Both the position numbers and the translations under genes were made by a program. Below the pieces are notes generated by a model. The model did no database searches, was not told where the DNA came from, and saw only the letters and a program-made list of their open reading frames with translations. From positions 1-64,000 of IMG/VR virus record IMGVR_UViG_3300017917_000715: a stretch of DNA of 64,000 nucleotides, one strand, 5' to 3'. This stretch comes from a virus. This document shows positions 1-64,000 of this stretch, in pieces; position 1 is the first letter of the stretch; every line of letters starts with the position of its first letter.

Positions 1-1
1 A

Positions 2-439
2 GCACCAGACGCAACAGCATTTCCAAACGACTCGCAGGACCGTTACGAAGGTATGTTGGTTGTTCGTAGCGAGCTTCGCAGTATGTGTAGCCATCATCAC
101 CAACCCGTTACTGGCGTTGCTTATATTGGCCTTTTGGCTGCTGAGAAGCTCATCGGACTCTCAAAATACACACGTATCGCACAGTGGTGCGCCCGACGTG
201 GTACTCTCCAGGAGGAACTTTGTAATGACATTGCTCGGGAGATCGAACGTGCAACAGGCGCAAAAGACTTAGGCGTTTATATTCAAGCCACACACGGATG
301 TTGTGAAAATCGTGGTATCATGGCACATAGCAGCCTTACACAAACTACAGTTTTAAAGGGTGCTTTTAAAGAAGATGCAGGCACAAAGAAAGAATTCTTT
401 GATAATATTAAAATGCAACAGGAGTTTTCCCCAAGATGA
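2..439 (+). CDS. folE: GTP cyclohydrolase I (5' end outside window)
   Basis: GTP cyclohydrolase I opens GTP to dihydroneopterin triphosphate, the entry step for both folate and preQ0. The fragment carries the zinc/active-site block SMCSHHHQPVTG (Cys29, His31, His32 of the visible part), then GLSKYTRIAQWCARR, and the third zinc ligand region HGCCENRG (Cys100) just before the family's TTVLKGAF-type end. The frame is open from base 2, and the ATG at 53 lies at the edge of the conserved core, so the true start is left of the window. The stop overlaps the next gene by ATGA. With queE 0.9 kb downstream, I infer a role in 7-deazaguanine synthesis rather than folate. Confidence 0.9.
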   Translation, partial: APDATAFPNDSQDRYEGMLVVRSELRSMCSHHHQPVTGVAYIGLLAAEKLIGLSKYTRIAQWCARRGTLQEELCNDIAREIERATGAKDLGVYIQATHGCCENRGIMAHSSLTQTTVLKGAFKEDAGTKKEFFDNIKMQQEFSPR

Positions 440-651
440 CAACAGCAAATGAATTAACACAACAATTAATTGATCGTGCTAAAAATCTACAAGAATTTAT
501 AGTGCGTAGAGATTTTGATCGTATTCCAGTTGGCGTGGTTAAATTTGATATACAACATACACAAGGAGAACTAGCTCGTATATTTGTTCATGCTCTTACA
601 CAAAAAGAAGCAGAAGAAATGGTAGACGACTGGTTTAATGAAGATGAATGA
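436..651 (+). CDS. Small conserved-type hypothetical protein
   Basis: A 71-aa protein of unknown function. It is probably mostly helical, with a central patch IPVGVVKFDIQHTQGELARI and an acidic C-terminus (EAEEMVDDWFNEDE). No cysteine pairs, signal peptide or membrane segment is visible. The start codon overlaps the folE stop (ATGA), and its own end overlaps the next start, so it is translationally coupled inside the folE-queE run. I do not recognise the family. Confidence 0.7.
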   Translation: MTTANELTQQLIDRAKNLQEFIVRRDFDRIPVGVVKFDIQHTQGELARIFVHALTQKEAEEMVDDWFNEDE

Positions 652-874
652 TGAAAATTTAATCAATACTTATAATGAATTTATGGTCTTAACAGATAAA
701 CTGTTAGGGGAAGATATTAAAGCGATCGAAATTGCTCCTATCTTAATAAAACTTGGATTAGAAATTTATAAAACTGTTATGTCACCAGCTGACTATGATA
801 GGATGGTAGATTTTATTTCTGATCATAGAGATGAGATAAAAGATTTATCAGACTTTTTACCGGAGTTGCATTAA
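638..874 (+). CDS. Small acidic helical hypothetical protein
   Basis: A 78-aa acidic protein (many Asp, Glu and Ile), predicted by eye to be all-helical, with no recognised motif. Two starts are possible: ATG at 638, or ATG at 644 two codons later (MKMNDEN or MNDEN). Neither has a clear Shine-Dalgarno, which fits translational coupling to the upstream gene that ends at 651. It ends in TAATG shared with the next gene. Function unknown. Confidence 0.65.
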   Translation: MKMNDENLINTYNEFMVLTDKLLGEDIKAIEIAPILIKLGLEIYKTVMSPADYDRMVDFISDHRDEIKDLSDFLPELH

Positions 875-1353
875 TGAAAGCACAAGCACCAGCAGAAGGC
901 ATTTTAAAACGCGGTGATTACGGCGACAGCAAATGGTACCAAGTCGTGTGTGGCTGTGGACAAGAATATCATGATCACAATTTTGAAGTAGAAGCCAGCG
1001 AAACAGGGGTCGATGTTAACATTCATATAACTGTTAAAAGCGATTACTGGGGCGAAATTGTTGAAAAACACTACGACATTGAAAGTCCATACTTACAAGA
1101 AGTTGACTGGTTCTTTAAAGATTTAATTAATGGTCTTTGGAATCGATTAAAAGTAACATGGGAAATTTGGACTACTGGTGCTGTTACTTGTCAAACTACA
1201 ATTACAATGTCAGAGCAACAAGCATTTAACTATTCAAAGGCTTTAGAAAATGCTGTTCAAGATGTTAAAATTTTTAAGGACGAACGAAAGTGGAAAGCTG
1301 ACGTTCAAAATCGAATTGCTAAAAAATTAGCAGAGGAATCAGACTGTGTCTAA
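874..1353 (+). CDS. Hypothetical protein with a Cys/His cluster
   Basis: A 159-aa protein that I cannot assign. Near the N-terminus it has VVCGCGQEYHDHNF (Cys26, Cys28, His33, His35), a spacing that could bind a metal ion. The middle is aromatic and beta-rich (KSDYWGEIVEKHYDIES, WFFKDLINGLWNRLKVTWEIW), and the C-terminus is a basic, probably helical tail. It starts on the previous gene's stop (TAATG) and overlaps the GTG start of queE by 8 bp, so it is co-translated with the queE run. Its place between folE and queE is suggestive, but it does not look like QueD: the usual HxH and Cys active-site pattern is not evident. Confidence 0.7.
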   Translation: MKAQAPAEGILKRGDYGDSKWYQVVCGCGQEYHDHNFEVEASETGVDVNIHITVKSDYWGEIVEKHYDIESPYLQEVDWFFKDLINGLWNRLKVTWEIWTTGAVTCQTTITMSEQQAFNYSKALENAVQDVKIFKDERKWKADVQNRIAKKLAEESDCV

Positions 1354-2197
1354 AATTAAAATCGCAGAATTATTTTATAGTATCCAAGGTGAAGGACGTT
1401 ACATGGGTGTGCCGTCTGTATTCTTACGAACATTTGGTTGTAACTTCAAGTGTGCCGGCTTTGGTATGCCCAAAGGAGAACTAAGCAATGAAGTTGAATC
1501 TATTGCTCAAAGAATTACAGAATTTAAGTCATACGAAGAGCTTCCGCTCGTGTCTACAGGTTGTGATAGTTACGCTAGTTGGGATCCTCGTTTTAAAGAT
1601 CTTAGTCCTATGCTTACAAGCGATGGTATTGCAGAACGTATCTGCGAAATCCTTCCATTTGGACGCTGGGAGGACGAGCACCTTGTTATTACCGGCGGAG
1701 AACCGTTACTAGGCTGGCAACGTGCTTATCCAGACTTACTTAATCATCCTAAGATGGAAAGCCTTAAAGAGATCACGTTTGAAACAAACGGTACTCAAAT
1801 GTTAAGTGATGAATTTAAACAATATCTACTAGATTGGCAAAATAAAGAAGATATGTGGCGTCAAATTACTTTTAGTGTTAGTGCTAAACTAAGTTGTTCA
1901 GGCGAAGCACGTCATGAAGCAATTATACCAGAAGTAATTAATCAATATCAAGAAGTTGGTTACACATATCTCAAGTTTGTAGTAGCTACAGAAGATGATG
2001 CGGAGGAAGCAATTGAAACAGCAGATATCTATCGTGAAAACGGTTTTCAAGGTCCTGTGTATCTTATGCCTGTTGGAGGGGTTGAAAGCGTGTACACTCT
2101 TAATAATCGCAGGGTCGCAGAGCTAGCAATGAAAAACGGACTAAGATACAGTGATAGATTGCAAGTGCCGTTATTTAAAAACGAGTGGGGAACTTAA
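1346..2197 (+). CDS. queE: 7-carboxy-7-deazaguanine synthase, radical SAM
   Basis: QueE turns 6-carboxytetrahydropterin into 7-carboxy-7-deazaguanine with an Fe4S4 cluster and S-adenosylmethionine. The N-terminus AELFYSIQGEGRYMG and the later VITGGEPLLGWQ and ITFETNGTQ are typical of the family. The cluster motif is unusual: Cys32 and Cys36 (GCNFKCAGFGMP) are present, but the third cysteine is displaced by a long insert to Cys73 in VSTGCDSYASWDP. I believe this inserted form also occurs in other phage QueE proteins. Translation starts at GTG 1346, overlapping the previous stop, and the gene ends at TAATG shared with the next. At 283 aa it is longer than the typical bacterial enzyme (about 210-240 aa). 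Confidence 0.92.
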   Translation: MSKIKIAELFYSIQGEGRYMGVPSVFLRTFGCNFKCAGFGMPKGELSNEVESIAQRITEFKSYEELPLVSTGCDSYASWDPRFKDLSPMLTSDGIAERICEILPFGRWEDEHLVITGGEPLLGWQRAYPDLLNHPKMESLKEITFETNGTQMLSDEFKQYLLDWQNKEDMWRQITFSVSAKLSCSGEARHEAIIPEVINQYQEVGYTYLKFVVATEDDAEEAIETADIYRENGFQGPVYLMPVGGVESVYTLNNRRVAELAMKNGLRYSDRLQVPLFKNEWGT

Positions 2198-2625
2198 TGA
2201 AAAATTGGTTTAAGAAAATTACTGGCATTGCTAAAATAGAAGCAGAAAAAGAAAAAGCAGAAAAAGAAAGAACAGAAGCACTTGCCCGAGCCGCTGAAGC
2301 GCAGGCTAAAGAAGAATTAGCAAAACTTACACCCAAAGAACGTGCTACTGCAAAAGGAGAACCGTGGGTTGCAGTATTAGATACTAAAGTTAACAAGGAT
2401 AATGTACGCAATGGATTTTTTGAATTGGATTGGAACGATCATTTCATTACTGAACTCAAAAAATCAGGCTATGGATTTGATGGCGATCCGGAAGAAGAGA
2501 TTGTTGATCGTTGGTTTCGAGACTTAGCAAGAAATATGCTAGCCGAAGAAGGGTTTGATACATCAAGAGGTGCAGGTTATATAAATGTAACTAAGCTATC
2601 AGGCGGTAAGGCATCAGTAGAATGA
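2197..2625 (+). CDS. Hypothetical protein with N-terminal coiled coil
   Basis: A 142-aa protein with a basic start (MKNWFKKITGI), a strongly charged, helical, probably coiled-coil stretch of Lys/Glu/Ala repeats (about residues 13-48), and then a folded C-terminal part (GEPWVAVLDTKVNKDNVRNG ... GAGYINVTKL). I chose the ATG at 2197 because it overlaps the queE stop (TAATG); an in-frame ATG at 2185 lies inside queE. Similar proteins occur in marine T4-like phages, as far as I recall, without a known function. It overlaps the following gene by 4 bp. Confidence 0.75.
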   Translation: MKNWFKKITGIAKIEAEKEKAEKERTEALARAAEAQAKEELAKLTPKERATAKGEPWVAVLDTKVNKDNVRNGFFELDWNDHFITELKKSGYGFDGDPEEEIVDRWFRDLARNMLAEEGFDTSRGAGYINVTKLSGGKASVE

Positions 2626-3200
2626 AAATTATTGATAAAAATGAATACATTGACCAGTTTAACTGGTCATCTCTTATTACAGACGATGATAATTGGCAAA
2701 TAATGTTTGTTGTGAAGGACCTTATTGACTCTGGTCAATACTTTAAAAATAGTCCAAAATTTCAAACAATGCAGAATCTATTTGCAAGGCCTGAACCTGT
2801 TTTTCTTAAAATGCGCCAAAGTTTTATATATTCGTGTTTTCAATTTTTAGGCCACGAAGTGCAGATTAAAAACATCATGTCTTGGTGTTTTATGACTAGC
2901 AAATATGAAGTAGACAATCGAGACGATCACTGGCACAATCATCATGTAAGTAATAATGATGGCACTACTAATACATTAAGCGGAATTTGGTACGTACATA
3001 TTCCAAAAACTATCACAAACCAAGACACAGCTGGCACTGAATTTGGATTTGACCCGCCCAATTTTAAAGATACGTTTTACATGCGGCCAAATAACTTGAC
3101 TTGGAACATATATCCTAGTAAACTGTGGCATAGGCCCGGAATCATTGATACAACTGATTACCGTTTTGTTTTTGCTGCAGATATGGAATATTACACATGA
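2622..3200 (+). CDS. Putative 2OG-Fe(II) oxygenase
   Basis: It resembles the phage type of 2-oxoglutarate/Fe(II) dioxygenase. The putative iron ligands are in HWHNHH (around His105/His107), followed by LSGIWYVHIP, a second histidine in KLWHRPG (His170), and an Arg shortly after it (YRFVFAADMEY) that would hold 2-oxoglutarate. The 65-residue spacing between the two histidine sites suits the fold, and 192 aa is the usual single-domain length. Such phage enzymes hydroxylate unknown protein, nucleic acid or small-molecule targets. It sits between a hypothetical gene and RNase H and overlaps both by 4 bp. The assignment rests on motifs only. Confidence 0.7.
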   Translation: MKIIDKNEYIDQFNWSSLITDDDNWQIMFVVKDLIDSGQYFKNSPKFQTMQNLFARPEPVFLKMRQSFIYSCFQFLGHEVQIKNIMSWCFMTSKYEVDNRDDHWHNHHVSNNDGTTNTLSGIWYVHIPKTITNQDTAGTEFGFDPPNFKDTFYMRPNNLTWNIYPSKLWHRPGIIDTTDYRFVFAADMEYYT

Positions 3201-4189
3201 CATACATTTTGGTTGATACAGCCAATACATTTTTTCGTGCTAGACATGTAGTACAAGGTTCGAGTGATATTAAATTAGGTATGGCCTTCCATATCACATT
3301 TAATAGTGTTAAAAAAGCATGGAACGACTTTGAAGGTAGTCATGTTGTATTCTGTCTCGAAGGTCGCTCTTGGCGCAAAGATTACTATGAGCCTTACAAG
3401 CGCAACCGACAAGAAACTCGTAATGCTATGACCCAGAAAGAACAAGAAGAAGACAAACTATTCTGGGAAGCGTTTGACGAATTTAAATCTTTCATTAGTG
3501 AAAAGACTAATTGTACAGTATTGCATCATCCACAATTAGAAGCAGATGATTTAATTGCCGGATTTATACAATCTCATCCGAATGATAACCACGTTATTAT
3601 CAGTACAGACAGCGACTTTCATCAACTACTTGCACCTAATGTAAAACAGTTTAACGGTGTAGCAGAAGAAACCCACACACTTGAAGGTGTGTTCGATAAG
3701 AAAGGCAGACCTGTACTTGATAAAAAAACAAAAGAACCAAAGAAAGTACATCCAGAATGGCTCTTGTTCGAAAAATGTATGCGTGGTGATACCAGTGATA
3801 ATGTCTTCTCAGCGTATCCAGGTGTGCGTGTTAAAGGTACTAAAAACAAAGTTGGTCTTACTGAAGCGTTCGAAGATCGTAAAAGCAAAGGATTTGCGTG
3901 GAACAATCTCATGCTGCAGAGATGGGTTGACCATAATGGACAAGAACACAGAGTACTAGATGACTACGAGCGTAATCGTAGGCTGATTGATTTAAAACAT
4001 CAACCAGACGACATTAAACAACTTATAAAAAACACAATCAATGTTGATTGTGTTCCAAAAGACATTACACAAGTTGGTATTCGAATGTTAAAATTCTGTA
4101 ATGCATGGGACATGAAAAAGATTGCAGATAATATTCAGCAATATGCTGAACCGTTTCAAGCAAAATATCCTAACACAAAAGAGGCATAA
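3197..4189 (+). CDS. rnh: T4-type RNase H, FEN-like 5'-3' exonuclease
   Basis: A 330-aa FEN/PIN-family nuclease equivalent to T4 RNase H, which removes RNA primers and flap DNA from lagging-strand fragments. Metal-binding acidic residues are visible in order: ILVDTANTFFRAR, then FCLEGRSWRKDYYEPYKRNR (arch region), LEADDLIAGF, ISTDSDFHQLL, and CMRGDTSDNVFSAYPGV ahead of the helix-hairpin-helix part. A Lys-rich insert (DKKGRPVLDKKTKEPKK) lies just before the last metal site. The ATG overlaps the previous stop. The stop is followed one base later by the next gene's ATG. Confidence 0.88.
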   Translation: MTYILVDTANTFFRARHVVQGSSDIKLGMAFHITFNSVKKAWNDFEGSHVVFCLEGRSWRKDYYEPYKRNRQETRNAMTQKEQEEDKLFWEAFDEFKSFISEKTNCTVLHHPQLEADDLIAGFIQSHPNDNHVIISTDSDFHQLLAPNVKQFNGVAEETHTLEGVFDKKGRPVLDKKTKEPKKVHPEWLLFEKCMRGDTSDNVFSAYPGVRVKGTKNKVGLTEAFEDRKSKGFAWNNLMLQRWVDHNGQEHRVLDDYERNRRLIDLKHQPDDIKQLIKNTINVDCVPKDITQVGIRMLKFCNAWDMKKIADNIQQYAEPFQAKYPNTKEA

Positions 4190-4190
4190 A

Positions 4191-4694
4191 ATGGCAAATT
4201 GGAAAGTATCAACTTACTACAAAAAGTCTTGTGAAGAGCATGAGATTTATACCAAAGACGGTATGACTATTAAACGTAAAACTGGTTTCCGTTGGGCTAG
4301 TTTTTATGTTGAAACTACTGACGATAATCCCCCAGAATTTGAGTTTGATTTCGTTCCAGGTGGTGACGGTCGCAAAGATAGTATTAATATGTACAGTCCA
4401 ATTGGAGATAATATCGAAAGCTCTGAATTAGAAGGAATGAATGACGGTTGCTGGGAAGACTGGGAATGGCCGGAAGAGATGGACGATGATGAAATCGAAC
4501 GTCTTGAGGAACTAATTGCAGAAGAAGGAGCATACGAAGTTCTTGAGGACCAAGAAGGTTGGATGCTAGACGAAACCGAAGCATGGTGTTGGGGTCCAAT
4601 TGCTATTGCTGACAAGGATGATAATATTGTGCGTATTATAGAAGCAGACGAAGACGGTAATGTAATTATTAAATCTGAGAAAGACGATGAGTAA
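4191..4694 (+). CDS. Strongly acidic hypothetical protein, paralogue A
   Basis: A 167-aa protein of unknown function with 49 Asp/Glu residues (about 29%). The N-terminal third is mixed and the rest is very acidic, with a Trp-rich patch (GCWEDWEWPEEMDDDEIERL). I chose the ATG at 4191, one base after the RNase H stop; the frame stays open upstream inside RNase H but without a better start. Its C-terminal half matches the pattern of the next protein (Trp-x-Trp, a helix of acids, a Trp near the middle, then a DGN(V/T)II end), so the two look like tandem paralogues. High negative charge is also seen in DNA-mimic proteins, but nothing here proves that role. Confidence 0.75.
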   Translation: MANWKVSTYYKKSCEEHEIYTKDGMTIKRKTGFRWASFYVETTDDNPPEFEFDFVPGGDGRKDSINMYSPIGDNIESSELEGMNDGCWEDWEWPEEMDDDEIERLEELIAEEGAYEVLEDQEGWMLDETEAWCWGPIAIADKDDNIVRIIEADEDGNVIIKSEKDDE

Positions 4695-5235
4695 AGTTTA
4701 TCTAATCAAACCATTACATAAAAAAAGCATTTGCTGGCATATTGAAATGTTCCGCGAAAATGCGGATGGTAGTATTAGTTGGTTTAATATTGATGACCAT
4801 TACCGTTGGGGGCAGGGTTTTATTGAAGAGGACATGGATTGTAATTTGCCATTAGAAGGTGATCAACAAGCTCATGCTAAAACAGACTGCGGCTGGGGTG
4901 CTGAACTAGATGACCAACATGCTTGCTGGTTTGAATTTAGCGATGACATCAGCGAAGAAGAACAAGAAAAAATTAAAAGTTGTTATCTAGATGGAGATCC
5001 AGATGACGAATACGAACGCGGCGGTGCTGCTTGGTTGTACGAAGGCGATCATGAATGGCAGTTTGAGGATGACTATCTAATTATCGATGCACCTTATCAA
5101 GTTAGTTTGTGCGAAGAAGATGGTACTATCATTGAAGAACATGTAAAACTAAAGACTAGAGAACAACTAGCTGAAGAAGTTAAAAAATGGCAGGAAGAAA
5201 ATAGTAAATGGCCTTTTAGCGGAGAAACAACATGA
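4687..5235 (+). CDS. Strongly acidic hypothetical protein, paralogue B
   Basis: A 182-aa protein of unknown function with about 46 Asp/Glu residues (25%) and many Trp and Cys (CNLPLEGDQQ, DCGWGAELDDQHACWFEF). The stretch from ACWFEFSDDISEEEQEKI to EEDGTIIEEH runs parallel to the matching part of the protein just upstream. The genes overlap by 8 bp and probably arose by duplication. The C-terminus is a charged helix (REQLAEEVKKWQEENSKW). The stop overlaps the start of the small Cys protein that follows. Confidence 0.75.
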   Translation: MSKVYLIKPLHKKSICWHIEMFRENADGSISWFNIDDHYRWGQGFIEEDMDCNLPLEGDQQAHAKTDCGWGAELDDQHACWFEFSDDISEEEQEKIKSCYLDGDPDDEYERGGAAWLYEGDHEWQFEDDYLIIDAPYQVSLCEEDGTIIEEHVKLKTREQLAEEVKKWQEENSKWPFSGETT

Positions 5236-5378
5236 AATGTAATGCTTGCGGCAGTGAAATCAAAATAGATTGCGACTGGCGTCAAGGTCGTTGCCCTCAT
5301 AGATCACCGATGCTTACAGATTACCACTTTAGATACTATAATTTAGTACAGTGGATCAAGGGCCTTTTTAAGAGATAA
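5232..5378 (+). CDS. 48-aa zinc-ribbon-like protein
   Basis: A small gene with ATG overlapping the previous stop (ATGA). The product begins MKCNACGSEIKIDCDWRQGR and continues CPHRSPMLTD; Cys3, Cys6, Cys14, Cys21 and His23 could bind one zinc ion. It ends with a basic tail (WIKGLFKR). The coupled start, the Cys spacing and the tight packing make it a credible gene despite its size. Its stop codon lies inside the GATAAATA late-promoter box of the next gene. Function unknown; a nucleic-acid-binding role would be a guess. Confidence 0.65.
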   Translation: MKCNACGSEIKIDCDWRQGRCPHRSPMLTDYHFRYYNLVQWIKGLFKR

Positions 5379-5381
5379 ATA
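5374..5381 (+). promoter_or_regulatory. T4-type late promoter box GATAAATA
   Basis: GATAAATA matches the T4 late consensus TATAAATA at 7 of 8 bases and lies 49 bp before the ATG at 5431, which also has a good AAGGAG ribosome site. The sigma factor gp55 encoded at 57033 should recognise it. Confidence 0.6.
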
Positions 5382-5430
5382 TATGCGTACATTACTAAGG
5401 CGCCTTATGGGCCTAGTATAAGGAGACAAA

Positions 5431-5910
5431 ATGACAGAGATACATGCTAAACCCATCGTTGATGGTAAATTTTGGATCGTTGAAGAAGACGGTGTTAAAA
5501 TTGCTACACTACATAAAAAAGAAAACAATAAATTCATCCTTAGTAGCACTAATGGTGAAATGATGTTTAACAAAAAAGACGAACTTACTAAACAGTTTGG
5601 TAAAGACTTTTTTCTAAAAAATGAAAAAGTAAAAGTAACTGCTGCAGAACCTAATGAATGTCACGGTTACCCTACTAGCACAAGACCATATAATGCTATG
5701 TATGATGTACAACGAAAACTACCATTGTTTACTAAAAGTAATGCTAGTAAGAGTTTATACTGTGCTGGATATTATGTAATTAAATTCGACAAAGGCTGGG
5801 TTAAGAGTTTTTGTCCTAAAGCTATCACTATTGAACGCTACCCTTATAAAGGACCCTTTAAGAGTGAACTTGAAATGAAGGCAGTCTTATCAAATGCAAA
5901 ATCAGATTAA
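5431..5910 (+). CDS. Conserved-type hypothetical phage protein
   Basis: A 159-aa protein of mixed alpha/beta character: an N-terminal beta-rich part (DGKFWIVEEDGVKIATLHKK), a central CHGYPTSTRPYNAMYDVQ and a C-terminal YCAGYYVIKFDKGWVKSFCP. Proteins of this look occur in marine T4-like phages, in my recollection, but no function is known. Translation starts at 5431 after a clear AAGGAG ribosome site. It lies behind a late-promoter box, which suggests late expression, and overlaps the next gene by 17 bp. Confidence 0.75.
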   Translation: MTEIHAKPIVDGKFWIVEEDGVKIATLHKKENNKFILSSTNGEMMFNKKDELTKQFGKDFFLKNEKVKVTAAEPNECHGYPTSTRPYNAMYDVQRKLPLFTKSNASKSLYCAGYYVIKFDKGWVKSFCPKAITIERYPYKGPFKSELEMKAVLSNAKSD

Positions 5911-6142
5911 TTTAACACCTGTTACACAATTTATACAACAGGTACGTGTTGCAGAACAGACACAAAGCCGTGAAGTTAAAATCAATATACAGCAAGCAAG
6001 GGCATTAGCCCTTGTTCTTGCCGAAATGCAAGAAAAACTGTTACAAGATTATGAAACTATGTTTAATGCTCTCAAAAAAAGCATAGATACGGAAGTAGTT
6101 ACAGTATCTATGGATGGCGGAGGTTTCGAAGAGCCTAAATAA
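5894..6142 (+). CDS. Small helical hypothetical protein
   Basis: An 82-aa protein, mostly helical: residues about 15-65 form one or two long helices (VNIQQ-like and LALVLAEMQEKLLQDYETMF), with a short Gly/Asp tail (SMDGGGFEEPK). It starts inside the previous gene (17-bp overlap) and is probably translationally coupled to it. The acidic tail and size recall small cyanophage/pelagiphage hypotheticals. No function can be given. Confidence 0.7.
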   Translation: MQNQINLTPVTQFIQQVRVAEQTQSREVKINIQQARALALVLAEMQEKLLQDYETMFNALKKSIDTEVVTVSMDGGGFEEPK

Positions 6143-6145
6143 AAA

Positions 6146-6153
6146 GATAAATA
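6146..6153 (+). promoter_or_regulatory. T4-type late promoter box GATAAATA
   Basis: An exact second copy of the GATAAATA box in the 40-bp gap before the gene at 6183, 29 bp from its ATG. It is followed by TATACGTA, much like the sequence after the 5374 box. Confidence 0.6.
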
Positions 6154-6182
6154 TATACGTAGTTAATTAACGGATTACGTAT

Positions 6183-6467
6183 ATGAGTCGACCTAAACCA
6201 AAGATATTATTAGAACACACTAATAAAAAAACATATAAATCTGAGCAGATTTTAGAAGCCGAAGCAATTTGGGCTGTCTTCTATAAGAGTGAGCCTTTTA
6301 ATTTAAAATCGTTTAACAGCCTTACTAGCTATCCCGGACCTAAATATAAAAAAGTTAGTTTTAGCAATCCTGGTCACGCACACAACCTTGCTAAAAAATT
6401 AAATTTAACATTTGGTTGCGAAGATTTCCAAGTTGTTAAATTGACCTCTGGCACCATTGTAAAATGA
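6183..6467 (+). CDS. Small basic hypothetical protein
   Basis: A 94-aa Lys-rich protein with one likely alpha/beta fold ([39 protein letters not shown]). I see no catalytic motif, membrane segment or signal peptide. It sits behind a GATAAATA box, overlaps the following gene by 4 bp (ATGATAA), and probably forms a two-gene unit with it. I do not recognise it. Confidence 0.7.
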
Positions 6468-6871
6468 TAAGCAGAGACGCCCTTACAAAAATATTTTTAC
6501 AACAATGGGGCAAAAGTATTGATGATGCTAATGTAGCGATGTATTCACGTACATGGTGGCAATCAAACAGAACAAACAAACAAAACGCATTTCGATTAAG
6601 CGATAAAGGATACGAATTTCTTGTCGGTGAACTACAATTAACCGAATATGAAATTCCGTTTACCGAACCAATTGAATTAAGTCCCCAAACTATTATCTTT
6701 TTGGAACGGTACATAGATTGTCCTTACTACTTAACCAACCAAAGTATCACCGTATTTTCCGAAAAAAAGAGCTTTGAGCTTTACCTATTTTCGGACGATA
6801 TTCGAAAATTTGGGCTCATTAAAGCAATGAATGAGCGCCAAAAAGACTTAGACGATACAAATTCTAATTGA
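6464..6871 (+). CDS. Hypothetical protein, conserved phage type
   Basis: A 135-aa protein with an N-terminal helical region ([20 protein letters not shown]), an aromatic motif ([11 protein letters not shown]) and a central [11 protein letters not shown] that resembles a small winged or helix-turn-helix-like segment. The second half ([20 protein letters not shown]) is beta-rich. Such proteins are common in marine myoviruses without known function, as I recall. Its stop lies on the -35 element of the strong promoter that serves the MoxR gene. Confidence 0.7.
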
Positions 6872-6896
6872 CATTCCTAGCGGGTTGCGCTATAAT
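6868..6896 (+). promoter_or_regulatory. Sigma-70 promoter for the MoxR gene
   Basis: TTGACA at 6868-6873, a 17-bp spacer, and TATAAT at 6891-6896: a full consensus host sigma-70 promoter, suggesting early or constitutive host-polymerase transcription. The spacer holds a dyad, TAGCG-GGTTG-CGCTA (6878-6892), that reaches into the -10 element. The MoxR gene starts at 6955 after an AAGGA ribosome site. Confidence 0.85.
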
Positions 6897-6954
6897 ATAC
6901 ACATAGCGTAAACAAACGTATCGCATTTTTAACCCGTAACTTAAAGGAAAAACA

Positions 6955-8043
6955 ATGGCAGAAGTTCTTAGCCGCACAGTCGGCCCAAAAGGTGCTAAAA
7001 AATCTCTCCGCAAAGCATTTAAAAATAAGCGGCCGATCTTTCTTTGGGGGCCTCCAGGTATTGGCAAATCAGAGATTATCAAACAGCTCGGTGATGAGCT
7101 CGGTGCTCACGTCATTGACGTTCGTTTGAGTTTGTGGGAGCCTACTGATATTAAGGGTATCCCTTATTTTGATAGCAATGTTAATAAAATGGTTTGGGCG
7201 CCTCCGCTCGAACTTCCCGATGCTCAAACTGCATCCGAACATAAACAAATTATTCTGTTTATGGACGAAATGAACTCAGCGGCTCCTGCTGTACAAGCGG
7301 CGGCTTATCAGCTGGTTCTTAATCGTCGTGTTGGTACTTACCAACTTCCAGATAATGTTGTAATGGTTGCCGCTGGTAACAGAGAGTCAGACAAAGGTGT
7401 TACTTATCGTATGCCTGCTCCGTTGGCTAACCGTTTTGTTCACTTGGAAATGGCCGTTGATTGGGATGACTGGCAAGAGTGGGCTGTAGAAAATCGTGTT
7501 CACAAGGATGTTGTTGGTTTCCTTACTTTTAGCAAGAAGGACTTGTACGATTTTGACCCTAAGTCAATTAGCCGTGCATTTGCTACACCTCGTTCTTGGT
7601 CTTTTGTTAGCGAATTGCTTATTGATGATGACACTGATGCTGACACTTTAACTGACCTTACTTCTGGTGCTATTGGCGAAGGTCTTGCTGTTAAGTTTAT
7701 GGCTCACCGTAAACATGCTAGTAAGTTGCCTAATCCGTCTGATATCCTACAAGGCAAAGTTAAAAAGTTAGATACTAAGGAAATTTCAGCTCAATACTCA
7801 CTTGTTGTTAGCCTATGCTACGAGCTCAAAGATGCTTGTGACAAAAACGCTAAAGACTGGAACACTCAAGTAAACAACTTCTTCCAATTTATGATGGATA
7901 ATTTTGAAACTGAGCTTGTTATTATGGGTACTAAGTTGTCGCTCTCAACTTATAAACTACCGCTGGATCCTGATGAGATTAAGTGTTTTGATGACTTCCA
8001 TGCTAAGTATGGTAAGTACATTGCACAGGCTACTGAAAAGTAA
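6955..8043 (+). CDS. MoxR-type AAA+ ATPase
   Basis: A 362-aa AAA+ ATPase of the MoxR/dynein-related kind, proteins that act as chaperone-like remodelers together with a VWA-domain partner. Walker A is GPPGIGKS (residues 32-39) and Walker B is ILFMDE (100-105). They are followed by MNSAAPAVQAAAYQLVLNRR with sensor-1 Asn in VMVAAGNRESD and the MPAPLANRFVHLEM arginine-finger region. The next gene encodes a VWA protein with a protease-like HEILH motif, the classic MoxR-VWA pairing, here in a phage. Each gene has its own consensus sigma-70 promoter. The target in the infected cell is unknown. Confidence 0.88.
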   Translation: MAEVLSRTVGPKGAKKSLRKAFKNKRPIFLWGPPGIGKSEIIKQLGDELGAHVIDVRLSLWEPTDIKGIPYFDSNVNKMVWAPPLELPDAQTASEHKQIILFMDEMNSAAPAVQAAAYQLVLNRRVGTYQLPDNVVMVAAGNRESDKGVTYRMPAPLANRFVHLEMAVDWDDWQEWAVENRVHKDVVGFLTFSKKDLYDFDPKSISRAFATPRSWSFVSELLIDDDTDADTLTDLTSGAIGEGLAVKFMAHRKHASKLPNPSDILQGKVKKLDTKEISAQYSLVVSLCYELKDACDKNAKDWNTQVNNFFQFMMDNFETELVIMGTKLSLSTYKLPLDPDEIKCFDDFHAKYGKYIAQATEK

Positions 8044-8059
8044 TTTGGCATTGGACCAA

Positions 8060-8088
8060 TTGACAGGACCTACGGGTCCTGTTATAAT
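8060..8088 (+). promoter_or_regulatory. Sigma-70 promoter for the VWA gene, spacer is a hairpin
   Basis: TTGACA at 8060-8065 and TATAAT at 8083-8088 with a 17-bp spacer. A perfect 8-bp inverted repeat ACAGGACC-TACG-GGTCCTGT (8063-8082) fills the spacer from inside the -35 to the base before the -10. In RNA from the upstream gene it would form a very stable C(UACG)G tetraloop hairpin; in DNA it is an operator-like dyad. Confidence 0.85.
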
Positions 8089-8113
8089 ATATACATACAC
8101 TAAAGGAATATAA

Positions 8114-9298
8114 ATGGCACACGCAGATCCAATTATTGATAAAATTATTGTAGCAAGAGTTGGCTTGCTACTTCGCCATCCGTTCTTTGGTAACCTCGCA
8201 ACAAGGTTACAAATTAAAGAAGCAAGCGAGTGGTTACCTACAGCCGCAACAGACGGCCGCCACATTTTCTTTAATCGTAAGTTCTTTGAACCGCTTACAG
8301 TCAAACAAGTAGAATTTGTCATTGCACACGAAATTCTACACGCTGTTTTTGACCATATGGGCCGTTGCGAAGGGCGTGACCGTAAACTGTTTAACATTGC
8401 ATGTGACTATGCAGTAAACGGACAAATTGTACGTGATAAAATTGGAGATCATCAACTACCCGATATCAAAATTTTCCACGATCAAAAATATTATGGAATG
8501 AGTGCAGAACAAATCTACGACGATTTGTATGACAAATATGATGATGAGCAATTGGCCGCATTAGGTCAAATGCTCGACGAACACTTGGATCCAGACGGCA
8601 ATGGCAAAGATGGACAGCCTCGTTACTCTAAAGAAGAACTCAAACAAATTCGCGATGAGATGCGCGAAGCTGTAATGCAGGCTGCACAAGCCGCAGGTGC
8701 TGGTAATGTTCCTGCTAGTGTTGCACGTATGATTAAGGAACTTACAGAGCCTAAAATGAATTGGCGTGAAATCCTACGTCAACAAATTCAAAGCACTATT
8801 AAAAACGATTATACATTTATGCGTCCTAACCGCAAGGGTTGGCACATGAGTGCAATTCTTCCCGGTACTAACTACGACGAGACTATTGATATTTGTGTGT
8901 CAATTGATATGTCAGGCTCTATTGGTGATGAGCAGGCAAAAGATTTCTTATCTGAAATCAAAGGTATTATGGAAGAATATAAAGACTTTAAGATCAAACT
9001 TTGGTGTTTTGATACCCAAGTCTATAACGAAGCAGATTACGACGGATACAACATGGATTCGTTTATGGAATATGAACCAATGGGTGGTGGTGGCACTGAG
9101 TTTGATGTAAACTGGGATTACATGAAAGAACGTGGCATCCAACCTAAGAAGTTTATTATGTTCACAGACGGCTATCCGTATGGTAGTTGGGGTGACGAAC
9201 TTTACTGTGATACAGTATTCATTATCCACGGTAACGATACAGTTGTTCCTCCGTTTGGAGAATATGCTTACTACGAGGCAATTAAGGAAAATGCTTAA
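8114..9298 (+). CDS. VWA-domain protein with HEILH metallopeptidase motif
   Basis: A 394-aa partner of the MoxR ATPase. The N-terminal part has VIAHEILHAVFDHMGR (HEILH at 72-76), a zinc-protease-like helix. The C-terminal third is a von Willebrand A domain with a complete metal-ion adhesion site: DMSGS (265-269), the GGGGTEF threonine, and FTDGYPYG. This layout (DUF2201-like N-domain plus VWA) is known next to MoxR ATPases. The acidic middle (CDYAVNGQIVRDKIGD ... HLDPDGNGKDG) links the two. The HEILH could be a true protease or only a structural zinc site. It has its own strong promoter 26 bp upstream and shares TAATG with the next gene. Confidence 0.85.
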   Translation: MAHADPIIDKIIVARVGLLLRHPFFGNLATRLQIKEASEWLPTAATDGRHIFFNRKFFEPLTVKQVEFVIAHEILHAVFDHMGRCEGRDRKLFNIACDYAVNGQIVRDKIGDHQLPDIKIFHDQKYYGMSAEQIYDDLYDKYDDEQLAALGQMLDEHLDPDGNGKDGQPRYSKEELKQIRDEMREAVMQAAQAAGAGNVPASVARMIKELTEPKMNWREILRQQIQSTIKNDYTFMRPNRKGWHMSAILPGTNYDETIDICVSIDMSGSIGDEQAKDFLSEIKGIMEEYKDFKIKLWCFDTQVYNEADYDGYNMDSFMEYEPMGGGGTEFDVNWDYMKERGIQPKKFIMFTDGYPYGSWGDELYCDTVFIIHGNDTVVPPFGEYAYYEAIKENA

Positions 9299-9585
9299 TG
9301 GCGTTAAAAAACGGCAAACCAAACCCACTTAATTATTATGGATTGCGGAGGGTAGAGTTTGCCGCTCCGCATTTTAAATATACAAGCATAGACAAGTATA
9401 ACCCAACACTAATCAGAAATTTAGATTACTGGATTAAACATAATCTAAATAATAGATATTATATAGGGCAAGGTCTAGCTTTAGACCTTAATAATACAAT
9501 TATATACACTACAAAAATTGGATTTGAGTCTGAAAAAGAACTCAGTTTCTTCACGATTGCTTGTCCACATTTACAGACGAGATAA
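9298..9585 (+). CDS. Hypothetical protein after the VWA gene
   Basis: A 95-aa basic protein that starts on the stop of the VWA gene (TAATG) and so is translationally coupled to it. It is rich in Asn, Tyr and Ile (NPLNYYGLRRVEFAAPHFKY, YWIKHNLNNRYYIGQGLALD). I see no motif that gives a function. The coupling suggests it may belong with the MoxR-VWA module. Confidence 0.65.
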   Translation: MALKNGKPNPLNYYGLRRVEFAAPHFKYTSIDKYNPTLIRNLDYWIKHNLNNRYYIGQGLALDLNNTIIYTTKIGFESEKELSFFTIACPHLQTR

Positions 9586-9588
9586 TTA
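9581..9588 (+). promoter_or_regulatory. Possible variant late promoter box
   Basis: GATAATTA, one base off the GATAAATA boxes found elsewhere, 26 bp before the ATG at 9615. It is followed by TATACGTACATT, nearly the same as the sequence after the 5374 box. It overlaps the stop of the preceding gene. Weaker than the other boxes. Confidence 0.35.
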
Positions 9589-9614
9589 TATACGTACATT
9601 TCAAAGGAGATACC

Positions 9615-9851
9615 ATGACTGATAAAGTACAAGAAAACGAAGTTGAACAAACACAGGAAGCACCAAAAGCTGATGCTAACGAATTAACAATCAACGACTT
9701 AAACGCAATGAAGGTCATTATTGACATCGCTAGCTCAAGAGGAGCATTTAAGCCTAATGAAATGACTGTAGTTGGTCAAACATATACTAAGCTAAGTGCA
9801 TTTTTAGATCAAGTTGCTAAACAATCAGAAGCATCTAAAACAGGAGCATAA
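9615..9851 (+). CDS. Small conserved phage protein
   Basis: A 78-aa acidic protein. The N-terminal 25 residues look disordered (Glu, Gln, Thr), and the rest is a compact helical unit (LTINDLNAMKVIIDIASSRG, FKPNEMTVVGQTYTKLSAFL). I recognise this NDL...IIDIAS.RGAF pattern from marine T4-like phages, where it is a small protein of unknown function. I chose the ATG at 9615 because it follows AAAGGAGAT; an earlier start at 9561 would overlap the upstream gene without need. Confidence 0.8.
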   Translation: MTDKVQENEVEQTQEAPKADANELTINDLNAMKVIIDIASSRGAFKPNEMTVVGQTYTKLSAFLDQVAKQSEASKTGA

Positions 9852-9853
9852 TT

Positions 9854-10483
9854 ATGCAAGCACTAAAACACGTAGGTAGAATTAAAGGTTCAAACAGAAA
9901 ATGTTTAGTTGCCTTTAGAACTCTGCCAGGGGATGCGTATCATGCCCTAGTTATACAAACAGAATCTTTACCAGATGATATGCACAATGCTATTATTAAT
10001 TTGGTAGAAAGTAATGCGGCACAAACGTCATACGAATTTGCAGAAGCGTTAGATCGCACACAATTCCCAGACGGTTCACGTATGCTTCCAAATTTGCATC
10101 AAAACGGAAAACTAATTAAAGTTCCAACTAACCAAATTGAAATGACTCCAAATGTTGGTGCTTCAATTTTGTTGTCAGAACTTAATCAGATTATTGCCGA
10201 GCAAAGAGGAATAGCTGTTGACGATTTGCATATTCCGCCTAGCAGTCAAGATAAAACCACAGTAACAGAAGTTGCTAGTGCTAAAGAAATTCCTGCAGAA
10301 AAAGCAGATGTTAGTAAAACAACATCAGCAAGTGTAAACGAAACTGCGGCCGAAGTTACTTCATTTGATACTGTAGAAGCAGAAGCAAAACATTATCGTA
10401 GCCAAGCGGATAAGTTAGCAAAACAAGCTGCCGAGTTCCGTAGAAAAGCCGAGGAGTTGGTTCCGACCAAAAAAGCTAAGTGA
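9854..10483 (+). CDS. Hypothetical phage protein with helical tail
   Basis: A 209-aa protein. Residues 1-115 look folded (KCLVAFRTLPGDAYHALVIQ, LDRTQFPDGSRMLPNLHQ), the next part is a low-complexity Ala/Glu/Thr/Ser linker, and the end is a coiled-coil-like helix (EAEAKHYRSQADKLAKQAAE) with a basic tail. Similar proteins occur beside thyX-type genes in cyanophages, as I recall, but no role is known. The stop overlaps the GTG start of the next gene. Confidence 0.75.
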   Translation: MQALKHVGRIKGSNRKCLVAFRTLPGDAYHALVIQTESLPDDMHNAIINLVESNAAQTSYEFAEALDRTQFPDGSRMLPNLHQNGKLIKVPTNQIEMTPNVGASILLSELNQIIAEQRGIAVDDLHIPPSSQDKTTVTEVASAKEIPAEKADVSKTTSASVNETAAEVTSFDTVEAEAKHYRSQADKLAKQAAEFRRKAEELVPTKKAK

Positions 10484-10800
10484 TTGAACAGGGAAGAACT
10501 CTTCCCAAGGATGTCATAGATGCATGGCCGGAAGTATTTGGAGAGGTAAAACTTCATGTTCTACCACTACGGTATCTCAATGCGGTAATGATTACATTCA
10601 AAGATGGCAAGGTTTGGGAAGTAAAAATAACAGCGGAAACGCAAAGAAAAGGTTGGGATTCTTTTGAATCCTCGTTGTCTGAGCTTTTTAAAACATACGA
10701 AGCTCGTATAGATAATATTGACTTTAAATTAGACACTGATCGAATTAGAAAAGATATCGAACGTGGGACTCAAAAGTTCCTAAGAAAGAAAAAACTATGA
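10480..10800 (+). CDS. Conserved-type hypothetical phage protein
   Basis: A 106-aa protein with a GTG start that overlaps the previous stop (GTGA). It has an alpha/beta character, with VWEVKITAETQ and a C-terminal FKTYEARIDNIDFKLDTDRI followed by a very basic tail (GTQKFLRKKKL). I recall this pattern (VWE(I/V) ... Y...I..(V/I)DF.LD..R...D) from other marine myoviruses as a hypothetical. Its stop overlaps the thyX start. Confidence 0.75.
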   Translation: MIEQGRTLPKDVIDAWPEVFGEVKLHVLPLRYLNAVMITFKDGKVWEVKITAETQRKGWDSFESSLSELFKTYEARIDNIDFKLDTDRIRKDIERGTQKFLRKKKL

Positions 10801-11489
10801 ATGTAAAACTTATATCTTCAAGCAAGGCTAGCCGAGAAATGGCAGATGAAGGTATTTACGATGCACAAGAGCTTATTGCATTTTGTGCCCGAGTAAGTAA
10901 TCCTTCAAATCAATTTAACACAGAGACAAGCGAAAAACTAATCAGGTATCTAATCAAACACAAACATTGGTCTCCTTTGGAAATGGTTAGTGCCTGTTTA
11001 GAAATCGAAACCACAAGAGACATTGCTAGACAGATTTTAAGACACAGAAGTTTTAGCTTTCAAGAGTTTAGTCAACGGTATGCTGACCCAACTAAAGATT
11101 TAGATTTTGTATTACGCGAAGCAAGACTGCAAGATACAAAAAATCGTCAAAATAGTGTTGAACTAGATCTACACGGTAATGATGATCACAGACGCCTAGC
11201 GTACCAATGGCAACAAATGCAACAACGAGTTATTGATGCTGCCAAAGAAGCATATAGTTGGGCTGTTGATCATGGTATTGCAAAAGAACAAGCCCGAGCT
11301 GTTCTTCCAGAAGGTAATACAGTTAGCCGTTTATATATGAATGGCACATTAAGAAGCTGGATTCATTACATTGAACTTCGTGCTTCAAACGGTACACAAT
11401 TAGAGCACATTGAAGTCGCAAAAGCATGTGCAAAAGTCATTGCTGAAGTATTTCCAATGGCTGCTGAATTTGTTTCATCAAACGAATGA
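10797..11489 (+). CDS. thyX: Flavin-dependent thymidylate synthase ThyX
   Basis: ThyX makes dTMP from dUMP with methylenetetrahydrofolate and FAD, feeding phage DNA synthesis. The family signature RHRSFSFQEFSQRY is complete at residues 82-95 (Arg82, His83, Arg84, Ser87, Ser92, Arg94). RAVLPEGNTVSRLYMNGTLR and the LRASNGTQLEH end are also typical. At 230 aa it has the normal length. It lies in a run of overlapping genes (4 bp on each side) from 9615 to 12706. It would act with the folate-type cofactor of the host. Confidence 0.95.
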   Translation: MNVKLISSSKASREMADEGIYDAQELIAFCARVSNPSNQFNTETSEKLIRYLIKHKHWSPLEMVSACLEIETTRDIARQILRHRSFSFQEFSQRYADPTKDLDFVLREARLQDTKNRQNSVELDLHGNDDHRRLAYQWQQMQQRVIDAAKEAYSWAVDHGIAKEQARAVLPEGNTVSRLYMNGTLRSWIHYIELRASNGTQLEHIEVAKACAKVIAEVFPMAAEFVSSNE

Positions 11490-12706
11490 ATATAGGCATT
11501 ATTGGAGCGGGATCGGCCAGTGCAGTTGCGATACTTGCTATAGCAAACAAAAGACTTTCCGATCCTAGCTTTTTTCAAAGTTTACATATTACATGTATTA
11601 GCGATTCTAACATACCTATAACACAAGTAGGGGAAAGTATTAGCCCGTCTATTATAGCAATAATGGAATATGTGCTTGGGCTTGATTTCTTACAAGGACT
11701 ACCTAATTTTGACGGTACTCCTAGATATTATTCTAAATATTTCTTATCCGAGCAGGGCGGTGAAAACTTCCATACATGGCACATGCGCCCCGGAGCTCAT
11801 GTTAATAGCCAAAAATTTAGTAGATTTATTATTGACTCTATAAAAAAGCGTCATGAATTTTTTACTGAAATTAATGATACTGTTATCGATATTACCAATT
11901 TTGATAGTGGTGTTATTGTAAATTGTAAAGAAAATTCTTATAAATTTGATTACTTAATTGATTGTCGAGGATCTCCTTCAAAGGAAGAATTAGAGTCAGG
12001 TGCTTACATTACTGATCCCTTTGAATCTGTAAATTCTGTAATATTATTTCCAGATTTTAAAAAATACGAAGAGCCGTTTACATCTGTACACTTTCACGAC
12101 AACGGGTGGATGTTTGGTGTGCCTTTACAGCATCGAAAGGCTTGGGGTTATCTATATAACAACAATGTAACAACTAAAGAAGAAGCATGTGAAGGATTTT
12201 CAAAACTAAAAGGTATTGATACCAATAACCTTACTAAATTTTCTTGGAAGCCGTATTATAAGAAAAATGCGGTTGAAGGAAGAATATTATCATTAGGAAA
12301 TAGACTTTATTTCTTTGAGCCGCAACATGCTATTCCTCTACATTATTATCTAAACTTAACTGCACAATTTGTACACGAAATAATTTACTTACCTACTGAT
12401 AGATTAAATTACATGCTTAATAATTTTCATCTAGAACAAATGGAGCAAATACAAAATTTAATTGCTTTAAATTATATTCGAGATCCAGGGCTCAATACAT
12501 CATTTTGGAATTACATAAGACCAAAGGCAGTAGAAAAGTTAAAAACGTCAAAAAATTTTCAAAAATGGATTGTTAAATGTCAAACTCATAATCGTCTGTT
12601 TGATTACTTTACACACGATAGTTTTATTATCAAATTTTACTTAGACGGGTACGGCATTAATTTAAATGATTTAAAAAATAAAGATTCAAATTACTTTTTA
12701 AATTGA
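11486..12706 (+). CDS. Flavin-dependent halogenase-like protein, active site altered
   Basis: A 406-aa protein of the tryptophan-halogenase (PrnA-like) flavoprotein fold. The FAD-binding start is IGIIGAGSAS (classic GxGxxG-type), then ITQVGESISPSI, then GWMFGVPLQHRKAWGYLY and FEPQHAIPLH. By hand alignment the key residues differ: the halogenase catalytic lysine seems to be Arg80 (GTPRYYSK), the catalytic glutamate of the usual EPLES is His (EPQHA), and the WxWxIP motif reads WMFGVP. Such proteins are known in marine phages (for example a cyanophage iodinating enzyme), but here halogenation is doubtful. It overlaps thyX by 4 bp and meets the glycosyltransferase genes tail to tail. Confidence 0.72.
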   Translation: MNIGIIGAGSASAVAILAIANKRLSDPSFFQSLHITCISDSNIPITQVGESISPSIIAIMEYVLGLDFLQGLPNFDGTPRYYSKYFLSEQGGENFHTWHMRPGAHVNSQKFSRFIIDSIKKRHEFFTEINDTVIDITNFDSGVIVNCKENSYKFDYLIDCRGSPSKEELESGAYITDPFESVNSVILFPDFKKYEEPFTSVHFHDNGWMFGVPLQHRKAWGYLYNNNVTTKEEACEGFSKLKGIDTNNLTKFSWKPYYKKNAVEGRILSLGNRLYFFEPQHAIPLHYYLNLTAQFVHEIIYLPTDRLNYMLNNFHLEQMEQIQNLIALNYIRDPGLNTSFWNYIRPKAVEKLKTSKNFQKWIVKCQTHNRLFDYFTHDSFIIKFYLDGYGINLNDLKNKDSNYFLN

Positions 12707-14043
12707 GAATACAACCAATCATAATCATTAATTAAAGATAACGCCGGTAAATTGCCGGCATTTTCTTGGCCGTATGCTCGTCCAGCGAGTGCGCCAGATA
12801 TAGCAAATTCACCGTATGGCCTATCTTTACCTTTAGAACACCAAATGTTTAAGCGTTCTTCTGTTTCTGCATCAACTTGTCCTTGAATACTTTTAGATGC
12901 TAACTTAACGCATTCTCTAAATGCACTACGCCATGTAGTAAACTCATCTGTATTGAATGCTGCAATATTTGAAATTTCTGGCATTGATTTAAAAGATGCA
13001 GAAATACTAGTAGTCATATCAGGCTTAGAAAGATCCATATTTAAGGTTAAATTACGTGGTAATAATTTAACTCCTCCGTTACCATACTCTAAATCATTAA
13101 TCGGATTTTTACTTGTCCATACATGAACTATAGATTTTGTATAAGTGTCGTGGTAAACAACCTGCGGAAATTCAAAATTAAATGTGGGTTCTAATAAGGC
13201 ATCAGCATCTACTACCCAGAACAGATCTGATTGAACCATTTTAGCTGCTTGAATGTGTGCGTTATGAATGCCCTTGACTCCACTGACCCTATACACGTTA
13301 CGATTAACTTTATCGACAAGTTTTTTATAGTTTTGATCTGCAAATGGCTCAAAGTAACTAATAAACACAATATCAAAAGGTTTAGGTGTGCTTGCTTCAA
13401 TGTCTACTTCTTTTTTATTTGTAAAAAATCTATAATTAAACTCTCGTTCGGATACTTTAGTTTTTTTAGAAAATAAACAAACTCCGTCAAAATAATTTCC
13501 ATTTCTAAAAACATGAGTAATATTTTTATGAAAACTATCGTAAAAAGGTATATGGTACTCAAAAGAAAAATTATCTTTTATATCTATATTTGGCCATACA
13601 ACCCAAAACATATCTGTAGTTGGTTGTTCTAAAATAGAAAGATATGCTTTATAGGAATCAATATAAAAAATATCGTATCTCTTAGGATTACTTGCTACTA
13701 TATCAATTTCTTTTTTGTTTCGAAAAAAACGATGCTCTATTTCTCTACTGCTGACATTTAACTTTTTAGGAAACAAGCAAATTCCATCAAAGTACTCTCC
13801 ATTTTTAAAAATATGTACATATTCTTGATCCCAATCCGGAACTTTAAAATCAAATTTAAAATTAGAATTTACTACAACATCGTCCCACACAAGCCAGAAC
13901 ATATTTGTATAGGCTTTCTTGTTAGCAGCAGATACAGCATCAGCAAGTGTAGTTTTAACATACACCCGCTTAATTGTAGGGAATCTTTCTTTTAAATTAG
14001 CAAACGAATTGTCATCGTTTCCAATAAAAATAATATCATACAT
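12691..14043 (-). CDS. Glycosyltransferase-like protein with three tandem modules
   Basis: A 450-aa protein built of three related units (about 1-122, 123-227, 228-450). Each starts with YDI(I/F)-type beta strands and has (M/L)FW(V/L)VW/VD at its core. Units 1 and 2 also share a near-identical end (YFDGICLFPKK ... RFFRNKKEIDI and YFDGVCLFSKK ... RFFTNKKEVDI). Only the third unit keeps a GT-A-like DAD motif (WVVDADALLEP, near residue 278); the same place in units 1 and 2 reads WDD and PNID. The third unit is also homologous to the next gene's protein. I infer a sugar-transferase-like fold with two non-catalytic repeats. It is part of a five-gene minus-strand run with 1-8 bp overlaps. Confidence 0.65.
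   Translation of the reverse strand: MYDIIFIGNDDNSFANLKERFPTIKRVYVKTTLADAVSAANKKAYTNMFWLVWDDVVVNSNFKFDFKVPDWDQEYVHIFKNGEYFDGICLFPKKLNVSSREIEHRFFRNKKEIDIVASNPKRYDIFYIDSYKAYLSILEQPTTDMFWVVWPNIDIKDNFSFEYHIPFYDSFHKNITHVFRNGNYFDGVCLFSKKTKVSEREFNYRFFTNKKEVDIEASTPKPFDIVFISYFEPFADQNYKKLVDKVNRNVYRVSGVKGIHNAHIQAAKMVQSDLFWVVDADALLEPTFNFEFPQVVYHDTYTKSIVHVWTSKNPINDLEYGNGGVKLLPRNLTLNMDLSKPDMTTSISASFKSMPEISNIAAFNTDEFTTWRSAFRECVKLASKSIQGQVDAETEERLNIWCSKGKDRPYGEFAISGALAGRAYGQENAGNLPALSLINDYDWLYSQFKK
12743..12767 (+). terminator. Terminator-like hairpin for the thyX operon, inside opposing gene
   Basis: GCCGG (12743-12747), a 7-base loop and CCGGC (12755-12759), followed by ATTTTCTT. It lies 36 bp after the halogenase-like stop and inside the 3' end of the minus-strand gene 12691-14043. 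The stem is short (5 G/C pairs) and the T-run is broken, so it is only a candidate. Confidence 0.4.
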
Positions 14044-14942
14044 TATCTTTTACGAATAATCCTCGGTGTATTATTGTATACCGTTTTAAAAAATCTACTG
14101 CCGGCAGGATCTAAATTAGAAATTTCTAACCCGCATTTTTCTCTTAATTCTTTTCCGTAAAAATTAATTTGCTCTGTAAATATATCCGATGTAGCATTTT
14201 CATAATGCTCATTCCAATATGTTGTTAAGTAATCAAAATCTCGAACATTCGCATAGTCCCAATCTGTACAATTTGTTAATGCTGCACCTTCTCTAGCCCC
14301 AAGTATGCTATACATTCCATTTTCAACATCTGCTCCAACAGTACACCAAATTAATAATCGATGATAATTTTGCCACCATACTGTTTTAAGATTTCCAACC
14401 TTTGCTCCTTGATCCAGTGACATTTTTACACCTTCACGGAATCCCGCTCTCCATGCTTGGAATGGGGTAGCATTAGTAAAGCTCTCTGAGTAATTTTCAT
14501 TAAATTGGTAATAACGATCATCAAAGCAAAATTCTACTTTTCCTTTAACGTCGGCGGGATCTGAATTTTCATGCGTTTTCATTTCGTTAACAAACTTGCG
14601 TGTCCATAATTTAAGTCCGCCATTTCCGTACATTAAACTGTTAACGTGAACTTTTCCGCACCACGAAAATACATTGTCACTAGTTAGCCCTAGTGCATCT
14701 AAATCAATTTCAACTTCTAAAAAAGCAGGATCTATAATGTTGTCAGCATCAACAGTTACAAAGTATTCTGTATCACTTTTAGCTGCACAGGCTTTATGTG
14801 CCGCATCGCTACCTTTAACTCCGTGTACACGTTTTGCCCACGGTGCTTTACTTAATAAATCTGCGTAATTTTTTTCAGCATTAGGTTCGTCATAACTCAA
14901 GAACACAATGTCTTGATCTATAACTTTAATTACATTACTCAT
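14043..14942 (-). CDS. GT-A glycosyltransferase-like protein
   Basis: A 299-aa single-unit relative of the third module of the downstream protein. They share FISY/FLSYDEP-(N)AEKNY at the start, the VKG(I/S).(N/D)AH block, the metal/nucleotide-sugar motif TVDADN (Asp65, Asp67) and YGNGG(L/V)KL. Glycosyltransferases with such DxD motifs transfer a sugar from a nucleotide sugar. The target is unknown; virion proteins, DNA or host surface sugar are all possible. The position next to tail-fibre genes favours a surface role. No signal peptide or membrane segment. The stop abuts the next gene's start at 14043. Confidence 0.68.
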   Translation of the reverse strand: MSNVIKVIDQDIVFLSYDEPNAEKNYADLLSKAPWAKRVHGVKGSDAAHKACAAKSDTEYFVTVDADNIIDPAFLEVEIDLDALGLTSDNVFSWCGKVHVNSLMYGNGGLKLWTRKFVNEMKTHENSDPADVKGKVEFCFDDRYYQFNENYSESFTNATPFQAWRAGFREGVKMSLDQGAKVGNLKTVWWQNYHRLLIWCTVGADVENGMYSILGAREGAALTNCTDWDYANVRDFDYLTTYWNEHYENATSDIFTEQINFYGKELREKCGLEISNLDPAGSRFFKTVYNNTPRIIRKR

Positions 14943-15504
14943 TTATAATCCTTAAATTATATGTTTTAAACACTAGTTTTGACGAAATAGATATTTTGTT
15001 AATTTTATTTTCAAGTGTACTTGTAAAAGGTATTGAGATATAATCACTTGACACTAAATCTTGTGTATCTATAAAAATTGTTCTAATTAAAAAATCAAAA
15101 TCTGTTTCTAGTGTTACAAAGAAAACAAGTTTAGGTGTTAATACCTTATCGCTTGTCTCTTTGAATTCTTTACTTAAACTAAACTGCCATTCTTTATTTG
15201 GATAATTCCATGTTACTAAACATTCTGCATTTCCTGCGTTTTCGGTGATCCATTCAAACACATTATTCTTAAATGCATATCCTTGATCTGTGCTAGGCAC
15301 TATAGACAGTACCGAAGTGCCGTCTGGTTGATTTTTATATCCAACTACGTAATCTTTAAATTTCCATTTGCCTGTAAGAAAATTTTCAACTTCTTCAAAC
15401 GTAGTTCGTATTCCATGCTCGTATCGTTTATCCTCTTCGTTGCCTACAGAGTGTATATATCCGCTTTTTTTATCGTAGTAAACATAATGTGTTAGATTAG
15501 ACAT
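14935..15504 (-). CDS. Hypothetical protein in the glycosyltransferase run
   Basis: A 189-aa, beta-rich protein of unknown function: YVYYDKKSGYIHSVGNEEDK at the start, TWNYPNKEWQFSLSKEF in the middle and an Ile/Ser/Lys-rich C-terminal part. Similar short beta proteins with YYDK.SG.I starts occur as structural or accessory proteins in marine phages, I believe. It overlaps both neighbours by 8 bp, so it is translated with the glycosyltransferase genes and may be part of the same function. Confidence 0.65.
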   Translation of the reverse strand: MSNLTHYVYYDKKSGYIHSVGNEEDKRYEHGIRTTFEEVENFLTGKWKFKDYVVGYKNQPDGTSVLSIVPSTDQGYAFKNNVFEWITENAGNAECLVTWNYPNKEWQFSLSKEFKETSDKVLTPKLVFFVTLETDFDFLIRTIFIDTQDLVSSDYISIPFTSTLENKINKISISSKLVFKTYNLRIINE

Positions 15505-16339
15505 TTGCTAACTCCTCTAATCTAGATAATATTTTTTTTGACAAAAAGTTTTTTTCAACATAATGAAACAATTTTGTTTGTTTTATATTTCCAACAATAA
15601 GATCGCCTCTGCTGTTTAATACAAACGGAACAGTATCTTGCCAAGATTCGGGTAATAAGTCCCAACCCTGCAAAGGCAACTTCATATGAATAAACTCTAA
15701 AGGACTACAACTATCTATTACTGCTTCATGGCATCCTACAACTTCTATAGCAATCGCCGATGCTAAATCCATACTTAACCAGTCTTGATATGCAACCGGA
15801 GCAAACTTATCATAAAACCATTCCCAATTATTGCAAACAAATTCTAAAGTCTTATAAAAATTAAGTGCTTGCTCAGACTTTTTAAAATAATGCAAAGCAA
15901 AATAAGGATTAGTTAACTTATTTTCAATAAATGCTTTTCTATGAAATGTATCGCTAACAATGGGCTCTAGTTTGTAATTTTTAACTTGATTACAAAATTT
16001 TAAATCAAAGTTTTTACAATAATTCCACCAATCAGTTATATCTTCTAACAATAACATATCAGCATCAAGGACAATAGTTTCATCATAAGGACTAACATGA
16101 AATAGTTTCCAACGATTTTCTACAGCATATCTTGACTCAACTTTTCTCTCAGTCCAGGGAATTGAGATAATTTGATCAAATACCTTTGCAATGCGTTTAG
16201 GCACCTTATCATTAGTAACCAAAGATATACTAGTTGTTTCTTTTTGGCTCATCTTAATGCTCAAGGCAAGTGCGTATGCTTGTTTAATATAGTCAACTGA
16301 TTTAGAATTTTCTGCAATAACTAAAAAGCCTTTAGACAT
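15497..16339 (-). CDS. GT8-like glycosyltransferase, paralogue 1
   Basis: A 280-aa protein that looks like a GT8-type (glycogenin-like) transferase: FLVIAENSKSVDYIKQAYAL, SISLVTNDKVPKRIAKVFD, and the DxD motif IVLDADMLLLED (Asp92, Asp94) followed by the AYQDWLSMDLASAIA region. I start it at the ATG at 16339, which has a GAGG ribosome site 6 bp upstream, rather than four codons earlier at 16351. It overlaps the upstream paralogue by 8 bp. It and the upstream protein share the opening, LVT(N/D)D, FDQ(V/I)I and VLD(A/S)D blocks. Acceptor unknown. Confidence 0.72.
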   Translation of the reverse strand: MSKGFLVIAENSKSVDYIKQAYALALSIKMSQKETTSISLVTNDKVPKRIAKVFDQIISIPWTERKVESRYAVENRWKLFHVSPYDETIVLDADMLLLEDITDWWNYCKNFDLKFCNQVKNYKLEPIVSDTFHRKAFIENKLTNPYFALHYFKKSEQALNFYKTLEFVCNNWEWFYDKFAPVAYQDWLSMDLASAIAIEVVGCHEAVIDSCSPLEFIHMKLPLQGWDLLPESWQDTVPFVLNSRGDLIVGNIKQTKLFHYVEKNFLSKKILSRLEELANV

Positions 16340-17177
16340 GTTGTTCCTCATCTATAACTCTAATCAAACTAGATTTATTCATTACATGTACATCTATACC
16401 ATTTGTTTTTGCTGCAATATATTCGCCTAAGTGATCTTTTTTCTCAACTAGAAAGTTCATTTTCTTTTCTTTAATGCTTAGTAAAATGTCTCTATCTTGT
16501 ATGTACGTCATTGTTCCTGGCAATTCAGCAGCAAACTCGCCATTAGTCTTACCGTTCATAATATGAATTGCAATGCTAAAAGCAAAATCATTTCTAAATG
16601 TAGTTGTTTCAATGCTATACAATACTCTAAAGTATAACCAATTCTCTTTAATATAGGACACTAAATCAAAGAAGGCTTGTGTTATTGCGTTTTTTTCAAA
16701 CACAAATACAGTAGCCCAATAGAATGGAATAGAATAAGAATTTATACGTTGGAAAGATTTTGTATCTCTCCAGCCTGCAACATCAAAACTTTGTTTGTAA
16801 ATCTGAAAGATCTCGTTTTTACAAAATGCCAATTTTAAAATATCAGAACTAATAATATAGTCACTGTCAAGGACTAATGTTTTATCGTATGGTGTTAAAT
16901 CGTAAGCAAGATTTCTTGTTACATTTTTCCATTCAAACTTTTTTGAACTTAATGAACCGTCATAAAATATTTTTTGTGTTGAAGGGCCAACTGATGTTGT
17001 TATGACTTGATCAAACGGGTGATTAGGATATGTTTTTACTAACCAGTCAACATCATCTGTGACTAAACTTACTGGAATATTTAAATGTTCTTTAACACGA
17101 CTAGCAGCAAATACTGCTAACTTAACATAATCAATTCCAGGATTATTATGAGCAAATATTAATGCGCCTGTGCTCAT
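16332..17177 (-). CDS. GT8-like glycosyltransferase, paralogue 2
   Basis: A 281-aa paralogue of the next protein downstream: ALIFAHNNPGIDYVKLAVFA, IPVSLVTDDVDWLVK, FDQVITTSV and TLVLDSDYIISSD (Asp104, Asp106, so DSD in place of DAD). The C-terminal half (NDFAFSIAIHIMNGKTNGEF) matches the DLASAIA region of its partner. The two probably arose by tandem duplication. It starts at 17177 on the stop of the upstream gene (ATGA) and likely acts with it. Confidence 0.72.
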   Translation of the reverse strand: MSTGALIFAHNNPGIDYVKLAVFAASRVKEHLNIPVSLVTDDVDWLVKTYPNHPFDQVITTSVGPSTQKIFYDGSLSSKKFEWKNVTRNLAYDLTPYDKTLVLDSDYIISSDILKLAFCKNEIFQIYKQSFDVAGWRDTKSFQRINSYSIPFYWATVFVFEKNAITQAFFDLVSYIKENWLYFRVLYSIETTTFRNDFAFSIAIHIMNGKTNGEFAAELPGTMTYIQDRDILLSIKEKKMNFLVEKKDHLGEYIAAKTNGIDVHVMNKSSLIRVIDEEQHV

Positions 17178-17524
17178 AACTCAACTATGTCGCTAATTTT
17201 TCTTTTTGATTTTATTTCAGCAAACTTAGCAGCATAATCATTAACTGCCTGCATATAGTTTAATAAAATGGTATCAAAAAACTTTTGTACATCGTATATT
17301 AGAACAGGAAAGTTGTTTGCGTCAACAAATGGAACATCTTCTTCATATCCCATATCTAATAAAGACTTTGTAAAAGAAATTAGCTCAGGACTGATTTTAA
17401 ACGTACCACCGTTTTCGTAGTATACTAATTTTTGATTAAATTCTTCTAATATAATTCTGCGCTGATTTGACAACGTAGCCATATAATTGGCTACAGCAAA
17501 TGCTTTTTCAATTCTTTCGTCCAT
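17174..17524 (-). CDS. Small helical phage protein, first gene of the run
   Basis: A 116-aa helical protein (EKAFAVANYMATLSNQRRII, KFFDTILLNYMQAVNDYAAK) seen in other marine T4-like phages as a hypothetical, I believe. I chose the ATG at 17524 (MDERIEKAF) because it follows GGAG and because the upstream ATG at 17542 lies at the -10 element of the promoter at 17545-17573, which cannot precede it. It heads the minus-strand glycosyltransferase-like run. Function unknown. Confidence 0.75.
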   Translation of the reverse strand: MDERIEKAFAVANYMATLSNQRRIILEEFNQKLVYYENGGTFKISPELISFTKSLLDMGYEEDVPFVDANNFPVLIYDVQKFFDTILLNYMQAVNDYAAKFAEIKSKRKISDIVEL

Positions 17525-17544
17525 AAGATAACTCCGTAGCATAC

Positions 17545-17573
17545 ATAATACACTACAGTAATTATCTTGTCAA
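17545..17573 (-). promoter_or_regulatory. Sigma-70 promoter for the glycosyltransferase-like run
   Basis: On the minus strand TTGACA (17573-17568), a 17-bp spacer, then TATTAT (17550-17545). This is one mismatch from full consensus and lies 20 bp before the ATG at 17524. It suggests early, host-polymerase transcription of a run that lies between late structural genes. Confidence 0.8.
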
Positions 17574-17592
17574 GCTATGTGGTGAAAAATTA

Positions 17593-18504
17593 TTAAACGA
17601 TTGCCGTAGTTGAAGCACTAGGAATCGGAACTGTTACATTAGAACCAGTTGCTCTGTAACATTGAACTGTACTAGTTAATGTACCATCAACGTTTTCATC
17701 GATACCAAATCCTGGATCTGGATAACTTGGAGGTGCTAAAGATGCATCATCAAAATGGATTGTAAAAGTTGCAATGCGTCTATCTGTCGTGCTGTTAACA
17801 CGAGCATAAATGTAGAATTTATTTTGAGAATATGCACCTGCTGGGGCATCTTTTTCAAAAATAAGGTTATCAGATGTTGTTAAATCATACCAGCCAATTG
17901 TAGAAGTTGTTCCTGTACCTGTACATGATGTGTTTGTATAGTTAAACACAATAGTACCCATGTTAGTTAACATAGTTGTCCAGGTTGTATTTTTAAGACC
18001 GGCTGTTCCACCGCTACGATCAGCACTAAATTCAAATTGGCCGCCGCTATTAAAGAAGTAACGTGCATCATCTGAAGAACTGAATGTTACTACGACTGTT
18101 TGTTTAATAACACCGTTCCATGCTGTGTTTCTAATTTGCTGTGAAACTAAGTCTGCTCGTGTTGCTTGGCTAGCTGGAGGCGGTACTGTTAGTGCATTTG
18201 ATTCTGCATCAGTTGCAACTAATAAATATTTTGCTCTATCTGCTTCTGAAATTTTAACACTAGCAGTAGGAGTTGTTAATTCTGTTGATAAATCTGTACC
18301 TGTTTGATGCTGGCGAGCACGTAAAATATCATTACGTAAATTTGCCCATTGAGTTGTTGTAATTTTAGCGTTAGCGGCTACTTGATTGCTGGATACGCTT
18401 TGTCCGTAACCTGTTGTTCCAGAACCAGATCCTAAAACAAGAGCGATCTTAGATTGAATTGCATTGTAATCACTTGCTATAATTAGTGTATTTTGTCCAG
18501 CCAT
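17593..18504 (-). CDS. Putative virion structural protein
   Basis: A 303-aa protein with the Ser/Thr/Gly/Asn-rich, beta-strand-heavy look of tail or capsid-surface proteins (TVVVTFSSSDDARYFFNSGG, TFTIHFDDASLAPPSYPDPG). A helical N-terminal part (YNAIQSKIALVLGSGSGTTG, TTQWANLRNDILRARQHQ) may be the virion-anchoring domain. It lies behind its own late-promoter box and next to three collar/fibre-type genes, which supports a virion role. Similar proteins are found in other marine T4-like phages, as I recall, without an assigned place in the particle. Confidence 0.65.
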   Translation of the reverse strand: MAGQNTLIIASDYNAIQSKIALVLGSGSGTTGYGQSVSSNQVAANAKITTTQWANLRNDILRARQHQTGTDLSTELTTPTASVKISEADRAKYLLVATDAESNALTVPPPASQATRADLVSQQIRNTAWNGVIKQTVVVTFSSSDDARYFFNSGGQFEFSADRSGGTAGLKNTTWTTMLTNMGTIVFNYTNTSCTGTGTTSTIGWYDLTTSDNLIFEKDAPAGAYSQNKFYIYARVNSTTDRRIATFTIHFDDASLAPPSYPDPGFGIDENVDGTLTSTVQCYRATGSNVTVPIPSASTTAIV

Positions 18505-18528
18505 CTTATATCCTTAATGTGCGTGTAT

Positions 18529-18536
18529 TATTTATC
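18529..18536 (-). promoter_or_regulatory. T4-type late promoter box GATAAATA
   Basis: GATAAATA on the minus strand, followed by ATAC, 24 bp before the ATG at 18504. Same box and spacing as those before the other virion genes. Confidence 0.7.
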
Positions 18537-18538
18537 GA

Positions 18539-20056
18539 TTACAAAACTAAGCACTCTACTAGTTTGACACCTGTATCGTCATTAGATTCTAATGCAATGG
18601 CAAAAACACCGCTTGAATGAGGAACGCCAACAACTGCACACCCATTATCTGAAGCAATTAACTCGTCACCTTTCTTAACACTTCCAGTAACTTTCATTGG
18701 AATACGACCTTTTAGAGCAACTATTGTGCCACCTTCTAAATCTTTATTCATTAAGTAAGCAGGATTTGCTGATACTGCGCCAATTGCACGTTTACCCCAC
18801 TTGCTCGCAGTAACTTCTTTTTCTCCACCTACCATTAAAACTGTGCCAACTTCGTACTCTGCATCTGCAAGATACATTTCTGCTAGGTCGGCGTAGTTTG
18901 CTGCTGTAGCCGTACCAACAAAATATGTTGCTTTAAGTGCGCCAGCTGTAATGTTTACGCCATTTAGTACTTCAGGTGCTGATGTTCTAAGGGCGATTGT
19001 GCCAGATGTTGCTGCGTTACTAGCTGTTCTATAATCATCTTGTGCAACATATAGAGAATCTGCTCTAGTAGCAGTACCAGAAAATGTTACTGCATTGATA
19101 GTTTTAAATCTTAATGCACCAGAACCAATATCTGTTTGGTTATCTGCGCCAGGTAAAATGTTTGCGCCAACTAACTGTAACGGAGTTCTTGTTGCTTGCC
19201 CTACAGTAGTTTGGAACTGAATTGTGTCGTTTAACTGATTTTGAATAACAGGAACTGTTGTTACGCCAGATGTATTGTTATAAACACGCAATCTTGGAGT
19301 ATCGCCAACTGTAAAACCAGCGTCTGAAAACTGTACAATCTGGTTAAATGTTGCGCTACCTTTTTGTACAAAGTTAGCAGCTTCTACACCGCCTAATCTA
19401 TCAGCATCTGATGCTGTTCCCCAGTATCTGTGATTGCCGTTTGATGTTCTGCCAGGTGTATTATCATTGTTTGTATATGCTAATGTAACACCTTGATGTA
19501 TCTTTGAGAAGCCATTAATTGCACTAGTATTTGGATCTAGTACGTATTCTGGATCTGTACTAATAATAAAAATTGTATCGCCATCAACAATAGCTTCAAT
19601 AATAGCATGTGTACCGTTATAAGTATCTTTAACACTTCTACTACGCATCTGTGTAGTACCTTGGCCGGCAACACCCTGTGGGCCAACTAAAATGTAAGTT
19701 GATCCGTCCCAAGTATATAACTGTTTGTTAATAGTATCCCACCAAAAATCACCAACTGTTAATCCAGTAGGAGCATTTGCACTAATTTCTGCGCCGCCAG
19801 TTGTACGGAATTTTGCGCCATCATAAAATTTTAACTTAGCGTTTCCGCTATCATACCAAAGTTGTCCTGGTAAAGGCTTTGGTGGCTGGGTTGTATTAGC
19901 AAAATTTTCTAATAAAAATAGAAAGTTTTCGTTTTGAACTTCACCGTAGCCAGCGTAATTCTTACCGATAAATTTTAAATCAGTAGTACTATCAATGGTA
20001 CCATCAGCGACTGTTGCTACTACGGCTCCGTTGTATTTGTTAATGGTATATGGCAT
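18539..20056 (-). CDS. Tail-fibre-like protein, module-sharing paralogue 1
   Basis: A 505-aa probable fibre. Residues 1-85 form a module repeated in the two upstream genes: a start of YTINK.(N/D)G, then FIGKNYAGYGEVQNENFLFL, LENFANTTQPPKPLPGQLWY and DGAKF. A second repeat of DFWWDTINKQLYTWDG type follows. The middle is beta-rich. The end has ADLAEMYLADAEYEVGTVLM with VSANPAYLMNK and a KKGDELIASDNG part, a C-terminal domain I have seen in marine phage fibres. Late-promoter box 23 bp upstream. Likely adsorption or whisker-type role; the target is unknown. Confidence 0.72.
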   Translation of the reverse strand: MPYTINKYNGAVVATVADGTIDSTTDLKFIGKNYAGYGEVQNENFLFLLENFANTTQPPKPLPGQLWYDSGNAKLKFYDGAKFRTTGGAEISANAPTGLTVGDFWWDTINKQLYTWDGSTYILVGPQGVAGQGTTQMRSRSVKDTYNGTHAIIEAIVDGDTIFIISTDPEYVLDPNTSAINGFSKIHQGVTLAYTNNDNTPGRTSNGNHRYWGTASDADRLGGVEAANFVQKGSATFNQIVQFSDAGFTVGDTPRLRVYNNTSGVTTVPVIQNQLNDTIQFQTTVGQATRTPLQLVGANILPGADNQTDIGSGALRFKTINAVTFSGTATRADSLYVAQDDYRTASNAATSGTIALRTSAPEVLNGVNITAGALKATYFVGTATAANYADLAEMYLADAEYEVGTVLMVGGEKEVTASKWGKRAIGAVSANPAYLMNKDLEGGTIVALKGRIPMKVTGSVKKGDELIASDNGCAVVGVPHSSGVFAIALESNDDTGVKLVECLVL

Positions 20057-20079
20057 TTTCCGTTATTCCTTATTCCTAG

Positions 20080-20087
20080 TATTTATG
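20080..20087 (-). promoter_or_regulatory. T4-type late promoter box CATAAATA
   Basis: CATAAATA on the minus strand, followed by CTAGG, 23 bp before the ATG at 20056. One base from the GATAAATA form, with the same spacing. Confidence 0.6.
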
Positions 20088-20113
20088 CTATTTTGGCTAG
20101 TTAATATATGCTG

Positions 20114-21796
20114 TTATAGATCCGATTGATACGTCCAAACGCTGCTGACTAACTTGTAATATTTGCCTACGTCAATATCTAAACACCAAACACGCAATTC
20201 AGTGTTTTCATCAAATAGTGCCGGCGGAAAAATCTTAGATAGTACGTTAATTGCAAGTTGTTGCTCGGATTGTGCTCCAATATTTACGCTAATGCTTTGA
20301 GGCACAGTCCTTGTAGCAAAAGAAAGCGTACTTAAATTTACTGCATCCGATAAATCAACAGGATCTGCAAGGCTAGAAATTCTAGATGATGTTACATCAA
20401 CTGTACCCCTAGTAATTCCAGTACCTTTTGGATTTAATGTAATTGTTCCTGTACCAATACTAGGATTTAAAAAGCTAATAGTGCTGTCAATAAAGTATAA
20501 ATTTTTAACTTGTAAATCGTTTAGTGTTCCAATTGACGATAATCCTGGGGCACTATTAACAGTATATCCTAACTGCGATTGACTTAATACTTCATAGTTT
20601 GCAATTTTAAAAACTTTACCGCCAACTAAATTAATATTTTCACTTGAATCCCAAGCTTCTGAAGTAGAGCTCCATGTTAGAGTTTTGTCTCCACCGGGCC
20701 CGGCAACTAGTTTGATACCGCCACCGTTTGCTGTACTATTTGTAGGTGTAGCAACTTTTCCTAATTCAATTAATAAATCTTCAATTGCTAAATTAGTAGT
20801 GTTAATTGTTGTAGTAGCGCCTTCAACTAACAAATCACCCCTAATTCTTGCATCACCGTTAACATCTAACGTGTGAGTTGGAGTGTCTGTGTAAATTCCT
20901 ACTAGCTGATTAGCTGCAGCAACGTGTATACTTGGCAACAATCCTGAACCGTTAAAACTATTAACTTGAAAATTTTGATTAATTATGTTTGAATTAATCG
21001 AAAATGTTGAATTTTGTATTTTAATTTCGTTGTTTTGGTTTGCACCAATAATTAATGCTTGATTATTTAAAATTCTAATTTGTCCGTTTGCGACAGTATA
21101 ACCATCTGCTGGACTAACTTGTAAGAATGATTCTGCTGTTTTAGACGATCCGTCAGCAGCAATAATAGAATCTGCTTGACTTGCTGGTACATTAAACTTA
21201 ATTGAAGCGTTTGGTGTAACTGTAAATCCTTTCTTTACAGTTCCTGACCATGCACTTGAAATGTCGCTATCATTTAAAGGAGTAAATTCAGCATTACTAA
21301 AAACTCCCATCGGAACTTGTCCAACATATAAAACTAGAATAGTACGTTGAATATTGTTAGTATCAAGTAAATCTAAACTTTGAAAACCTGATATACCTTG
21401 CTGGTATGTATATAGAGGGCCAGCTAAAATTGTTTGCGATCCGTCATTAAAATATAATTGTTTTCTATAACTGTCAATCCAAATATCACCCTGGGCAATG
21501 CTACTAGGAACTGTAGATGCTACAATAGTACCGCCACTAACTTTAAAACCAGTACCATCGTAAACTTTTAATCTACCTTCTGTAGTATCGTACCATAATT
21601 GGCCTTCGATAGGCTTGTTTGGTTGTGTTGTGCTGGCAAAATTTTCTAAGAGCTTAATAAAATTTTCGTTGAATAGCTCTCCATACGAAGATGCGTTTTT
21701 GCCAATTAATGTTATATCTGTTGATATCTGATCAATTGATCCGTCAACTATTTCTGTTAATACAGATCCGTCAGTTTTATTAATAATATAGCTCAT
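20114..21796 (-). CDS. Tail-fibre-like protein, module-sharing paralogue 2
   Basis: A 560-aa probable fibre. Its first 90 residues match those of both neighbours (YIINKTDGSVLTEIVDGS, LIGKNASSYGELFNENFIKL, LENFASTTQPNKPIEGQLWY, DTTEGRLKVYDG). Then come beta-rich regions, a DVNGDARIRGDLLVEGATTT segment typical of fibre shafts, and a C-terminal region (GVDVTSSRISSLADPVDLSD... and NIGAQSEQQLAINVLSKIFP) not shared with the other two. It overlaps the next upstream gene by one base (ATG/TAG junction at 21796), so the two are co-translated. Confidence 0.72.
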   Translation of the reverse strand: MSYIINKTDGSVLTEIVDGSIDQISTDITLIGKNASSYGELFNENFIKLLENFASTTQPNKPIEGQLWYDTTEGRLKVYDGTGFKVSGGTIVASTVPSSIAQGDIWIDSYRKQLYFNDGSQTILAGPLYTYQQGISGFQSLDLLDTNNIQRTILVLYVGQVPMGVFSNAEFTPLNDSDISSAWSGTVKKGFTVTPNASIKFNVPASQADSIIAADGSSKTAESFLQVSPADGYTVANGQIRILNNQALIIGANQNNEIKIQNSTFSINSNIINQNFQVNSFNGSGLLPSIHVAAANQLVGIYTDTPTHTLDVNGDARIRGDLLVEGATTTINTTNLAIEDLLIELGKVATPTNSTANGGGIKLVAGPGGDKTLTWSSTSEAWDSSENINLVGGKVFKIANYEVLSQSQLGYTVNSAPGLSSIGTLNDLQVKNLYFIDSTISFLNPSIGTGTITLNPKGTGITRGTVDVTSSRISSLADPVDLSDAVNLSTLSFATRTVPQSISVNIGAQSEQQLAINVLSKIFPPALFDENTELRVWCLDIDVGKYYKLVSSVWTYQSDL

Positions 21797-23949
21797 TAGA
21801 TTACACCAGTGAAAATTATGTAGTTAACAGTTAAATAAGGATTCATTGCGTTAAACGGCTGTCCTGTGACAGGGTTTGCTATAGAACCGCTATTTCTTAA
21901 ACCAGATCCAGTACTTGAAGCCGGCATACCTAAATTAGGTTCAGCGCCTGGGTCGGATCCTGCTCCAGGAAGACCAGCGGCATAGTACTGAGCAAAACCG
22001 CTGTTTAAATTATGTTTGTGATCAGGTAAATTATCAACTGATAATGTTCTATACTCGCCCGACGATGTACCGGCTCCTAATGTGTCAGCGACAACATCTG
22101 TAACTCTATTAGCACTTCCGCCGCCTGCAGGTACTTGAATTCTTGGATCAACTTTGTCCGGAACCGTATTAGTATTATCCATATTGTCTCGGCCTAAACC
22201 AAAACGTCCCCTCATGTCAGGAAGTGCAAATGTTGATTTTCCAATAAGCTCAGACGGTGGTTTGTAAATATATCCAATTACACTGAATAAGTCTGGATAA
22301 TCGCCAATGGGTAGTTCAGAACCGTCGCAGAACAAATAACCAGTTGGCGGTGTTGGGCCAGCATATGGGAAGAACACACCAATAGGTACTGTAGGAATAT
22401 TTGAAATAAATGCTTGTTTAGTTATTGATTTTAAACTGCCTGCACGACTAATTAACAATTTATCTGAACTAAGAGAATCAGTTGCAGGAGTTTTTTGATC
22501 TATAATATCGGCCGTTGCTGATATTTTAAAAATTTGATATCCGTTAAGAGCGTAATCAGTAGTTTGAGGCAACTGCCCATCAAATACTACATCATCAATA
22601 CTAGATACATCACCTCGAATACGGAATCTTGTTGGACTTGCTAATTTAACAGACGATCCTGTAATATTTCCAGATAACGAACCAGTAAATGCTCCGTTAA
22701 AATTTCCAACAAAGTTTTGAGCATATATATTTCTAAACTTTCTTGTACTTGAACCAATGTCATACAACTCTGTAGCATCATCGCTTGCAGGTTGAATTAC
22801 TGTACCAGCAGTTGGGTCTCCGTTAGTGTCTAAATTATTAAAATGTATTCCGCCATTAACACTAATGTCTCCACCAAATTGTGATTGCTTTTGAACACTC
22901 AAACCACCATTTGTACTAATACTACCAATGCCTAATGCTGTTGCATCAGTTGTTCCTAAGATATTTAAATTGCCGTCTGCAGAAATAGTTCCGGCAACAT
23001 CAAGAGCAGTTAACGGGTTTGAATTGTTTGGCCCGATGCCAACATAACCATTAGGATCAATATGAATTGCTGTAACAGGAGCTCCGCCTGTTGTTGTCAT
23101 CTTAAACTCAACGTAACTTCCGCTAGTTTTGTTATATAAAATTGTTGAATTAGTATCTGTTGATATTGTAAAACTTCTATCAGTACCTACAGTAAGGCCA
23201 CCGTTGTTAAGAATATAAACAGGATAATTTGTAGTACTTGCTTGATCGCTTCTTAAAAAGTTACTAGCAAGAATTTTAGATCCGTTTACGTTTAATGCAT
23301 CAGCTGAGCTAGCAGTACCCCAAAACTTTGTAGGTGCTGTTGAGCTTGTAGCGTCAACTGTGCTTAAAGTAATACCTTGATTAATATTTGCAAATCCAAG
23401 AATTGCGGTCTTAGGTGTAAATGCTGACTTGCTAACTATTGCAATACGATTATTTTCTGAATATAGCGTAACTACGTTATGATCAATATTTGCAATGTCT
23501 GTAATTGTTTCAACATCAGGGCCTGTTTTTAATCCAGAGCTAAACTGCGGACCAATTAATAACCAGTTGCTTCCAGAATAAACATAAAGCTGTTGGTTCT
23601 TTGTATCAACCCATAAGTCACCTAATATACTGTTTGCAACTAATGGGGCACTAATTGATTTTTTAACTGAGCCAGCAGCTGTCCAACCGGTGCCATCATA
23701 AACTTTTAATAAGTTAACACCTGCACTATTGTCGTACCATAACTGTCCCTGAACTGGGTTGCTTGGCGCAGTATTACTAGCAAAATTTTCTAGTATGTGT
23801 AAAAAGTTTTCAGCAAATACTGGACCGTATCCCGAATAATTTTTACCTGGAAATACTAAACTTGTTTCCGTATTAAGACTTTGATCTTGTACAGTATACG
23901 GAGGCTTAGCAGGATTTGTTGTTTCTGTATGATTAACTTGATAAGCCAT
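21796..23949 (-). CDS. Tail-collar fibre protein, module-sharing paralogue 3
   Basis: A 717-aa probable fibre or collar protein. It opens with the shared module (LVFPGKNYSGYGPVFAENFL, HILENFASNTAPSNPVQGQL, KVYDGTGW). Near residues 520-590 there is a phage tail-collar domain: IPTVPIGVFFPYAGPTPPTG, YLFCDGSELPIGDYPDLFSV and FALPDMRGRFGLGRDNM. The C-terminus is Gly/Asn-rich with DHKHNLNSGF and ends NPYLTVNYIIFTGVI, the usual T4 gp12-type fibre end. T4 gp12 binds lipopolysaccharide through such an end, so this may be the receptor-binding short-fibre equivalent. Confidence 0.82.
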   Translation of the reverse strand: MAYQVNHTETTNPAKPPYTVQDQSLNTETSLVFPGKNYSGYGPVFAENFLHILENFASNTAPSNPVQGQLWYDNSAGVNLLKVYDGTGWTAAGSVKKSISAPLVANSILGDLWVDTKNQQLYVYSGSNWLLIGPQFSSGLKTGPDVETITDIANIDHNVVTLYSENNRIAIVSKSAFTPKTAILGFANINQGITLSTVDATSSTAPTKFWGTASSADALNVNGSKILASNFLRSDQASTTNYPVYILNNGGLTVGTDRSFTISTDTNSTILYNKTSGSYVEFKMTTTGGAPVTAIHIDPNGYVGIGPNNSNPLTALDVAGTISADGNLNILGTTDATALGIGSISTNGGLSVQKQSQFGGDISVNGGIHFNNLDTNGDPTAGTVIQPASDDATELYDIGSSTRKFRNIYAQNFVGNFNGAFTGSLSGNITGSSVKLASPTRFRIRGDVSSIDDVVFDGQLPQTTDYALNGYQIFKISATADIIDQKTPATDSLSSDKLLISRAGSLKSITKQAFISNIPTVPIGVFFPYAGPTPPTGYLFCDGSELPIGDYPDLFSVIGYIYKPPSELIGKSTFALPDMRGRFGLGRDNMDNTNTVPDKVDPRIQVPAGGGSANRVTDVVADTLGAGTSSGEYRTLSVDNLPDHKHNLNSGFAQYYAAGLPGAGSDPGAEPNLGMPASSTGSGLRNSGSIANPVTGQPFNAMNPYLTVNYIIFTGVI

Positions 23950-23952
23950 TTA

Positions 23953-24561
23953 TTAAACTCCTGCTAAGCCAGTTAAACTTTGTATGCGAACCGTATAATC
24001 AATTTGAATTAAACGATTTAAAGATTTTTGTACAGGGTGAAAAATAACATGAGTCAATAATAAACTATTTCCAGATGAGCTGTATGATTTCAATCCAAGT
24101 TCATCAAAAATATAAGAACTATTAGAGTTATTTGCGTTGTCAAATGCTTGTTGTCCGCTCGGCTCACCGTAATCTAATAAACAAGTTACAAATACATCAG
24201 TATAATTTGTACCTGTTACATGGCGAGTTTCAATAAAATTACGTGTAGGATCAGTGTTATTACTTGAACGATCATCAACAACTTTACTATATGTTGGGTT
24301 GTACAAACTAGCATTAGAACCTGAGCTATTTGGCGTTAAGTATGTAATAATACCTGTAGGATCAACAGCAGTACCACCATTTCCAAACGCCATTTCGTAG
24401 ATAAAACCTTGTCCTGAATTAGCTAAACTCTGTGCTAAGGCAATACTAATATTTTCGTAGTGGATAGCATTACGTTTATTGATGAGCACTTCTCCAGTTT
24501 CTGGGTCGTGGATCTTAATGTGTCCTTCGATATGTACGCCTGTTACGTCTTTACTCTGCAT
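23953..24561 (-). CDS. Virion structural protein of marine T4-like type
   Basis: A 202-aa beta-rich protein: VHIEGHIKIHDPETGEVLIN, an AIHYENISIALAQSLANSGQ helix, MAFGNGGTAVDPTGIITYLT, and a C-terminal NRLIQIDYTVRIQSL. I recognise the K..NAIH.EN.S.A.A..L, FGNGG.-type pattern from cyanophage/pelagiphage structural proteins of unknown position in the virion. It heads the fibre run, with a late-promoter box 20 bp upstream, and is followed by the collar-fibre gene after 3 bp. Confidence 0.75.
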   Translation of the reverse strand: MQSKDVTGVHIEGHIKIHDPETGEVLINKRNAIHYENISIALAQSLANSGQGFIYEMAFGNGGTAVDPTGIITYLTPNSSGSNASLYNPTYSKVVDDRSSNNTDPTRNFIETRHVTGTNYTDVFVTCLLDYGEPSGQQAFDNANNSNSSYIFDELGLKSYSSSGNSLLLTHVIFHPVQKSLNRLIQIDYTVRIQSLTGLAGV

Positions 24562-24581
24562 AGTAATCTCTCTTTATTCAG

Positions 24582-24589
24582 TATTTATC
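24582..24589 (-). promoter_or_regulatory. T4-type late promoter box GATAAATA
   Basis: GATAAATA on the minus strand, followed by CTGAA, 20 bp before the ATG at 24561. It heads the fibre run. Confidence 0.7.
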
Positions 24590-24658
24590 TGTTTTCATTA
24601 AGTGCTACTATATCGACAGCACCGCAATTATAATATATTTAGCTGGTCTTAGATCTAC

Positions 24659-24666
24659 TATAAATA
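24659..24666 (+). promoter_or_regulatory. Exact T4 late consensus TATAAATA next to a start codon
   Basis: TATAAATA, the full T4 late consensus, ending 5 bp before the ATG at 24672. With T4 spacing the transcript would begin at or near the A of the ATG, so the message would be leaderless, or the box may be chance in AT-rich DNA. A TATAAT at 24629-24634 without a clear -35 is the alternative promoter. Confidence 0.4.
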
Positions 24667-24671
24667 TCTCC

Positions 24672-25124
24672 ATGAGCATACACAGCGATAAGGAATTTTG
24701 GACTAATTTAAAGTGGCCTGCGGCTCCTAACGAGGAAGATTATGCTGTATTTAAAAGTTATTGTACAGGGCATGTATTGCTTTTAGGTAGTACAAAATTG
24801 CTTCTCCCGCTGGCCAACGAAGCTTGGGATTTAGAACCTAAATATCCTGATCCCAAGATAAAAAATAAAGATTGGTTTGAGCTAGATGAGCACTTTGATA
24901 CTATCATAATAGATGGCGGGTTAGCGTTTGGTAAAGAGTTTACAGAAAGATTGTTGCCTGTAGTTCTAGCAAATTGCGATACATTCGTTGCCAGAGTGTT
25001 TTTAAACCCCAACTGGCCTACAAAATATGCTGTGTACTTCCCCCAAGCACACGAACTAACACCCGAGCCTAAAGAAATAAAAATTAACGAAGTTTACTCA
25101 TTTTACATATGGAACAACAAGTAA
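24672..25124 (+). CDS. Small Rossmann-like protein
   Basis: A 150-aa protein that looks like a shortened S-adenosylmethionine methyltransferase fold: a first glycine-containing strand (HVLLLGSTKLLLPLANEAW), a later acid-ended strand (FDTIIIDGGLAFGKEFTERL) and a beta-rich end (CDTFVARVFLNPNWPTKYAV). The usual GxGxG and substrate motifs are not clear, and it is shorter than most methyltransferases, so activity is uncertain. I recall similar small proteins next to structural genes in marine phages. It overlaps queC by 16 bp. Confidence 0.55.
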   Translation: MSIHSDKEFWTNLKWPAAPNEEDYAVFKSYCTGHVLLLGSTKLLLPLANEAWDLEPKYPDPKIKNKDWFELDEHFDTIIIDGGLAFGKEFTERLLPVVLANCDTFVARVFLNPNWPTKYAVYFPQAHELTPEPKEIKINEVYSFYIWNNK

Positions 25125-25711
25125 TATTAGCCATGTATTCTGGAGGTCTAGACAGCCTGGGAATGATTTATAAATTATTGACAGATCCTGAATATAAAGA
25201 CTACGGACTACATATACATCACGTACACAATCGTAACGTAGAAAACAGAGATCGTGCCGAAGCCATTGCTGTAGAACTGGCACTTAAAGAACTAAGACGG
25301 TTAGGATTCTCATTTGTCTACAGCGAAAGCGAAATAGCCAGTCACCCTTACGGGCGTAACTTTTTATACGACAGCGACACCATGAATTTCTTTGCTGGAT
25401 ATATCTGTCTAGCCAATCCTAACATTGCGAAAGTTGCCATGGGTATGCAGGCTAATGACGGCAACCACAGTTTGGAAGAGCGCCGAAAACGTGCTGACAA
25501 AATACTTAGAGCATTTACACCTGTGGAAAAGATCTATCCTGTGCTGAACATGACCAAGCGTGAGATCTATGACAGTTTGCCAGAGTCAGTGCGCGATATG
25601 TTTTGGTCGTGTCGCAAGCCTATCTACTCAGAAAAAAGTATCGCACCTTGTGGACGGTGCGATACTTGTGTGAAGTTAAAAGAACAAGGTATTAAGGGAG
25701 TCCAAACTTAG
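25109..25711 (+). CDS. queC: 7-cyano-7-deazaguanine (preQ0) synthase
   Basis: QueC makes preQ0 from 7-carboxy-7-deazaguanine with ATP and ammonia. The PP-loop MYSGGLDSLGM (ATP-binding) is at residues 9-19, and the zinc-binding end is complete: FWSCRKPIYSEKSIAPCGRC then DTCVK, with four cysteines. At 200 aa it is slightly shorter than the usual 220-230 aa. With folE (left edge) and queE (1346), three of four preQ0 enzymes are in the window, but queC stands apart, 23 kb from queE. The C-terminal coding region also holds a perfect 12-bp inverted repeat that reads as a terminator on the opposite strand, and its GC content looks higher than that of the nearby genes. Confidence 0.92.
   Translation: MEQQVILAMYSGGLDSLGMIYKLLTDPEYKDYGLHIHHVHNRNVENRDRAEAIAVELALKELRRLGFSFVYSESEIASHPYGRNFLYDSDTMNFFAGYICLANPNIAKVAMGMQANDGNHSLEERRKRADKILRAFTPVEKIYPVLNMTKREIYDSLPESVRDMFWSCRKPIYSEKSIAPCGRCDTCVKLKEQGIKGVQT
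25632..25667 (-). terminator. Strong intrinsic terminator of the minus operon, inside queC
   Basis: On the minus strand AAGTATCGCACC (25667-25656), an 8-base loop, then GGTGCGATACTT (25647-25636), with T continuing to base 25632 (six T from 25637 down). The 12-bp stem is perfect. It lies 25 bp past the LamG stop, so it would end the 31-kb late structural operon within the coding sequence of queC. Confidence 0.8.
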
Positions 25712-26414
25712 TCTTATAGGTATTATATGCTGACGGCGCGGTATAATCACTAATTTCTATATAGCCAATCTTACCTTGAAATCTGCCAGTATTTCCTGAA
25801 TTAGTAGGGTCACTTAGACCAATAATAAAGTATTCACTTGTAGTTCCTGGCCCTGTTCGTGTAGTATAATTTTGAATGCCAATAGATGTGTCATTAAGAG
25901 CAAGATACTTGCCTCCATTCCAATCTGTTGCGAAATAAATGTGATTCCATGCATTCAAATTTACTGTGTTGCTGGATGTATTATATGGTGCGTTATAAAA
26001 CCTTGCCAGCACATAGCCCAAACTGTCAATCTCTAACATAGAGTAATGATAACTGTTAAAGTCTTGTTGATTACATTCGCTTATTATTTGAATACCGTAA
26101 GCAGTTGGATAGAACCATATGTTAATAGCCATAGCGGTCCCGTTGGCCCAAGCACCGCCAAATCCAAGATTAGGGCTAAGGTAATATTCGAGACCTGTAA
26201 ATTCTAATACACTTCCTATAGTAGTATCTGGAAATGTATAATTTGAATTCACAGTTGCTGAAGTAGTGCCAACACTTTGTAGGCCGCCAAATGCTACCCA
26301 GTTTGGTGGATTGACATAATATCCAAACGTGTGTTCCGTGGAAGGTGGAGGAGGTGGAGGTCCACCTCCGCCTGTTGAACCTGCTGTTGCTATGATTGTT
26401 TGTAGTACGCCCAT
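25692..26414 (-). CDS. LamG-like virion protein with poly-proline linker
   Basis: A 240-aa protein. A short N-terminal segment (MGVLQTIIATAGSTGGGG) is followed by PPPPPPSTEHTF, a flexible linker. The rest is a concanavalin/LamG-like beta sandwich (SVLEFTGLEYYLSPNLGFGG, AINIWFYPT, LNAWNHIYFATDWNGGKYLA, GRFQGKIGYIEISDY). LamG domains bind sugars or proteins, so a decoration or adhesion protein is likely. It lies 9 bp after the stop of the giant fibre, ends the operon, and converges with queC, overlapping it by 20 bp. Confidence 0.7.
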   Translation of the reverse strand: MGVLQTIIATAGSTGGGGPPPPPPSTEHTFGYYVNPPNWVAFGGLQSVGTTSATVNSNYTFPDTTIGSVLEFTGLEYYLSPNLGFGGAWANGTAMAINIWFYPTAYGIQIISECNQQDFNSYHYSMLEIDSLGYVLARFYNAPYNTSSNTVNLNAWNHIYFATDWNGGKYLALNDTSIGIQNYTTRTGPGTTSEYFIIGLSDPTNSGNTGRFQGKIGYIEISDYTAPSAYNTYKTKFGLP

Positions 26415-26423
26415 TGCTGATCC

Positions 26424-29400
26424 TTAGTCTGTATTATCACAGTTGCCAGTTAGCAACCATTCGTCACGTCCTACTTTCATCAGTGTAGCAGTACCACGAC
26501 CTTTTAGTCCCCATGAATAACTAAAACCTCCGTTGTAACCTGCTAGATAAATCCTAGGTTGTGTGTCATATCCATCAAACTGAACTTCAGAGTCGTTATC
26601 TGATACAGAGTTGATATACATATAAACACCGTTGCTGTCATAATCCCACATGTTGATGAGAGTAATTACAGTTCCTATTGGGAAGTTAACTTGGCTTTCT
26701 GGTGGAACATACACAGTAACGTTACTGTCATAACTAGGCATTGTTCTAATAAACTTGCCAGCGTCTTCTAGTCGTAGTGTATATTCATTGCCGTTGTTGC
26801 CAAAGTCAGCACTTACTGGAGGAACATACGCTGGATTATGACGTAGGTCTAGTGTATTGTCGTTGAAGGAAATGCCCTTAGTATCCAACGATGAGAACTG
26901 CATGGCAAACTTAGGAAATATAGTATCTGATGATTCGCCACCGTTATAGACAATGTCACCGTCAAGCCACTTGTCTTCGGTTCTGTTTGCCAAGGACCAA
27001 AGGTCATCAGTTTGACGATAGTATGCTAATTCGTCTCCACCGTACTTACTATAGATGAACCAGTGATTGTCAAACTTTGTAAAGTCTCTGTCATTGTAGT
27101 CAACACCTACGCCTGGAGGATTATCTAATGGTAGTTTGATAATAGCACCATTGCGATAGTTGTCGTCTGCTCCAAAGTACCCGTAGGTAGTGATAAACAC
27201 ACCTTCGCTGTTGACGTCCATTATCTTGCCATCCCAATCATCTCTGTTGACATTGGTAGTAGTAGAGTGGATGTGTCTTGCCCATACAACGCTGAAGTTT
27301 GAAGGGTTGATCTTTTCTACACGTAGTTCAGGACCTTCCCAGTTAGAGTAGATAAAGCCAGCGACGTACAGATAACCGTCATAGTATTTGACACAACTAG
27401 CACCGCTGCCATAACAGTTGTTCAATGATGTCTGTAGTGTGATAGCACCTGCTGACGTGATCTTAAACAAACGTAGCACATCGTCAACAGCAAAAATATT
27501 AGATCCTGATGAAGTTATTGATTGGAATACTGTGGCATAACCGTCGTCTATAGTCTTGTTCCACAATACTTCACCATTTGTATTGACCTTAGTAAGTGCG
27601 GCATATTGATTTGGTTCAACATCACCTTGATATACTTCACCTCCTAGATAGTAGGCATTGTCTGTAGCGTTCCATAGGCCAGTTACATATCTACCATTGC
27701 CTCTGTTAGACAGTAGTTTCATCCAGCCATCAGATTCGTTAAAGATAAATGCTTCTTGACCTAGTGTTTTAGTTAAAACATAAGTGTAGCCTGTTGTAGC
27801 ATGATTTTCTGTGTCGCCGAATTCCGCGGCAAAGTTAAATCTAATATAGGTTGTGTCTGGTGTTCCAGTGCTATTTTGGAAACTGCTAAACTGATCTGGA
27901 GATACTGAACCACCCGAAGTGAAGATAAGTGTACATGTTAGGTCATTACCTGGAGCAGTAAATGTATAAGAATCAGCAAGAGTGATACCGCTTAGGCTAC
28001 CGCTGACAGTTACTTCAATAATGCCGCCATTTTCTACCACGTTGTTTACAGTTGCGTTGGTCAATACTCCGCCGTTAATAGTCCAAGTTCTACCATCTGT
28101 TATAGCTGCCAACAATGTTGGATTAGCGGGCGCCGGGAAATCTAAACGAAAGAGTTCAATGTCATAACCGTTGATAGTAGCACCTTGTATTAGACCATTG
28201 TCAAGACCGCCTAACTGTGAACCTTTGACAGTGAGTATGTCGCCATCAGCCCAACCAGTTCCTAAACTGCCCCAACGTCTGATCTTATATGAGTTGTTAT
28301 TATAATCAACAAACACATCAATGTGTATGTCTGCGCCACTGTTGTTTGTGGTCCAAGTAACATCGGTGAACAGTCCAAGATTATTTGCGGTAAGTTCATG
28401 TGAACTGCCATTGTAATCTAAATACCAGTTGTACCCATAATTACTAACTATGTTTGCTTTTGGATATTCTGTTCCGTAAGGTGTAATGTCTTCCTTGGCA
28501 ATGTTTACAATACCAACATTAGAACCTCCCACTGCTGGTCCACTGTATGCTGTGATGTTTTCACTATTAGATTGACCTAGGGCAATTAAGTTTCCATTCT
28601 TGGTAAACATGAATTTTGTCGAAACATCGCCATCTTGCTGATCATCACGTAGGTTCAACTTGTCACTGTCGCCTAGTATGTACCAGAAATTGTGTTTGCC
28701 TGCGTTTGCTGGCTCGTTAAAGAACTTGTAAATTCTTGTGCTGTAAACATTAGCACCGTCCCATCCCCATGCGCCTTCTACAGCAACCAGTAGTCGGTTG
28801 TTGTCGCTGTCCCATGTGATAGCAGTAACAGCAGAATCATTACCACTTGCCGCCATCCAGCGCCATAGTTCTCGACCATTTTTATCAAACTGGAATAGTA
28901 CAGCGTTGTCATCATTGCGCCAACGTCCGCCTACCATAACGGTTCCATTAGGCAAGGCGCAGGTTACACGAGTTTGTATAGCATTTGTTATGTCACCATC
29001 TGTTCCAGCATCATTATAACCATCACCGATAATAGTTGCCCATGAACGATTGAATGTGTCATTTAGTGGAACATAAGCAGTATCCTGCTCTGTAGCATCT
29101 GGGAACTGTAGTGTACCGTCTGGCTTAAACTGCCAATTTTTGCTGCCGGCATTAAATTCAACTTTACCTGTTGTAACTGAGCCAGCACCTGCTTGTATAC
29201 GAACATCGCCTCCTTGGCCACCACTGCTGTAGCCGCCATCAATGTGTACATGTCCTCCATTATTAAAACCTCTACCGCCTTCAATGTTTACATAACCGCC
29301 ATAGCCGTTTGATCCGCTATCGGCATCTCCTGCGTAGATTTTAATATCGCCACCGTCTGTTTGAGCATCACCTGCCCATAAGTAAACGTCACCGCCTTCG

Positions 29401-32144
29401 CCTGTGCCTCCATTTTGTCCTTGGATGATTAATCGCTGTGCGTTGTCGCCTTCTGCCGGTGTTGGTCCTGTAATGATAGCCTGTTGATTTGTGTCTCCAA
29501 ACTGTAGTACTTGACCTGATTGATTACCACCATTGTGTAGATTTACTGTCAGTGTTGGAAATATTATGTTACCGTATGGGTCAAACTGCCAATCATGTGT
29601 AGTAGACGTATCAGTGTCAAATGTACGAATCTTAACATAGTTGCCGTGATTAACATCAACGTGTGAATTGTCTGTACCTAGAATTAAATCACCACCTTCA
29701 CCTGCTGCCACGTGGATGTGTGGAGCATCGTTGTTGTTTGTTGGATAGATTTCTAAATACTGTCCAGCACCTTTTAGCGTTGGACTAGGTACTAGATTGA
29801 TACTGCCAAGAGCGTTGTTAGTTGTAGCACCTTGTATGTCTACACCGTTGAAAGTAATATCACCAGTTGATGCAGATCCTAGTCTATATATTGTAGGTAC
29901 TAGGAAATTAGTACTGTCAGTGTCTGGACTAAAATCAGTTACTGTGATACTACTGCCAATATCGCTGTCTGTTTTGAGAGCATCAGTTACAGTGAGATCA
30001 CTAGCATCAGTATTCAAGAAGCCACTAAATGATGCCTGTTTGTAGTCCCAGTTGTCAACAGCAAACAATGTACCTGCTGTGTCAAGTTGTGCCATCATAG
30101 CAAAAGCACCCGTGCCCGGATCACCAAATCCGCCGCCAACGACTACATATCCGTCTTTGACTGCGATATTGCTACCACTGCCAGTATTGTTAAAGAATGA
30201 GCCGGCAAAACTCCAAGTGGTAACATTGTCTAGTAGACGTTGCCAAGCCACTTGTCCGTTTTGTTGATACTTGGCTACAACACAGGCAAAGTCGCTGGTA
30301 GCCGCAGTACCAGCCATTCCTGTTAGATACAGATAATCATCTGGACCTACTACTACACTAGTACTCCAAGTATCGCAATCGCCTACTACACGACGACTCC
30401 ATTGTGCTACACCAGTTGAGTCAAATTTAACTAGATTCATTGCCGCGTTGGTACCGCCCTGACCGTTGTCTCGACGATATTGACCAACTACATAAATGTT
30501 ACCTGCGCTGTCTATATCAGCATCTGCTCCGTAACAGTCATAAGTTGAATCAAACAATACTGCTTTTTGCCAAGCGATAGTTCCATTGTTGCTGTACTTG
30601 GCTACTAATATACGGTCTTCTGTGTCACCAGATTCGCCTAGTTGACTCATGTAACCAATGACTACCACTTCACCACTGGATCCAATAGCCATACCGTAGG
30701 CTTCATCGTAGCCCTGTCCGTCTAGGCCTCGAGCCCAAATTACAGATCCATTCTCGCCTGATATCTTAACAACAGTTACTTGATTTTCTACACCATTATT
30801 AGCATATCCGACAAAGACAGCATCACCGTCAAAAGCATCAATAACACCATTGGTGCTGGCATAGCCAAAGTCATAGACCTTGCTCCAATTGATAGAGCCA
30901 TCGGCTAGATTAAACTGTGTTACCGTTGTTCTATCATAGCCCATAGGGTCAGTTGTTCTTGCGGTAACATAAATTACTCCAGTAACATAACTAGTTGAAT
31001 CTACTGCTACACCCCAACCGTCTGTGCTTCCGCTGCCGTCGTATCTAACTTGCCATAACTTTGTACCTGTGCTGGTAAACTTGGCCAACGCGGTATAGTT
31101 GTCACCGCCCTGTGGAGGATAGACTACAAATAAAGCAATAATATTACCGTCAGCATCGTATTCAACGCTGTTGACACTTCCTGGTCTGTCTGTTTCTGGA
31201 GTATCTGTTAAAAATGTCTGTATCCAGATGTTTTGATCTGAAGTGGTGCCGCCACCTAATACTGAATCACCGTTGCTGTCAAGGATGTCTCCACCTGCTG
31301 GGAGAGTTAAATTTCCGCTAGAATCAAACAGCCAACGCTTGCTGTCTTCCCCAGCATATAAACTAACGCTGTCACCACCGCTTAGACGCAGAGTGTTATT
31401 ATCAAATCCTGAGTCTTGGTCTATGTAACCATAATTTGTCCAGATAGCACCGCCGTTTGGAAGAGTTAGATTACCGTTGCCGCTAAAGTCCCAGTTTTTA
31501 CCGTTAGCTCTCAGTTGTATGTTGTTCTGTGTTTTTATTGCAACATCAAGAGCAGTACCGCCATCAATCTCTAGACTGCCGTTATTGTGATCTAATAAGA
31601 CCTTGCCAATTTCATTATAGATGAATTTGATCGACGTGACAGTATCTGGACTTTCAACTGGAGGATTTTCAACGTTAAATTGTACATAACCTGGGCCAGT
31701 ATTGGCTCCGTAGTATGCTCCAGCATTCTGACCATTTACTTCTATGGTAATGTTATCGCAGTAGACCAGTGTATTGTGTAGGAAATCTAAAAGATTCTGG
31801 CTGGTAAAGTCTACTCGTCCACCACCACCGTTGACAATCCACTGTGCTGTACCAGTCCACGCATCATCATAAAATGTTCTATCGTTGGTATAGGCTGTTT
31901 GTAATGTAGCAATAGGATATCCGTCGCCTGGATCAAACGTTAGACTAGCTCTTATATTATCGCTATCATCCTGAGCATACAAACGCACAACTTCATTGCT
32001 GGGTCCATAGATATCAGTATTGTCAAAGTTGATTTGACCAGTGTTGGCATTGCCACCTAATACTGAATCACCGTTGCTGTCAACAATGTCGTCGCCAGCT
32101 TGTAATCTAATACCGTCTTGTGTTTCAAATTTTTTAATTGCCAT
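26424..32144 (-). CDS. 1906-aa fibre-like protein with propeller repeats
   Basis: A very long virion-type protein. The start (KKFETQDGIRLQAGDDIVDS) is followed by shaft-like beta repeats. Around residues 305-695 is a beta-propeller-like region of SBBP/PQQ-type repeats (VSVEYDADGNIIAL-like blades such as TALAKFTSTGTKLWQVRYDG). A Gly-rich GGD(V/I)-repeat region follows (about 905-995: GGDIKIYAGDADSGSNGYGG). More propeller-like blades come at about 1023-1230 and 1455-1680. The C-terminus (TLRLEDAGKFIRTMPSYDSN ...) looks like a fibre tip. A DSNGDSVLGG motif occurs twice, about 265 residues apart. The GC content appears higher than in the operon around it. Role inferred as side or long tail fibre. 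Confidence 0.72.
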   Translation of the reverse strand: MAIKKFETQDGIRLQAGDDIVDSNGDSVLGGNANTGQINFDNTDIYGPSNEVVRLYAQDDSDNIRASLTFDPGDGYPIATLQTAYTNDRTFYDDAWTGTAQWIVNGGGGRVDFTSQNLLDFLHNTLVYCDNITIEVNGQNAGAYYGANTGPGYVQFNVENPPVESPDTVTSIKFIYNEIGKVLLDHNNGSLEIDGGTALDVAIKTQNNIQLRANGKNWDFSGNGNLTLPNGGAIWTNYGYIDQDSGFDNNTLRLSGGDSVSLYAGEDSKRWLFDSSGNLTLPAGGDILDSNGDSVLGGGTTSDQNIWIQTFLTDTPETDRPGSVNSVEYDADGNIIALFVVYPPQGGDNYTALAKFTSTGTKLWQVRYDGSGSTDGWGVAVDSTSYVTGVIYVTARTTDPMGYDRTTVTQFNLADGSINWSKVYDFGYASTNGVIDAFDGDAVFVGYANNGVENQVTVVKISGENGSVIWARGLDGQGYDEAYGMAIGSSGEVVVIGYMSQLGESGDTEDRILVAKYSNNGTIAWQKAVLFDSTYDCYGADADIDSAGNIYVVGQYRRDNGQGGTNAAMNLVKFDSTGVAQWSRRVVGDCDTWSTSVVVGPDDYLYLTGMAGTAATSDFACVVAKYQQNGQVAWQRLLDNVTTWSFAGSFFNNTGSGSNIAVKDGYVVVGGGFGDPGTGAFAMMAQLDTAGTLFAVDNWDYKQASFSGFLNTDASDLTVTDALKTDSDIGSSITVTDFSPDTDSTNFLVPTIYRLGSASTGDITFNGVDIQGATTNNALGSINLVPSPTLKGAGQYLEIYPTNNNDAPHIHVAAGEGGDLILGTDNSHVDVNHGNYVKIRTFDTDTSTTHDWQFDPYGNIIFPTLTVNLHNGGNQSGQVLQFGDTNQQAIITGPTPAEGDNAQRLIIQGQNGGTGEGGDVYLWAGDAQTDGGDIKIYAGDADSGSNGYGGYVNIEGGRGFNNGGHVHIDGGYSSGGQGGDVRIQAGAGSVTTGKVEFNAGSKNWQFKPDGTLQFPDATEQDTAYVPLNDTFNRSWATIIGDGYNDAGTDGDITNAIQTRVTCALPNGTVMVGGRWRNDDNAVLFQFDKNGRELWRWMAASGNDSAVTAITWDSDNNRLLVAVEGAWGWDGANVYSTRIYKFFNEPANAGKHNFWYILGDSDKLNLRDDQQDGDVSTKFMFTKNGNLIALGQSNSENITAYSGPAVGGSNVGIVNIAKEDITPYGTEYPKANIVSNYGYNWYLDYNGSSHELTANNLGLFTDVTWTTNNSGADIHIDVFVDYNNNSYKIRRWGSLGTGWADGDILTVKGSQLGGLDNGLIQGATINGYDIELFRLDFPAPANPTLLAAITDGRTWTINGGVLTNATVNNVVENGGIIEVTVSGSLSGITLADSYTFTAPGNDLTCTLIFTSGGSVSPDQFSSFQNSTGTPDTTYIRFNFAAEFGDTENHATTGYTYVLTKTLGQEAFIFNESDGWMKLLSNRGNGRYVTGLWNATDNAYYLGGEVYQGDVEPNQYAALTKVNTNGEVLWNKTIDDGYATVFQSITSSGSNIFAVDDVLRLFKITSAGAITLQTSLNNCYGSGASCVKYYDGYLYVAGFIYSNWEGPELRVEKINPSNFSVVWARHIHSTTTNVNRDDWDGKIMDVNSEGVFITTYGYFGADDNYRNGAIIKLPLDNPPGVGVDYNDRDFTKFDNHWFIYSKYGGDELAYYRQTDDLWSLANRTEDKWLDGDIVYNGGESSDTIFPKFAMQFSSLDTKGISFNDNTLDLRHNPAYVPPVSADFGNNGNEYTLRLEDAGKFIRTMPSYDSNVTVYVPPESQVNFPIGTVITLINMWDYDSNGVYMYINSVSDNDSEVQFDGYDTQPRIYLAGYNGGFSYSWGLKGRGTATLMKVGRDEWLLTGNCDNTD
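31251..31282. repeat. 32-bp direct repeat, copy 1
   Basis: The same 32 bases recur at 32052-32083. Both copies encode the DSNGDSVLGG motif of the long fibre protein, so the match reflects a duplicated shaft segment, very similar also at DNA level. Confidence 0.8.
32052..32083. repeat. 32-bp direct repeat, copy 2
   Basis: Second copy of the 32-base repeat at 31251-31282, near the 5' end of the same fibre gene. Confidence 0.8.
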
Positions 32145-32159
32145 TTTTTTCGCTTCCTA

Positions 32160-33185
32160 TTATGGTTGTGTTCCGTACATTTCGGTAACTTGTGTTCTTA
32201 TTGATATATTATCTGACCCGGTTGGTGATGCTTTAATCTGGTAACTTTGTGTTTCTAAATCATAATCACTCGTAATTGTAAATAAAGGTGATCCGCCCGT
32301 GTAAACAAGACCATATGTTGTTGTATAAATTACATTAGCATTTTGATCAATTGTGCTAACTATTTCACATGCTTGAGATTCATATCCGTTAATTATTTTT
32401 TCTGCAAAAACAAATATTTTAATTGCTCTTACATAAAGATTGTTTGTAGTATAAATTACAGTATTTGCTGATGCATCAGCAAACAATTCTGAACTAAATG
32501 CTGATCCAGAGGTTGGTAAAAATAATCGTCCAGTTGAATTAAGAGATACAACATGTCCATTATTTGTTAATTGTGCAACACTTCCTACTTGCAAATCTGC
32601 ATCTAATACACCGTTTGTAATTGTAAGACGTTGTCCTATTTTTATGCCACCTAGCACCGTATCTGATGCTGTTGGCAATGTATACTGAGTAATGGTTGAC
32701 GATAAAATACCGTTACCGCTTATAGATAAACCTGTACCAACTCGAATTCCGCCAAGGGTGTTGCTTGTTGCAGCTGGTAATGTGTATGCTCCTGGATCTG
32801 CACTTAACACCCCGTCAGGAGTAATACTTAATCTTGCACCAACTTTTATACCACCTAATATATTGCCATCTGCAACAGGCAATGTATATATTGGTGCTGA
32901 CAACACCCCGTCGTTAATATTTAAACCATTGCCAATTTGAACAACGCCTGCTTCGTTAGCAGTCGCAGTTTTTGCTGTAATTAATACTTCGCCAGTTTTG
33001 CTACTAACAATAATACCATTTCCTGCTAGTAAACCAGAAACAATTGATAAAGGTGCACCGTTTTCACCACCTAAGGCATTGTATAGTTCAGTAAAATTAC
33101 TATTAATTTTCTGTCCACCGACACGCAAAATATCGCCAGTGCCGTCGTTTAATGCGTTTCCTAAGTTAATGAGTTGCTTCGCCAT
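32160..33185 (-). CDS. Repeat-containing fibre or baseplate-associated protein
   Basis: A 341-aa protein. The start (INLGNALNDGTGDILRVGGQ, KINSNFTELYNALGG) is a widespread phage fibre N-terminal type. Residues about 80-199 hold four copies of a repeat of LPxAxxxxLGGIxVGxxLx I..(D/N)GVLSA, one unit per roughly 34 residues. The C-terminal part is a beta-rich domain (LYVRAIKIFVFAEKIINGYE, YTTTYGLVYTGGSPLFTITS). It sits between the long fibre and the giant gp7-position protein, with 3-15 bp gaps, in the same late operon. Probably a shaft or connector; the exact place is unknown. Confidence 0.72.
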   Translation of the reverse strand: MAKQLINLGNALNDGTGDILRVGGQKINSNFTELYNALGGENGAPLSIVSGLLAGNGIIVSSKTGEVLITAKTATANEAGVVQIGNGLNINDGVLSAPIYTLPVADGNILGGIKVGARLSITPDGVLSADPGAYTLPAATSNTLGGIRVGTGLSISGNGILSSTITQYTLPTASDTVLGGIKIGQRLTITNGVLDADLQVGSVAQLTNNGHVVSLNSTGRLFLPTSGSAFSSELFADASANTVIYTTNNLYVRAIKIFVFAEKIINGYESQACEIVSTIDQNANVIYTTTYGLVYTGGSPLFTITSDYDLETQSYQIKASPTGSDNISIRTQVTEMYGTQP

Positions 33186-33188
33186 GCT

Positions 33189-36100
33189 TTATCCTTGATC
33201 AAATGTTGATGTATCGCCGTCAAATGTGCCGTTACTATCAAACGATGATGCAGTTCCTATTGTGATATCATATTTACCAATATCTGTATACCATACACCT
33301 GGAGCAGCTTTAATGAACCTTGCAATTTTGCCGTCATCATCAAGGATATTTGTTTTAGAATCCCAGCTAGTTCCTTGTCGTTTTACTACAGTAACTCTTG
33401 TTCCAAAAGTTAAAGTATTAGTTAATTCAAGCTGGGTGCTTAAATTATCAACTGTAAAATCTGCAGGGAAAGTTACATCGCCTTCGGTACTTTCGGGATG
33501 AATATTAACATTATGTACTTTGTAAGAATCTTTCTTGAGGCGAATATTTCCTACAAAAAATACCCAGTTATTAGAATCAGTTGTAAAACTTGTTGAGCTT
33601 GTATGATTAGATACACACTTATATGTGTAAGACCCAACTTCTACTACATCATTTACTTTGTAATCTACGTTTGGCGACCATGCTGCTGAAGCGTAACCTC
33701 CAACAAATGCTTCTACTGCACTCTTAGCTAAATCTACGGTTTCAGTTTGAGTCATCTGACGGCCTTGATATTCCCAATCAGTAGTAAATCCGCCTGGAAC
33801 AAACGATAATGATACAACATTTGTACCATCAGATTTAACTTGTTCAGTAGTATTACTTTCAACATATGGAATAGTTTCTGAAGCGCCAATATCTTGAACA
33901 TAACTTCCTATTCTATGTATGCCTGGAACCCCGGTACCTAATGTACCGCGTCTTAACTGGCTTAAGAGGTAAGTTGTTATACCGTCTGTAACCTTTGGTT
34001 CAAGTTTAAAGTACTCAATGCGTTCTCCTCGTATTTCAATAATACCAGGTTTGTTGTTTGGTATACTTGGAATGTCAAAATTACTTGCATCTTCAACTTC
34101 TATGCTGATATCAGTATATTTTAACGGTCTAACTAATCTAGTTTTCTTATTTGCGTTTAAACGTTTAAAGTGTGTTCTGTTTAACATATCTTTAAACTGC
34201 ATATAAGAAATATTTGCCCCAACAACATTACTACTGAATGTTATTAATGTAAATTGATCAGCTGCATCTGGGTAGAATGCTAATTTAATACTCTTTTTAT
34301 CTTCATTTAACTTAAAGTCTGCAGAAGGTGTTAGTAAAGATCCGTTCTTAATTACCCAAATGTAGTTGTCGTCCAATACTGTGCGATCAAGTTGAATTAT
34401 GCCGCCAGACACACCTTTATAATAATAGTATTCTGCTGAGTTTGGTACTAAGTTAGATTGTGTAGTAACGTTAATAACTGTACGTTGCAAATCAAGAACA
34501 TCGTGTCTGTAAGAGCTTACAACTTCAATAATATTTGAGCTGTCATATGGTGTTGCAAATACAATCTGAGGACTTGTTGTTGAAGTAGCTGGGACATAAA
34601 CATATCCTAAGTCTTGTCTAACACTAACAACGAGAGATTTATTTTGATATTTCTTACGAGTGTTTGTGTTTATCTTAACTGTAATACCGCTGAGATCAAC
34701 AATATAATCTGTTCCGACAGTTAACAAATCACCATCTGCAATTACAACAATATCAGTTACTGACACACTATACGGAAGATACTTTGTTGCATCAAGTGTG
34801 TAGTTTAACTTTGTTCCTGTAATTGTAAAATAACTGTTAGTTGGGCCATTTAAAATAGTATTACCAACTCGAACAATCATGTTTGACTCAATTGGTAAAC
34901 TATCTCCTATTTGATAGGATAGGTCATAAGTAGTTCCACCGTTGCCTACAATTCTTTCTGTATTAGTAATTGCATAAGTTTGTGCAGTTCCCTTTACAAT
35001 GATATATGTAATTAAAGCGCCATTTGATGGCGGAACACTAAATTTCAAACCTGTTCTGTTTGCACTATCGTAAGATGAATCTGTTTCAAATACTGCAGGT
35101 GTGCCTGGCTCTGCTGGCAATCCATCAACAGTAACATAATAGTTGATACTAGATAACCAAGGAGCCTTTGTTATAAATTCTGTTGTTGATCCGTCTCCAA
35201 TGAAGTAATCAAAGTCAAGAATGTCTGTACCGTTTGCGCCAAAACTGAATATTGAAATCATTTTTCCTTCAGTTGGTGCTGTATTAAAAATAACTTTTCT
35301 ATTTCTGTAATCAACAGAATAATCATCATTTAGAGTAGCAATAGTTGAAATTGAACCTAATTGTCCAGTTATTAGATCTTTTTGCCCTTCAGTAAATTTA
35401 ACGATTACCGCTGTGCGACTATTTGGTTGTTGGGTTATATCGAATTCTTGTTGGACCCCGTCGGCAATATAACTGTCAACTTTAATATTAGCAGATCCCG
35501 ATCCAACTCTATCATACACTTTAATTGCCACTGCATCGACTACTTGTCCTGGAACTACTTCTTCTGGTGCTGGGCTAGAAATAGGTGTTACAAATCCGTC
35601 ACCATCTACTAAAATATCGTCTGCAGATAAACCTGTAGCAGTTGAATATGCCATATTACCGCCAGACAATGCCGTATCGTAGTCAGTATCTTGCGGAGTT
35701 ATACTTCCATCACTAGTGCTCTTACGCCAAATAAACTGATCGCCTTGTGCTACTACAAATGATCCAGGAATGCTAAATGTTTTTGTTGTTGGGTTTATTA
35801 AATTATCAGGTACTCCGTCTGATATAATTGTTTGCATTATTGCTGTGTCAGGATTTGCGATTGGTGGCAATCCAGTTAAAGCATTATCTGCAGCCAACAC
35901 TTCTGCTTCTTTTGTAGTAACTTCTAATTGTTTTGCATCAATTTCATCATTTTTATCTGCTAAGTCAGCTGTTGTGCTATCTATATTAGATTGTATTGCA
36001 GGATTAGCTGTATTAACTAGATAATTAATTTGACTCACTGTTGGCAAATATTCAGGATCTCCCGGTTGAAGTTGGGAAAGAATAATATTCAAAGTATTAA

Positions 36101-39100
36101 GTTCTAATTGATTATCATATAAATCAGCATTCAACTGTGCTAATGTATCTTCAATCACTGCTTTTTCGTTTTCTAAAACTAATAGCTGACCTTCTAATAC
36201 TGTTAATTCTGCCTTCTTGGTGTTTAGATTATTTCTTGCAACACCAGTAACATTATAATTAGGATCATCTAATCTTACAGGGCTTAAGAATGCTTTAATT
36301 GTAATTGTGCTGCCAACTGGCACTGGTTCTTCTAAGAAAACTGTACCGTTACCGTTAATACGGCAATCAATTGGATCTACTAGATCTCTAGTAAAGATTG
36401 CAACAGAAGAATCTTCAACATCACTGAATAAAATTTGATTAATTTTAATGTGTGTTGCATCAATAATTTGAGTTACAAGAGTATTATAACCTAATTGCTT
36501 TTCAACAATAGGAGTAATACTCACTCGGTCTCCAATTTTTAAACCGTCTGTGCTGTCAACTACTAACACATCAGTACCAGCTAAATTAGCTGCATCAACT
36601 AAATTAACTGATCTTGTAATTGTAACAGTTGGTGGATATAAATCATAAACATTAAAATTATAAATTAGTGTAAATCCGTCTCCCGAATATGAATCAATGT
36701 TTACACCTGACCAATAAACGTTAAGTTCTGTGCCGGCTGCAGGAACATATGGCAATGTAAATGAATGGGTGTTTGCAGCAACGGTTACAATGTAATCATC
36801 AAATTTTTCATCATAACTATCCCACTTATCTGTGTAATAAGGAACACTATCCCAGCCTTGATTAGATTCAAATCCTAGAGAATTAATTACAACGCCACCA
36901 TAATCAATACCAGTCATTAACTGAGCTAAGTCTTTTCCTAACTCACCAGCAGATGGAGTATAGTAATGCTGTATTCTATCCGCTGCATTAAGAGTAGACC
37001 AATCTTTAATATAATTAATAGTTATTGTTGATCCTTTTGCAGGTGCTGTTGTAAATGTAATAGCTCCGCTATATGTTGTGTAACCTCTTGATGTAGATTT
37101 AACAATTGATAGCTTATAATTTGCTCTTAAAGTTTCTACACCATTAATTAATACTGACGCTTTATTGATGCGTAAGTCAGGTGCCCAAATTAGAGGAAAT
37201 TGTAATCTAGATCCTGAAACTTCTGTTTCGCCAGAATAAATCTGAGTTGCTGACAAGTCAGTAACAAAATATGCTTGTGTTACTCTATCAAATTTAATTT
37301 TTACAAGATTAGATCGCACAACACCATTGCCAATAATAGCAAATGCTTTTGCAGGTGTACTATTTTGAGTGGTTCCTCCTTCAAGAATAACTTTTGGAGC
37401 ACTTAAATAGTTTGTTCCTTTGTTTAATAAAACAATGCGATTAACTTTTCCGTTTGTAATAAACGCTCTAGCCTTTGCACCAGATCCTGTATTGCCTACA
37501 AATTTAACCACAGGCTCTGAAACATAACCACTTCCTTGATCAGCAATAACTAATTCAGTTATTGAATATCCTAAATTATCATACCAGTGCTTCCATGGAT
37601 ATTCAATTACTTTACTGCTATCGGCTTGAATAATTCCGTCAACTGCATTAACTGTAATTGGTAATAATTTTCCATTTTCGTATACAGGAGGTAAATCAAA
37701 ATCAGTAGTCGACAAATAGTTTGTATCTACTTTATCGTATGCACTTACGTATTCTCTAATTTTTGTTCTGTAAGGTTTAACTTCGTCAATATAATCTTCA
37801 AAATTAGATAAATTGTCATTGTTATAAGTAACTTTTTGTTTTAATTCACCAACTTGATGTTGAGCTTTTACAAAACTAGTTTTAAAAATCCAATCAACAT
37901 ACGTTTGTTCGCTTAAAATGTATCGAACTGAACTAAAGAATAGATCAAGATATGTGCCTCTAAGATTATCAATTAGTATATTATTTTTTAAAGTATCTAA
38001 AATAATTCTTAATTCAGTAGACGCTGAATCATCAAATATACCGGCGTCGTATAAAGAACCGTCAAACCCATACTTACTATCACTGAACTCATATAGAGTT
38101 GACGAAAATTGTATTGTTCCTTTTTCTCTACCAACAACTCGATAACTTTGTGTCCAGTCTACACTATTTGAATCTGCATATTTTTCTACTAATACCCATG
38201 TACCCAAATTGGTAGTTCTAATTTTTACTAACTGTCCTACAGAAGATTCAATGTTATTAAGTTCTGTAAATGAGTTTACTGAAAAATCAATAGCTGTAAA
38301 CTGATTATATCCTGTAGCATACCAATCAGCATATGACCAATAATTTCTAACGTCATATGATCTGCTATGAACTCTTGACCATGTTAGCGTAGTTGGTTCA
38401 TATGAATATATACTCCAGCTATTATTTGCAACAGAATCGCTATGTACTAAAACACTATAGCTTCTTACAGATATAGTTGTATTTGAATCATAGCCGTAAC
38501 CGCCAGATATAATTTCTGCACCAATAATCTGTCCACGGTTGTTTATTTTTGCTCGAATTTTTGCGCCGGTACCAGAACCAGTAATATCAAAATATGGAGC
38601 AATAATGTATCCGCGGCCTTTAGCGTTTACAACCACATCAACAATTCGACCATTTTCTATTATTACTGAAAGATTTGGTTTTTCATAAGAACCAATATTA
38701 ATAAATCTTAATTCTGCATCTGTATCGAGAGTTGTATCATACAGTCCAGTAATAGTACTTGGTTCTTTTTCAAAAGATTCTAATGCGCTAATATTTCTGT
38801 TTTCAACAATTAGTTCAGTTGCTAATTTTCTATTAACTTGTTCAATAAATTGTTTTAAAGCTTCAAAACGATTTACAAACATTCCTTGTCGAGGTCGGTC
38901 CTCTATACCATATTTTAATTTAGGTGGAAGGACTGGATCAGGAACAACTCGTCCAGCAAGATCTTTACCGCATAAACTATCAAACCATTTTTCTTCAATT
39001 GCTGATGGTAATATTGTTTCTGTATCTTCATTAACAATTCTCCATTGGCTATGAATCTTTTTATCAGTTTCTTCACTTGTCCAGTATTCAACTGACAAGA

Positions 39101-42100
39101 CAATATCTGTATCATTTAATAAAGGTTTAACGTTTACTAAACTAAAAGAATTACTGCTAGTTAATGCAAGATACTTATGGCCGTATCCTCTCGGATTGGC
39201 TATTAAGTTTGCAACACTATCCGCTGACATTTTTCTGTTGCCTATTGACGGAACAGTTCTCTTATTCTTAACCCAGAAATAATACGTATTTTTAAAAGAT
39301 TTACTAATGTTGTCATATTTTTTAACAACACTATAAACATTGTTATCATACAAACTAGTTCCGCTGATGCCTAGTGCTATTCCGGTTTCAGTATCTGCTT
39401 GTTCGTTCCACTGAGCAGGTGTAAGTTTTGTTTCAACCCATTCATAAATGTCAACACTTGCCCCTGGAAATAATGTATTCCATGTGCTGTTTCTATAAAT
39501 TAAATTATCATCGTAACTATTAAAGAACTTAGCAGTTCTTAAATCCCACCACAACATTCCAACTTGAGACGATGTCCATGCCATGCCGTCATCAACGTTA
39601 ACGCTAGTATCTCCAACAGAATAAGTTGCTGGATCATAAAAAGTTTTATATTTTATTTCTGTATCAGCAATACCTGGAATTTTTCCTTGTACAGAATCAA
39701 TAACATCTAGATATGATACTAGTTTATTTGTAGTTTTGTTATATAAGAACGCTCTCTTAATCTTTGTTAAATCAACTCTATCAATTTCTGCACGGAGTTT
39801 TTTCCAACTTAATGTATTAGGTTTCTTACGATATTCGTAAACTTTGCCTGAAATAATACCTTGATCAATAGCGTAAGGTGCACCAACTAAAATGTGATTA
39901 GAACTTACTGCAAATCCTTCGTTATACCCAACTGTTTTATCATCAGTATTAGATAGGCTTTCACTAAAAATCCAGCGAGAATTGTACATATCATAGATAT
40001 CAATTCTTCCAGTATCTTCTTGTAAGTCAGTAACTCTAGTTAGATCATTATCAAATGTTGTTGGTGTATTAGGAACTTGTTCTAGATCTATTACTGTTCC
40101 AGTGCCTGTACCAACATTGACTGCCGTAAATAACTGTCCTTGGGTATATATTAATCCCGTTGTACCAGCAACTAAATTCCAATTGGTATTACCTAATTTT
40201 CGAATCTTATAAGACATGCCGGTAACGATTGCACTAGCCGGAATAGATGTATATAAATCAAATGTTGAAATAACTCTACTGTCTGCGCCTTTACTGTAAA
40301 CAACTAATGTTTGGTAGTCGTTCATAAAACGAATTTTTGAACCAAAGAAACCCGATGGTTCAGGATTAATATTTTTTAGTCCAAAGCCAGTAGTTGTATA
40401 CGTTGTACCATTAAACTTATAAGTGTACACTTGGCCTTGATCTATTAATTTTTCAGTATCTTTATATATTGAAGAAATTGCAATGTATGTTCCGCTGTCA
40501 GAAACAGTTACACTACTTCCAAATTCTACTTCGTCTCCTACAATAGTTTGTAACCAATTAAATACACCGCTAGTATTTTTCTTATAAACAAATACTTTAC
40601 CTACTGATGCTAAGCCGGGTGCCGAAATTAATAATGTTGATCCGTCTTTGCTTATTGCTAATACAGAACCAAATCCTTCTGCCTGTACACCGACTGGTAA
40701 ACTAATAACATTATTGTCATATCTCCACTCGGTTTGTGTAAATTCTAAAATACCAGAAGGTTCAGAATCTGGCGGTGTATTAATAATAATTGTAGTATCA
40801 TCAACTACTTCAGCTACATATTGTTTAGAATTAAATCCTGTACCTCTAATGTACATACCTGCAATAATATTTAAAGTGCTTGAAAGTTTAATTGTTGATC
40901 CTAAGCTTCCAATAGGGTTGTACGCAGTTGAGGCTTCTACTCTTGTAGAATATGTTAATCTATAAACAACGCCTTTACCGCTATCTGCGCCTGGGGCGCC
41001 AACAAATAATGTGTTATCACCAAAAATTACGGTTGATCCAAATTTTTCATTTGCCGATGGTGCTGGGCTTAATATTGTTGAAACTAAACTAAAGTTATTG
41101 CTTGAATCTTTACTATAAAGAGAAACAACACCCATATTTTCAAAACTTGCATTAGTTGCCTGTGTGGCGTTGTTTGCTGAAATAAATGGAGACTCAATCC
41201 AGTAATTTACTTGAGATGTTGGATTTTTATTAGTAGATGCTTGAAGAGCAGTATATGGAGTTAATCCTACAACAACTACATCGCCTGTACTATAAGTTGT
41301 TGCTGAATCCCAGTTTGCAGAGCCATTAACAAATACACATCTTGAAGATACGTTTGATGCTAATGGTGTTGCTGTAACAAACCACTGGCTATCCGGAGAA
41401 ATACTAATTGCTCCTCCTGTTAAGCTAGGCGGTGTTGGATTGTAATCTCCAACATCTTTAGAAATAAACGGTACTGTAATTGTTTGGCGAAGTAACCACG
41501 GAGCATTAGGACCTGCTTTATCGTAAACAATAGTTTCTCCTAAATCATTAGTGATCATTGCAATATCACTAGAATAATTTAATGTTGTTTGTCTACCATA
41601 TGACGCACCAGCTTGTGGAAATAAATTAGTCAACTCTGTTTTTGTATATGCAGAATTAAACTGCCATGTAGCCCACTTTCCTGAACCATCGTCGTCTGTC
41701 CATAGTAATTCGCCTTCTAACGGTGAAGAATTAAAATTTTGATCAGCAATATCAATTGCCTTAACTACATTTCCATTTTCTACTGTGTTTTTAATACGCT
41801 GACTTCTAAATATAGCCACTGTAATTTTATTTCGATATTGGAATGGAACTGTAAATGAAGATAAATTAGGTGAAGATAATGTTATAGTTTGCAATCCTAC
41901 AGAAACAACTTTATAAAAGCCATTAATTTCAGTAGCTTGATCAATACCGATGATATCATTAATTTCTATTGTGGTATTTTTTGAAAATTTAACAGTTATC
42001 TGTGCATCTGGTTTAGAGTATGTAACATCTGTTACCTCAACATTAAGTCTAGTATAACGATAAACATTCCACTCTCTACCTTCAAATCCAACCCAAACAT

Positions 42101-45100
42101 AATCTCCGTCTACAAAATCTGTTGAGTCTTTTGTTAGCACTTCGTCAAATTCTTTTAAGACAAATTTTACATCATCTGGACGTACATATCCTGGAGTTCT
42201 CAAATATTGAGAATGATTATTTGTAGTAGGCCATGGGTTATTATTGTATCCAATAGGTTTTAAATACACATCATTTGGAGTTTGGCGAACAATAAAGTCA
42301 ACTGCGGCTGGATCTACTTGATTAACTAATTCAAATCCTTGAGGATTATTTTTAATTAACGATTCGTCAATAATAAATTCAATATTTTCAAATGCTTGAC
42401 TTGCACCATATTGTCCTACACGCAATGCCCACTCTTCGTAGAATGTAATACTTTCCTTTCCGTCGGCGCTTAATACATCAAACAATTTATTGAGTACATT
42501 TTGAGTACCTTTTTCAACAATCATACCTTGATAAAATTTAAATTCACTAACATCATCTTTAATAATATTAGATAGGTACTGTCTCTTTTGGTATCCAATG
42601 AGATGCTGGGCAACTGTTTGCTGATCAGCATCAAAGTTATCGCTGTCCAAGCTATAAAAATCAGTAAATTGACTGGCTTTATAAGTCCAGTTTGGCAATA
42701 ATTGCGGTGTTGGTTTGTTATCTAATTTAATCCATTGCGTTAAATCAATTGTTTCTGATCCGGCAACTTTACTAGCGGCGCTTAGATAAAATTGTTTGTG
42801 TCTTACAATATCCCCAAGAGAGTAATCTTTCCAAGGTTCCCATTCTAAAACTACTGCTTGATCAAATATAAATCCAGGAATGTTAAATGATCCATTCCAG
42901 TCGCTACTAATATATCCAGAAACTAAAATACGCTCTTGTCTATATCCGCTTTCTGGATTATAAATTGTATCATTAAACATTGTAGTGTTGTTTAAGATAG
43001 CAACTTGTTCTTTTTGTACTAGATAGAATGTGGCACCGTATATGCCATCGCCTGTACTAGGAGCATAGCTTACACTATTATCATCTCTATAATTGTTTAA
43101 GAAATTTGGTTGAATTGGTGTTCCGTCAACTTTAAAAATTTCATAACCGTAAAATGGATTACGAATATCGTCAACTACAGAAAGAGGAGACGAGAATGTT
43201 AACTTTGCCGCGGCTGGGCTTAAACTAATAACAGCACTACCAACTTCACTTAAACCGTCAAGTTTATCATAGTCTTCTTCATTAAATGCAATTGATGCAT
43301 TTAAATTTCTTAATGCTCTATAGTAATCACCTTGATATCTAACAATAGATCCTGCTGCAACATCTTGATCTGGTAGCCATTCAGCCCATTTATCTTTGCC
43401 TGTACTCCAGTTTTGTGTTGACCAGAACATAAATTCTTTCGCACTAGTTTCCCAGTTACTAATAGTATTCAAGTTATTATTGAAGTCATCGAATATAAAT
43501 CCTTCATCTTTTAACCATTCGCCATAACCAACTAAGAAATCAACAACATCTTGTACTGAAGTAAATTTAGTACCGTAAGGAATTGTAATAGTTTCTGATT
43601 TATCCCAGTCTCTTCTAATATATGCATCTCTGCCGCCTATTACTGGCAAGGCAGGTAAGGGTTGATAATAATTTATTTCAAAAGTATCAGTTGTTGTGTG
43701 TAAAACTTTAGAACGATAATACTTATTACCATAAGACACAACTTTGCCTGCAGCATATTGATATTGAGGCGTCCAAATTGAAAAACTTTCAGAAATTCCA
43801 CCTACATTAATTAAATTACCTAATTTTACATAAGGGTAATATTTAAAAAATGGTTGAGTTTTACTATAACCTTTTACAGTATATCCATCGCCTAGGCGAG
43901 TAATAATTACACCACTATAAGTTATTTTTTTAATTGGACTAGATGTATTTGTAACAATGTTATAGTCTTCTTGCGGAACAAACACGCTTCCAGAACTTAA
44001 TGGTGTTTTGCTGTCTAGTAATAATTTAAATTTTTCTTTGCTAGTAAACGAACCAATTCTATGGCTTAGATTAGTGCCTAATGTTGATAAGTCAGACACA
44101 TACTCGCTATATGATTTTAAGTTATCGCTTAAAATATAATCAACGAGATAATTAATAATTCCAGATGTGTTTACACTACTAGCACTTGAATATATGCTTG
44201 GTAATTTTATATCTTTAGGACGAATACGGATGCCAGTATCTTTATATATGAGTTGTCCTGCTAAATTTCTTACCGTTCTAGATCTGTCTAAAAGTAAACC
44301 AATTGATTTAGCTGGATATAATAATAAGGTAGTTATTAACACACTAAATGGATAATAGCTGCTTCTTCTCCATGCTGATTCAACAGGGCTTACATCACCA
44401 AATATATAATCTTCTGCGGTTGAGTTTGTAATCACACCTGTTGCTAGTCCTGACATTATTGGACTCTTGATATTTCCAAACTCATCTACAGGTATACGGT
44501 TTCTTAAGTAAGGTCTAACAAATTCTTTAAGTTGTCTTTGCGGTTTTCCTGGTTCTCTAACCATACCGTCTGCAATGTCATTCCACAACACTAAGTTATC
44601 ACTTGTGTAAGGTGCTGGCCCGTATACTTCTTCCCACCACTTAGGCATAATGCTAAATCCTAGCATTTCCCAAGGACAGATATTTGGACGATCAGTGTCA
44701 AGCATCCAACGATGTATACCTTTCCAGTATCCAGGCAAAGGTAGCATGCCGTCTGGTGTTGTTAATCCTCTATGGTTAAATGTTAGTGGATCTCCTTTAT
44801 TATAAGAGATAGGTTTTGTAAAATCTCTATCTACTAAAGAAAGCCACTTATAAAAACTTGTTGCCAATACTTCATTAAACTCGTCTAAAGAATAAGGAGT
44901 TTTGCGACTATAGGAAGGAATAACACTATGAATGTCAAAAATTTCTGGATTGTATTCAATTTTAATATTATTAAAAATACGTTTTTCTAATTCTAAAATT
45001 AAATCATCTCTATAATCGCCGTACGCTAATACTTGACTGCCGTCATGACATTGAATCATTTGTCTTGGAGTCACTAGACTTGTATCAAGATATAGTTTAG

Positions 45101-48029
45101 GTTCAAACTTTGGCCAAATTCCTAACTTAGTAGGTGTTGGAGGAATATAAGACCCGTTTGTATTTTCAAATTCGTATATAGTAATTGCATCATCATTTGC
45201 TAAATCAGCAGAAATAACAACAAACCCTTGACTATTAAAAGTGTAGTCTCGTTGGTATAACAATTGAGTATTGTTTAAGTACACTAATACTGATTTAGTT
45301 GATAGACTATCTAAATTAAATGTACTACTTAACGGATATGTTTTTATTCTATAATCAAAAACAACTAAGTCTGTTCTCACACCACCATTAAAAGGAACCA
45401 TATCGCTAAAATAATAAGGAGCAGTCTTTGGTTTGTCTTTAGTTATTTCTTGTAAAATTAAATTAACCTGTGTTACAGGATCAGTATCAATGCCTAAATT
45501 TTCTGCAACTGTTATAAAGTTATGTTTAAATTTATTATAGTCTTCTCTTGCAGATTCAATTGCATTTACAATATTGTTTCTTTCAGATGTAATATGATAA
45601 AGTGCTAAACTAATTGGGCCGCTGTGTTGAACAAATTTAGTTCCGTATGGTGTTATGTTACCAAGACTTTGTAAATTACTTGGGCCTGGATACAGCCCAG
45701 AAAAATCAGGAACATTCTCTACAATAGATCCAACATGGTCAATTACTTCACCAAGTGTAAAATCTGTAATCTTATCGTTAAAAGAATTGTTTTGTAAATT
45801 AATTGGAATTTCATAGAACCCGTTATCATTAATAGGTTGATTTGCGTATGCTTTTATTGTTAGAATATCGCTAGTTAATATGTCATTTGATAACACAATA
45901 GTCTTGTAATATGAACCGTCTACTACTGACCATTGTGTAGTATCTAAACGATTTCCATTTACAAAAACTTTTATTCTTAAATCTTCAAGATTGTTAATAT
46001 CATCAAAAATATCTAATTCAAAGTTATTAACTTTATTTGATTTCTTATAAATTCGTAAGGCTGCTTGTGTATTTTCAACGATTGATTTTTGCCAGCCGTT
46101 AATATACGAAACTTCAAATGTTGGCTCTGTTTTAACCAGATAACCAACTTCAGTGTTGCCTGTTAAGATATTTGAAACATCTTTATACTGAAAAGTATCT
46201 GTTGCTAAATTAAAATTAAAAAGTATATCGCCAACGTTTGTAATATTTTTGTATGATAAAGGAAAACCTAAAACACTATCCGATGTTCCTGTTCCAACTT
46301 TATAAGAAAATAATTTTGTACCAATAAATGTTGAACCTTCATATACAGATTTATCGCCGTAGCTATAACCATTAGAATCAACAATATCAAACAATGGTGC
46401 TTGATTCAATGATGTTTTTTCTTGTGCTACATTCCAGTTAGATCCGTTAAACCAATAAGTTTTTCCTTGGTTTTTATTGCCTTGGCGAATTAGTACAACA
46501 TCATTTTGTTGAGGTATTGTTTCTTCAACTAAATGGATTTGACGAACACCGTCAAGTATTAAAAAATCAACTTTATAAATTCTGTTTTTAACAAGAATAT
46601 CAGTATCGGCTATAAACAAAATTCGCTGACCTTGTGCTACTGGTATTCCGTCAATGTTATAACCTAGTTGTCCTTCAATTGTAGAAAACACATCAACTGT
46701 ATAATCGTCTACAAGGTCAACATCGTTTACTGCTCTTGTGCCGTAATTAAAAAGTCTAATGTTTGGTTCAAACTCAATGATAGGACGTACTGCTCGAGCA
46801 GTTTGATCAATGTTTGCTATTTTACCGTTGTAGGTTGCGCTAGCTTCAATAACATCTTTGTGGAACCATCTGTTATAACGAGACCATGGATTGTTATCAT
46901 AGCTTCCTCTATTGATTAATACATAATCTTTATTTCCAGCAAAACTAGTTGCATCGCCAAATGGCAAACTATCAAAAGGTGTACTGTCAAACGGAATTGC
47001 TTGTGCGGTTGTAAACGGTGAAAGAAGTTCTAATATTCTTTCGTCTACTAAACGAATAGAATCACCAACGCCTTCAACAAAATATTGACTAGATTTATAT
47101 GACTCTGGAATAACTTGTCCTTTAAAAGACACTTTCATTCCATTACGCAACTCTGTTCCATCAGGTAAAGTATAAGTTCTTTTACCAAGAATTTCTGTGT
47201 TGATATCAAATGTTGTATTTTCATCAATAGATAAAATCTCAAATACTCCGCCTAAATCAATGTCTGACTCGCTGACATAGTAAAGGACGTCTGGAGAATT
47301 ATATGGAACTGTAAATTCAATTACACCGTTTTCAACAGCATAACCAATTAATCCTTCATCTTGATATCTATCAGCAGGGCCTGCTGTTCTTTTAGTTTTA
47401 ATTGAAAAAGGATTTCCCAAACTTGTAATTTCAAATCTATATGTTTCCCCCCTGTATAATCTAATGCTTGGATTTTGTTCTAAGCCAGTTGGAAAAAATA
47501 CATAAGTGTTATTATCTGCTTCTGCACGTACTTCTACACGATAAGTACTGGTAATTTCTTGCTGTTTACCTGTAATTGTAATAGTATCAGGGCCATATGG
47601 TAACCAGTAATAATTTTGAAAATTTACAAACTTATCCCAGTCGATGTGCGGATCCCAAGAATAAAATTCTTGAGAATTTAATCTTGAATGATTTGAAGTA
47701 TTACCTCCAAATACCTTAAGTTGATTAATATAGTCTTGGTAATCTTTAAAGAAGGTAACATTACCTAAAGTATCAGTTACAGTATATCCTGGTTCAAGTT
47801 GATAATTTTGTCTATCATTACTTGGGGCTTTTATAAAAATGTCGTCACCGGTAGTTGCTTTAGAATTTTCTCTACCAATATATCCATTAATTTTTTTAAC
47901 TGTACCCGGTTGTACTAGTTGATTGACCGTAGCTTGTAAAAACTTTTTATTAGAATCAGTTCTAAAATACTTGGGTAATAGATCTGCACTATTAGTTTTT
48001 TTGCCTTCTGAATTGATGCTATCAGCCAT
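33189..48029 (-). CDS. 4946-aa giant virion protein at the gp7 position
   Basis: One uninterrupted 14.8-kb gene directly after gp6, where T4 has baseplate wedge gene 7 (about 1030 aa). The start (DLLPKYFRTDSNKKFLQATV, YSWDPHIDWDKFVNFQNYYW) is a pattern I recall from huge cyanophage/pelagiphage structural proteins. Later come a Trp-rich region with LPLPGYWKGIHRWMLDTDRP, FG-GAP-type propeller blades at about residues 2170-2740 (FGSTVIFGDNTLFVGAPGAD, GFGSVLAISKDGSTLLISAP), a predicted coiled coil at about 3925-4055 (KKAELTVLEGQLLVLENEKA), and several YIADG/FIGDG(S/V)xxxF beta repeats near the C-terminus. I infer a baseplate or tail-tip protein that takes the place of gp7 and perhaps gp8/10. Overlaps gp6 by 8 bp. 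Confidence 0.75.
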   Translation of the reverse strand: MADSINSEGKKTNSADLLPKYFRTDSNKKFLQATVNQLVQPGTVKKINGYIGRENSKATTGDDIFIKAPSNDRQNYQLEPGYTVTDTLGNVTFFKDYQDYINQLKVFGGNTSNHSRLNSQEFYSWDPHIDWDKFVNFQNYYWLPYGPDTITITGKQQEITSTYRVEVRAEADNNTYVFFPTGLEQNPSIRLYRGETYRFEITSLGNPFSIKTKRTAGPADRYQDEGLIGYAVENGVIEFTVPYNSPDVLYYVSESDIDLGGVFEILSIDENTTFDINTEILGKRTYTLPDGTELRNGMKVSFKGQVIPESYKSSQYFVEGVGDSIRLVDERILELLSPFTTAQAIPFDSTPFDSLPFGDATSFAGNKDYVLINRGSYDNNPWSRYNRWFHKDVIEASATYNGKIANIDQTARAVRPIIEFEPNIRLFNYGTRAVNDVDLVDDYTVDVFSTIEGQLGYNIDGIPVAQGQRILFIADTDILVKNRIYKVDFLILDGVRQIHLVEETIPQQNDVVLIRQGNKNQGKTYWFNGSNWNVAQEKTSLNQAPLFDIVDSNGYSYGDKSVYEGSTFIGTKLFSYKVGTGTSDSVLGFPLSYKNITNVGDILFNFNLATDTFQYKDVSNILTGNTEVGYLVKTEPTFEVSYINGWQKSIVENTQAALRIYKKSNKVNNFELDIFDDINNLEDLRIKVFVNGNRLDTTQWSVVDGSYYKTIVLSNDILTSDILTIKAYANQPINDNGFYEIPINLQNNSFNDKITDFTLGEVIDHVGSIVENVPDFSGLYPGPSNLQSLGNITPYGTKFVQHSGPISLALYHITSERNNIVNAIESAREDYNKFKHNFITVAENLGIDTDPVTQVNLILQEITKDKPKTAPYYFSDMVPFNGGVRTDLVVFDYRIKTYPLSSTFNLDSLSTKSVLVYLNNTQLLYQRDYTFNSQGFVVISADLANDDAITIYEFENTNGSYIPPTPTKLGIWPKFEPKLYLDTSLVTPRQMIQCHDGSQVLAYGDYRDDLILELEKRIFNNIKIEYNPEIFDIHSVIPSYSRKTPYSLDEFNEVLATSFYKWLSLVDRDFTKPISYNKGDPLTFNHRGLTTPDGMLPLPGYWKGIHRWMLDTDRPNICPWEMLGFSIMPKWWEEVYGPAPYTSDNLVLWNDIADGMVREPGKPQRQLKEFVRPYLRNRIPVDEFGNIKSPIMSGLATGVITNSTAEDYIFGDVSPVESAWRRSSYYPFSVLITTLLLYPAKSIGLLLDRSRTVRNLAGQLIYKDTGIRIRPKDIKLPSIYSSASSVNTSGIINYLVDYILSDNLKSYSEYVSDLSTLGTNLSHRIGSFTSKEKFKLLLDSKTPLSSGSVFVPQEDYNIVTNTSSPIKKITYSGVIITRLGDGYTVKGYSKTQPFFKYYPYVKLGNLINVGGISESFSIWTPQYQYAAGKVVSYGNKYYRSKVLHTTTDTFEINYYQPLPALPVIGGRDAYIRRDWDKSETITIPYGTKFTSVQDVVDFLVGYGEWLKDEGFIFDDFNNNLNTISNWETSAKEFMFWSTQNWSTGKDKWAEWLPDQDVAAGSIVRYQGDYYRALRNLNASIAFNEEDYDKLDGLSEVGSAVISLSPAAAKLTFSSPLSVVDDIRNPFYGYEIFKVDGTPIQPNFLNNYRDDNSVSYAPSTGDGIYGATFYLVQKEQVAILNNTTMFNDTIYNPESGYRQERILVSGYISSDWNGSFNIPGFIFDQAVVLEWEPWKDYSLGDIVRHKQFYLSAASKVAGSETIDLTQWIKLDNKPTPQLLPNWTYKASQFTDFYSLDSDNFDADQQTVAQHLIGYQKRQYLSNIIKDDVSEFKFYQGMIVEKGTQNVLNKLFDVLSADGKESITFYEEWALRVGQYGASQAFENIEFIIDESLIKNNPQGFELVNQVDPAAVDFIVRQTPNDVYLKPIGYNNNPWPTTNNHSQYLRTPGYVRPDDVKFVLKEFDEVLTKDSTDFVDGDYVWVGFEGREWNVYRYTRLNVEVTDVTYSKPDAQITVKFSKNTTIEINDIIGIDQATEINGFYKVVSVGLQTITLSSPNLSSFTVPFQYRNKITVAIFRSQRIKNTVENGNVVKAIDIADQNFNSSPLEGELLWTDDDGSGKWATWQFNSAYTKTELTNLFPQAGASYGRQTTLNYSSDIAMITNDLGETIVYDKAGPNAPWLLRQTITVPFISKDVGDYNPTPPSLTGGAISISPDSQWFVTATPLASNVSSRCVFVNGSANWDSATTYSTGDVVVVGLTPYTALQASTNKNPTSQVNYWIESPFISANNATQATNASFENMGVVSLYSKDSSNNFSLVSTILSPAPSANEKFGSTVIFGDNTLFVGAPGADSGKGVVYRLTYSTRVEASTAYNPIGSLGSTIKLSSTLNIIAGMYIRGTGFNSKQYVAEVVDDTTIIINTPPDSEPSGILEFTQTEWRYDNNVISLPVGVQAEGFGSVLAISKDGSTLLISAPGLASVGKVFVYKKNTSGVFNWLQTIVGDEVEFGSSVTVSDSGTYIAISSIYKDTEKLIDQGQVYTYKFNGTTYTTTGFGLKNINPEPSGFFGSKIRFMNDYQTLVVYSKGADSRVISTFDLYTSIPASAIVTGMSYKIRKLGNTNWNLVAGTTGLIYTQGQLFTAVNVGTGTGTVIDLEQVPNTPTTFDNDLTRVTDLQEDTGRIDIYDMYNSRWIFSESLSNTDDKTVGYNEGFAVSSNHILVGAPYAIDQGIISGKVYEYRKKPNTLSWKKLRAEIDRVDLTKIKRAFLYNKTTNKLVSYLDVIDSVQGKIPGIADTEIKYKTFYDPATYSVGDTSVNVDDGMAWTSSQVGMLWWDLRTAKFFNSYDDNLIYRNSTWNTLFPGASVDIYEWVETKLTPAQWNEQADTETGIALGISGTSLYDNNVYSVVKKYDNISKSFKNTYYFWVKNKRTVPSIGNRKMSADSVANLIANPRGYGHKYLALTSSNSFSLVNVKPLLNDTDIVLSVEYWTSEETDKKIHSQWRIVNEDTETILPSAIEEKWFDSLCGKDLAGRVVPDPVLPPKLKYGIEDRPRQGMFVNRFEALKQFIEQVNRKLATELIVENRNISALESFEKEPSTITGLYDTTLDTDAELRFINIGSYEKPNLSVIIENGRIVDVVVNAKGRGYIIAPYFDITGSGTGAKIRAKINNRGQIIGAEIISGGYGYDSNTTISVRSYSVLVHSDSVANNSWSIYSYEPTTLTWSRVHSRSYDVRNYWSYADWYATGYNQFTAIDFSVNSFTELNNIESSVGQLVKIRTTNLGTWVLVEKYADSNSVDWTQSYRVVGREKGTIQFSSTLYEFSDSKYGFDGSLYDAGIFDDSASTELRIILDTLKNNILIDNLRGTYLDLFFSSVRYILSEQTYVDWIFKTSFVKAQHQVGELKQKVTYNNDNLSNFEDYIDEVKPYRTKIREYVSAYDKVDTNYLSTTDFDLPPVYENGKLLPITVNAVDGIIQADSSKVIEYPWKHWYDNLGYSITELVIADQGSGYVSEPVVKFVGNTGSGAKARAFITNGKVNRIVLLNKGTNYLSAPKVILEGGTTQNSTPAKAFAIIGNGVVRSNLVKIKFDRVTQAYFVTDLSATQIYSGETEVSGSRLQFPLIWAPDLRINKASVLINGVETLRANYKLSIVKSTSRGYTTYSGAITFTTAPAKGSTITINYIKDWSTLNAADRIQHYYTPSAGELGKDLAQLMTGIDYGGVVINSLGFESNQGWDSVPYYTDKWDSYDEKFDDYIVTVAANTHSFTLPYVPAAGTELNVYWSGVNIDSYSGDGFTLIYNFNVYDLYPPTVTITRSVNLVDAANLAGTDVLVVDSTDGLKIGDRVSITPIVEKQLGYNTLVTQIIDATHIKINQILFSDVEDSSVAIFTRDLVDPIDCRINGNGTVFLEEPVPVGSTITIKAFLSPVRLDDPNYNVTGVARNNLNTKKAELTVLEGQLLVLENEKAVIEDTLAQLNADLYDNQLELNTLNIILSQLQPGDPEYLPTVSQINYLVNTANPAIQSNIDSTTADLADKNDEIDAKQLEVTTKEAEVLAADNALTGLPPIANPDTAIMQTIISDGVPDNLINPTTKTFSIPGSFVVAQGDQFIWRKSTSDGSITPQDTDYDTALSGGNMAYSTATGLSADDILVDGDGFVTPISSPAPEEVVPGQVVDAVAIKVYDRVGSGSANIKVDSYIADGVQQEFDITQQPNSRTAVIVKFTEGQKDLITGQLGSISTIATLNDDYSVDYRNRKVIFNTAPTEGKMISIFSFGANGTDILDFDYFIGDGSTTEFITKAPWLSSINYYVTVDGLPAEPGTPAVFETDSSYDSANRTGLKFSVPPSNGALITYIIVKGTAQTYAITNTERIVGNGGTTYDLSYQIGDSLPIESNMIVRVGNTILNGPTNSYFTITGTKLNYTLDATKYLPYSVSVTDIVVIADGDLLTVGTDYIVDLSGITVKINTNTRKKYQNKSLVVSVRQDLGYVYVPATSTTSPQIVFATPYDSSNIIEVVSSYRHDVLDLQRTVINVTTQSNLVPNSAEYYYYKGVSGGIIQLDRTVLDDNYIWVIKNGSLLTPSADFKLNEDKKSIKLAFYPDAADQFTLITFSSNVVGANISYMQFKDMLNRTHFKRLNANKKTRLVRPLKYTDISIEVEDASNFDIPSIPNNKPGIIEIRGERIEYFKLEPKVTDGITTYLLSQLRRGTLGTGVPGIHRIGSYVQDIGASETIPYVESNTTEQVKSDGTNVVSLSFVPGGFTTDWEYQGRQMTQTETVDLAKSAVEAFVGGYASAAWSPNVDYKVNDVVEVGSYTYKCVSNHTSSTSFTTDSNNWVFFVGNIRLKKDSYKVHNVNIHPESTEGDVTFPADFTVDNLSTQLELTNTLTFGTRVTVVKRQGTSWDSKTNILDDDGKIARFIKAAPGVWYTDIGKYDITIGTASSFDSNGTFDGDTSTFDQG

Positions 48030-51000
48030 TGTTTACTCCGTAATTTGAACTTGTAATATTTTGTTGTGCTGTTACATTAGATTGAACAGTTGTTCCGGCT
48101 ACTGATTTAATTGATGTTGATGTAATACCCGAAATAATTTCAATGTCATCAACTGTTGCTCCGCTAACAAATAACTGATCGCTAGCTGATTTAATTTCAA
48201 ATAAACTACCAAAACCAAGTCCGCCTAATCGTGGAACTATTACAAAACTTGAAATGTCAGGACTTAGTTGTGTCATAACGTATGTTGCAAGCTCTGTAAA
48301 ATAGAATGTATCTCCAAAGTCCCAATTGTCAATTGAGAAAAATTCTTCAATTGCTACAATAATTCTAGTCTTAATATCGTTATCTGAAACAACTTGATTA
48401 GGATTTTTGATTACTTTAAAACTTGCTTGTAAATCCGGTGTTGCTTGAGCTCCAAATAAAACTTTATAATTTGCTGGATGGAAAATAACTTCATCAGAAA
48501 TTGTTTTAATTAAATTTAAATTGCTAGAAACTAAGTCATAAAGTTCACTAGAACTTGGCGGTAATGGTTTTGTTAACAACGAACCAGACAACCACTGTCT
48601 AAACTCTATGTCATACGTCTTTGTAAGAACGTAGACATCAATGATATTGCTTACACCTGGATCAATTCTACTTTCATAATCAGCATTGTGTATGTATTGG
48701 AATTTTAGGTTGTCTCTACCAATGTAAACTTTATAATCCAAAGTTGGAACAAATGGATTTGCTAATAATTTGTTAAGTTTAACAACAGTATCTGTAGCGG
48801 TAAAGTAAAAATATTGTCCATCGTTATATTGAGTTAATGGATAAACAGAGGACTCAGTATCTTTAATAATAACTATTTGACTACTATTATCAATATATCT
48901 ATAATCTTCTTGACCTTGACTAATTGAATATTTTTCAAAGATTTTATATTTGTTTTGATCTGTAATTATTGTACTATCTGGTGCTACAATATCGTTAAAC
49001 ACGTCTGGGTTATCAACAACTCCGTTGTCGTCAGAGTCTGCAAATGTTACAATTAATTTTTTATCGTCAACATATCCATCAAGACCAATATATTCTTTTG
49101 CAATATCCCAAGGTCTGTCAAAAGTTAAAGGATATGAATTTTCTGGTTGAGTGTTAACACTCAATATATTAATTGAATCTTTAATTACAGAATTAGTTTT
49201 GCTATCATACACTTTATTGCTACTATCAAAGTAAAATCTAATTTGACTATCGCTTTCAAAGATATATTGTTGTTGACGTGTAGTTACAGTATAGTATTCG
49301 TTATCTGTTGTGAACAATAATAACCAACTTGCATCTTGTTGTAAGTTAGATTGATCGCCTTGTTTACCTAGGCTAAACGAATTTTTTGAATCTAAATTTA
49401 ATTCATAAACAATAGTCCAGATTTGATTTACTGCATCGTAACGTAATCCAAATGGTTTGTTAGCAAAAATTAAATCAATCATTGATGTAATAACGGAGCT
49501 ATCAATTACAGTTCTCCACTTAGGAATAATCTGTATCATGATTGCATCCATTGGGACTACTGCATTTAGTGTAATAGGACCAAACCCAGTACTTAGTGTG
49601 CCAGTGCCTGCGCCGGTGCCGTCGTCTACAACAGATACTACTTCTGTCCAGATATACTTGCTTGCTCCGGGTGCTTGCGGATCTGTTAGCTCTAGTGCAT
49701 TAGAATTTTTAGTATTAAAATAATATTGAACACTATTAATCATAGGTGCTTCAAATTTAACTAATGCGCCAGGTTTAAAATATTTTAAATCTGACTCTGT
49801 TGCGCCGCCTACTTTAAAAATAGTACTACCGTTAGATACATAACCAGTAGAAGAATTGCTATCAGATGTTGAGTTAACCCATTGGTATGATGAAGTATAA
49901 ACTAAAAATTTAGAATAGTAAAAGTTTCTTAAATTAACATTTTTTAAAATGTCAAATATGTCATTGTAGATAATTCCTTCAATGTCAGTTTTGTTTTGGT
50001 AAGAAAATCTCATAGTATCTTGATATTCTTGTGTATATAAAATACCGTCATTACCAATTAAAATTGTTGAACTATATTTGCCTGTTGGATCTGACAAATC
50101 AAAATAACGACTTATGCCGCTACTAGTTCTGTTAAGTGCTTTTACTTTTGATACTTGTGAACTAACTGCCAGCGGAGCAATATTATAGTCTTCGCCGGTG
50201 ATCATTCTATTCTGTGTATAATAAGTTGCAGGCGCATTTGTTTTAATGCTAGTACTAGATTCAGTAGTTGTAGCATTTGTTACACTTGTTGAAAGACTTA
50301 GACTAATTGTTAATTCTTCTTGCTGGCCAACATTTGATGTGTAAGGAAAACTTATACTTACATTTTTAATATCTTGAGGATTTATTGAGTACTCAAGACC
50401 GTTACTAACTCTATAATAAGTTCTAAATGACCCTAATGGTAAGTCTCCAAATGTTCCATCGCTGAATTGCAAACTAACTGCATCATTCGCTTTTGTAATT
50501 ACAGAATAAATGTTTCTAATATTTTTGTTAACGCTGTTATAGATAATGTTGTTTGCTTCAAAGTTGCTAACTTGTGTCCATAAGCTACTTTCTTTTGCTG
50601 CCTGGTCAAGTTTATACAACCACACGTCTGAATTGTTAATATTTTGAGCATCAATGTCAATAGACTGATTACTGCTCGGCTGGGTTACTGTAAATTCTCC
50701 AACGTTAAGAGTTCCCTGAACAAATCTTAAAAAGAATCCTGAGCCTGCGCTGCTTGCGCCGCGGCCGTCGTCTCTATAAATGCAAGAAATTGTATTTCCT
50801 GATTTAGGAGCTTCTTCGTAAATAAAAGATTGTCCGCTAAAAGTAGTACTAACTACTTCAAATATCATTGGACGGCCAGCTACTGTTTTTGTAAAACTAA
50901 AAACAGGAACCCCAGTAGTGTCGTTTTGAAATCTATATTGTTCAGTTGGTATTCCGTAAATTGTTGCGCTGTCAGCTGGACTGCCAAATTGTTGTGTCTT

Positions 51001-51495
51001 TGGCAATGCCGCATTCATTACCTTAATAAATTGGTCATACCAGTTTGAGTTTGATGGGTCGTTCCATGTAATAATTTGTCCGGATAAATTTCTACCGTTA
51101 CTATCAATTACAGATTGTGTTGTTTGAACAGATGCAAACTTTAATAGACCGCTAGAAGCAATATTTCTTTTAGCATTATAAGAAAGCATACGTGCTAAAC
51201 GTAGCACAGATTCGCGGCGTTCTGCTAATTCTAAGAAGTTGTCGCGAGCATTTAAATCAACACGGAAAGCTATGCTTTGGCCCAAGAACGCAATAAGGTC
51301 AATTAGGGCAAGGTATTCGCTTGACTCAATGTAATCGTTATAATCTTCAGGATAATTTTGACGAATGTAGTCAATCATTGTGCGACGAAGATTTTCAAAG
51401 TCATAGCTTTGAAAGTCTGCGTTGCGGAAACTTTGATATATTTTTTTCCAATCTTCAGATACTAATAATCTGTTTTGTCTAGTAGTTACACTCAT
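48022..51495 (-). CDS. 6: Baseplate wedge protein gp6
   Basis: Homologue of T4 gp6, which forms the inner ring of the baseplate. The N-terminal signature is strong: YDFENLRRTMIDYIRQNYPE, ESSEYLALIDLIAFLGQSIA and ARDNFLELAERRESVLRLAR. The C-terminal core also fits (FFSIDNWDFGDTFYFTELAT, VPRLGGLGFGSLFEIKSASD). At 1157 aa it is about 500 residues longer than T4 gp6 (about 660), with the extra length in the beta-rich middle. It has its own late-promoter box 18 bp upstream, so the operon can be re-initiated here. It overlaps the giant gene. Confidence 0.88.
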   Translation of the reverse strand: MSVTTRQNRLLVSEDWKKIYQSFRNADFQSYDFENLRRTMIDYIRQNYPEDYNDYIESSEYLALIDLIAFLGQSIAFRVDLNARDNFLELAERRESVLRLARMLSYNAKRNIASSGLLKFASVQTTQSVIDSNGRNLSGQIITWNDPSNSNWYDQFIKVMNAALPKTQQFGSPADSATIYGIPTEQYRFQNDTTGVPVFSFTKTVAGRPMIFEVVSTTFSGQSFIYEEAPKSGNTISCIYRDDGRGASSAGSGFFLRFVQGTLNVGEFTVTQPSSNQSIDIDAQNINNSDVWLYKLDQAAKESSLWTQVSNFEANNIIYNSVNKNIRNIYSVITKANDAVSLQFSDGTFGDLPLGSFRTYYRVSNGLEYSINPQDIKNVSISFPYTSNVGQQEELTISLSLSTSVTNATTTESSTSIKTNAPATYYTQNRMITGEDYNIAPLAVSSQVSKVKALNRTSSGISRYFDLSDPTGKYSSTILIGNDGILYTQEYQDTMRFSYQNKTDIEGIIYNDIFDILKNVNLRNFYYSKFLVYTSSYQWVNSTSDSNSSTGYVSNGSTIFKVGGATESDLKYFKPGALVKFEAPMINSVQYYFNTKNSNALELTDPQAPGASKYIWTEVVSVVDDGTGAGTGTLSTGFGPITLNAVVPMDAIMIQIIPKWRTVIDSSVITSMIDLIFANKPFGLRYDAVNQIWTIVYELNLDSKNSFSLGKQGDQSNLQQDASWLLLFTTDNEYYTVTTRQQQYIFESDSQIRFYFDSSNKVYDSKTNSVIKDSINILSVNTQPENSYPLTFDRPWDIAKEYIGLDGYVDDKKLIVTFADSDDNGVVDNPDVFNDIVAPDSTIITDQNKYKIFEKYSISQGQEDYRYIDNSSQIVIIKDTESSVYPLTQYNDGQYFYFTATDTVVKLNKLLANPFVPTLDYKVYIGRDNLKFQYIHNADYESRIDPGVSNIIDVYVLTKTYDIEFRQWLSGSLLTKPLPPSSSELYDLVSSNLNLIKTISDEVIFHPANYKVLFGAQATPDLQASFKVIKNPNQVVSDNDIKTRIIVAIEEFFSIDNWDFGDTFYFTELATYVMTQLSPDISSFVIVPRLGGLGFGSLFEIKSASDQLFVSGATVDDIEIISGITSTSIKSVAGTTVQSNVTAQQNITSSNYGVNNG

Positions 51496-51513
51496 GATTT
51501 ATCCTATATCATG

Positions 51514-51521
51514 TATTTATC
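51514..51521 (-). promoter_or_regulatory. T4-type late promoter box GATAAATA
   Basis: GATAAATA on the minus strand, followed by CATGATA, 18 bp before the gp6 ATG at 51495 and in the 47-bp gap after gp25. Confidence 0.7.
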
Positions 51522-51542
51522 GAACAAAATTATATGGGTAGT

Positions 51543-51986
51543 TTATCCTAGCAGTAAGCCGTTATTTTGATCAAATCTTAATTGCATTGACTGGCTAATA
51601 TTGTAAGGCAAGTATGTTAGTAAACATTCAATTTGTATGCCTGATTCGTACTGCGTTACAGTTACCTGTGTTGCAGTTATTCTAGGATCATAGTTGATAA
51701 TTTCATTAACGTTTTCAGTTATTAAATTTTTTATTTCTTCTGTTAGAGGCTCAAATAACAAATCCCATATAACTGTACCAAATGTTGGGTTCATTAATCT
51801 TTCGCCTTGTCTAGTATAAAAATGATTTAACAAATCTTGCTGAATAAGTTGAAAATCATAAAGAGCAAAATTTTCAGTATTTTCGCTTACTGTGCTAAAT
51901 CCTTTGTACATTTTTGGAGCAATAGTATCTGCGCGGTTGTTCGGACGCAACACTATTTTGTTGTATAAATTTGAATTACTACTCAT
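51543..51986 (-). CDS. 25: Baseplate wedge protein gp25
   Basis: A 147-aa member of the GPW/gp25 family, a small wedge protein that sits at the start of the sheath and is conserved in all contractile tails. The family hallmark QGERLMNPTFGTVIWDLLFE is complete, followed by PLTEEIKNLITENVNEII and NYDPRITATQV. At 147 aa it is near the T4 size (132 aa). It shares one base with the gp5 gene (stop/start overlap at 51986) and is followed by gp6, the normal order here. Confidence 0.92.
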   Translation of the reverse strand: MSSNSNLYNKIVLRPNNRADTIAPKMYKGFSTVSENTENFALYDFQLIQQDLLNHFYTRQGERLMNPTFGTVIWDLLFEPLTEEIKNLITENVNEIINYDPRITATQVTVTQYESGIQIECLLTYLPYNISQSMQLRFDQNNGLLLG

Positions 51987-53461
51987 TATGCGTTTCCTCC
52001 TTGGTTTGACTCAGGTGGCACATACATTTTAAATGTGTCGCTTAATGTTGAATATTTGCCGTAGCTAGCTGGAACTTCAGGTGCTGCACCAGCGTCTCTA
52101 TCAGTTTTAGTAGGTTTGGCAGATGCTGGATCTAAGTTTTCATGGAATGGCCAAGGTTCGTGTGTAGGAACACGTAGCATAATAGATTCAATATTAGGTT
52201 TTCCTGTTTGGTCAATTAGTTTAAATGTTGATAATACTTTTGCGGCTGTTGCCTCCAATGCGCTATTCATATAAATTTTTCCAGCAGTTTCTCGATGTGT
52301 AGTACCACTCTTAATATGAGAATTATCGCCGCTAGTTATTAATGTATCTTTTCCAGATATGATTTCTGAATTTTGTCCTGCTTCGGTGTGAACTTTGCCA
52401 GTGGCTTTAAGATTAAAGTTACGACCTGCTTCTAGATTAATATCTCTATCAGCTTTAATGTTTAGATCATTACTAGTATGAATGCTAATACTATCTTCAG
52501 CAAAAATATCTATTTTACCATCGCTAGATAATTCAATCCAAGCTGTTCCTCTAGCATTACCAACATAAATCAAATCTTCACTGTTATGCATTAATATTTG
52601 ATGCCCGGTTCTAGTACGTAATCTAATTAATTCATTGTGCGGTATATCTTTAAGGCCGCCCGTGTCGCCTTGCTCTAAACTAGCGTACTCAGGCGGACCG
52701 TCGCCGGCTGTTGTTTTACGAAGAAATTTGTCATCTCCGTCGTCCATAACAAATGTACTACCGCCAAGACGACTAACAAAAACTTCTGCATACCCGTCAG
52801 CAGGACCAACACGGCCCTTTTTAGCTCCGTCTTGTTTGTCTACTGGGCCTGGTGTTGAAATACCAAACACCATACTTGGTGCTTCTCTTCTTGCAGAACT
52901 AGTTGTAATGCCTCTAATATCGTCTTTGCCTAATCCTTGAGTTGCTAAAACTTTAGCAAAAGGATGTTTTGGTTTTAATGCTTTTGTAGGTTCAGAGATT
53001 TGACCTGTAGCAATTTTGTTGTACTCTGCAACAGGTTCTCTTTTTTCTACACCGTCTACTACATATTCAGTTGCAGCTATTCCAGGAACCATAAAGTTCA
53101 TTGCTTCGTCCGGAACGCAACCTATCCAATATCCGTATTTAGGATTGTCGTTAGCAAAAGCCACCATAACTACCGTACCAGTATCAGGTGGTACCATCCA
53201 CATTCCATAACTTTTTTGTGTATTATTATAATCGTTAGTAGAAGTTACATATTTAGAACTTGTTGAACCGTAAAAAGGTGATAGATATTTAACAGGAATT
53301 ATTTGTCCTGTTACCGGATTGTTGCCAACAGACCTTTCTAATTTCACAGATACCATACCCATGAATGTTTTATCAAGCACGCTCACTACTGTTGCAAGAT
53401 ATAAACCAGCTCGTATTTCTGGTATTTCTGAATTAATGACTTCTATGCCTTCGTTGCTCAT
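51986..53461 (-). CDS. 5: Baseplate central spike gp5-like, no lysozyme domain
   Basis: A 491-aa gp5/VgrG-type spike. An N-terminal OB-fold (residues about 15-140: LYLATVVSVLDKTFMGMVSV, MWMVPPDTGTVVMVAFANDN, KYGYWIGCVPDEAMNFMVPG) is followed by a linker, then a GHQILMHNSEDLIYVGNARG junction, and then a repeat-rich triple beta-helix (GKIDIFAEDSISIHTSNDLN, IKADRDINLEAGRNFNL...). T4 gp5 has a lysozyme domain between the OB and helix parts; I see none here, so peptidoglycan cleavage must come from elsewhere. The C-terminal 100 residues hold a KLIDQTGKPN segment and end disordered. Confidence 0.85.
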   Translation of the reverse strand: MSNEGIEVINSEIPEIRAGLYLATVVSVLDKTFMGMVSVKLERSVGNNPVTGQIIPVKYLSPFYGSTSSKYVTSTNDYNNTQKSYGMWMVPPDTGTVVMVAFANDNPKYGYWIGCVPDEAMNFMVPGIAATEYVVDGVEKREPVAEYNKIATGQISEPTKALKPKHPFAKVLATQGLGKDDIRGITTSSARREAPSMVFGISTPGPVDKQDGAKKGRVGPADGYAEVFVSRLGGSTFVMDDGDDKFLRKTTAGDGPPEYASLEQGDTGGLKDIPHNELIRLRTRTGHQILMHNSEDLIYVGNARGTAWIELSSDGKIDIFAEDSISIHTSNDLNIKADRDINLEAGRNFNLKATGKVHTEAGQNSEIISGKDTLITSGDNSHIKSGTTHRETAGKIYMNSALEATAAKVLSTFKLIDQTGKPNIESIMLRVPTHEPWPFHENLDPASAKPTKTDRDAGAAPEVPASYGKYSTLSDTFKMYVPPESNQGGNA

Positions 53462-53463
53462 TG

Positions 53464-55644
53464 TTAGCTCTTATTGTCTGTTACTTTGGCGTCTTCAGAT
53501 TTTGAATCCGAACTTAACGCTTTCTTAGGATCAGGAGTCTTCTGTAATTCGTATAGCGGACGTCTATAACCTAATAACGTTTGTGTAAATCTGCCACCTT
53601 TAAATACATTTGTAATTTGATTAATTTTGTACAAACCAGTAAAAGCAATAACAGGACTTGCTTTACCTGCTTTTACCAAATTAAATGTGTTTGCACTTTT
53701 AAAATCGTACAACCCTGTAGCAGAATTAATATCTAACGGGCTTCTAAAATAAACACCAATATCAACTTCTCCGTTTTGCCAATTTACTGATCCATCTTTG
53801 TTTAAATCTTTCACCCCAGGTTGAGGTTTTGATGTATAATTACCTACACCACTGTTTACAATCCAGTAAGGATCTCCCATAATTTCCATAGACAAATTAA
53901 TCATGTCGTTAGGATTAGTAATACCAAGATGAAAAAATCTTCCTGCTCTGTTTGCTGCGGTTTCCTGGCCACCGCTTCCATAATTGTCAAGCGGGGCACT
54001 TGTTGCATCTTGACGAACTTGACTTGTTGTTATTCCTATAACGCCGTCAGGTTTTGAGCCTGTGTTTGTTTGAGTAGTAGCATTGCCAGGTTCTGCTTTG
54101 TTTGAATTTGCATTTGCTTGTTTATCAGCAAGGCTTTCGTCAATAGTGTTCTTACCGTCGTCGGCGGCTAACACGTTTGCAAAATTAATACTATAGTCAA
54201 TGTCAAATTTTAAAATTTCACTATTCTTACCTGTATACAAGTAATCATAATTCTTAACAAGTTGTTGTTTGATGCCGTCATATCCCGGTGGCGGCTCATT
54301 GGCCGGCATTGATTTTCCTACATGAGCATCATACGGTACAACTCGATAAACAATTAATCTAGGATATGTACCAGTTTTTGGTAAGTTATCTTCCGAAGGC
54401 AAATAATATACCTGAGTATCAATTCTCCACCACTTTCTCATTCCTGTTGGGGAAATTGCTCCGGACTTTAATGCAACTTTAGGATAATTACTTGTTAGCA
54501 GTACTTGATTAATAACTGCAGGTATGTCCATGTTTTGAGTAAACTTCAATGTGCCTTCTTTAGAATTAACAACCATTGACCCTCGTTTCCATATTCCTGT
54601 TTTTTCATCGTATGTTTCGCTTTCTTTTGCAGTAGACGAGTCACCTTTTCGTTCGTAGGTGTATCCCATCTCTGCAGAACCTAATTGATTTAATTCTGTA
54701 TTTTGTGCAAAATCTGATTCGTTGACGCCAATCTTTTCAAAAACAGTTCCGGCAGACTTAGCAACGGTAGTTGTTACGGTTGCACCGCTATCTGTTGTAG
54801 CGGTTGGGCCACCGCCGTCACTAGAAATGTCCGTTGGAAATAATATTACTACTTTGTCGGCAACTTTTACTTGGCCATTTGTTACAAACTGTTCTAATCT
54901 TTCATTCACTACTGATTGCAAACTTTGTTTTCCTGTTTGCAAAACCTCTTGAACAGTCTTACCTTTAATGACTGTTTCAGATTTTAAATTTGCATACTGT
55001 GTTGTTAACGCTTGGCCTTGAGAAGCGTATGCTTCTATAATATATTTTGATCCAGTTTCACTTGCTTTTAGTTGTATTGTTGTTAATCTAATTGGAATAT
55101 ATCTTGTTGAGAATGGAACTTTTAAAATTTGACCGGTTTCTGTATTCCCTCTAAACTCAATAGTTAATAAAAACGGAGCATCTCTCCAATTTTTAAAACC
55201 ACAACTTGCTGCAGCTGTTTGTAAGGCCATAACAAAAACACCTAAACTATAAGGTTCGTAGACTTCAAACTTTACAGTTACTACGTTAGTTGCTCTCGCA
55301 TCAGTTAAACCAATAACTGCATCCATTACTAAATTATCAATAAAGAAATCGTACTTTCCGTACGCAGTACCTACTCGGTTGTTTGGATCTGCGCCTGCTG
55401 TTTTACAAATTAAAGGCATCACTTTACCTTTAATATAAGTTTGATCAGGAAAATTATAATCAGTGCGAGTCATTGCACTTAAACCAATTACATAATCATA
55501 ACTTGCATATTTTGAAAGTACGTTAGGTGCTGGTAACGCACCGCCCAGTGGAGTTGCACCTACACCAAGAACATTAACTATTCCAGATTTAGCACCTAAG
55601 TTGCCTATTGCCGATACTGTTGCTCCTGCTGCTTCTAAGGTCAT
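53464..55644 (-). CDS. Baseplate hub-like structural protein
   Basis: A 726-aa protein between gp53 and gp5, where a hub (gp27-type) protein is expected. It has a beta-rich N-terminal half (FFIDNLVMDAVIGLTDARAT, VTVKFEVYEPYSLGVFVMAL, IPIRLTTIQLKASETGSKYI) that resembles hub or tail-tube-like domains. A Gly/Ser/Lys-rich middle follows, and a C-terminal ITNVFKGGRFTQTLLGYRRP. The FKGG.F.Q.L.G.R motif is common in hub-type proteins of marine T4-like phages, as I recall. The T4 equivalence is inferred from position and size, not from a clear match. It is 2 bp from gp5 and 1 bp from gp53. Confidence 0.65.
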   Translation of the reverse strand: MTLEAAGATVSAIGNLGAKSGIVNVLGVGATPLGGALPAPNVLSKYASYDYVIGLSAMTRTDYNFPDQTYIKGKVMPLICKTAGADPNNRVGTAYGKYDFFIDNLVMDAVIGLTDARATNVVTVKFEVYEPYSLGVFVMALQTAAASCGFKNWRDAPFLLTIEFRGNTETGQILKVPFSTRYIPIRLTTIQLKASETGSKYIIEAYASQGQALTTQYANLKSETVIKGKTVQEVLQTGKQSLQSVVNERLEQFVTNGQVKVADKVVILFPTDISSDGGGPTATTDSGATVTTTVAKSAGTVFEKIGVNESDFAQNTELNQLGSAEMGYTYERKGDSSTAKESETYDEKTGIWKRGSMVVNSKEGTLKFTQNMDIPAVINQVLLTSNYPKVALKSGAISPTGMRKWWRIDTQVYYLPSEDNLPKTGTYPRLIVYRVVPYDAHVGKSMPANEPPPGYDGIKQQLVKNYDYLYTGKNSEILKFDIDYSINFANVLAADDGKNTIDESLADKQANANSNKAEPGNATTQTNTGSKPDGVIGITTSQVRQDATSAPLDNYGSGGQETAANRAGRFFHLGITNPNDMINLSMEIMGDPYWIVNSGVGNYTSKPQPGVKDLNKDGSVNWQNGEVDIGVYFRSPLDINSATGLYDFKSANTFNLVKAGKASPVIAFTGLYKINQITNVFKGGRFTQTLLGYRRPLYELQKTPDPKKALSSDSKSEDAKVTDNKS

Positions 55645-55645
55645 A

Positions 55646-55945
55646 TTAGATTCCTAACACAGTTCTTAAACTGCTATTCTTTGGAATGTAAATTTTCTTC
55701 CCTGGAACAAAATCAAAAATAGGATCTTGAAGAACATCTAGGTTTCGTTGAATAAACACCCACCATAAACTTGCTTCTCCGTACAAGTCAAATGCAAGTA
55801 AGTCGGGACGATTTGTATACTGCGGTTCTATCACATATAGAAAATCGTCTGGTTCTGCACTAACGGGTCTAATTGATAAAATATCAAGATAGTTTTCTTT
55901 TAAACGTGTAGTGTACCAAGGACTAGTATTAGTATAATTTGCCAT
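55646..55945 (-). CDS. 53: Baseplate wedge protein gp53
   Basis: A 99-aa gp53-type wedge protein, about half the length of T4 gp53 (196 aa). The conserved core is all here: PQYTNRPDLLAFDLYGEASL, WWVFIQRN, and DPIFDFVPGKKIYIP, the last resembling a LysM-like end. gp53 clamps neighbouring wedges together in the T4 baseplate. It lies between the gp48-like and hub-like genes with 1-2 bp spacing, in a late operon. Confidence 0.88.
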   Translation of the reverse strand: MANYTNTSPWYTTRLKENYLDILSIRPVSAEPDDFLYVIEPQYTNRPDLLAFDLYGEASLWWVFIQRNLDVLQDPIFDFVPGKKIYIPKNSSLRTVLGI

Positions 55946-55947
55946 AA

Positions 55948-56952
55948 TTAAATGTATCCAAAACTGTTACTTAGATAACCACCAGTAACAAACTGATCAA
56001 GACTAAATTTACGAGCAGCAGTTCTGCTGTACATCGGTGTTAGTGTAATACTAAATGTGCTCTTTGCTGGAACATAAGCTAGGCCACCGCTAGTTTTTCC
56101 ACCAATGCCAAACGCACCGCCTAATGCTGCAAGTTGACTTATGCCTCCTGCAATATCGCCTAACGGATTTGTATAAGGTGCTATACCAGGAATAGTTGCA
56201 CCTAGTGTTTCAGCTAAACCACCTAAGTTGTCAGCTACACTTGCAATAGAACCTGCAGCACTACCAACTACTTCGGTTGAAATATAATCAGTATCGTTTG
56301 GTAGTTGGCAACTAAATGCTGTTACTGCTACCGGAATGTTCTTAAAAACATAGTTTCCGTATCCGTTTAGGAACACAATAGGCGGAGGATTTCCAGCTTT
56401 TGAATCATTTCCGCTGAACATTTTTTCAGCAGACCTTAAATAATGTAGAGCTGCGATCCAATACAACGCTTGTGAGCTGTCTTCTACGTTCATTGGCGCT
56501 TGTATATCAATAGTTCCTGGATCAGAACTCTTAAATGCGTTAAAAGGAAAGTTAGTGTGAACAACAGGTTCAGCACTATATTTGGCACTAGACTTAATCG
56601 TAATTGTAGGAGTATAAGGAAAAATTAACCCACCAGCATCTTTAAGTGGTTTTAGTACCGGGCTATTTTTAAAACTGATCCAATTAGGGAGACTTAATCT
56701 GACACGCCAATCGCCTGCGGCGGCATCGCCACCAAAGCTAGAAATTGCGCTTTCTAAATCGCCAATTGCTTCGCCTGCGGCTGGCAAATTGATTGCTCGA
56801 ATTGCACTACCAATACTATTAAAACTATTCAAACTAGATAATGCTGAGCCAAGTCGCTGGGCGGTATTAATACCAGTTACTACAGCACTAAATGTTGCAC
56901 CTGCTGCATTTATTTTAGTGTTTAAGTTCTGTCCACGATCAAATGTTGCCAT
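55948..56952 (-). CDS. Baseplate tail-tube cap gp48/gp54-like
   Basis: A 334-aa protein that heads the baseplate operon. The middle (LIFPYTPTITIKSSAKYSAE, PVVHTNFPFNAFKSSDPGTI, DIQAPMNVEDSSQALYWIAA) fits gp48/gp54 tail-tube cap proteins, which connect the hub to the first tube ring. The N-terminal 90 residues are helical and Ala/Ser/Gly-rich. The end (STFSITLTPMYSRTAARKFS, LDQFVTGGYLSNSFGYI) is typical of the family in marine phages. I cannot say whether it is gp48 or gp54. It diverges from the gp55 gene. Confidence 0.75.
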   Translation of the reverse strand: MATFDRGQNLNTKINAAGATFSAVVTGINTAQRLGSALSSLNSFNSIGSAIRAINLPAAGEAIGDLESAISSFGGDAAAGDWRVRLSLPNWISFKNSPVLKPLKDAGGLIFPYTPTITIKSSAKYSAEPVVHTNFPFNAFKSSDPGTIDIQAPMNVEDSSQALYWIAALHYLRSAEKMFSGNDSKAGNPPPIVFLNGYGNYVFKNIPVAVTAFSCQLPNDTDYISTEVVGSAAGSIASVADNLGGLAETLGATIPGIAPYTNPLGDIAGGISQLAALGGAFGIGGKTSGGLAYVPAKSTFSITLTPMYSRTAARKFSLDQFVTGGYLSNSFGYI

Positions 56953-56973
56953 AATATTTCCTCTTTGGTGTAA

Positions 56974-56981
56974 TATTTAGT
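56974..56981 (-). promoter_or_regulatory. Weak late-promoter-like box
   Basis: ACTAAATA on the minus strand (two mismatches to TATAAATA), 21 bp before the ATG at 56952. The spacing is right for the other late boxes in the window, so it may drive the baseplate operon, but it is a poor match. Confidence 0.35.
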
Positions 56982-57009
56982 TGACTTTTTAATATGCGTA
57001 CATTATACT
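56981..57009 (+). promoter_or_regulatory. Sigma-70 promoter for gp55
   Basis: TTGACT (56981-56986), a 17-bp spacer, TATACT (57004-57009), 23 bp before the gp55 ATG at 57033, which follows CGGAG. It fits early or middle host-polymerase expression of the late sigma factor. The 14 bases ATATGCGTACATTA in the spacer (56992-57005) also occur at 5381-5394. Confidence 0.75.
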
Positions 57010-57032
57010 GTAACAATCCGGAGACTTGATTA

Positions 57033-57866
57033 ATGACAACCAAAGTAAATTACCTAAACAACAAGGATATGTTGTTAGAGATACATCGAAGTAAAAGCTC
57101 ATACTGTGTTTTTAAAGACCCTAGCTATCACCAATATGATATTATTCTACCTAGCTTAGAAAAAATTAATATTCGAACTATTGCAGAAGCTAAAAGAAAC
57201 AAAGCAAAACGGTTAGGAGATGCAGAATATGCTCGCCGAAAAGCTGCTGGTGAAAAGGTAAAACAAGCTGATTGTGAAGTTGACTATAAAAAGATTGCTA
57301 AAGAAGAACTAATATTTCGTATAATGACATACGATCATGTTCCAACGAATAATATTCGAAAGAAAAATCCAAAAAGTACTGCTGACAAACACGATAAAGT
57401 AAACTTTCCCCCATTCCAACATTGGAAATTTAATGAAAACGATGAGCTAGTATGCGTTGGAAAAAGCCACTGGAAGGGTTCGTTAGAAAAAGGTAAGTTT
57501 GACAAAGATGCTGGCCAAATTACTCCAACATTAGCAAGAATGATGTTAAAGTTGTGTGAGCGATATGCTACTCGTGGCAATGTCCGCGGCTATACTTACA
57601 ATGACGAAATGAAGGGGCAAGCTATCTTGCAATTAACACAAATAGGACTACAATTTGATGAATCGAAGTCGGACAATCCTTTTGCGTATTTTACTGCGGC
57701 TGTTACTAATAGCTTTGTTCGTGTTATTAATATCGAAAAGCGTAACCAAAATATCCGCGATGACATTTTAGAAATGAACGGAATGAACCCAAGTTACAGC
57801 AGAACGGGGCAAGGTGAGCACGAAGCGGCTGTAAAAAGATACACTGAAGGTCTTAACGATGAGTAA
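57033..57866 (+). CDS. 55: Late-transcription sigma factor gp55
   Basis: T4-type sigma factor gp55, which directs host RNA polymerase to the TATAAATA late promoters. The diagnostic C-terminal half is present: MKGQAILQLTQIGLQFDESK, SDNPFAYFTAAVTNSFVRVI, NIEKRNQNIRDDILEMNGMN and PSYSRTG. At 277 aa it is about 90 residues longer than T4 gp55 (185), with the extra part a basic, helical N-terminal region (about 1-110, AEAKRNKAKRLGDAEYARRK). Its cognate sites are likely the GATAAATA boxes in this window. It overlaps gp47 by 8 bp. Confidence 0.92.
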   Translation: MTTKVNYLNNKDMLLEIHRSKSSYCVFKDPSYHQYDIILPSLEKINIRTIAEAKRNKAKRLGDAEYARRKAAGEKVKQADCEVDYKKIAKEELIFRIMTYDHVPTNNIRKKNPKSTADKHDKVNFPPFQHWKFNENDELVCVGKSHWKGSLEKGKFDKDAGQITPTLARMMLKLCERYATRGNVRGYTYNDEMKGQAILQLTQIGLQFDESKSDNPFAYFTAAVTNSFVRVINIEKRNQNIRDDILEMNGMNPSYSRTGQGEHEAAVKRYTEGLNDE

Positions 57867-58872
57867 TTTATTTAAGAAGGTGGCTTGTTTTACAGATATC
57901 CACTTTGGATTAAAGTCAAACAGTTCAGTTCATAACAAGGATTGTGAAGATTTTATAGATTGGTATATACAAAAAGCCAAGGAGGAAGGATGTGACACAG
58001 GTATTTTTATGGGCGACTGGCATCACAACAGGAATAGTCTTAACATTACTACTATGGACTACTCCTTACGAGCACTGGAGAAACTTGGACAGGCTTTTGA
58101 TCAGTTTTATTTTTTTCCTGGCAATCACGATCTTTATTATAAAGATAAACGAGATATCCACAGCGTTGAATTTGGAAAGTATATTCCCGGAATCACAGTG
58201 GTACACGAACCGACTACCGTTGGGAACGTTACGCTCTGCCCGTGGTTAGTTAGTGACGAATGGAAACAAATAGGTAAAAAGAAAGCCAAGTATATCTTTG
58301 GGCACTTTGAACTTCCACACTTTTACATGAACGCTATGGTTCAAATGCCAGATCATGGTGAAATACAGTTAGATGCATTTGAAGGATACGAATTAGGATT
58401 CAGCGGGCACTTCCATAAGCGGCAAAGCAAAGGAAACATGCACTATATTGGTAATGCGTTTCCACACAACTACGCTGATGCTTGGGATGATGACCGCGGT
58501 ATGATGATTTTAGAGTGGGGGAAGCAACCAGAATACCATTCTTGGCCAGGTCAACCAACATTTCGCACAGTAACTTTAAGCAGGCTCATTGACGAAGCTG
58601 ACACATTAATTAAACCTAAACAACATTTGCGTGTTAGTTTAGACATTGACATTAGCTATGAAGAAGCAAGTTTCATTAAAGAAAACTTTATGGCCAATTA
58701 TGACATCCGTGAGTTAACTTTAATTACAGAACGAAAAGAAGTTGAGATTAATACTAACATTGATATACAACAGTTTGAGTCTGTTGACCAAATTGTATCG
58801 AATCAACTTGTAAGTATCGAAAGCGATACGTATAATAAGAATACGCTACTAGCGATTTATAACAGTTTATGA
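57859..58872 (+). CDS. 47: Recombination endonuclease subunit gp47
   Basis: Mre11/SbcD-type nuclease subunit, homologue of T4 gp47, which with gp46 resects DNA ends for recombination-dependent replication. The calcineurin-like metal motifs are in order: CFTDIHFGL, GIFMGDWHHNRNSL, FFPGNHDLYY, FGHFELPH and GFSGHFHKRQ. At 337 aa it matches T4 gp47 (339 aa). It lies between gp55 and gp46 with 4-8 bp overlaps, the standard order in T4-like phages. Confidence 0.95.
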   Translation: MSNLFKKVACFTDIHFGLKSNSSVHNKDCEDFIDWYIQKAKEEGCDTGIFMGDWHHNRNSLNITTMDYSLRALEKLGQAFDQFYFFPGNHDLYYKDKRDIHSVEFGKYIPGITVVHEPTTVGNVTLCPWLVSDEWKQIGKKKAKYIFGHFELPHFYMNAMVQMPDHGEIQLDAFEGYELGFSGHFHKRQSKGNMHYIGNAFPHNYADAWDDDRGMMILEWGKQPEYHSWPGQPTFRTVTLSRLIDEADTLIKPKQHLRVSLDIDISYEEASFIKENFMANYDIRELTLITERKEVEINTNIDIQQFESVDQIVSNQLVSIESDTYNKNTLLAIYNSL

Positions 58873-60647
58873 TTAAAATAAAAGAACTAACAGTAAAAAA
58901 CTTCATGAGTGTGGGCAACCAAACTCAAGCTGTTAACTTTAATAAAGAACACCTTACACTTGTATTAGGTGAAAACTTAGATATGGGCGGTGATGATAGT
59001 GGTTCCCGTAACGGAACTGGTAAGACAACTATTGTCAATGCACTAAGTTATGCTTTATTTGGTAATGCGTTGACTAACATTAAAAAAGATAATTTAATAA
59101 ACAAAATCAATAATAAAAATATGTTAGTCACGCTCTCTTTTGAGAAAGACGGTATAGACTATCGCATTGAACGAGGACGAAAACCTAACATATTACAGTT
59201 CTTTGTTAACGATGAAGCACAAGAGCAAGAAGAAACCGACGATGCTCAAGGCGATATGCGTGAAACACAAAAGGATTTAGATGATCTGTTGGGCATGAGC
59301 CACGATATGTTTAAGCACATTGTAGCTCTTAATACCTATACAGAACCATTCTTGAGTATGCGAGCTAATGATCAACGTGCTATTATTGAGCAGTTGTTAG
59401 GAATTACCATTCTTAGTGAAAAAGCAGAAACACTTAAAGAACTAATTCGTCAGACTAAAGAATCTATTACTCAAGAAAACGCAAATATTGAAGCAACTAA
59501 GCGATCAAACGAAAAGATTCAACAAAGTATTGATAGCTTGTTAACTAGACAGAACGCATGGAATACTCAAAGAGATAACGATTTAGAAAAGATAGGTCGT
59601 GCTATTATCGAACTTGAGGGTGTAGATATTGAAGCAGAGCTACAAGCTCACGCAGATCTTAAGATACATCAAGAGCAGTCTACAAGACTGCGGAGCCTTA
59701 GCAAGGAGAGGGCAACGCTAGAAAGCGCAACAGCGCAAGCGGAGCGAAGCGTAGCAAAATACGCTAGCGAATTAAGTAAGCTGGCTAATAAAACCTGTCA
59801 CGCATGTGAACAAGAGCTACACGATCACAAGCACGAAGAGATGACCACTACTGCTCAAAAGCATTTAGATGAAGCTAATGCGTATGCTCTAAAGGTTGCT
59901 ACTGACCTTGCTAAGATTCAAGATGAAATTACTGCTATTGGCGAGCTAGGCAAGCAACCTGATACTTATTATGAAACTGTTGAAGAAGCTCTTAAGCATC
60001 AAAACAATTTAAAAACTCTAGAAACACAACTAACAGTTCGTGCAGGTGAAGTTGATCCATATCAAGACCAAATTGATGAGCTTATGGAAACTGCTATGCA
60101 GGAAATTACTTGGGACAAGATTAACGAACTGGGCAGCTTAAAGGACCATCAAGAGTTCTTGCTTAAACTGCTAACTTCTAAAGATAGTTTTATCCGTAAG
60201 AAAATTATTGATCAAAACTTGGCATACTTAAACAACCGCTTGACTTATTACTTAGACAAGATGGGATTACCGCATACTGTCTTGTTCCAAAACGACTTGT
60301 CAGTATTAATTACCCAGTTAGGACAAGACTTAGACTTTGATAACTTATCGCGTGGTGAGCGCAATCGTTTAATACTTGGCTTGTCTTGGTCGTTCCGTGA
60401 TGTGTGGGAGTCGTTGTATCAAAACATTAACTTATTATTTGTTGATGAGCTTATTGACAACGGCTTAGATGCGTCAGGTGTTGAGTCTGCACTAGCAGTA
60501 CTTAAGAAAATGGCTCGTGAACGTAGCAAAAACATATTCTTAATTTCGCACAAAGACGAATTACAAGGTCGTGTAAACAATGTACTTAAAGTTGTTAAAG
60601 AAAACGGCTTTACTTCATATGCTACAGACTTAGAGGTAACAGAATGA
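58869..60647 (+). CDS. 46: Recombination endonuclease subunit gp46
   Basis: Rad50/SbcC-type ATPase partner of gp47. Walker A is NGTGKTT (residues 48-54). Two long coiled-coil arms surround the zinc hook CHAC (Cys310, Cys313). The ABC signature is DNLSRGERNRLILGLSW, and Walker B is LLFVDELIDNGLD. At 592 aa it is close to T4 gp46 (560 aa). Within the first arm, bases about 59690-59765 are clearly richer in G+C than the rest of the gene. It follows gp47 with a 4-bp overlap. Confidence 0.95.
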   Translation: MIKIKELTVKNFMSVGNQTQAVNFNKEHLTLVLGENLDMGGDDSGSRNGTGKTTIVNALSYALFGNALTNIKKDNLINKINNKNMLVTLSFEKDGIDYRIERGRKPNILQFFVNDEAQEQEETDDAQGDMRETQKDLDDLLGMSHDMFKHIVALNTYTEPFLSMRANDQRAIIEQLLGITILSEKAETLKELIRQTKESITQENANIEATKRSNEKIQQSIDSLLTRQNAWNTQRDNDLEKIGRAIIELEGVDIEAELQAHADLKIHQEQSTRLRSLSKERATLESATAQAERSVAKYASELSKLANKTCHACEQELHDHKHEEMTTTAQKHLDEANAYALKVATDLAKIQDEITAIGELGKQPDTYYETVEEALKHQNNLKTLETQLTVRAGEVDPYQDQIDELMETAMQEITWDKINELGSLKDHQEFLLKLLTSKDSFIRKKIIDQNLAYLNNRLTYYLDKMGLPHTVLFQNDLSVLITQLGQDLDFDNLSRGERNRLILGLSWSFRDVWESLYQNINLLFVDELIDNGLDASGVESALAVLKKMARERSKNIFLISHKDELQGRVNNVLKVVKENGFTSYATDLEVTE

Positions 60648-61045
60648 AGATAGGGTTTACTTGTTCAACGTTTGATTTGTTTCACGCTGGGCATGTTATG
60701 ATGCTTAAAGAAGCTAAAGAGCAATGCGATTACTTGATAGTTGGACTACAAACAGATCCAACTATTGACCGAGACTGGAAAAACAAACCAGTCCAAGGTG
60801 TGTTTGAACGATTTGTACAGCTACAGGCTTGTAAATTTGTTGACGAAGTTGTAGTATACGCTACTGAAAAAGAATTGCGTGACATATTATTGTCATATCC
60901 AATTAATATTCGCATACTAGGCGAAGAGTATAAAGACAAAGGATTTACTGGATGTGAAATTCCTATGGAATACTATTACAATCAGCGCAAACACTCGTTT
61001 AGTACAACAGAATTGCGCCAACGAGTGATCGATGCATCAAGATGA
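60644..61045 (+). CDS. Cytidylyltransferase-like nucleotidyltransferase
   Basis: A 133-aa TagD-type nucleotidyltransferase. The nucleotide-binding start is GFTCSTFDLFHAGHVMMLKE with HAGH (residues 14-17), and the family end is SFSTTELRQRV (STTELRxR). Such enzymes join a nucleotide (CMP) to a phosphorylated alcohol such as glycerol-3-phosphate. In phages this kind of gene is often near DNA or lipid/sugar modification genes, but its substrate here is unknown. It starts inside the gp46 stop (4-bp overlap), so it belongs to the recombination operon. Confidence 0.85.
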   Translation: MKIGFTCSTFDLFHAGHVMMLKEAKEQCDYLIVGLQTDPTIDRDWKNKPVQGVFERFVQLQACKFVDEVVVYATEKELRDILLSYPINIRILGEEYKDKGFTGCEIPMEYYYNQRKHSFSTTELRQRVIDASR

Positions 61046-61259
61046 AGAACTACATGCTGAGTTGCTCAGAGTCTTTAGAGAATACTTTGAAGCAAACCAG
61101 CGTTGGATCAACGAAGGCACTAAGGTGTCGGCTATACGATTGCGACAAAAACTTTCAGAGATACGTACCATTTGTAGCAAGCGGAGAGTTGTTGTCCGTG
61201 ACTGGGCTGTAGAAAAAGAAGCGCAGTTAGCGGAACGTAAAGAAAAACGTAAAAAATGA
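61032..61259 (+). CDS. Small basic helical protein
   Basis: A 75-aa, highly charged, helical protein: EELHAELLRVFREYFEANQR, WINEGTKVSAIRLRQKLSEI and a C-terminal tail EKEAQLAERKEKRKK. Proteins of this W..(E/K)GTK.S..R.R..L.EI pattern are common in marine T4-like phages, as I recall, and may bind nucleic acid, but no function is known to me. It overlaps its neighbours by 14 and 4 bp. Confidence 0.75.
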   Translation: MHQDEELHAELLRVFREYFEANQRWINEGTKVSAIRLRQKLSEIRTICSKRRVVVRDWAVEKEAQLAERKEKRKK

Positions 61260-62008
61260 TTAGGCAAGTACCAATATCAGTTAACACTTTGTATATTAAT
61301 GGTGATTCGTGGGCTTATGGTAGCGAGTTGCGTGACCCAACAGCTCTAGACATTACCAACGACTTTGATCCAGTACATGACAACTACCGCAAGGCACACA
61401 ACTGGACCGGACAGATAGCTAGAGCATATGACCTTGAGCTAGTAGACAGTTCATGGGCCGGTGGCAGTAACGAACGCATTGTTCGTACAACCATTGCTGA
61501 CGTTACAAACTTATTACAGCAACGCAAGAAACCGTTTGTTATTATTGCTTGGACACAAATGCAACGCTTTGAGTTGTTTACCAATGGCTGTTGGAAAGAG
61601 TTTGTAGGACCAAATGATCGATCAACTCCCCAAATAGGATTCGAAATTTGGGAAAAGTACAGTTCAGATCATTCAGACTTGTTAAAATATTTGCAACAAG
61701 TTATATTATTAGATGCATTTCTCAAAGTAAACAATGTTCCTTACTTTGGGACTAACGTATTCAGGCACAATTATTCGATACTGGAGGACTATGCAAGAGA
61801 TCCTGCATTTAAGCCCTACCTGTATCAACTAAACAAAGTAGTACAATTAGAAAGGCACATGTACAACTATGCTATTAGCCAAATCTTAACTGCACATCTC
61901 GATGTTGAGTACGGTGTAGGAGGACATCCGCTAGAGCGTGGGCATACTATCATAGCAGAATATCTTAAAGCACAATTAGACCAAAGATTCAAAATCACCA
62001 AGGCATAA
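61256..62008 (+). CDS. SGNH-type hydrolase-like protein
   Basis: A 250-aa protein with SGNH/GDSL hydrolase blocks: LYINGDSWAYGSEL (block I serine Ser18), WAGGSNERIVR (block II/III Gly and Asn, residues 69-72) and GGHPLERGHTIIAEYL (block V, His224 with no clear Asp two before it). In this family the final acid-His pair is usually DxxH, so the catalytic acid is uncertain. SGNH enzymes cleave esters or acetyl groups from sugars and lipids. Together with the cytidylyltransferase two genes upstream it might modify a surface sugar or lipid; that is inference. Confidence 0.7.
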   Translation: MIRQVPISVNTLYINGDSWAYGSELRDPTALDITNDFDPVHDNYRKAHNWTGQIARAYDLELVDSSWAGGSNERIVRTTIADVTNLLQQRKKPFVIIAWTQMQRFELFTNGCWKEFVGPNDRSTPQIGFEIWEKYSSDHSDLLKYLQQVILLDAFLKVNNVPYFGTNVFRHNYSILEDYARDPAFKPYLYQLNKVVQLERHMYNYAISQILTAHLDVEYGVGGHPLERGHTIIAEYLKAQLDQRFKITKA

Positions 62009-62032
62009 CCAATCCGTGGCATACATAAGTGC

Positions 62033-62476
62033 ATGTCATGGTATTACAAAGATCAACTAATTGAAACCCTCCCTGAGGACTGTGTTGGCTTTGTGTATAT
62101 CATAACTAACCTCTTAAGCGACCGGAAATACATAGGCAAAAAACTAGCTAAATTTTCCAAAACTACATATAAAACAGTAAAACTTAAAAACGGCACAAAG
62201 AAAAAGAAAAAGATTCGCAGTAAAATAGACAGCGACTGGCAAGAATATTATGGTTCTAGCCCAGAATTATCTAAAGATATTGCGGAATTAGGCACAGCAA
62301 ACTTCAAAAGAGAAATACTTTTTTACTGTACTAGCAAGGCAGAATGTAGTTATATCGAGGCTCGCGAACAATTTTCCCGCAAAGTTTTAGAATCAAATGA
62401 GTATTATAACGGCCATATTCAAGTAAGAGTACACGGCTCACATATAATCAAGGCTCAACAAAAACAGGCAAAATAA
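62033..62476 (+). CDS. GIY-YIG endonuclease-like protein (SegE-like)
   Basis: A 147-aa protein with a GIY-YIG domain: CVGFVYIITNLLSDRKYIGK (the GIY-YIG pair appears as VYI ... KYIG) and then a basic insert KNGTKKKKKIRSK, YYGSSPELSKDIAELG and a Glu in CSYIEAREQFSRKVL. This matches the SegE-like family, as I recall. Such proteins can be homing endonucleases or repair-type nucleases. It is the last gene before the 0.5-kb hairpin-rich gap, which could make it the nuclease of a mobile intergenic unit, but no repeat borders are visible. Confidence 0.75.
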   Translation: MSWYYKDQLIETLPEDCVGFVYIITNLLSDRKYIGKKLAKFSKTTYKTVKLKNGTKKKKKIRSKIDSDWQEYYGSSPELSKDIAELGTANFKREILFYCTSKAECSYIEAREQFSRKVLESNEYYNGHIQVRVHGSHIIKAQQKQAK

Positions 62477-62477
62477 C

Positions 62478-62880
62478 GCCAAATTAAGCCCGCACTGGCG
62501 ACTGTTAAGTGCCCAAAATCCGTTCTGATGTGTGACGGTAAGGTAGTTCTGCTTGGCGCAGAGATGCAAATCACTATCCTTTACAGGACGTTGATGGGAT
62601 ATGCCTAAAGAAAAACCCGTTTGATTTGTAGCTATAGGATAAGAAATAGGCTAAAAGAAGGGAGAAAAACCCTACGTTTGCAAGTCAGTTAGCGTTGATT
62701 TGTAAACCGCCGTCATGTTAAGACAGCACGATTAGGTACCGGATGACCGCCTAAGCTAGTAGAAATACTTGTAGTGTAAACGCTAAGTGAACTGCTCAAC
62801 TCAGATAATGTTCAACTTTTGCCCGCAAGGGCAAAGTGTGACTACACAATCTAGATAATATCTAAACGCTTCGCGTTTAT
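62478..62880 (+). ncRNA. Candidate structured noncoding RNA
   Basis: A 0.5-kb stretch without a credible gene (62477-62992), much of it able to fold. Visible helices include CGCCA/TGGCG (62477-62500), TCTGC/GCAGA (62548-62562) inside a longer imperfect stem GGTAGT/ACTATCC, the long-range TTAGCGTT (62689-62696) with AACGCTAA (62779-62786), AGTA-GAAA-TACT (62759-62770), TTTGCCC-GCAA-GGGCAAA (62818-62835) and AAACGC-TTC-GCGTTT (62864-62878). GNRA-type tetraloops recur. GTTCTGATGTGTGACGG (62522-62538) and CTAAGCTAGTAGA (62751-62763) resemble by eye the two ends of tmRNA, but no tag ending in an Ala-Ala-type codon run or clear acceptor stem was found. The strand is assumed. Confidence 0.4.
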
Positions 62881-62936
62881 CATATGTTTGTTGATTATGT
62901 AAAAAATAGAAAAAAGCTCGAGCGAAAGCGAAGAGC

Positions 62937-62958
62937 AGAAGAACGTAGTTCTTCTTTT
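62937..62958 (+). terminator. Terminator-like hairpin
   Basis: AGAAGAAC (62937-62944), loop GTA, GTTCTTCT (62948-62955), then TTT. A perfect 8-bp stem with a short T-run, following the other hairpins and just before the late promoter box at 62965. Likely ends transcripts from the gp55-GIY-YIG run or the candidate RNA. Confidence 0.55.
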
Positions 62959-62964
62959 AACAGT

Positions 62965-62972
62965 GATAAATA
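62965..62972 (+). promoter_or_regulatory. T4-type late promoter box GATAAATA
   Basis: GATAAATA followed by TCATACC, 20 bp before the ATG at 62993, which follows GAGGAA. Same form and spacing as the other late boxes. Confidence 0.7.
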
Positions 62973-62992
62973 TCATACCACGAGGAATTATA

Positions 62993-64000
62993 ATGAAAGT
63001 CCATGAAATATTAGCAGAAGAAAGCCCTAAAGGTGTTGCATTTGAAATCTTTATAAAGATGTTGCCTAAAGAACTATCAAAAGCAGCATTAAAAGAAATT
63101 GATGATGCATTGCGCTGGTTAGCACGTACAGCTAAATCAAATCCTACTGTTGTTGAGGACTTAGCCACTTCGTGGGTTGCTGGTTCTAAGCAATTAGGTA
63201 TTAGTGTTCGCGAAATGGCACAAATGGCTGAACCTATTTGTAAGAAAGCTGGCATTGATGAGATGGACATTTATAAAGCTAAAGTGCTTGCTGAGAAATT
63301 AGCAGAGCCAAGCATGTGGCAAAAATTCAAAGATATGGTAGGCCTTGGTTCTAAGAAAGATCCTCTCAAACCTGCTGAAACTCCTAAGCCCGGTGAAGCT
63401 CCTGCGCCAGCACCTAAACCAGGTGAACCTCCTGCGCCTACTCCGACTCCTGAGCCAGCACCTACTACAACACCTAAACCAAGTGAACCACCAGCACCAG
63501 CTACTCCTACTAGAATTGCTGAACTACAATCAACTGGTAGAAAATGGTTAGAAAAGTATAACCCAAAATTGATGAGTTGGTGGCAAAGAGCTGATGTTAT
63601 TGCTATGGCATACGGTATTATTGAGCCTTGGTATACATTTAAAAAAGATGCAGAATGGGCAATTGGCGCATTTACAACACAAGCTAAAAACCCAGACGGG
63701 TCGTTGATATTTAAAACTAAAGAAGAGTTGTCTAAAGGCGTACAGCAAGCTGCACAAGAAGCAATGGCACAAACATTAGCCCTAATAGCAGGAAGAAAAA
63801 TTATTGGATACTTTACCGGTGTCAACAGATTAAGAGCACTAGACAAGAAAACACAAGACGAGATTAACGCTATCTATTCTACGTTAGGTGCAAAAGGACA
63901 AGTTGCCTTTGCCGCTTGGTTAGATACACCTCCAGGACGTCGTGCATTTGACGGATGGTTATGGGGTCAACTGTATAGCCAAACTGGACAAGAGGATACT
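62993..64000 (+). CDS. Late virion-type protein with Pro-rich linker (3' end outside window)
   Basis: At least 336 aa, open to the end of the window. It begins MKVHEILAEESPKGV. L7-A8-E9 fits the (I/L)-x-E cleavage site of the T4 prohead protease gp21, so a short propeptide may be removed. Residues 10-115 are helical. About 124-172 is a Pro/Ala/Glu-rich linker (KPGEAPAPAPKPGEPPAPTP and similar). Then comes a Trp-rich helical region with MSWWQRADVIAMAYGIIEPW and a PGRRAFDGWLWGQLYSQTG end. The late promoter and possible cleavage site suggest an internal or packaged virion protein. No enzyme motif was seen in the visible part. Confidence 0.65.
   Translation, partial: MKVHEILAEESPKGVAFEIFIKMLPKELSKAALKEIDDALRWLARTAKSNPTVVEDLATSWVAGSKQLGISVREMAQMAEPICKKAGIDEMDIYKAKVLAEKLAEPSMWQKFKDMVGLGSKKDPLKPAETPKPGEAPAPAPKPGEPPAPTPTPEPAPTTTPKPSEPPAPATPTRIAELQSTGRKWLEKYNPKLMSWWQRADVIAMAYGIIEPWYTFKKDAEWAIGAFTTQAKNPDGSLIFKTKEELSKGVQQAAQEAMAQTLALIAGRKIIGYFTGVNRLRALDKKTQDEINAIYSTLGAKGQVAFAAWLDTPPGRRAFDGWLWGQLYSQTGQEDT

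What the first reader, a model, noticed from the sequence alone, without database searches (positions are those of the whole stretch)
62477..62992. Hairpin-rich 0.5-kb gap: candidate phage noncoding RNA, faintly tmRNA-like
In a genome with almost no intergenic space this is the only gap over 300 bp. It holds at least six helices, including a perfect long-range 8-bp pair (62689-62696 with 62779-62786) and GNRA-type loops, with terminator-like hairpins at the end. Two segments, 62522-62538 and 62751-62763, look like the conserved 5' and 3' parts of tmRNA, and 62790-62806 has a T-arm-like shape (4 of 5 pairs, loop CTCAACT). No tag reading frame with a normal end was found, so it may be a degenerate or new RNA class.
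Basis: partly seen in the sequence, partly recalled or inferred. Interest (0 to 1): 0.72.

Follow-up and report, generated by a model that had tools for sequence, protein, structure and literature searches.

The report
Phage RNA with two matching words
The gap holds a real, conserved noncoding RNA of about 480 bases found in many freshwater T4-like phages and in bacterial mobile elements; one third of it was already catalogued, but the rest was not, and it carries two short words that always match each other while their spelling changes freely.

Summary
The gap is a structured noncoding RNA gene, not a tmRNA. Its first third (62487-62631) is Rfam family RF01718 (Polynucleobacter-1, 76.6 bits, threshold 37). 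Related loci show that the conserved RNA is three times longer (about 62485-62960). In 102 non-redundant homologues, 30 base pairs along the whole length covary canonically, including two pseudoknots and a hairpin at the 3' end.

The new observation is two 7-base words, 62803-62809 and 62853-62859. They sit about 50 nt apart around a hairpin and covary by identity rather than by pairing. At 62803/62853 all 26 inferred changes hit both sites, and 0 of 102 sequences disagree. Related RNAs with unrelated words, some with a matching indel, keep the rule. No third partner was found in the RNA, its flanks or 14 phage records, and no reverse transcriptase or IS110 recombinase.

The RNA lies next to a SegE-like gene in most phage loci. 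It also occurs in integrated elements of Polynucleobacter, and a shared hairpin marks a wider superfamily that Rfam mostly misses.

Function is unknown. My best guess is a trans-acting RNA whose two words are read by one complementary strand, as the A/A' elements of telomerase and DRT10 RNAs are.

The parts
62485..62960 (+). whole conserved RNA (ends approximate; transcript ends not mapped)
   Evidence: nhmmer homology in 182 loci and alignment of 102 non-redundant copies; covariation
62487..62631 (+). 5' domain = Rfam RF01718 Polynucleobacter-1, full length 1-141
   Evidence: cmscan 76.6 bits, gathering 37
62492..62512 (+). first hairpin, 5 bp plus
   Evidence: covarying pairs 62494/62510 and 62496/62508
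62519..62540 (+). hallmark hairpin CCGUUCUGAUGUGUGACGG shared with RNAs outside RF01718
   Evidence: covarying 62521/62537; exact matches in other RNAs
62547..62563 (+). hairpin
   Evidence: covarying 62550/62560
62568..62627 (+). helix 62568-62573 x 62622-62627 enclosing UAUCC..GGA hairpin 62577-62588 and hairpin 62593-62621
   Evidence: covarying 62568/62627, 62570/62625, 62572/62623, 62596/62618, 62597/62617
62676..62707 (+). long hairpin whose loop side forms pseudoknot 1 with 62780-62786
   Evidence: covarying 62680/62703, 62681/62702, 62687/62696; pseudoknot 62694/62781
62712..62716 (+). 5' strand of pseudoknot 2 (pairs with 62743-62747)
   Evidence: covarying 62714/62745, UA 67 / CG 35 of 102
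62726..62777 (+). helix 62726-62729 x 62774-62777 enclosing the conserved GGUACCGGAUGACCGCC element
   Evidence: strongest canonical covariation in the RNA: 62727/62776, 62726/62777
62780..62786 (+). 3' strand of pseudoknot 1
62799..62802 (+). fixed arm ACUC of word 1
   Evidence: invariant or nearly so in 102 homologues
62803..62809 (+). word 1 (AGAUAAU here)
   Evidence: 98-100% identical to word 2 within each RNA; about 50% expected at the variable positions
62816..62836 (+). hairpin between the words
   Evidence: conserved stem
62849..62852 (+). fixed arm AUCU of word 2
62853..62859 (+). word 2 (AGAUAAU here)
   Evidence: identity covariation with word 1
62915..62936 (+). hairpin with GAGC-GAAA-GC/GAA core
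   Evidence: covarying 62918/62934, 62919/62933
62937..62955 (+). 3'-end hairpin followed by UUUUA, terminator-like
   Evidence: covarying 62938/62954 to 62943/62949; not scored as a terminator by the consensus scan
62033..62476 (+). upstream neighbour: SegE-like GIY-YIG protein
   Evidence: PF19835, E 5.8e-32; directly upstream of the RNA in 165 of 181 loci
62993..64000 (+). downstream gene, cut by the window end, not part of the RNA
   Evidence: the ORF listing; no family match

Best explanation
Shown: a stand-alone RNA gene of about 480 nt. It is an extended member of the Polynucleobacter-1 family, carried by T4-like freshwater phages and by integrated elements of Polynucleobacter. Its 5' and central domains fold into a scaffold with two pseudoknots, and its 3' domain shows two identical words around a hairpin. 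Inferred: it acts in trans. Both words are read by the same complementary strand, either one target RNA or DNA, or a nascent strand that moves from one word to the other as in the A/A' elements of telomerase and DRT10 RNAs. This is why the words must match each other but may take almost any spelling. The partner is not identified. The RNA-gene part of this statement is about 0.95 likely; the shared-strand reading is about 0.4.
For: RF01718 match. Homology over the whole RNA in 182 loci. 30 canonical covarying pairs at E up to 0.1 along its length. Identity covariation: 26 of 26 changes double at 62803/62853 with 0 of 102 discordant, 9 of 10 at 62807/62857, 13 of 15 at 62809/62859; z = 54 against 12-27 for two control canonical pairs. 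Rule kept in 153 loci with only three exceptions at the last base, and spacing varying 47-76 nt. Unrelated words still match: AGCGAAA, AGAGAAA, AGTGAAAGAG, AGTAAAG, GGTCAAGT and GTGTCAAGT with an indel in both copies, ACATAAAG, AAAAGATAGT, CAGATAATGTG. Pairing explains such freedom more simply than a protein recoded dozens of times. Stand-alone gene: in two bacterial loci no other ORF was found between it and the recombinase gene (L439, L441), and elsewhere its neighbours differ. DRT10 precedent: single A or A' mutants fail and double mutants restore activity (PMC12632851).
Against: No complement of the word was found in the RNA, in the 500 nt upstream or 300 nt downstream, or at a conserved place in 14 phage records, although several records are fragments and a host partner cannot be seen. 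No reverse transcriptase (PF00078) in 23 phage records. In DRT10 the A-A' spacer tolerates about 10 nt, not 40 or more. No expression data.
Confidence: 0.42

Rival explanations
1. The two words are two sites for one dimeric or multimeric protein with co-evolving specificity, so the RNA is a bivalent protein scaffold or sponge.
For: Two equal sites in equivalent contexts, with the identity confined to 7 positions.
Against: At least 26 switches at one position with no intermediate in 102 sequences, and wholly different words in relatives, would need repeated re-coding of the protein. The neighbouring SegE protein does not covary with the words. Own words are not enriched genome-wide.
Confidence: 0.25
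2. The RNA processes itself: the segment between the words is excised or exchanged at the arm|word junctions, and matching words keep the product readable.
For: Large, pseudoknotted, conserved RNA; pyrimidine arms (ACUC, AUCU; CCUC, UCCU in relatives) sit before both words like guide-paired splice sites.
Against: No ribozyme or intron family matches, and no guide strand covaries.
Confidence: 0.13
3. The words are DNA sites (recombination core, operator or promoter) that happen to lie inside an RNA gene.
For: A 7-bp identical core resembles a tyrosine-recombinase overlap, and the bacterial copies lie near a tyrosine recombinase gene.
Against: 19 phage records with the RNA have no PF00589 protein; spacing varies 47-76 bp; the flanks are not inverted repeats; the words are not repeated genome-wide.
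Confidence: 0.1
4. A tmRNA-derived RNA.
For: UUCUGAUGUGUGACGGU resembles the tmRNA 5' segment UUCUGGAUUCGACGGGAU (recalled from memory, not tested).
Against: No Rfam or ARAGORN tmRNA hit; no conserved tag ORF, ORF frequency equals shuffles; T-arm pairs not conserved.
Confidence: 0.02
5. A cis-regulatory leader of the downstream gene.
For: It lies just upstream of a gene on the same strand; Weinberg 2010 marks Polynucleobacter-1 as possibly cis-regulatory (PMC2864571).
Against: It ends in its own conserved hairpin; the downstream genes differ between phages, and in bacteria no same-strand gene need follow directly.
Confidence: 0.1

Closest known systems
Polynucleobacter-1 RNA (Rfam RF01718; Weinberg et al. 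2010, PMC2864571)
   Same: The 5' 141 nt match full length with the same helices; freshwater origin and Polynucleobacter genomes as in the original report.
   Different: The present RNA continues about 330 nt further with two pseudoknots, two matched words and a conserved 3' hairpin. It is mainly a phage RNA here.
Template RNAs of DRT10 and telomerase (PMC12632851)
   Same: Two short direct repeats whose identity, not sequence, is conserved (A-A').
   Different: Spacer about 40-70 nt with a hairpin instead of up to about 10 nt; no reverse transcriptase in the phages.
GOLLD and ROOL RNAs (PMC12286853)
   Same: Large ornate phage RNAs without known function.
   Different: No Rfam similarity; not seen near tRNA arrays here.
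cow-rumen-2 RNA (Rfam RF02947)
   Same: Weak resemblance to 62676-62773 (18.6 bits, E 0.79).
   Different: Far below its gathering score of 66; not seen again in other loci.
tmRNA (Rfam RF00023)
   Same: A short stretch recalls the 5' tmRNA segment.
   Different: No model match, no tRNA-like domain, no tag frame.

Membership tests
Polynucleobacter-1 (RF01718) | covariance-model score above gathering threshold over the full model | tested here: met
   76.6 bits against 37, model 1-141
Polynucleobacter-1 (RF01718) | conserved helices of the model supported by covariation | tested here: met
Polynucleobacter-1 (RF01718) | RNA ends with the 141-nt model | tested here: not met
   homology and covariation run on to about 62955; a boundary of the model, not a biological criterion
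tmRNA | tmRNA model or ARAGORN hit | tested here: not met
tmRNA | tRNA-like T-arm | tested here: not met
   pair 62791/62805 standard in 23%
tmRNA | conserved tag reading frame | tested here: not met
   ORF frequency 0.86 against 0.84 in shuffles, frames not conserved
RT-template ncRNA (DRT10/telomerase type) | A-A' identity without sequence conservation | tested here: met
RT-template ncRNA (DRT10/telomerase type) | encoded reverse transcriptase | tested here: not met
   PF00078 absent from 23 phage records
RT-template ncRNA (DRT10/telomerase type) | tandem-repeat cDNA product | not testable with these tools
   needs sequencing of infected cells
IS110 bridge RNA | DEDD (IS110) recombinase in the same element | tested here: not met
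   PF01548 absent from 17 phage and 3 bacterial records
Group I/II intron or other Rfam ribozyme | Rfam model match | tested here: not met

The most novel reading that the evidence does not exclude
The RNA is a programmable template or guide: the two matched words form an A/A' pair (strand transfer by an unidentified polymerase, or dual guiding to a shared core). It would belong to a large, mostly uncatalogued superfamily of phage and mobile-element RNAs marked by the CCGUUCUGAUGUGUGACGG hairpin.
Probability: 0.2. Interest if true: 0.95.

Novelty: new variant of a known kind. Interest (0 to 1): 0.72.

Why it matters
An orphan 141-nt Rfam family turns out to be the 5' piece of a large RNA that is common in T4-like freshwater phages and shared with mobile elements of their likely hosts. 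The strict word-to-word identity is an unusual evolutionary signature, because RNA covariation is normally complementarity. It points to a mechanism that compares or copies sequence, and it gives a direct genetic test: a single mutant against a matched double mutant.

Tried and rejected
tmRNA: no model hit, no tag frame, T-arm not conserved. An r1-r2 helix proposed by RNAalifold does not hold in divergent copies, where the words change and the arms stay. Third strand in cis: none in the RNA and nothing convincing within 500 nt upstream or 300 nt downstream (best z about 6 against 54 for the true pair). Third strand elsewhere: no conserved complement in 14 phage records. Genome-wide repeated site or promoter: own words not enriched. 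Co-evolution with SegE: none. Reverse transcriptase, tyrosine recombinase, IS110 and DUF6641 in the phages: none. Two proteins of the bacterial elements: absent from the phages. Translational bypassing (word plus stop codon): no upstream frame, and relatives lack the stop. Isolated phages and plasmids: no convincing homologue; of the isolate loci fetched with the SegE protein, Melnitz-3 and Variovorax V45v66 were scanned and showed no Rfam hit. The covariation test is my own phylogeny-aware null, not R-scape.

Full report
What the gap is. cmscan of the whole window gives one Rfam match, RF01718 (Polynucleobacter-1), at 62487-62631 on the + strand, 76.6 bits against a gathering score of 37 and full length. 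No tRNA or tmRNA is found. The window is part of a 71-kb IMG/VR virus record that encodes SbcC- and SbcD-like subunits and a baseplate hub/tail lysozyme, as T4-like myoviruses do. The upstream gene is a SegE-type GIY-YIG protein (PF19835).

How long the RNA is. Loci were collected with the SegE protein and with a motif of RF01718. blastn and iterated nhmmer show that homology does not stop at the Rfam boundary but runs on. 182 loci match, most over the full profile of about 376 positions. A MAFFT alignment of 102 copies below 90% identity (median pairwise identity 0.65) shows conservation to the 3'-end hairpin at 62937-62955.

Structure. I scored all column pairs with an APC-corrected G-test. 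The null redistributes each column's parsimony changes over the tree. Thirty canonical pairs reach E up to 0.1 along the whole RNA. No reading frame is conserved: closed frames of 30 codons or more are as frequent as in shuffled sequence.

The matched words. The same scan flagged four pairs that are not complementary but identical: 62798/62848, 62803/62853, 62807/62857 and 62809/62859. They belong to two copies of a 7-base word, in the contexts ACUC-NGAUNAN and AUCU-NGAUNAN, on either side of a hairpin. Within each RNA the seven positions agree in 98-100% of sequences; shuffled pairing gives about 50% at the variable positions. The flanking arms differ between the copies in a fixed way, CUC against UCU, so this is not simple homogenisation of a duplication. 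Parsimony gives 26 changes at 62803/62853, all on both sides at once and with no discordant sequence. The association is stronger than for two control canonical pairs (z 54 against 12-27). Across 153 loci only three pairs disagree, at the last base, and the distance varies from 47 to 76 nt.

Where else the RNA occurs. Bacterial genomes, mostly Polynucleobacter, carry it. 14 of 121 genomes searched in the genus of P. rarus have a match. The bacterial copies keep the architecture and the rule, with words AGCGAAA and AGAGAAA; L421 and L427 differ at the first position. They lie between a divergent DUF6641 gene and a tyrosine-recombinase gene of about 190 aa. Some of these elements also encode a protein matching phage clamp loaders. 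In two loci (L439, L441) I found no other ORF between RNA and recombinase, which supports a stand-alone RNA. A second type at the same kind of locus has no RF01718 hit but has the same hallmark hairpin as the window and identical words (L446 AGTGAAAGAG, L448 AGTAAAG). Scanning IMG/VR for the hallmark gives many more RNAs with different architectures, mostly outside RF01718. Several keep matched words; in others I could not find them with a simple pattern. That these all form one superfamily is an inference from the shared boxes and from sub-threshold RF01718 hits (L503, L486).

What reads the words. I looked for a partner that changes together with the words and found none: not in the RNA, not in the 500 nt upstream or 300 nt downstream, not in the SegE protein, and not at a conserved place in 14 phage records. 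Neither is the word repeated genome-wide. Phage records with the RNA lack reverse transcriptase, tyrosine recombinase, DUF6641, an IS110 recombinase and two proteins of the bacterial elements. Two classes of mechanism demand identity without a further encoded partner: a strand copied from one word and then paired with the other, or symmetric recognition. [quoted passage not shown] But the phages have no reverse transcriptase and the spacer is too long, so I treat this as an analogy, not membership. A common target strand encoded by the host would look the same and could not be seen here. I commit to 'both words are read by one complementary strand' at about 0.4, with a symmetric protein reader as the main rival.

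Verdict. The RNA is an extended member of a known Rfam family. The matched words and the wider superfamily are, as far as I could check, undescribed: the only paper in the library with the family name gives one table line.

Limits. All phage sequences are metagenomic and some contigs are fragments. The alignment and covariation test are my own and not R-scape. Transcript ends and expression are unknown. 'T4-like' and the satellite idea below rest on gene content only.

Noticed in passing
L438, L439, L440, L441 (Polynucleobacter chromosomes): RNA-bearing integrated elements carry phage-clamp-loader-like AAA proteins, integrases and short proteins starting MKxxEI, so they may be satellites of T4-like phages that share this RNA.
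   Followed up: partly
window:62993-64000 and downstream ORFs of other loci: Genes after the RNA differ but many begin MKxxDII(x)E, like T4 capsid-targeting peptides cut at (I/L)xE; possibly internal head proteins.
   Followed up: no
L440 5958-8399 (-): An 813-aa protein directly downstream of the RNA in P. rarus matches PADLOC candidate defence family PDC-S14 and contains a GIY-like motif (GIYILVG).
   Followed up: no
L447, L449, L451: At DUF6641/recombinase loci where no RNA was detected, the slot holds other small ORFs, as in a cargo hotspot.
   Followed up: no
window:62033-62476: PHROG 447 and many GenBank records call this SegE-like GIY-YIG protein 'NAD synthetase'; Pfam PF19835 indicates that this name is wrong.
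   Followed up: no
window:62676-62773: Weak resemblance to cow-rumen-2 RNA (E 0.79) around the GCCG...GGAUGACC element; a possible distant link.
   Followed up: partly
L455 and L465 (contig IMGVR_UViG_3300002091_000057): One viral contig gave two hallmark hits with near-identical RNA sequence: either two copies or one copy fetched twice.
   Followed up: no
window:33189-48029 (-): A single open frame of 4946 aa, very large for a phage of this kind.
   Followed up: no
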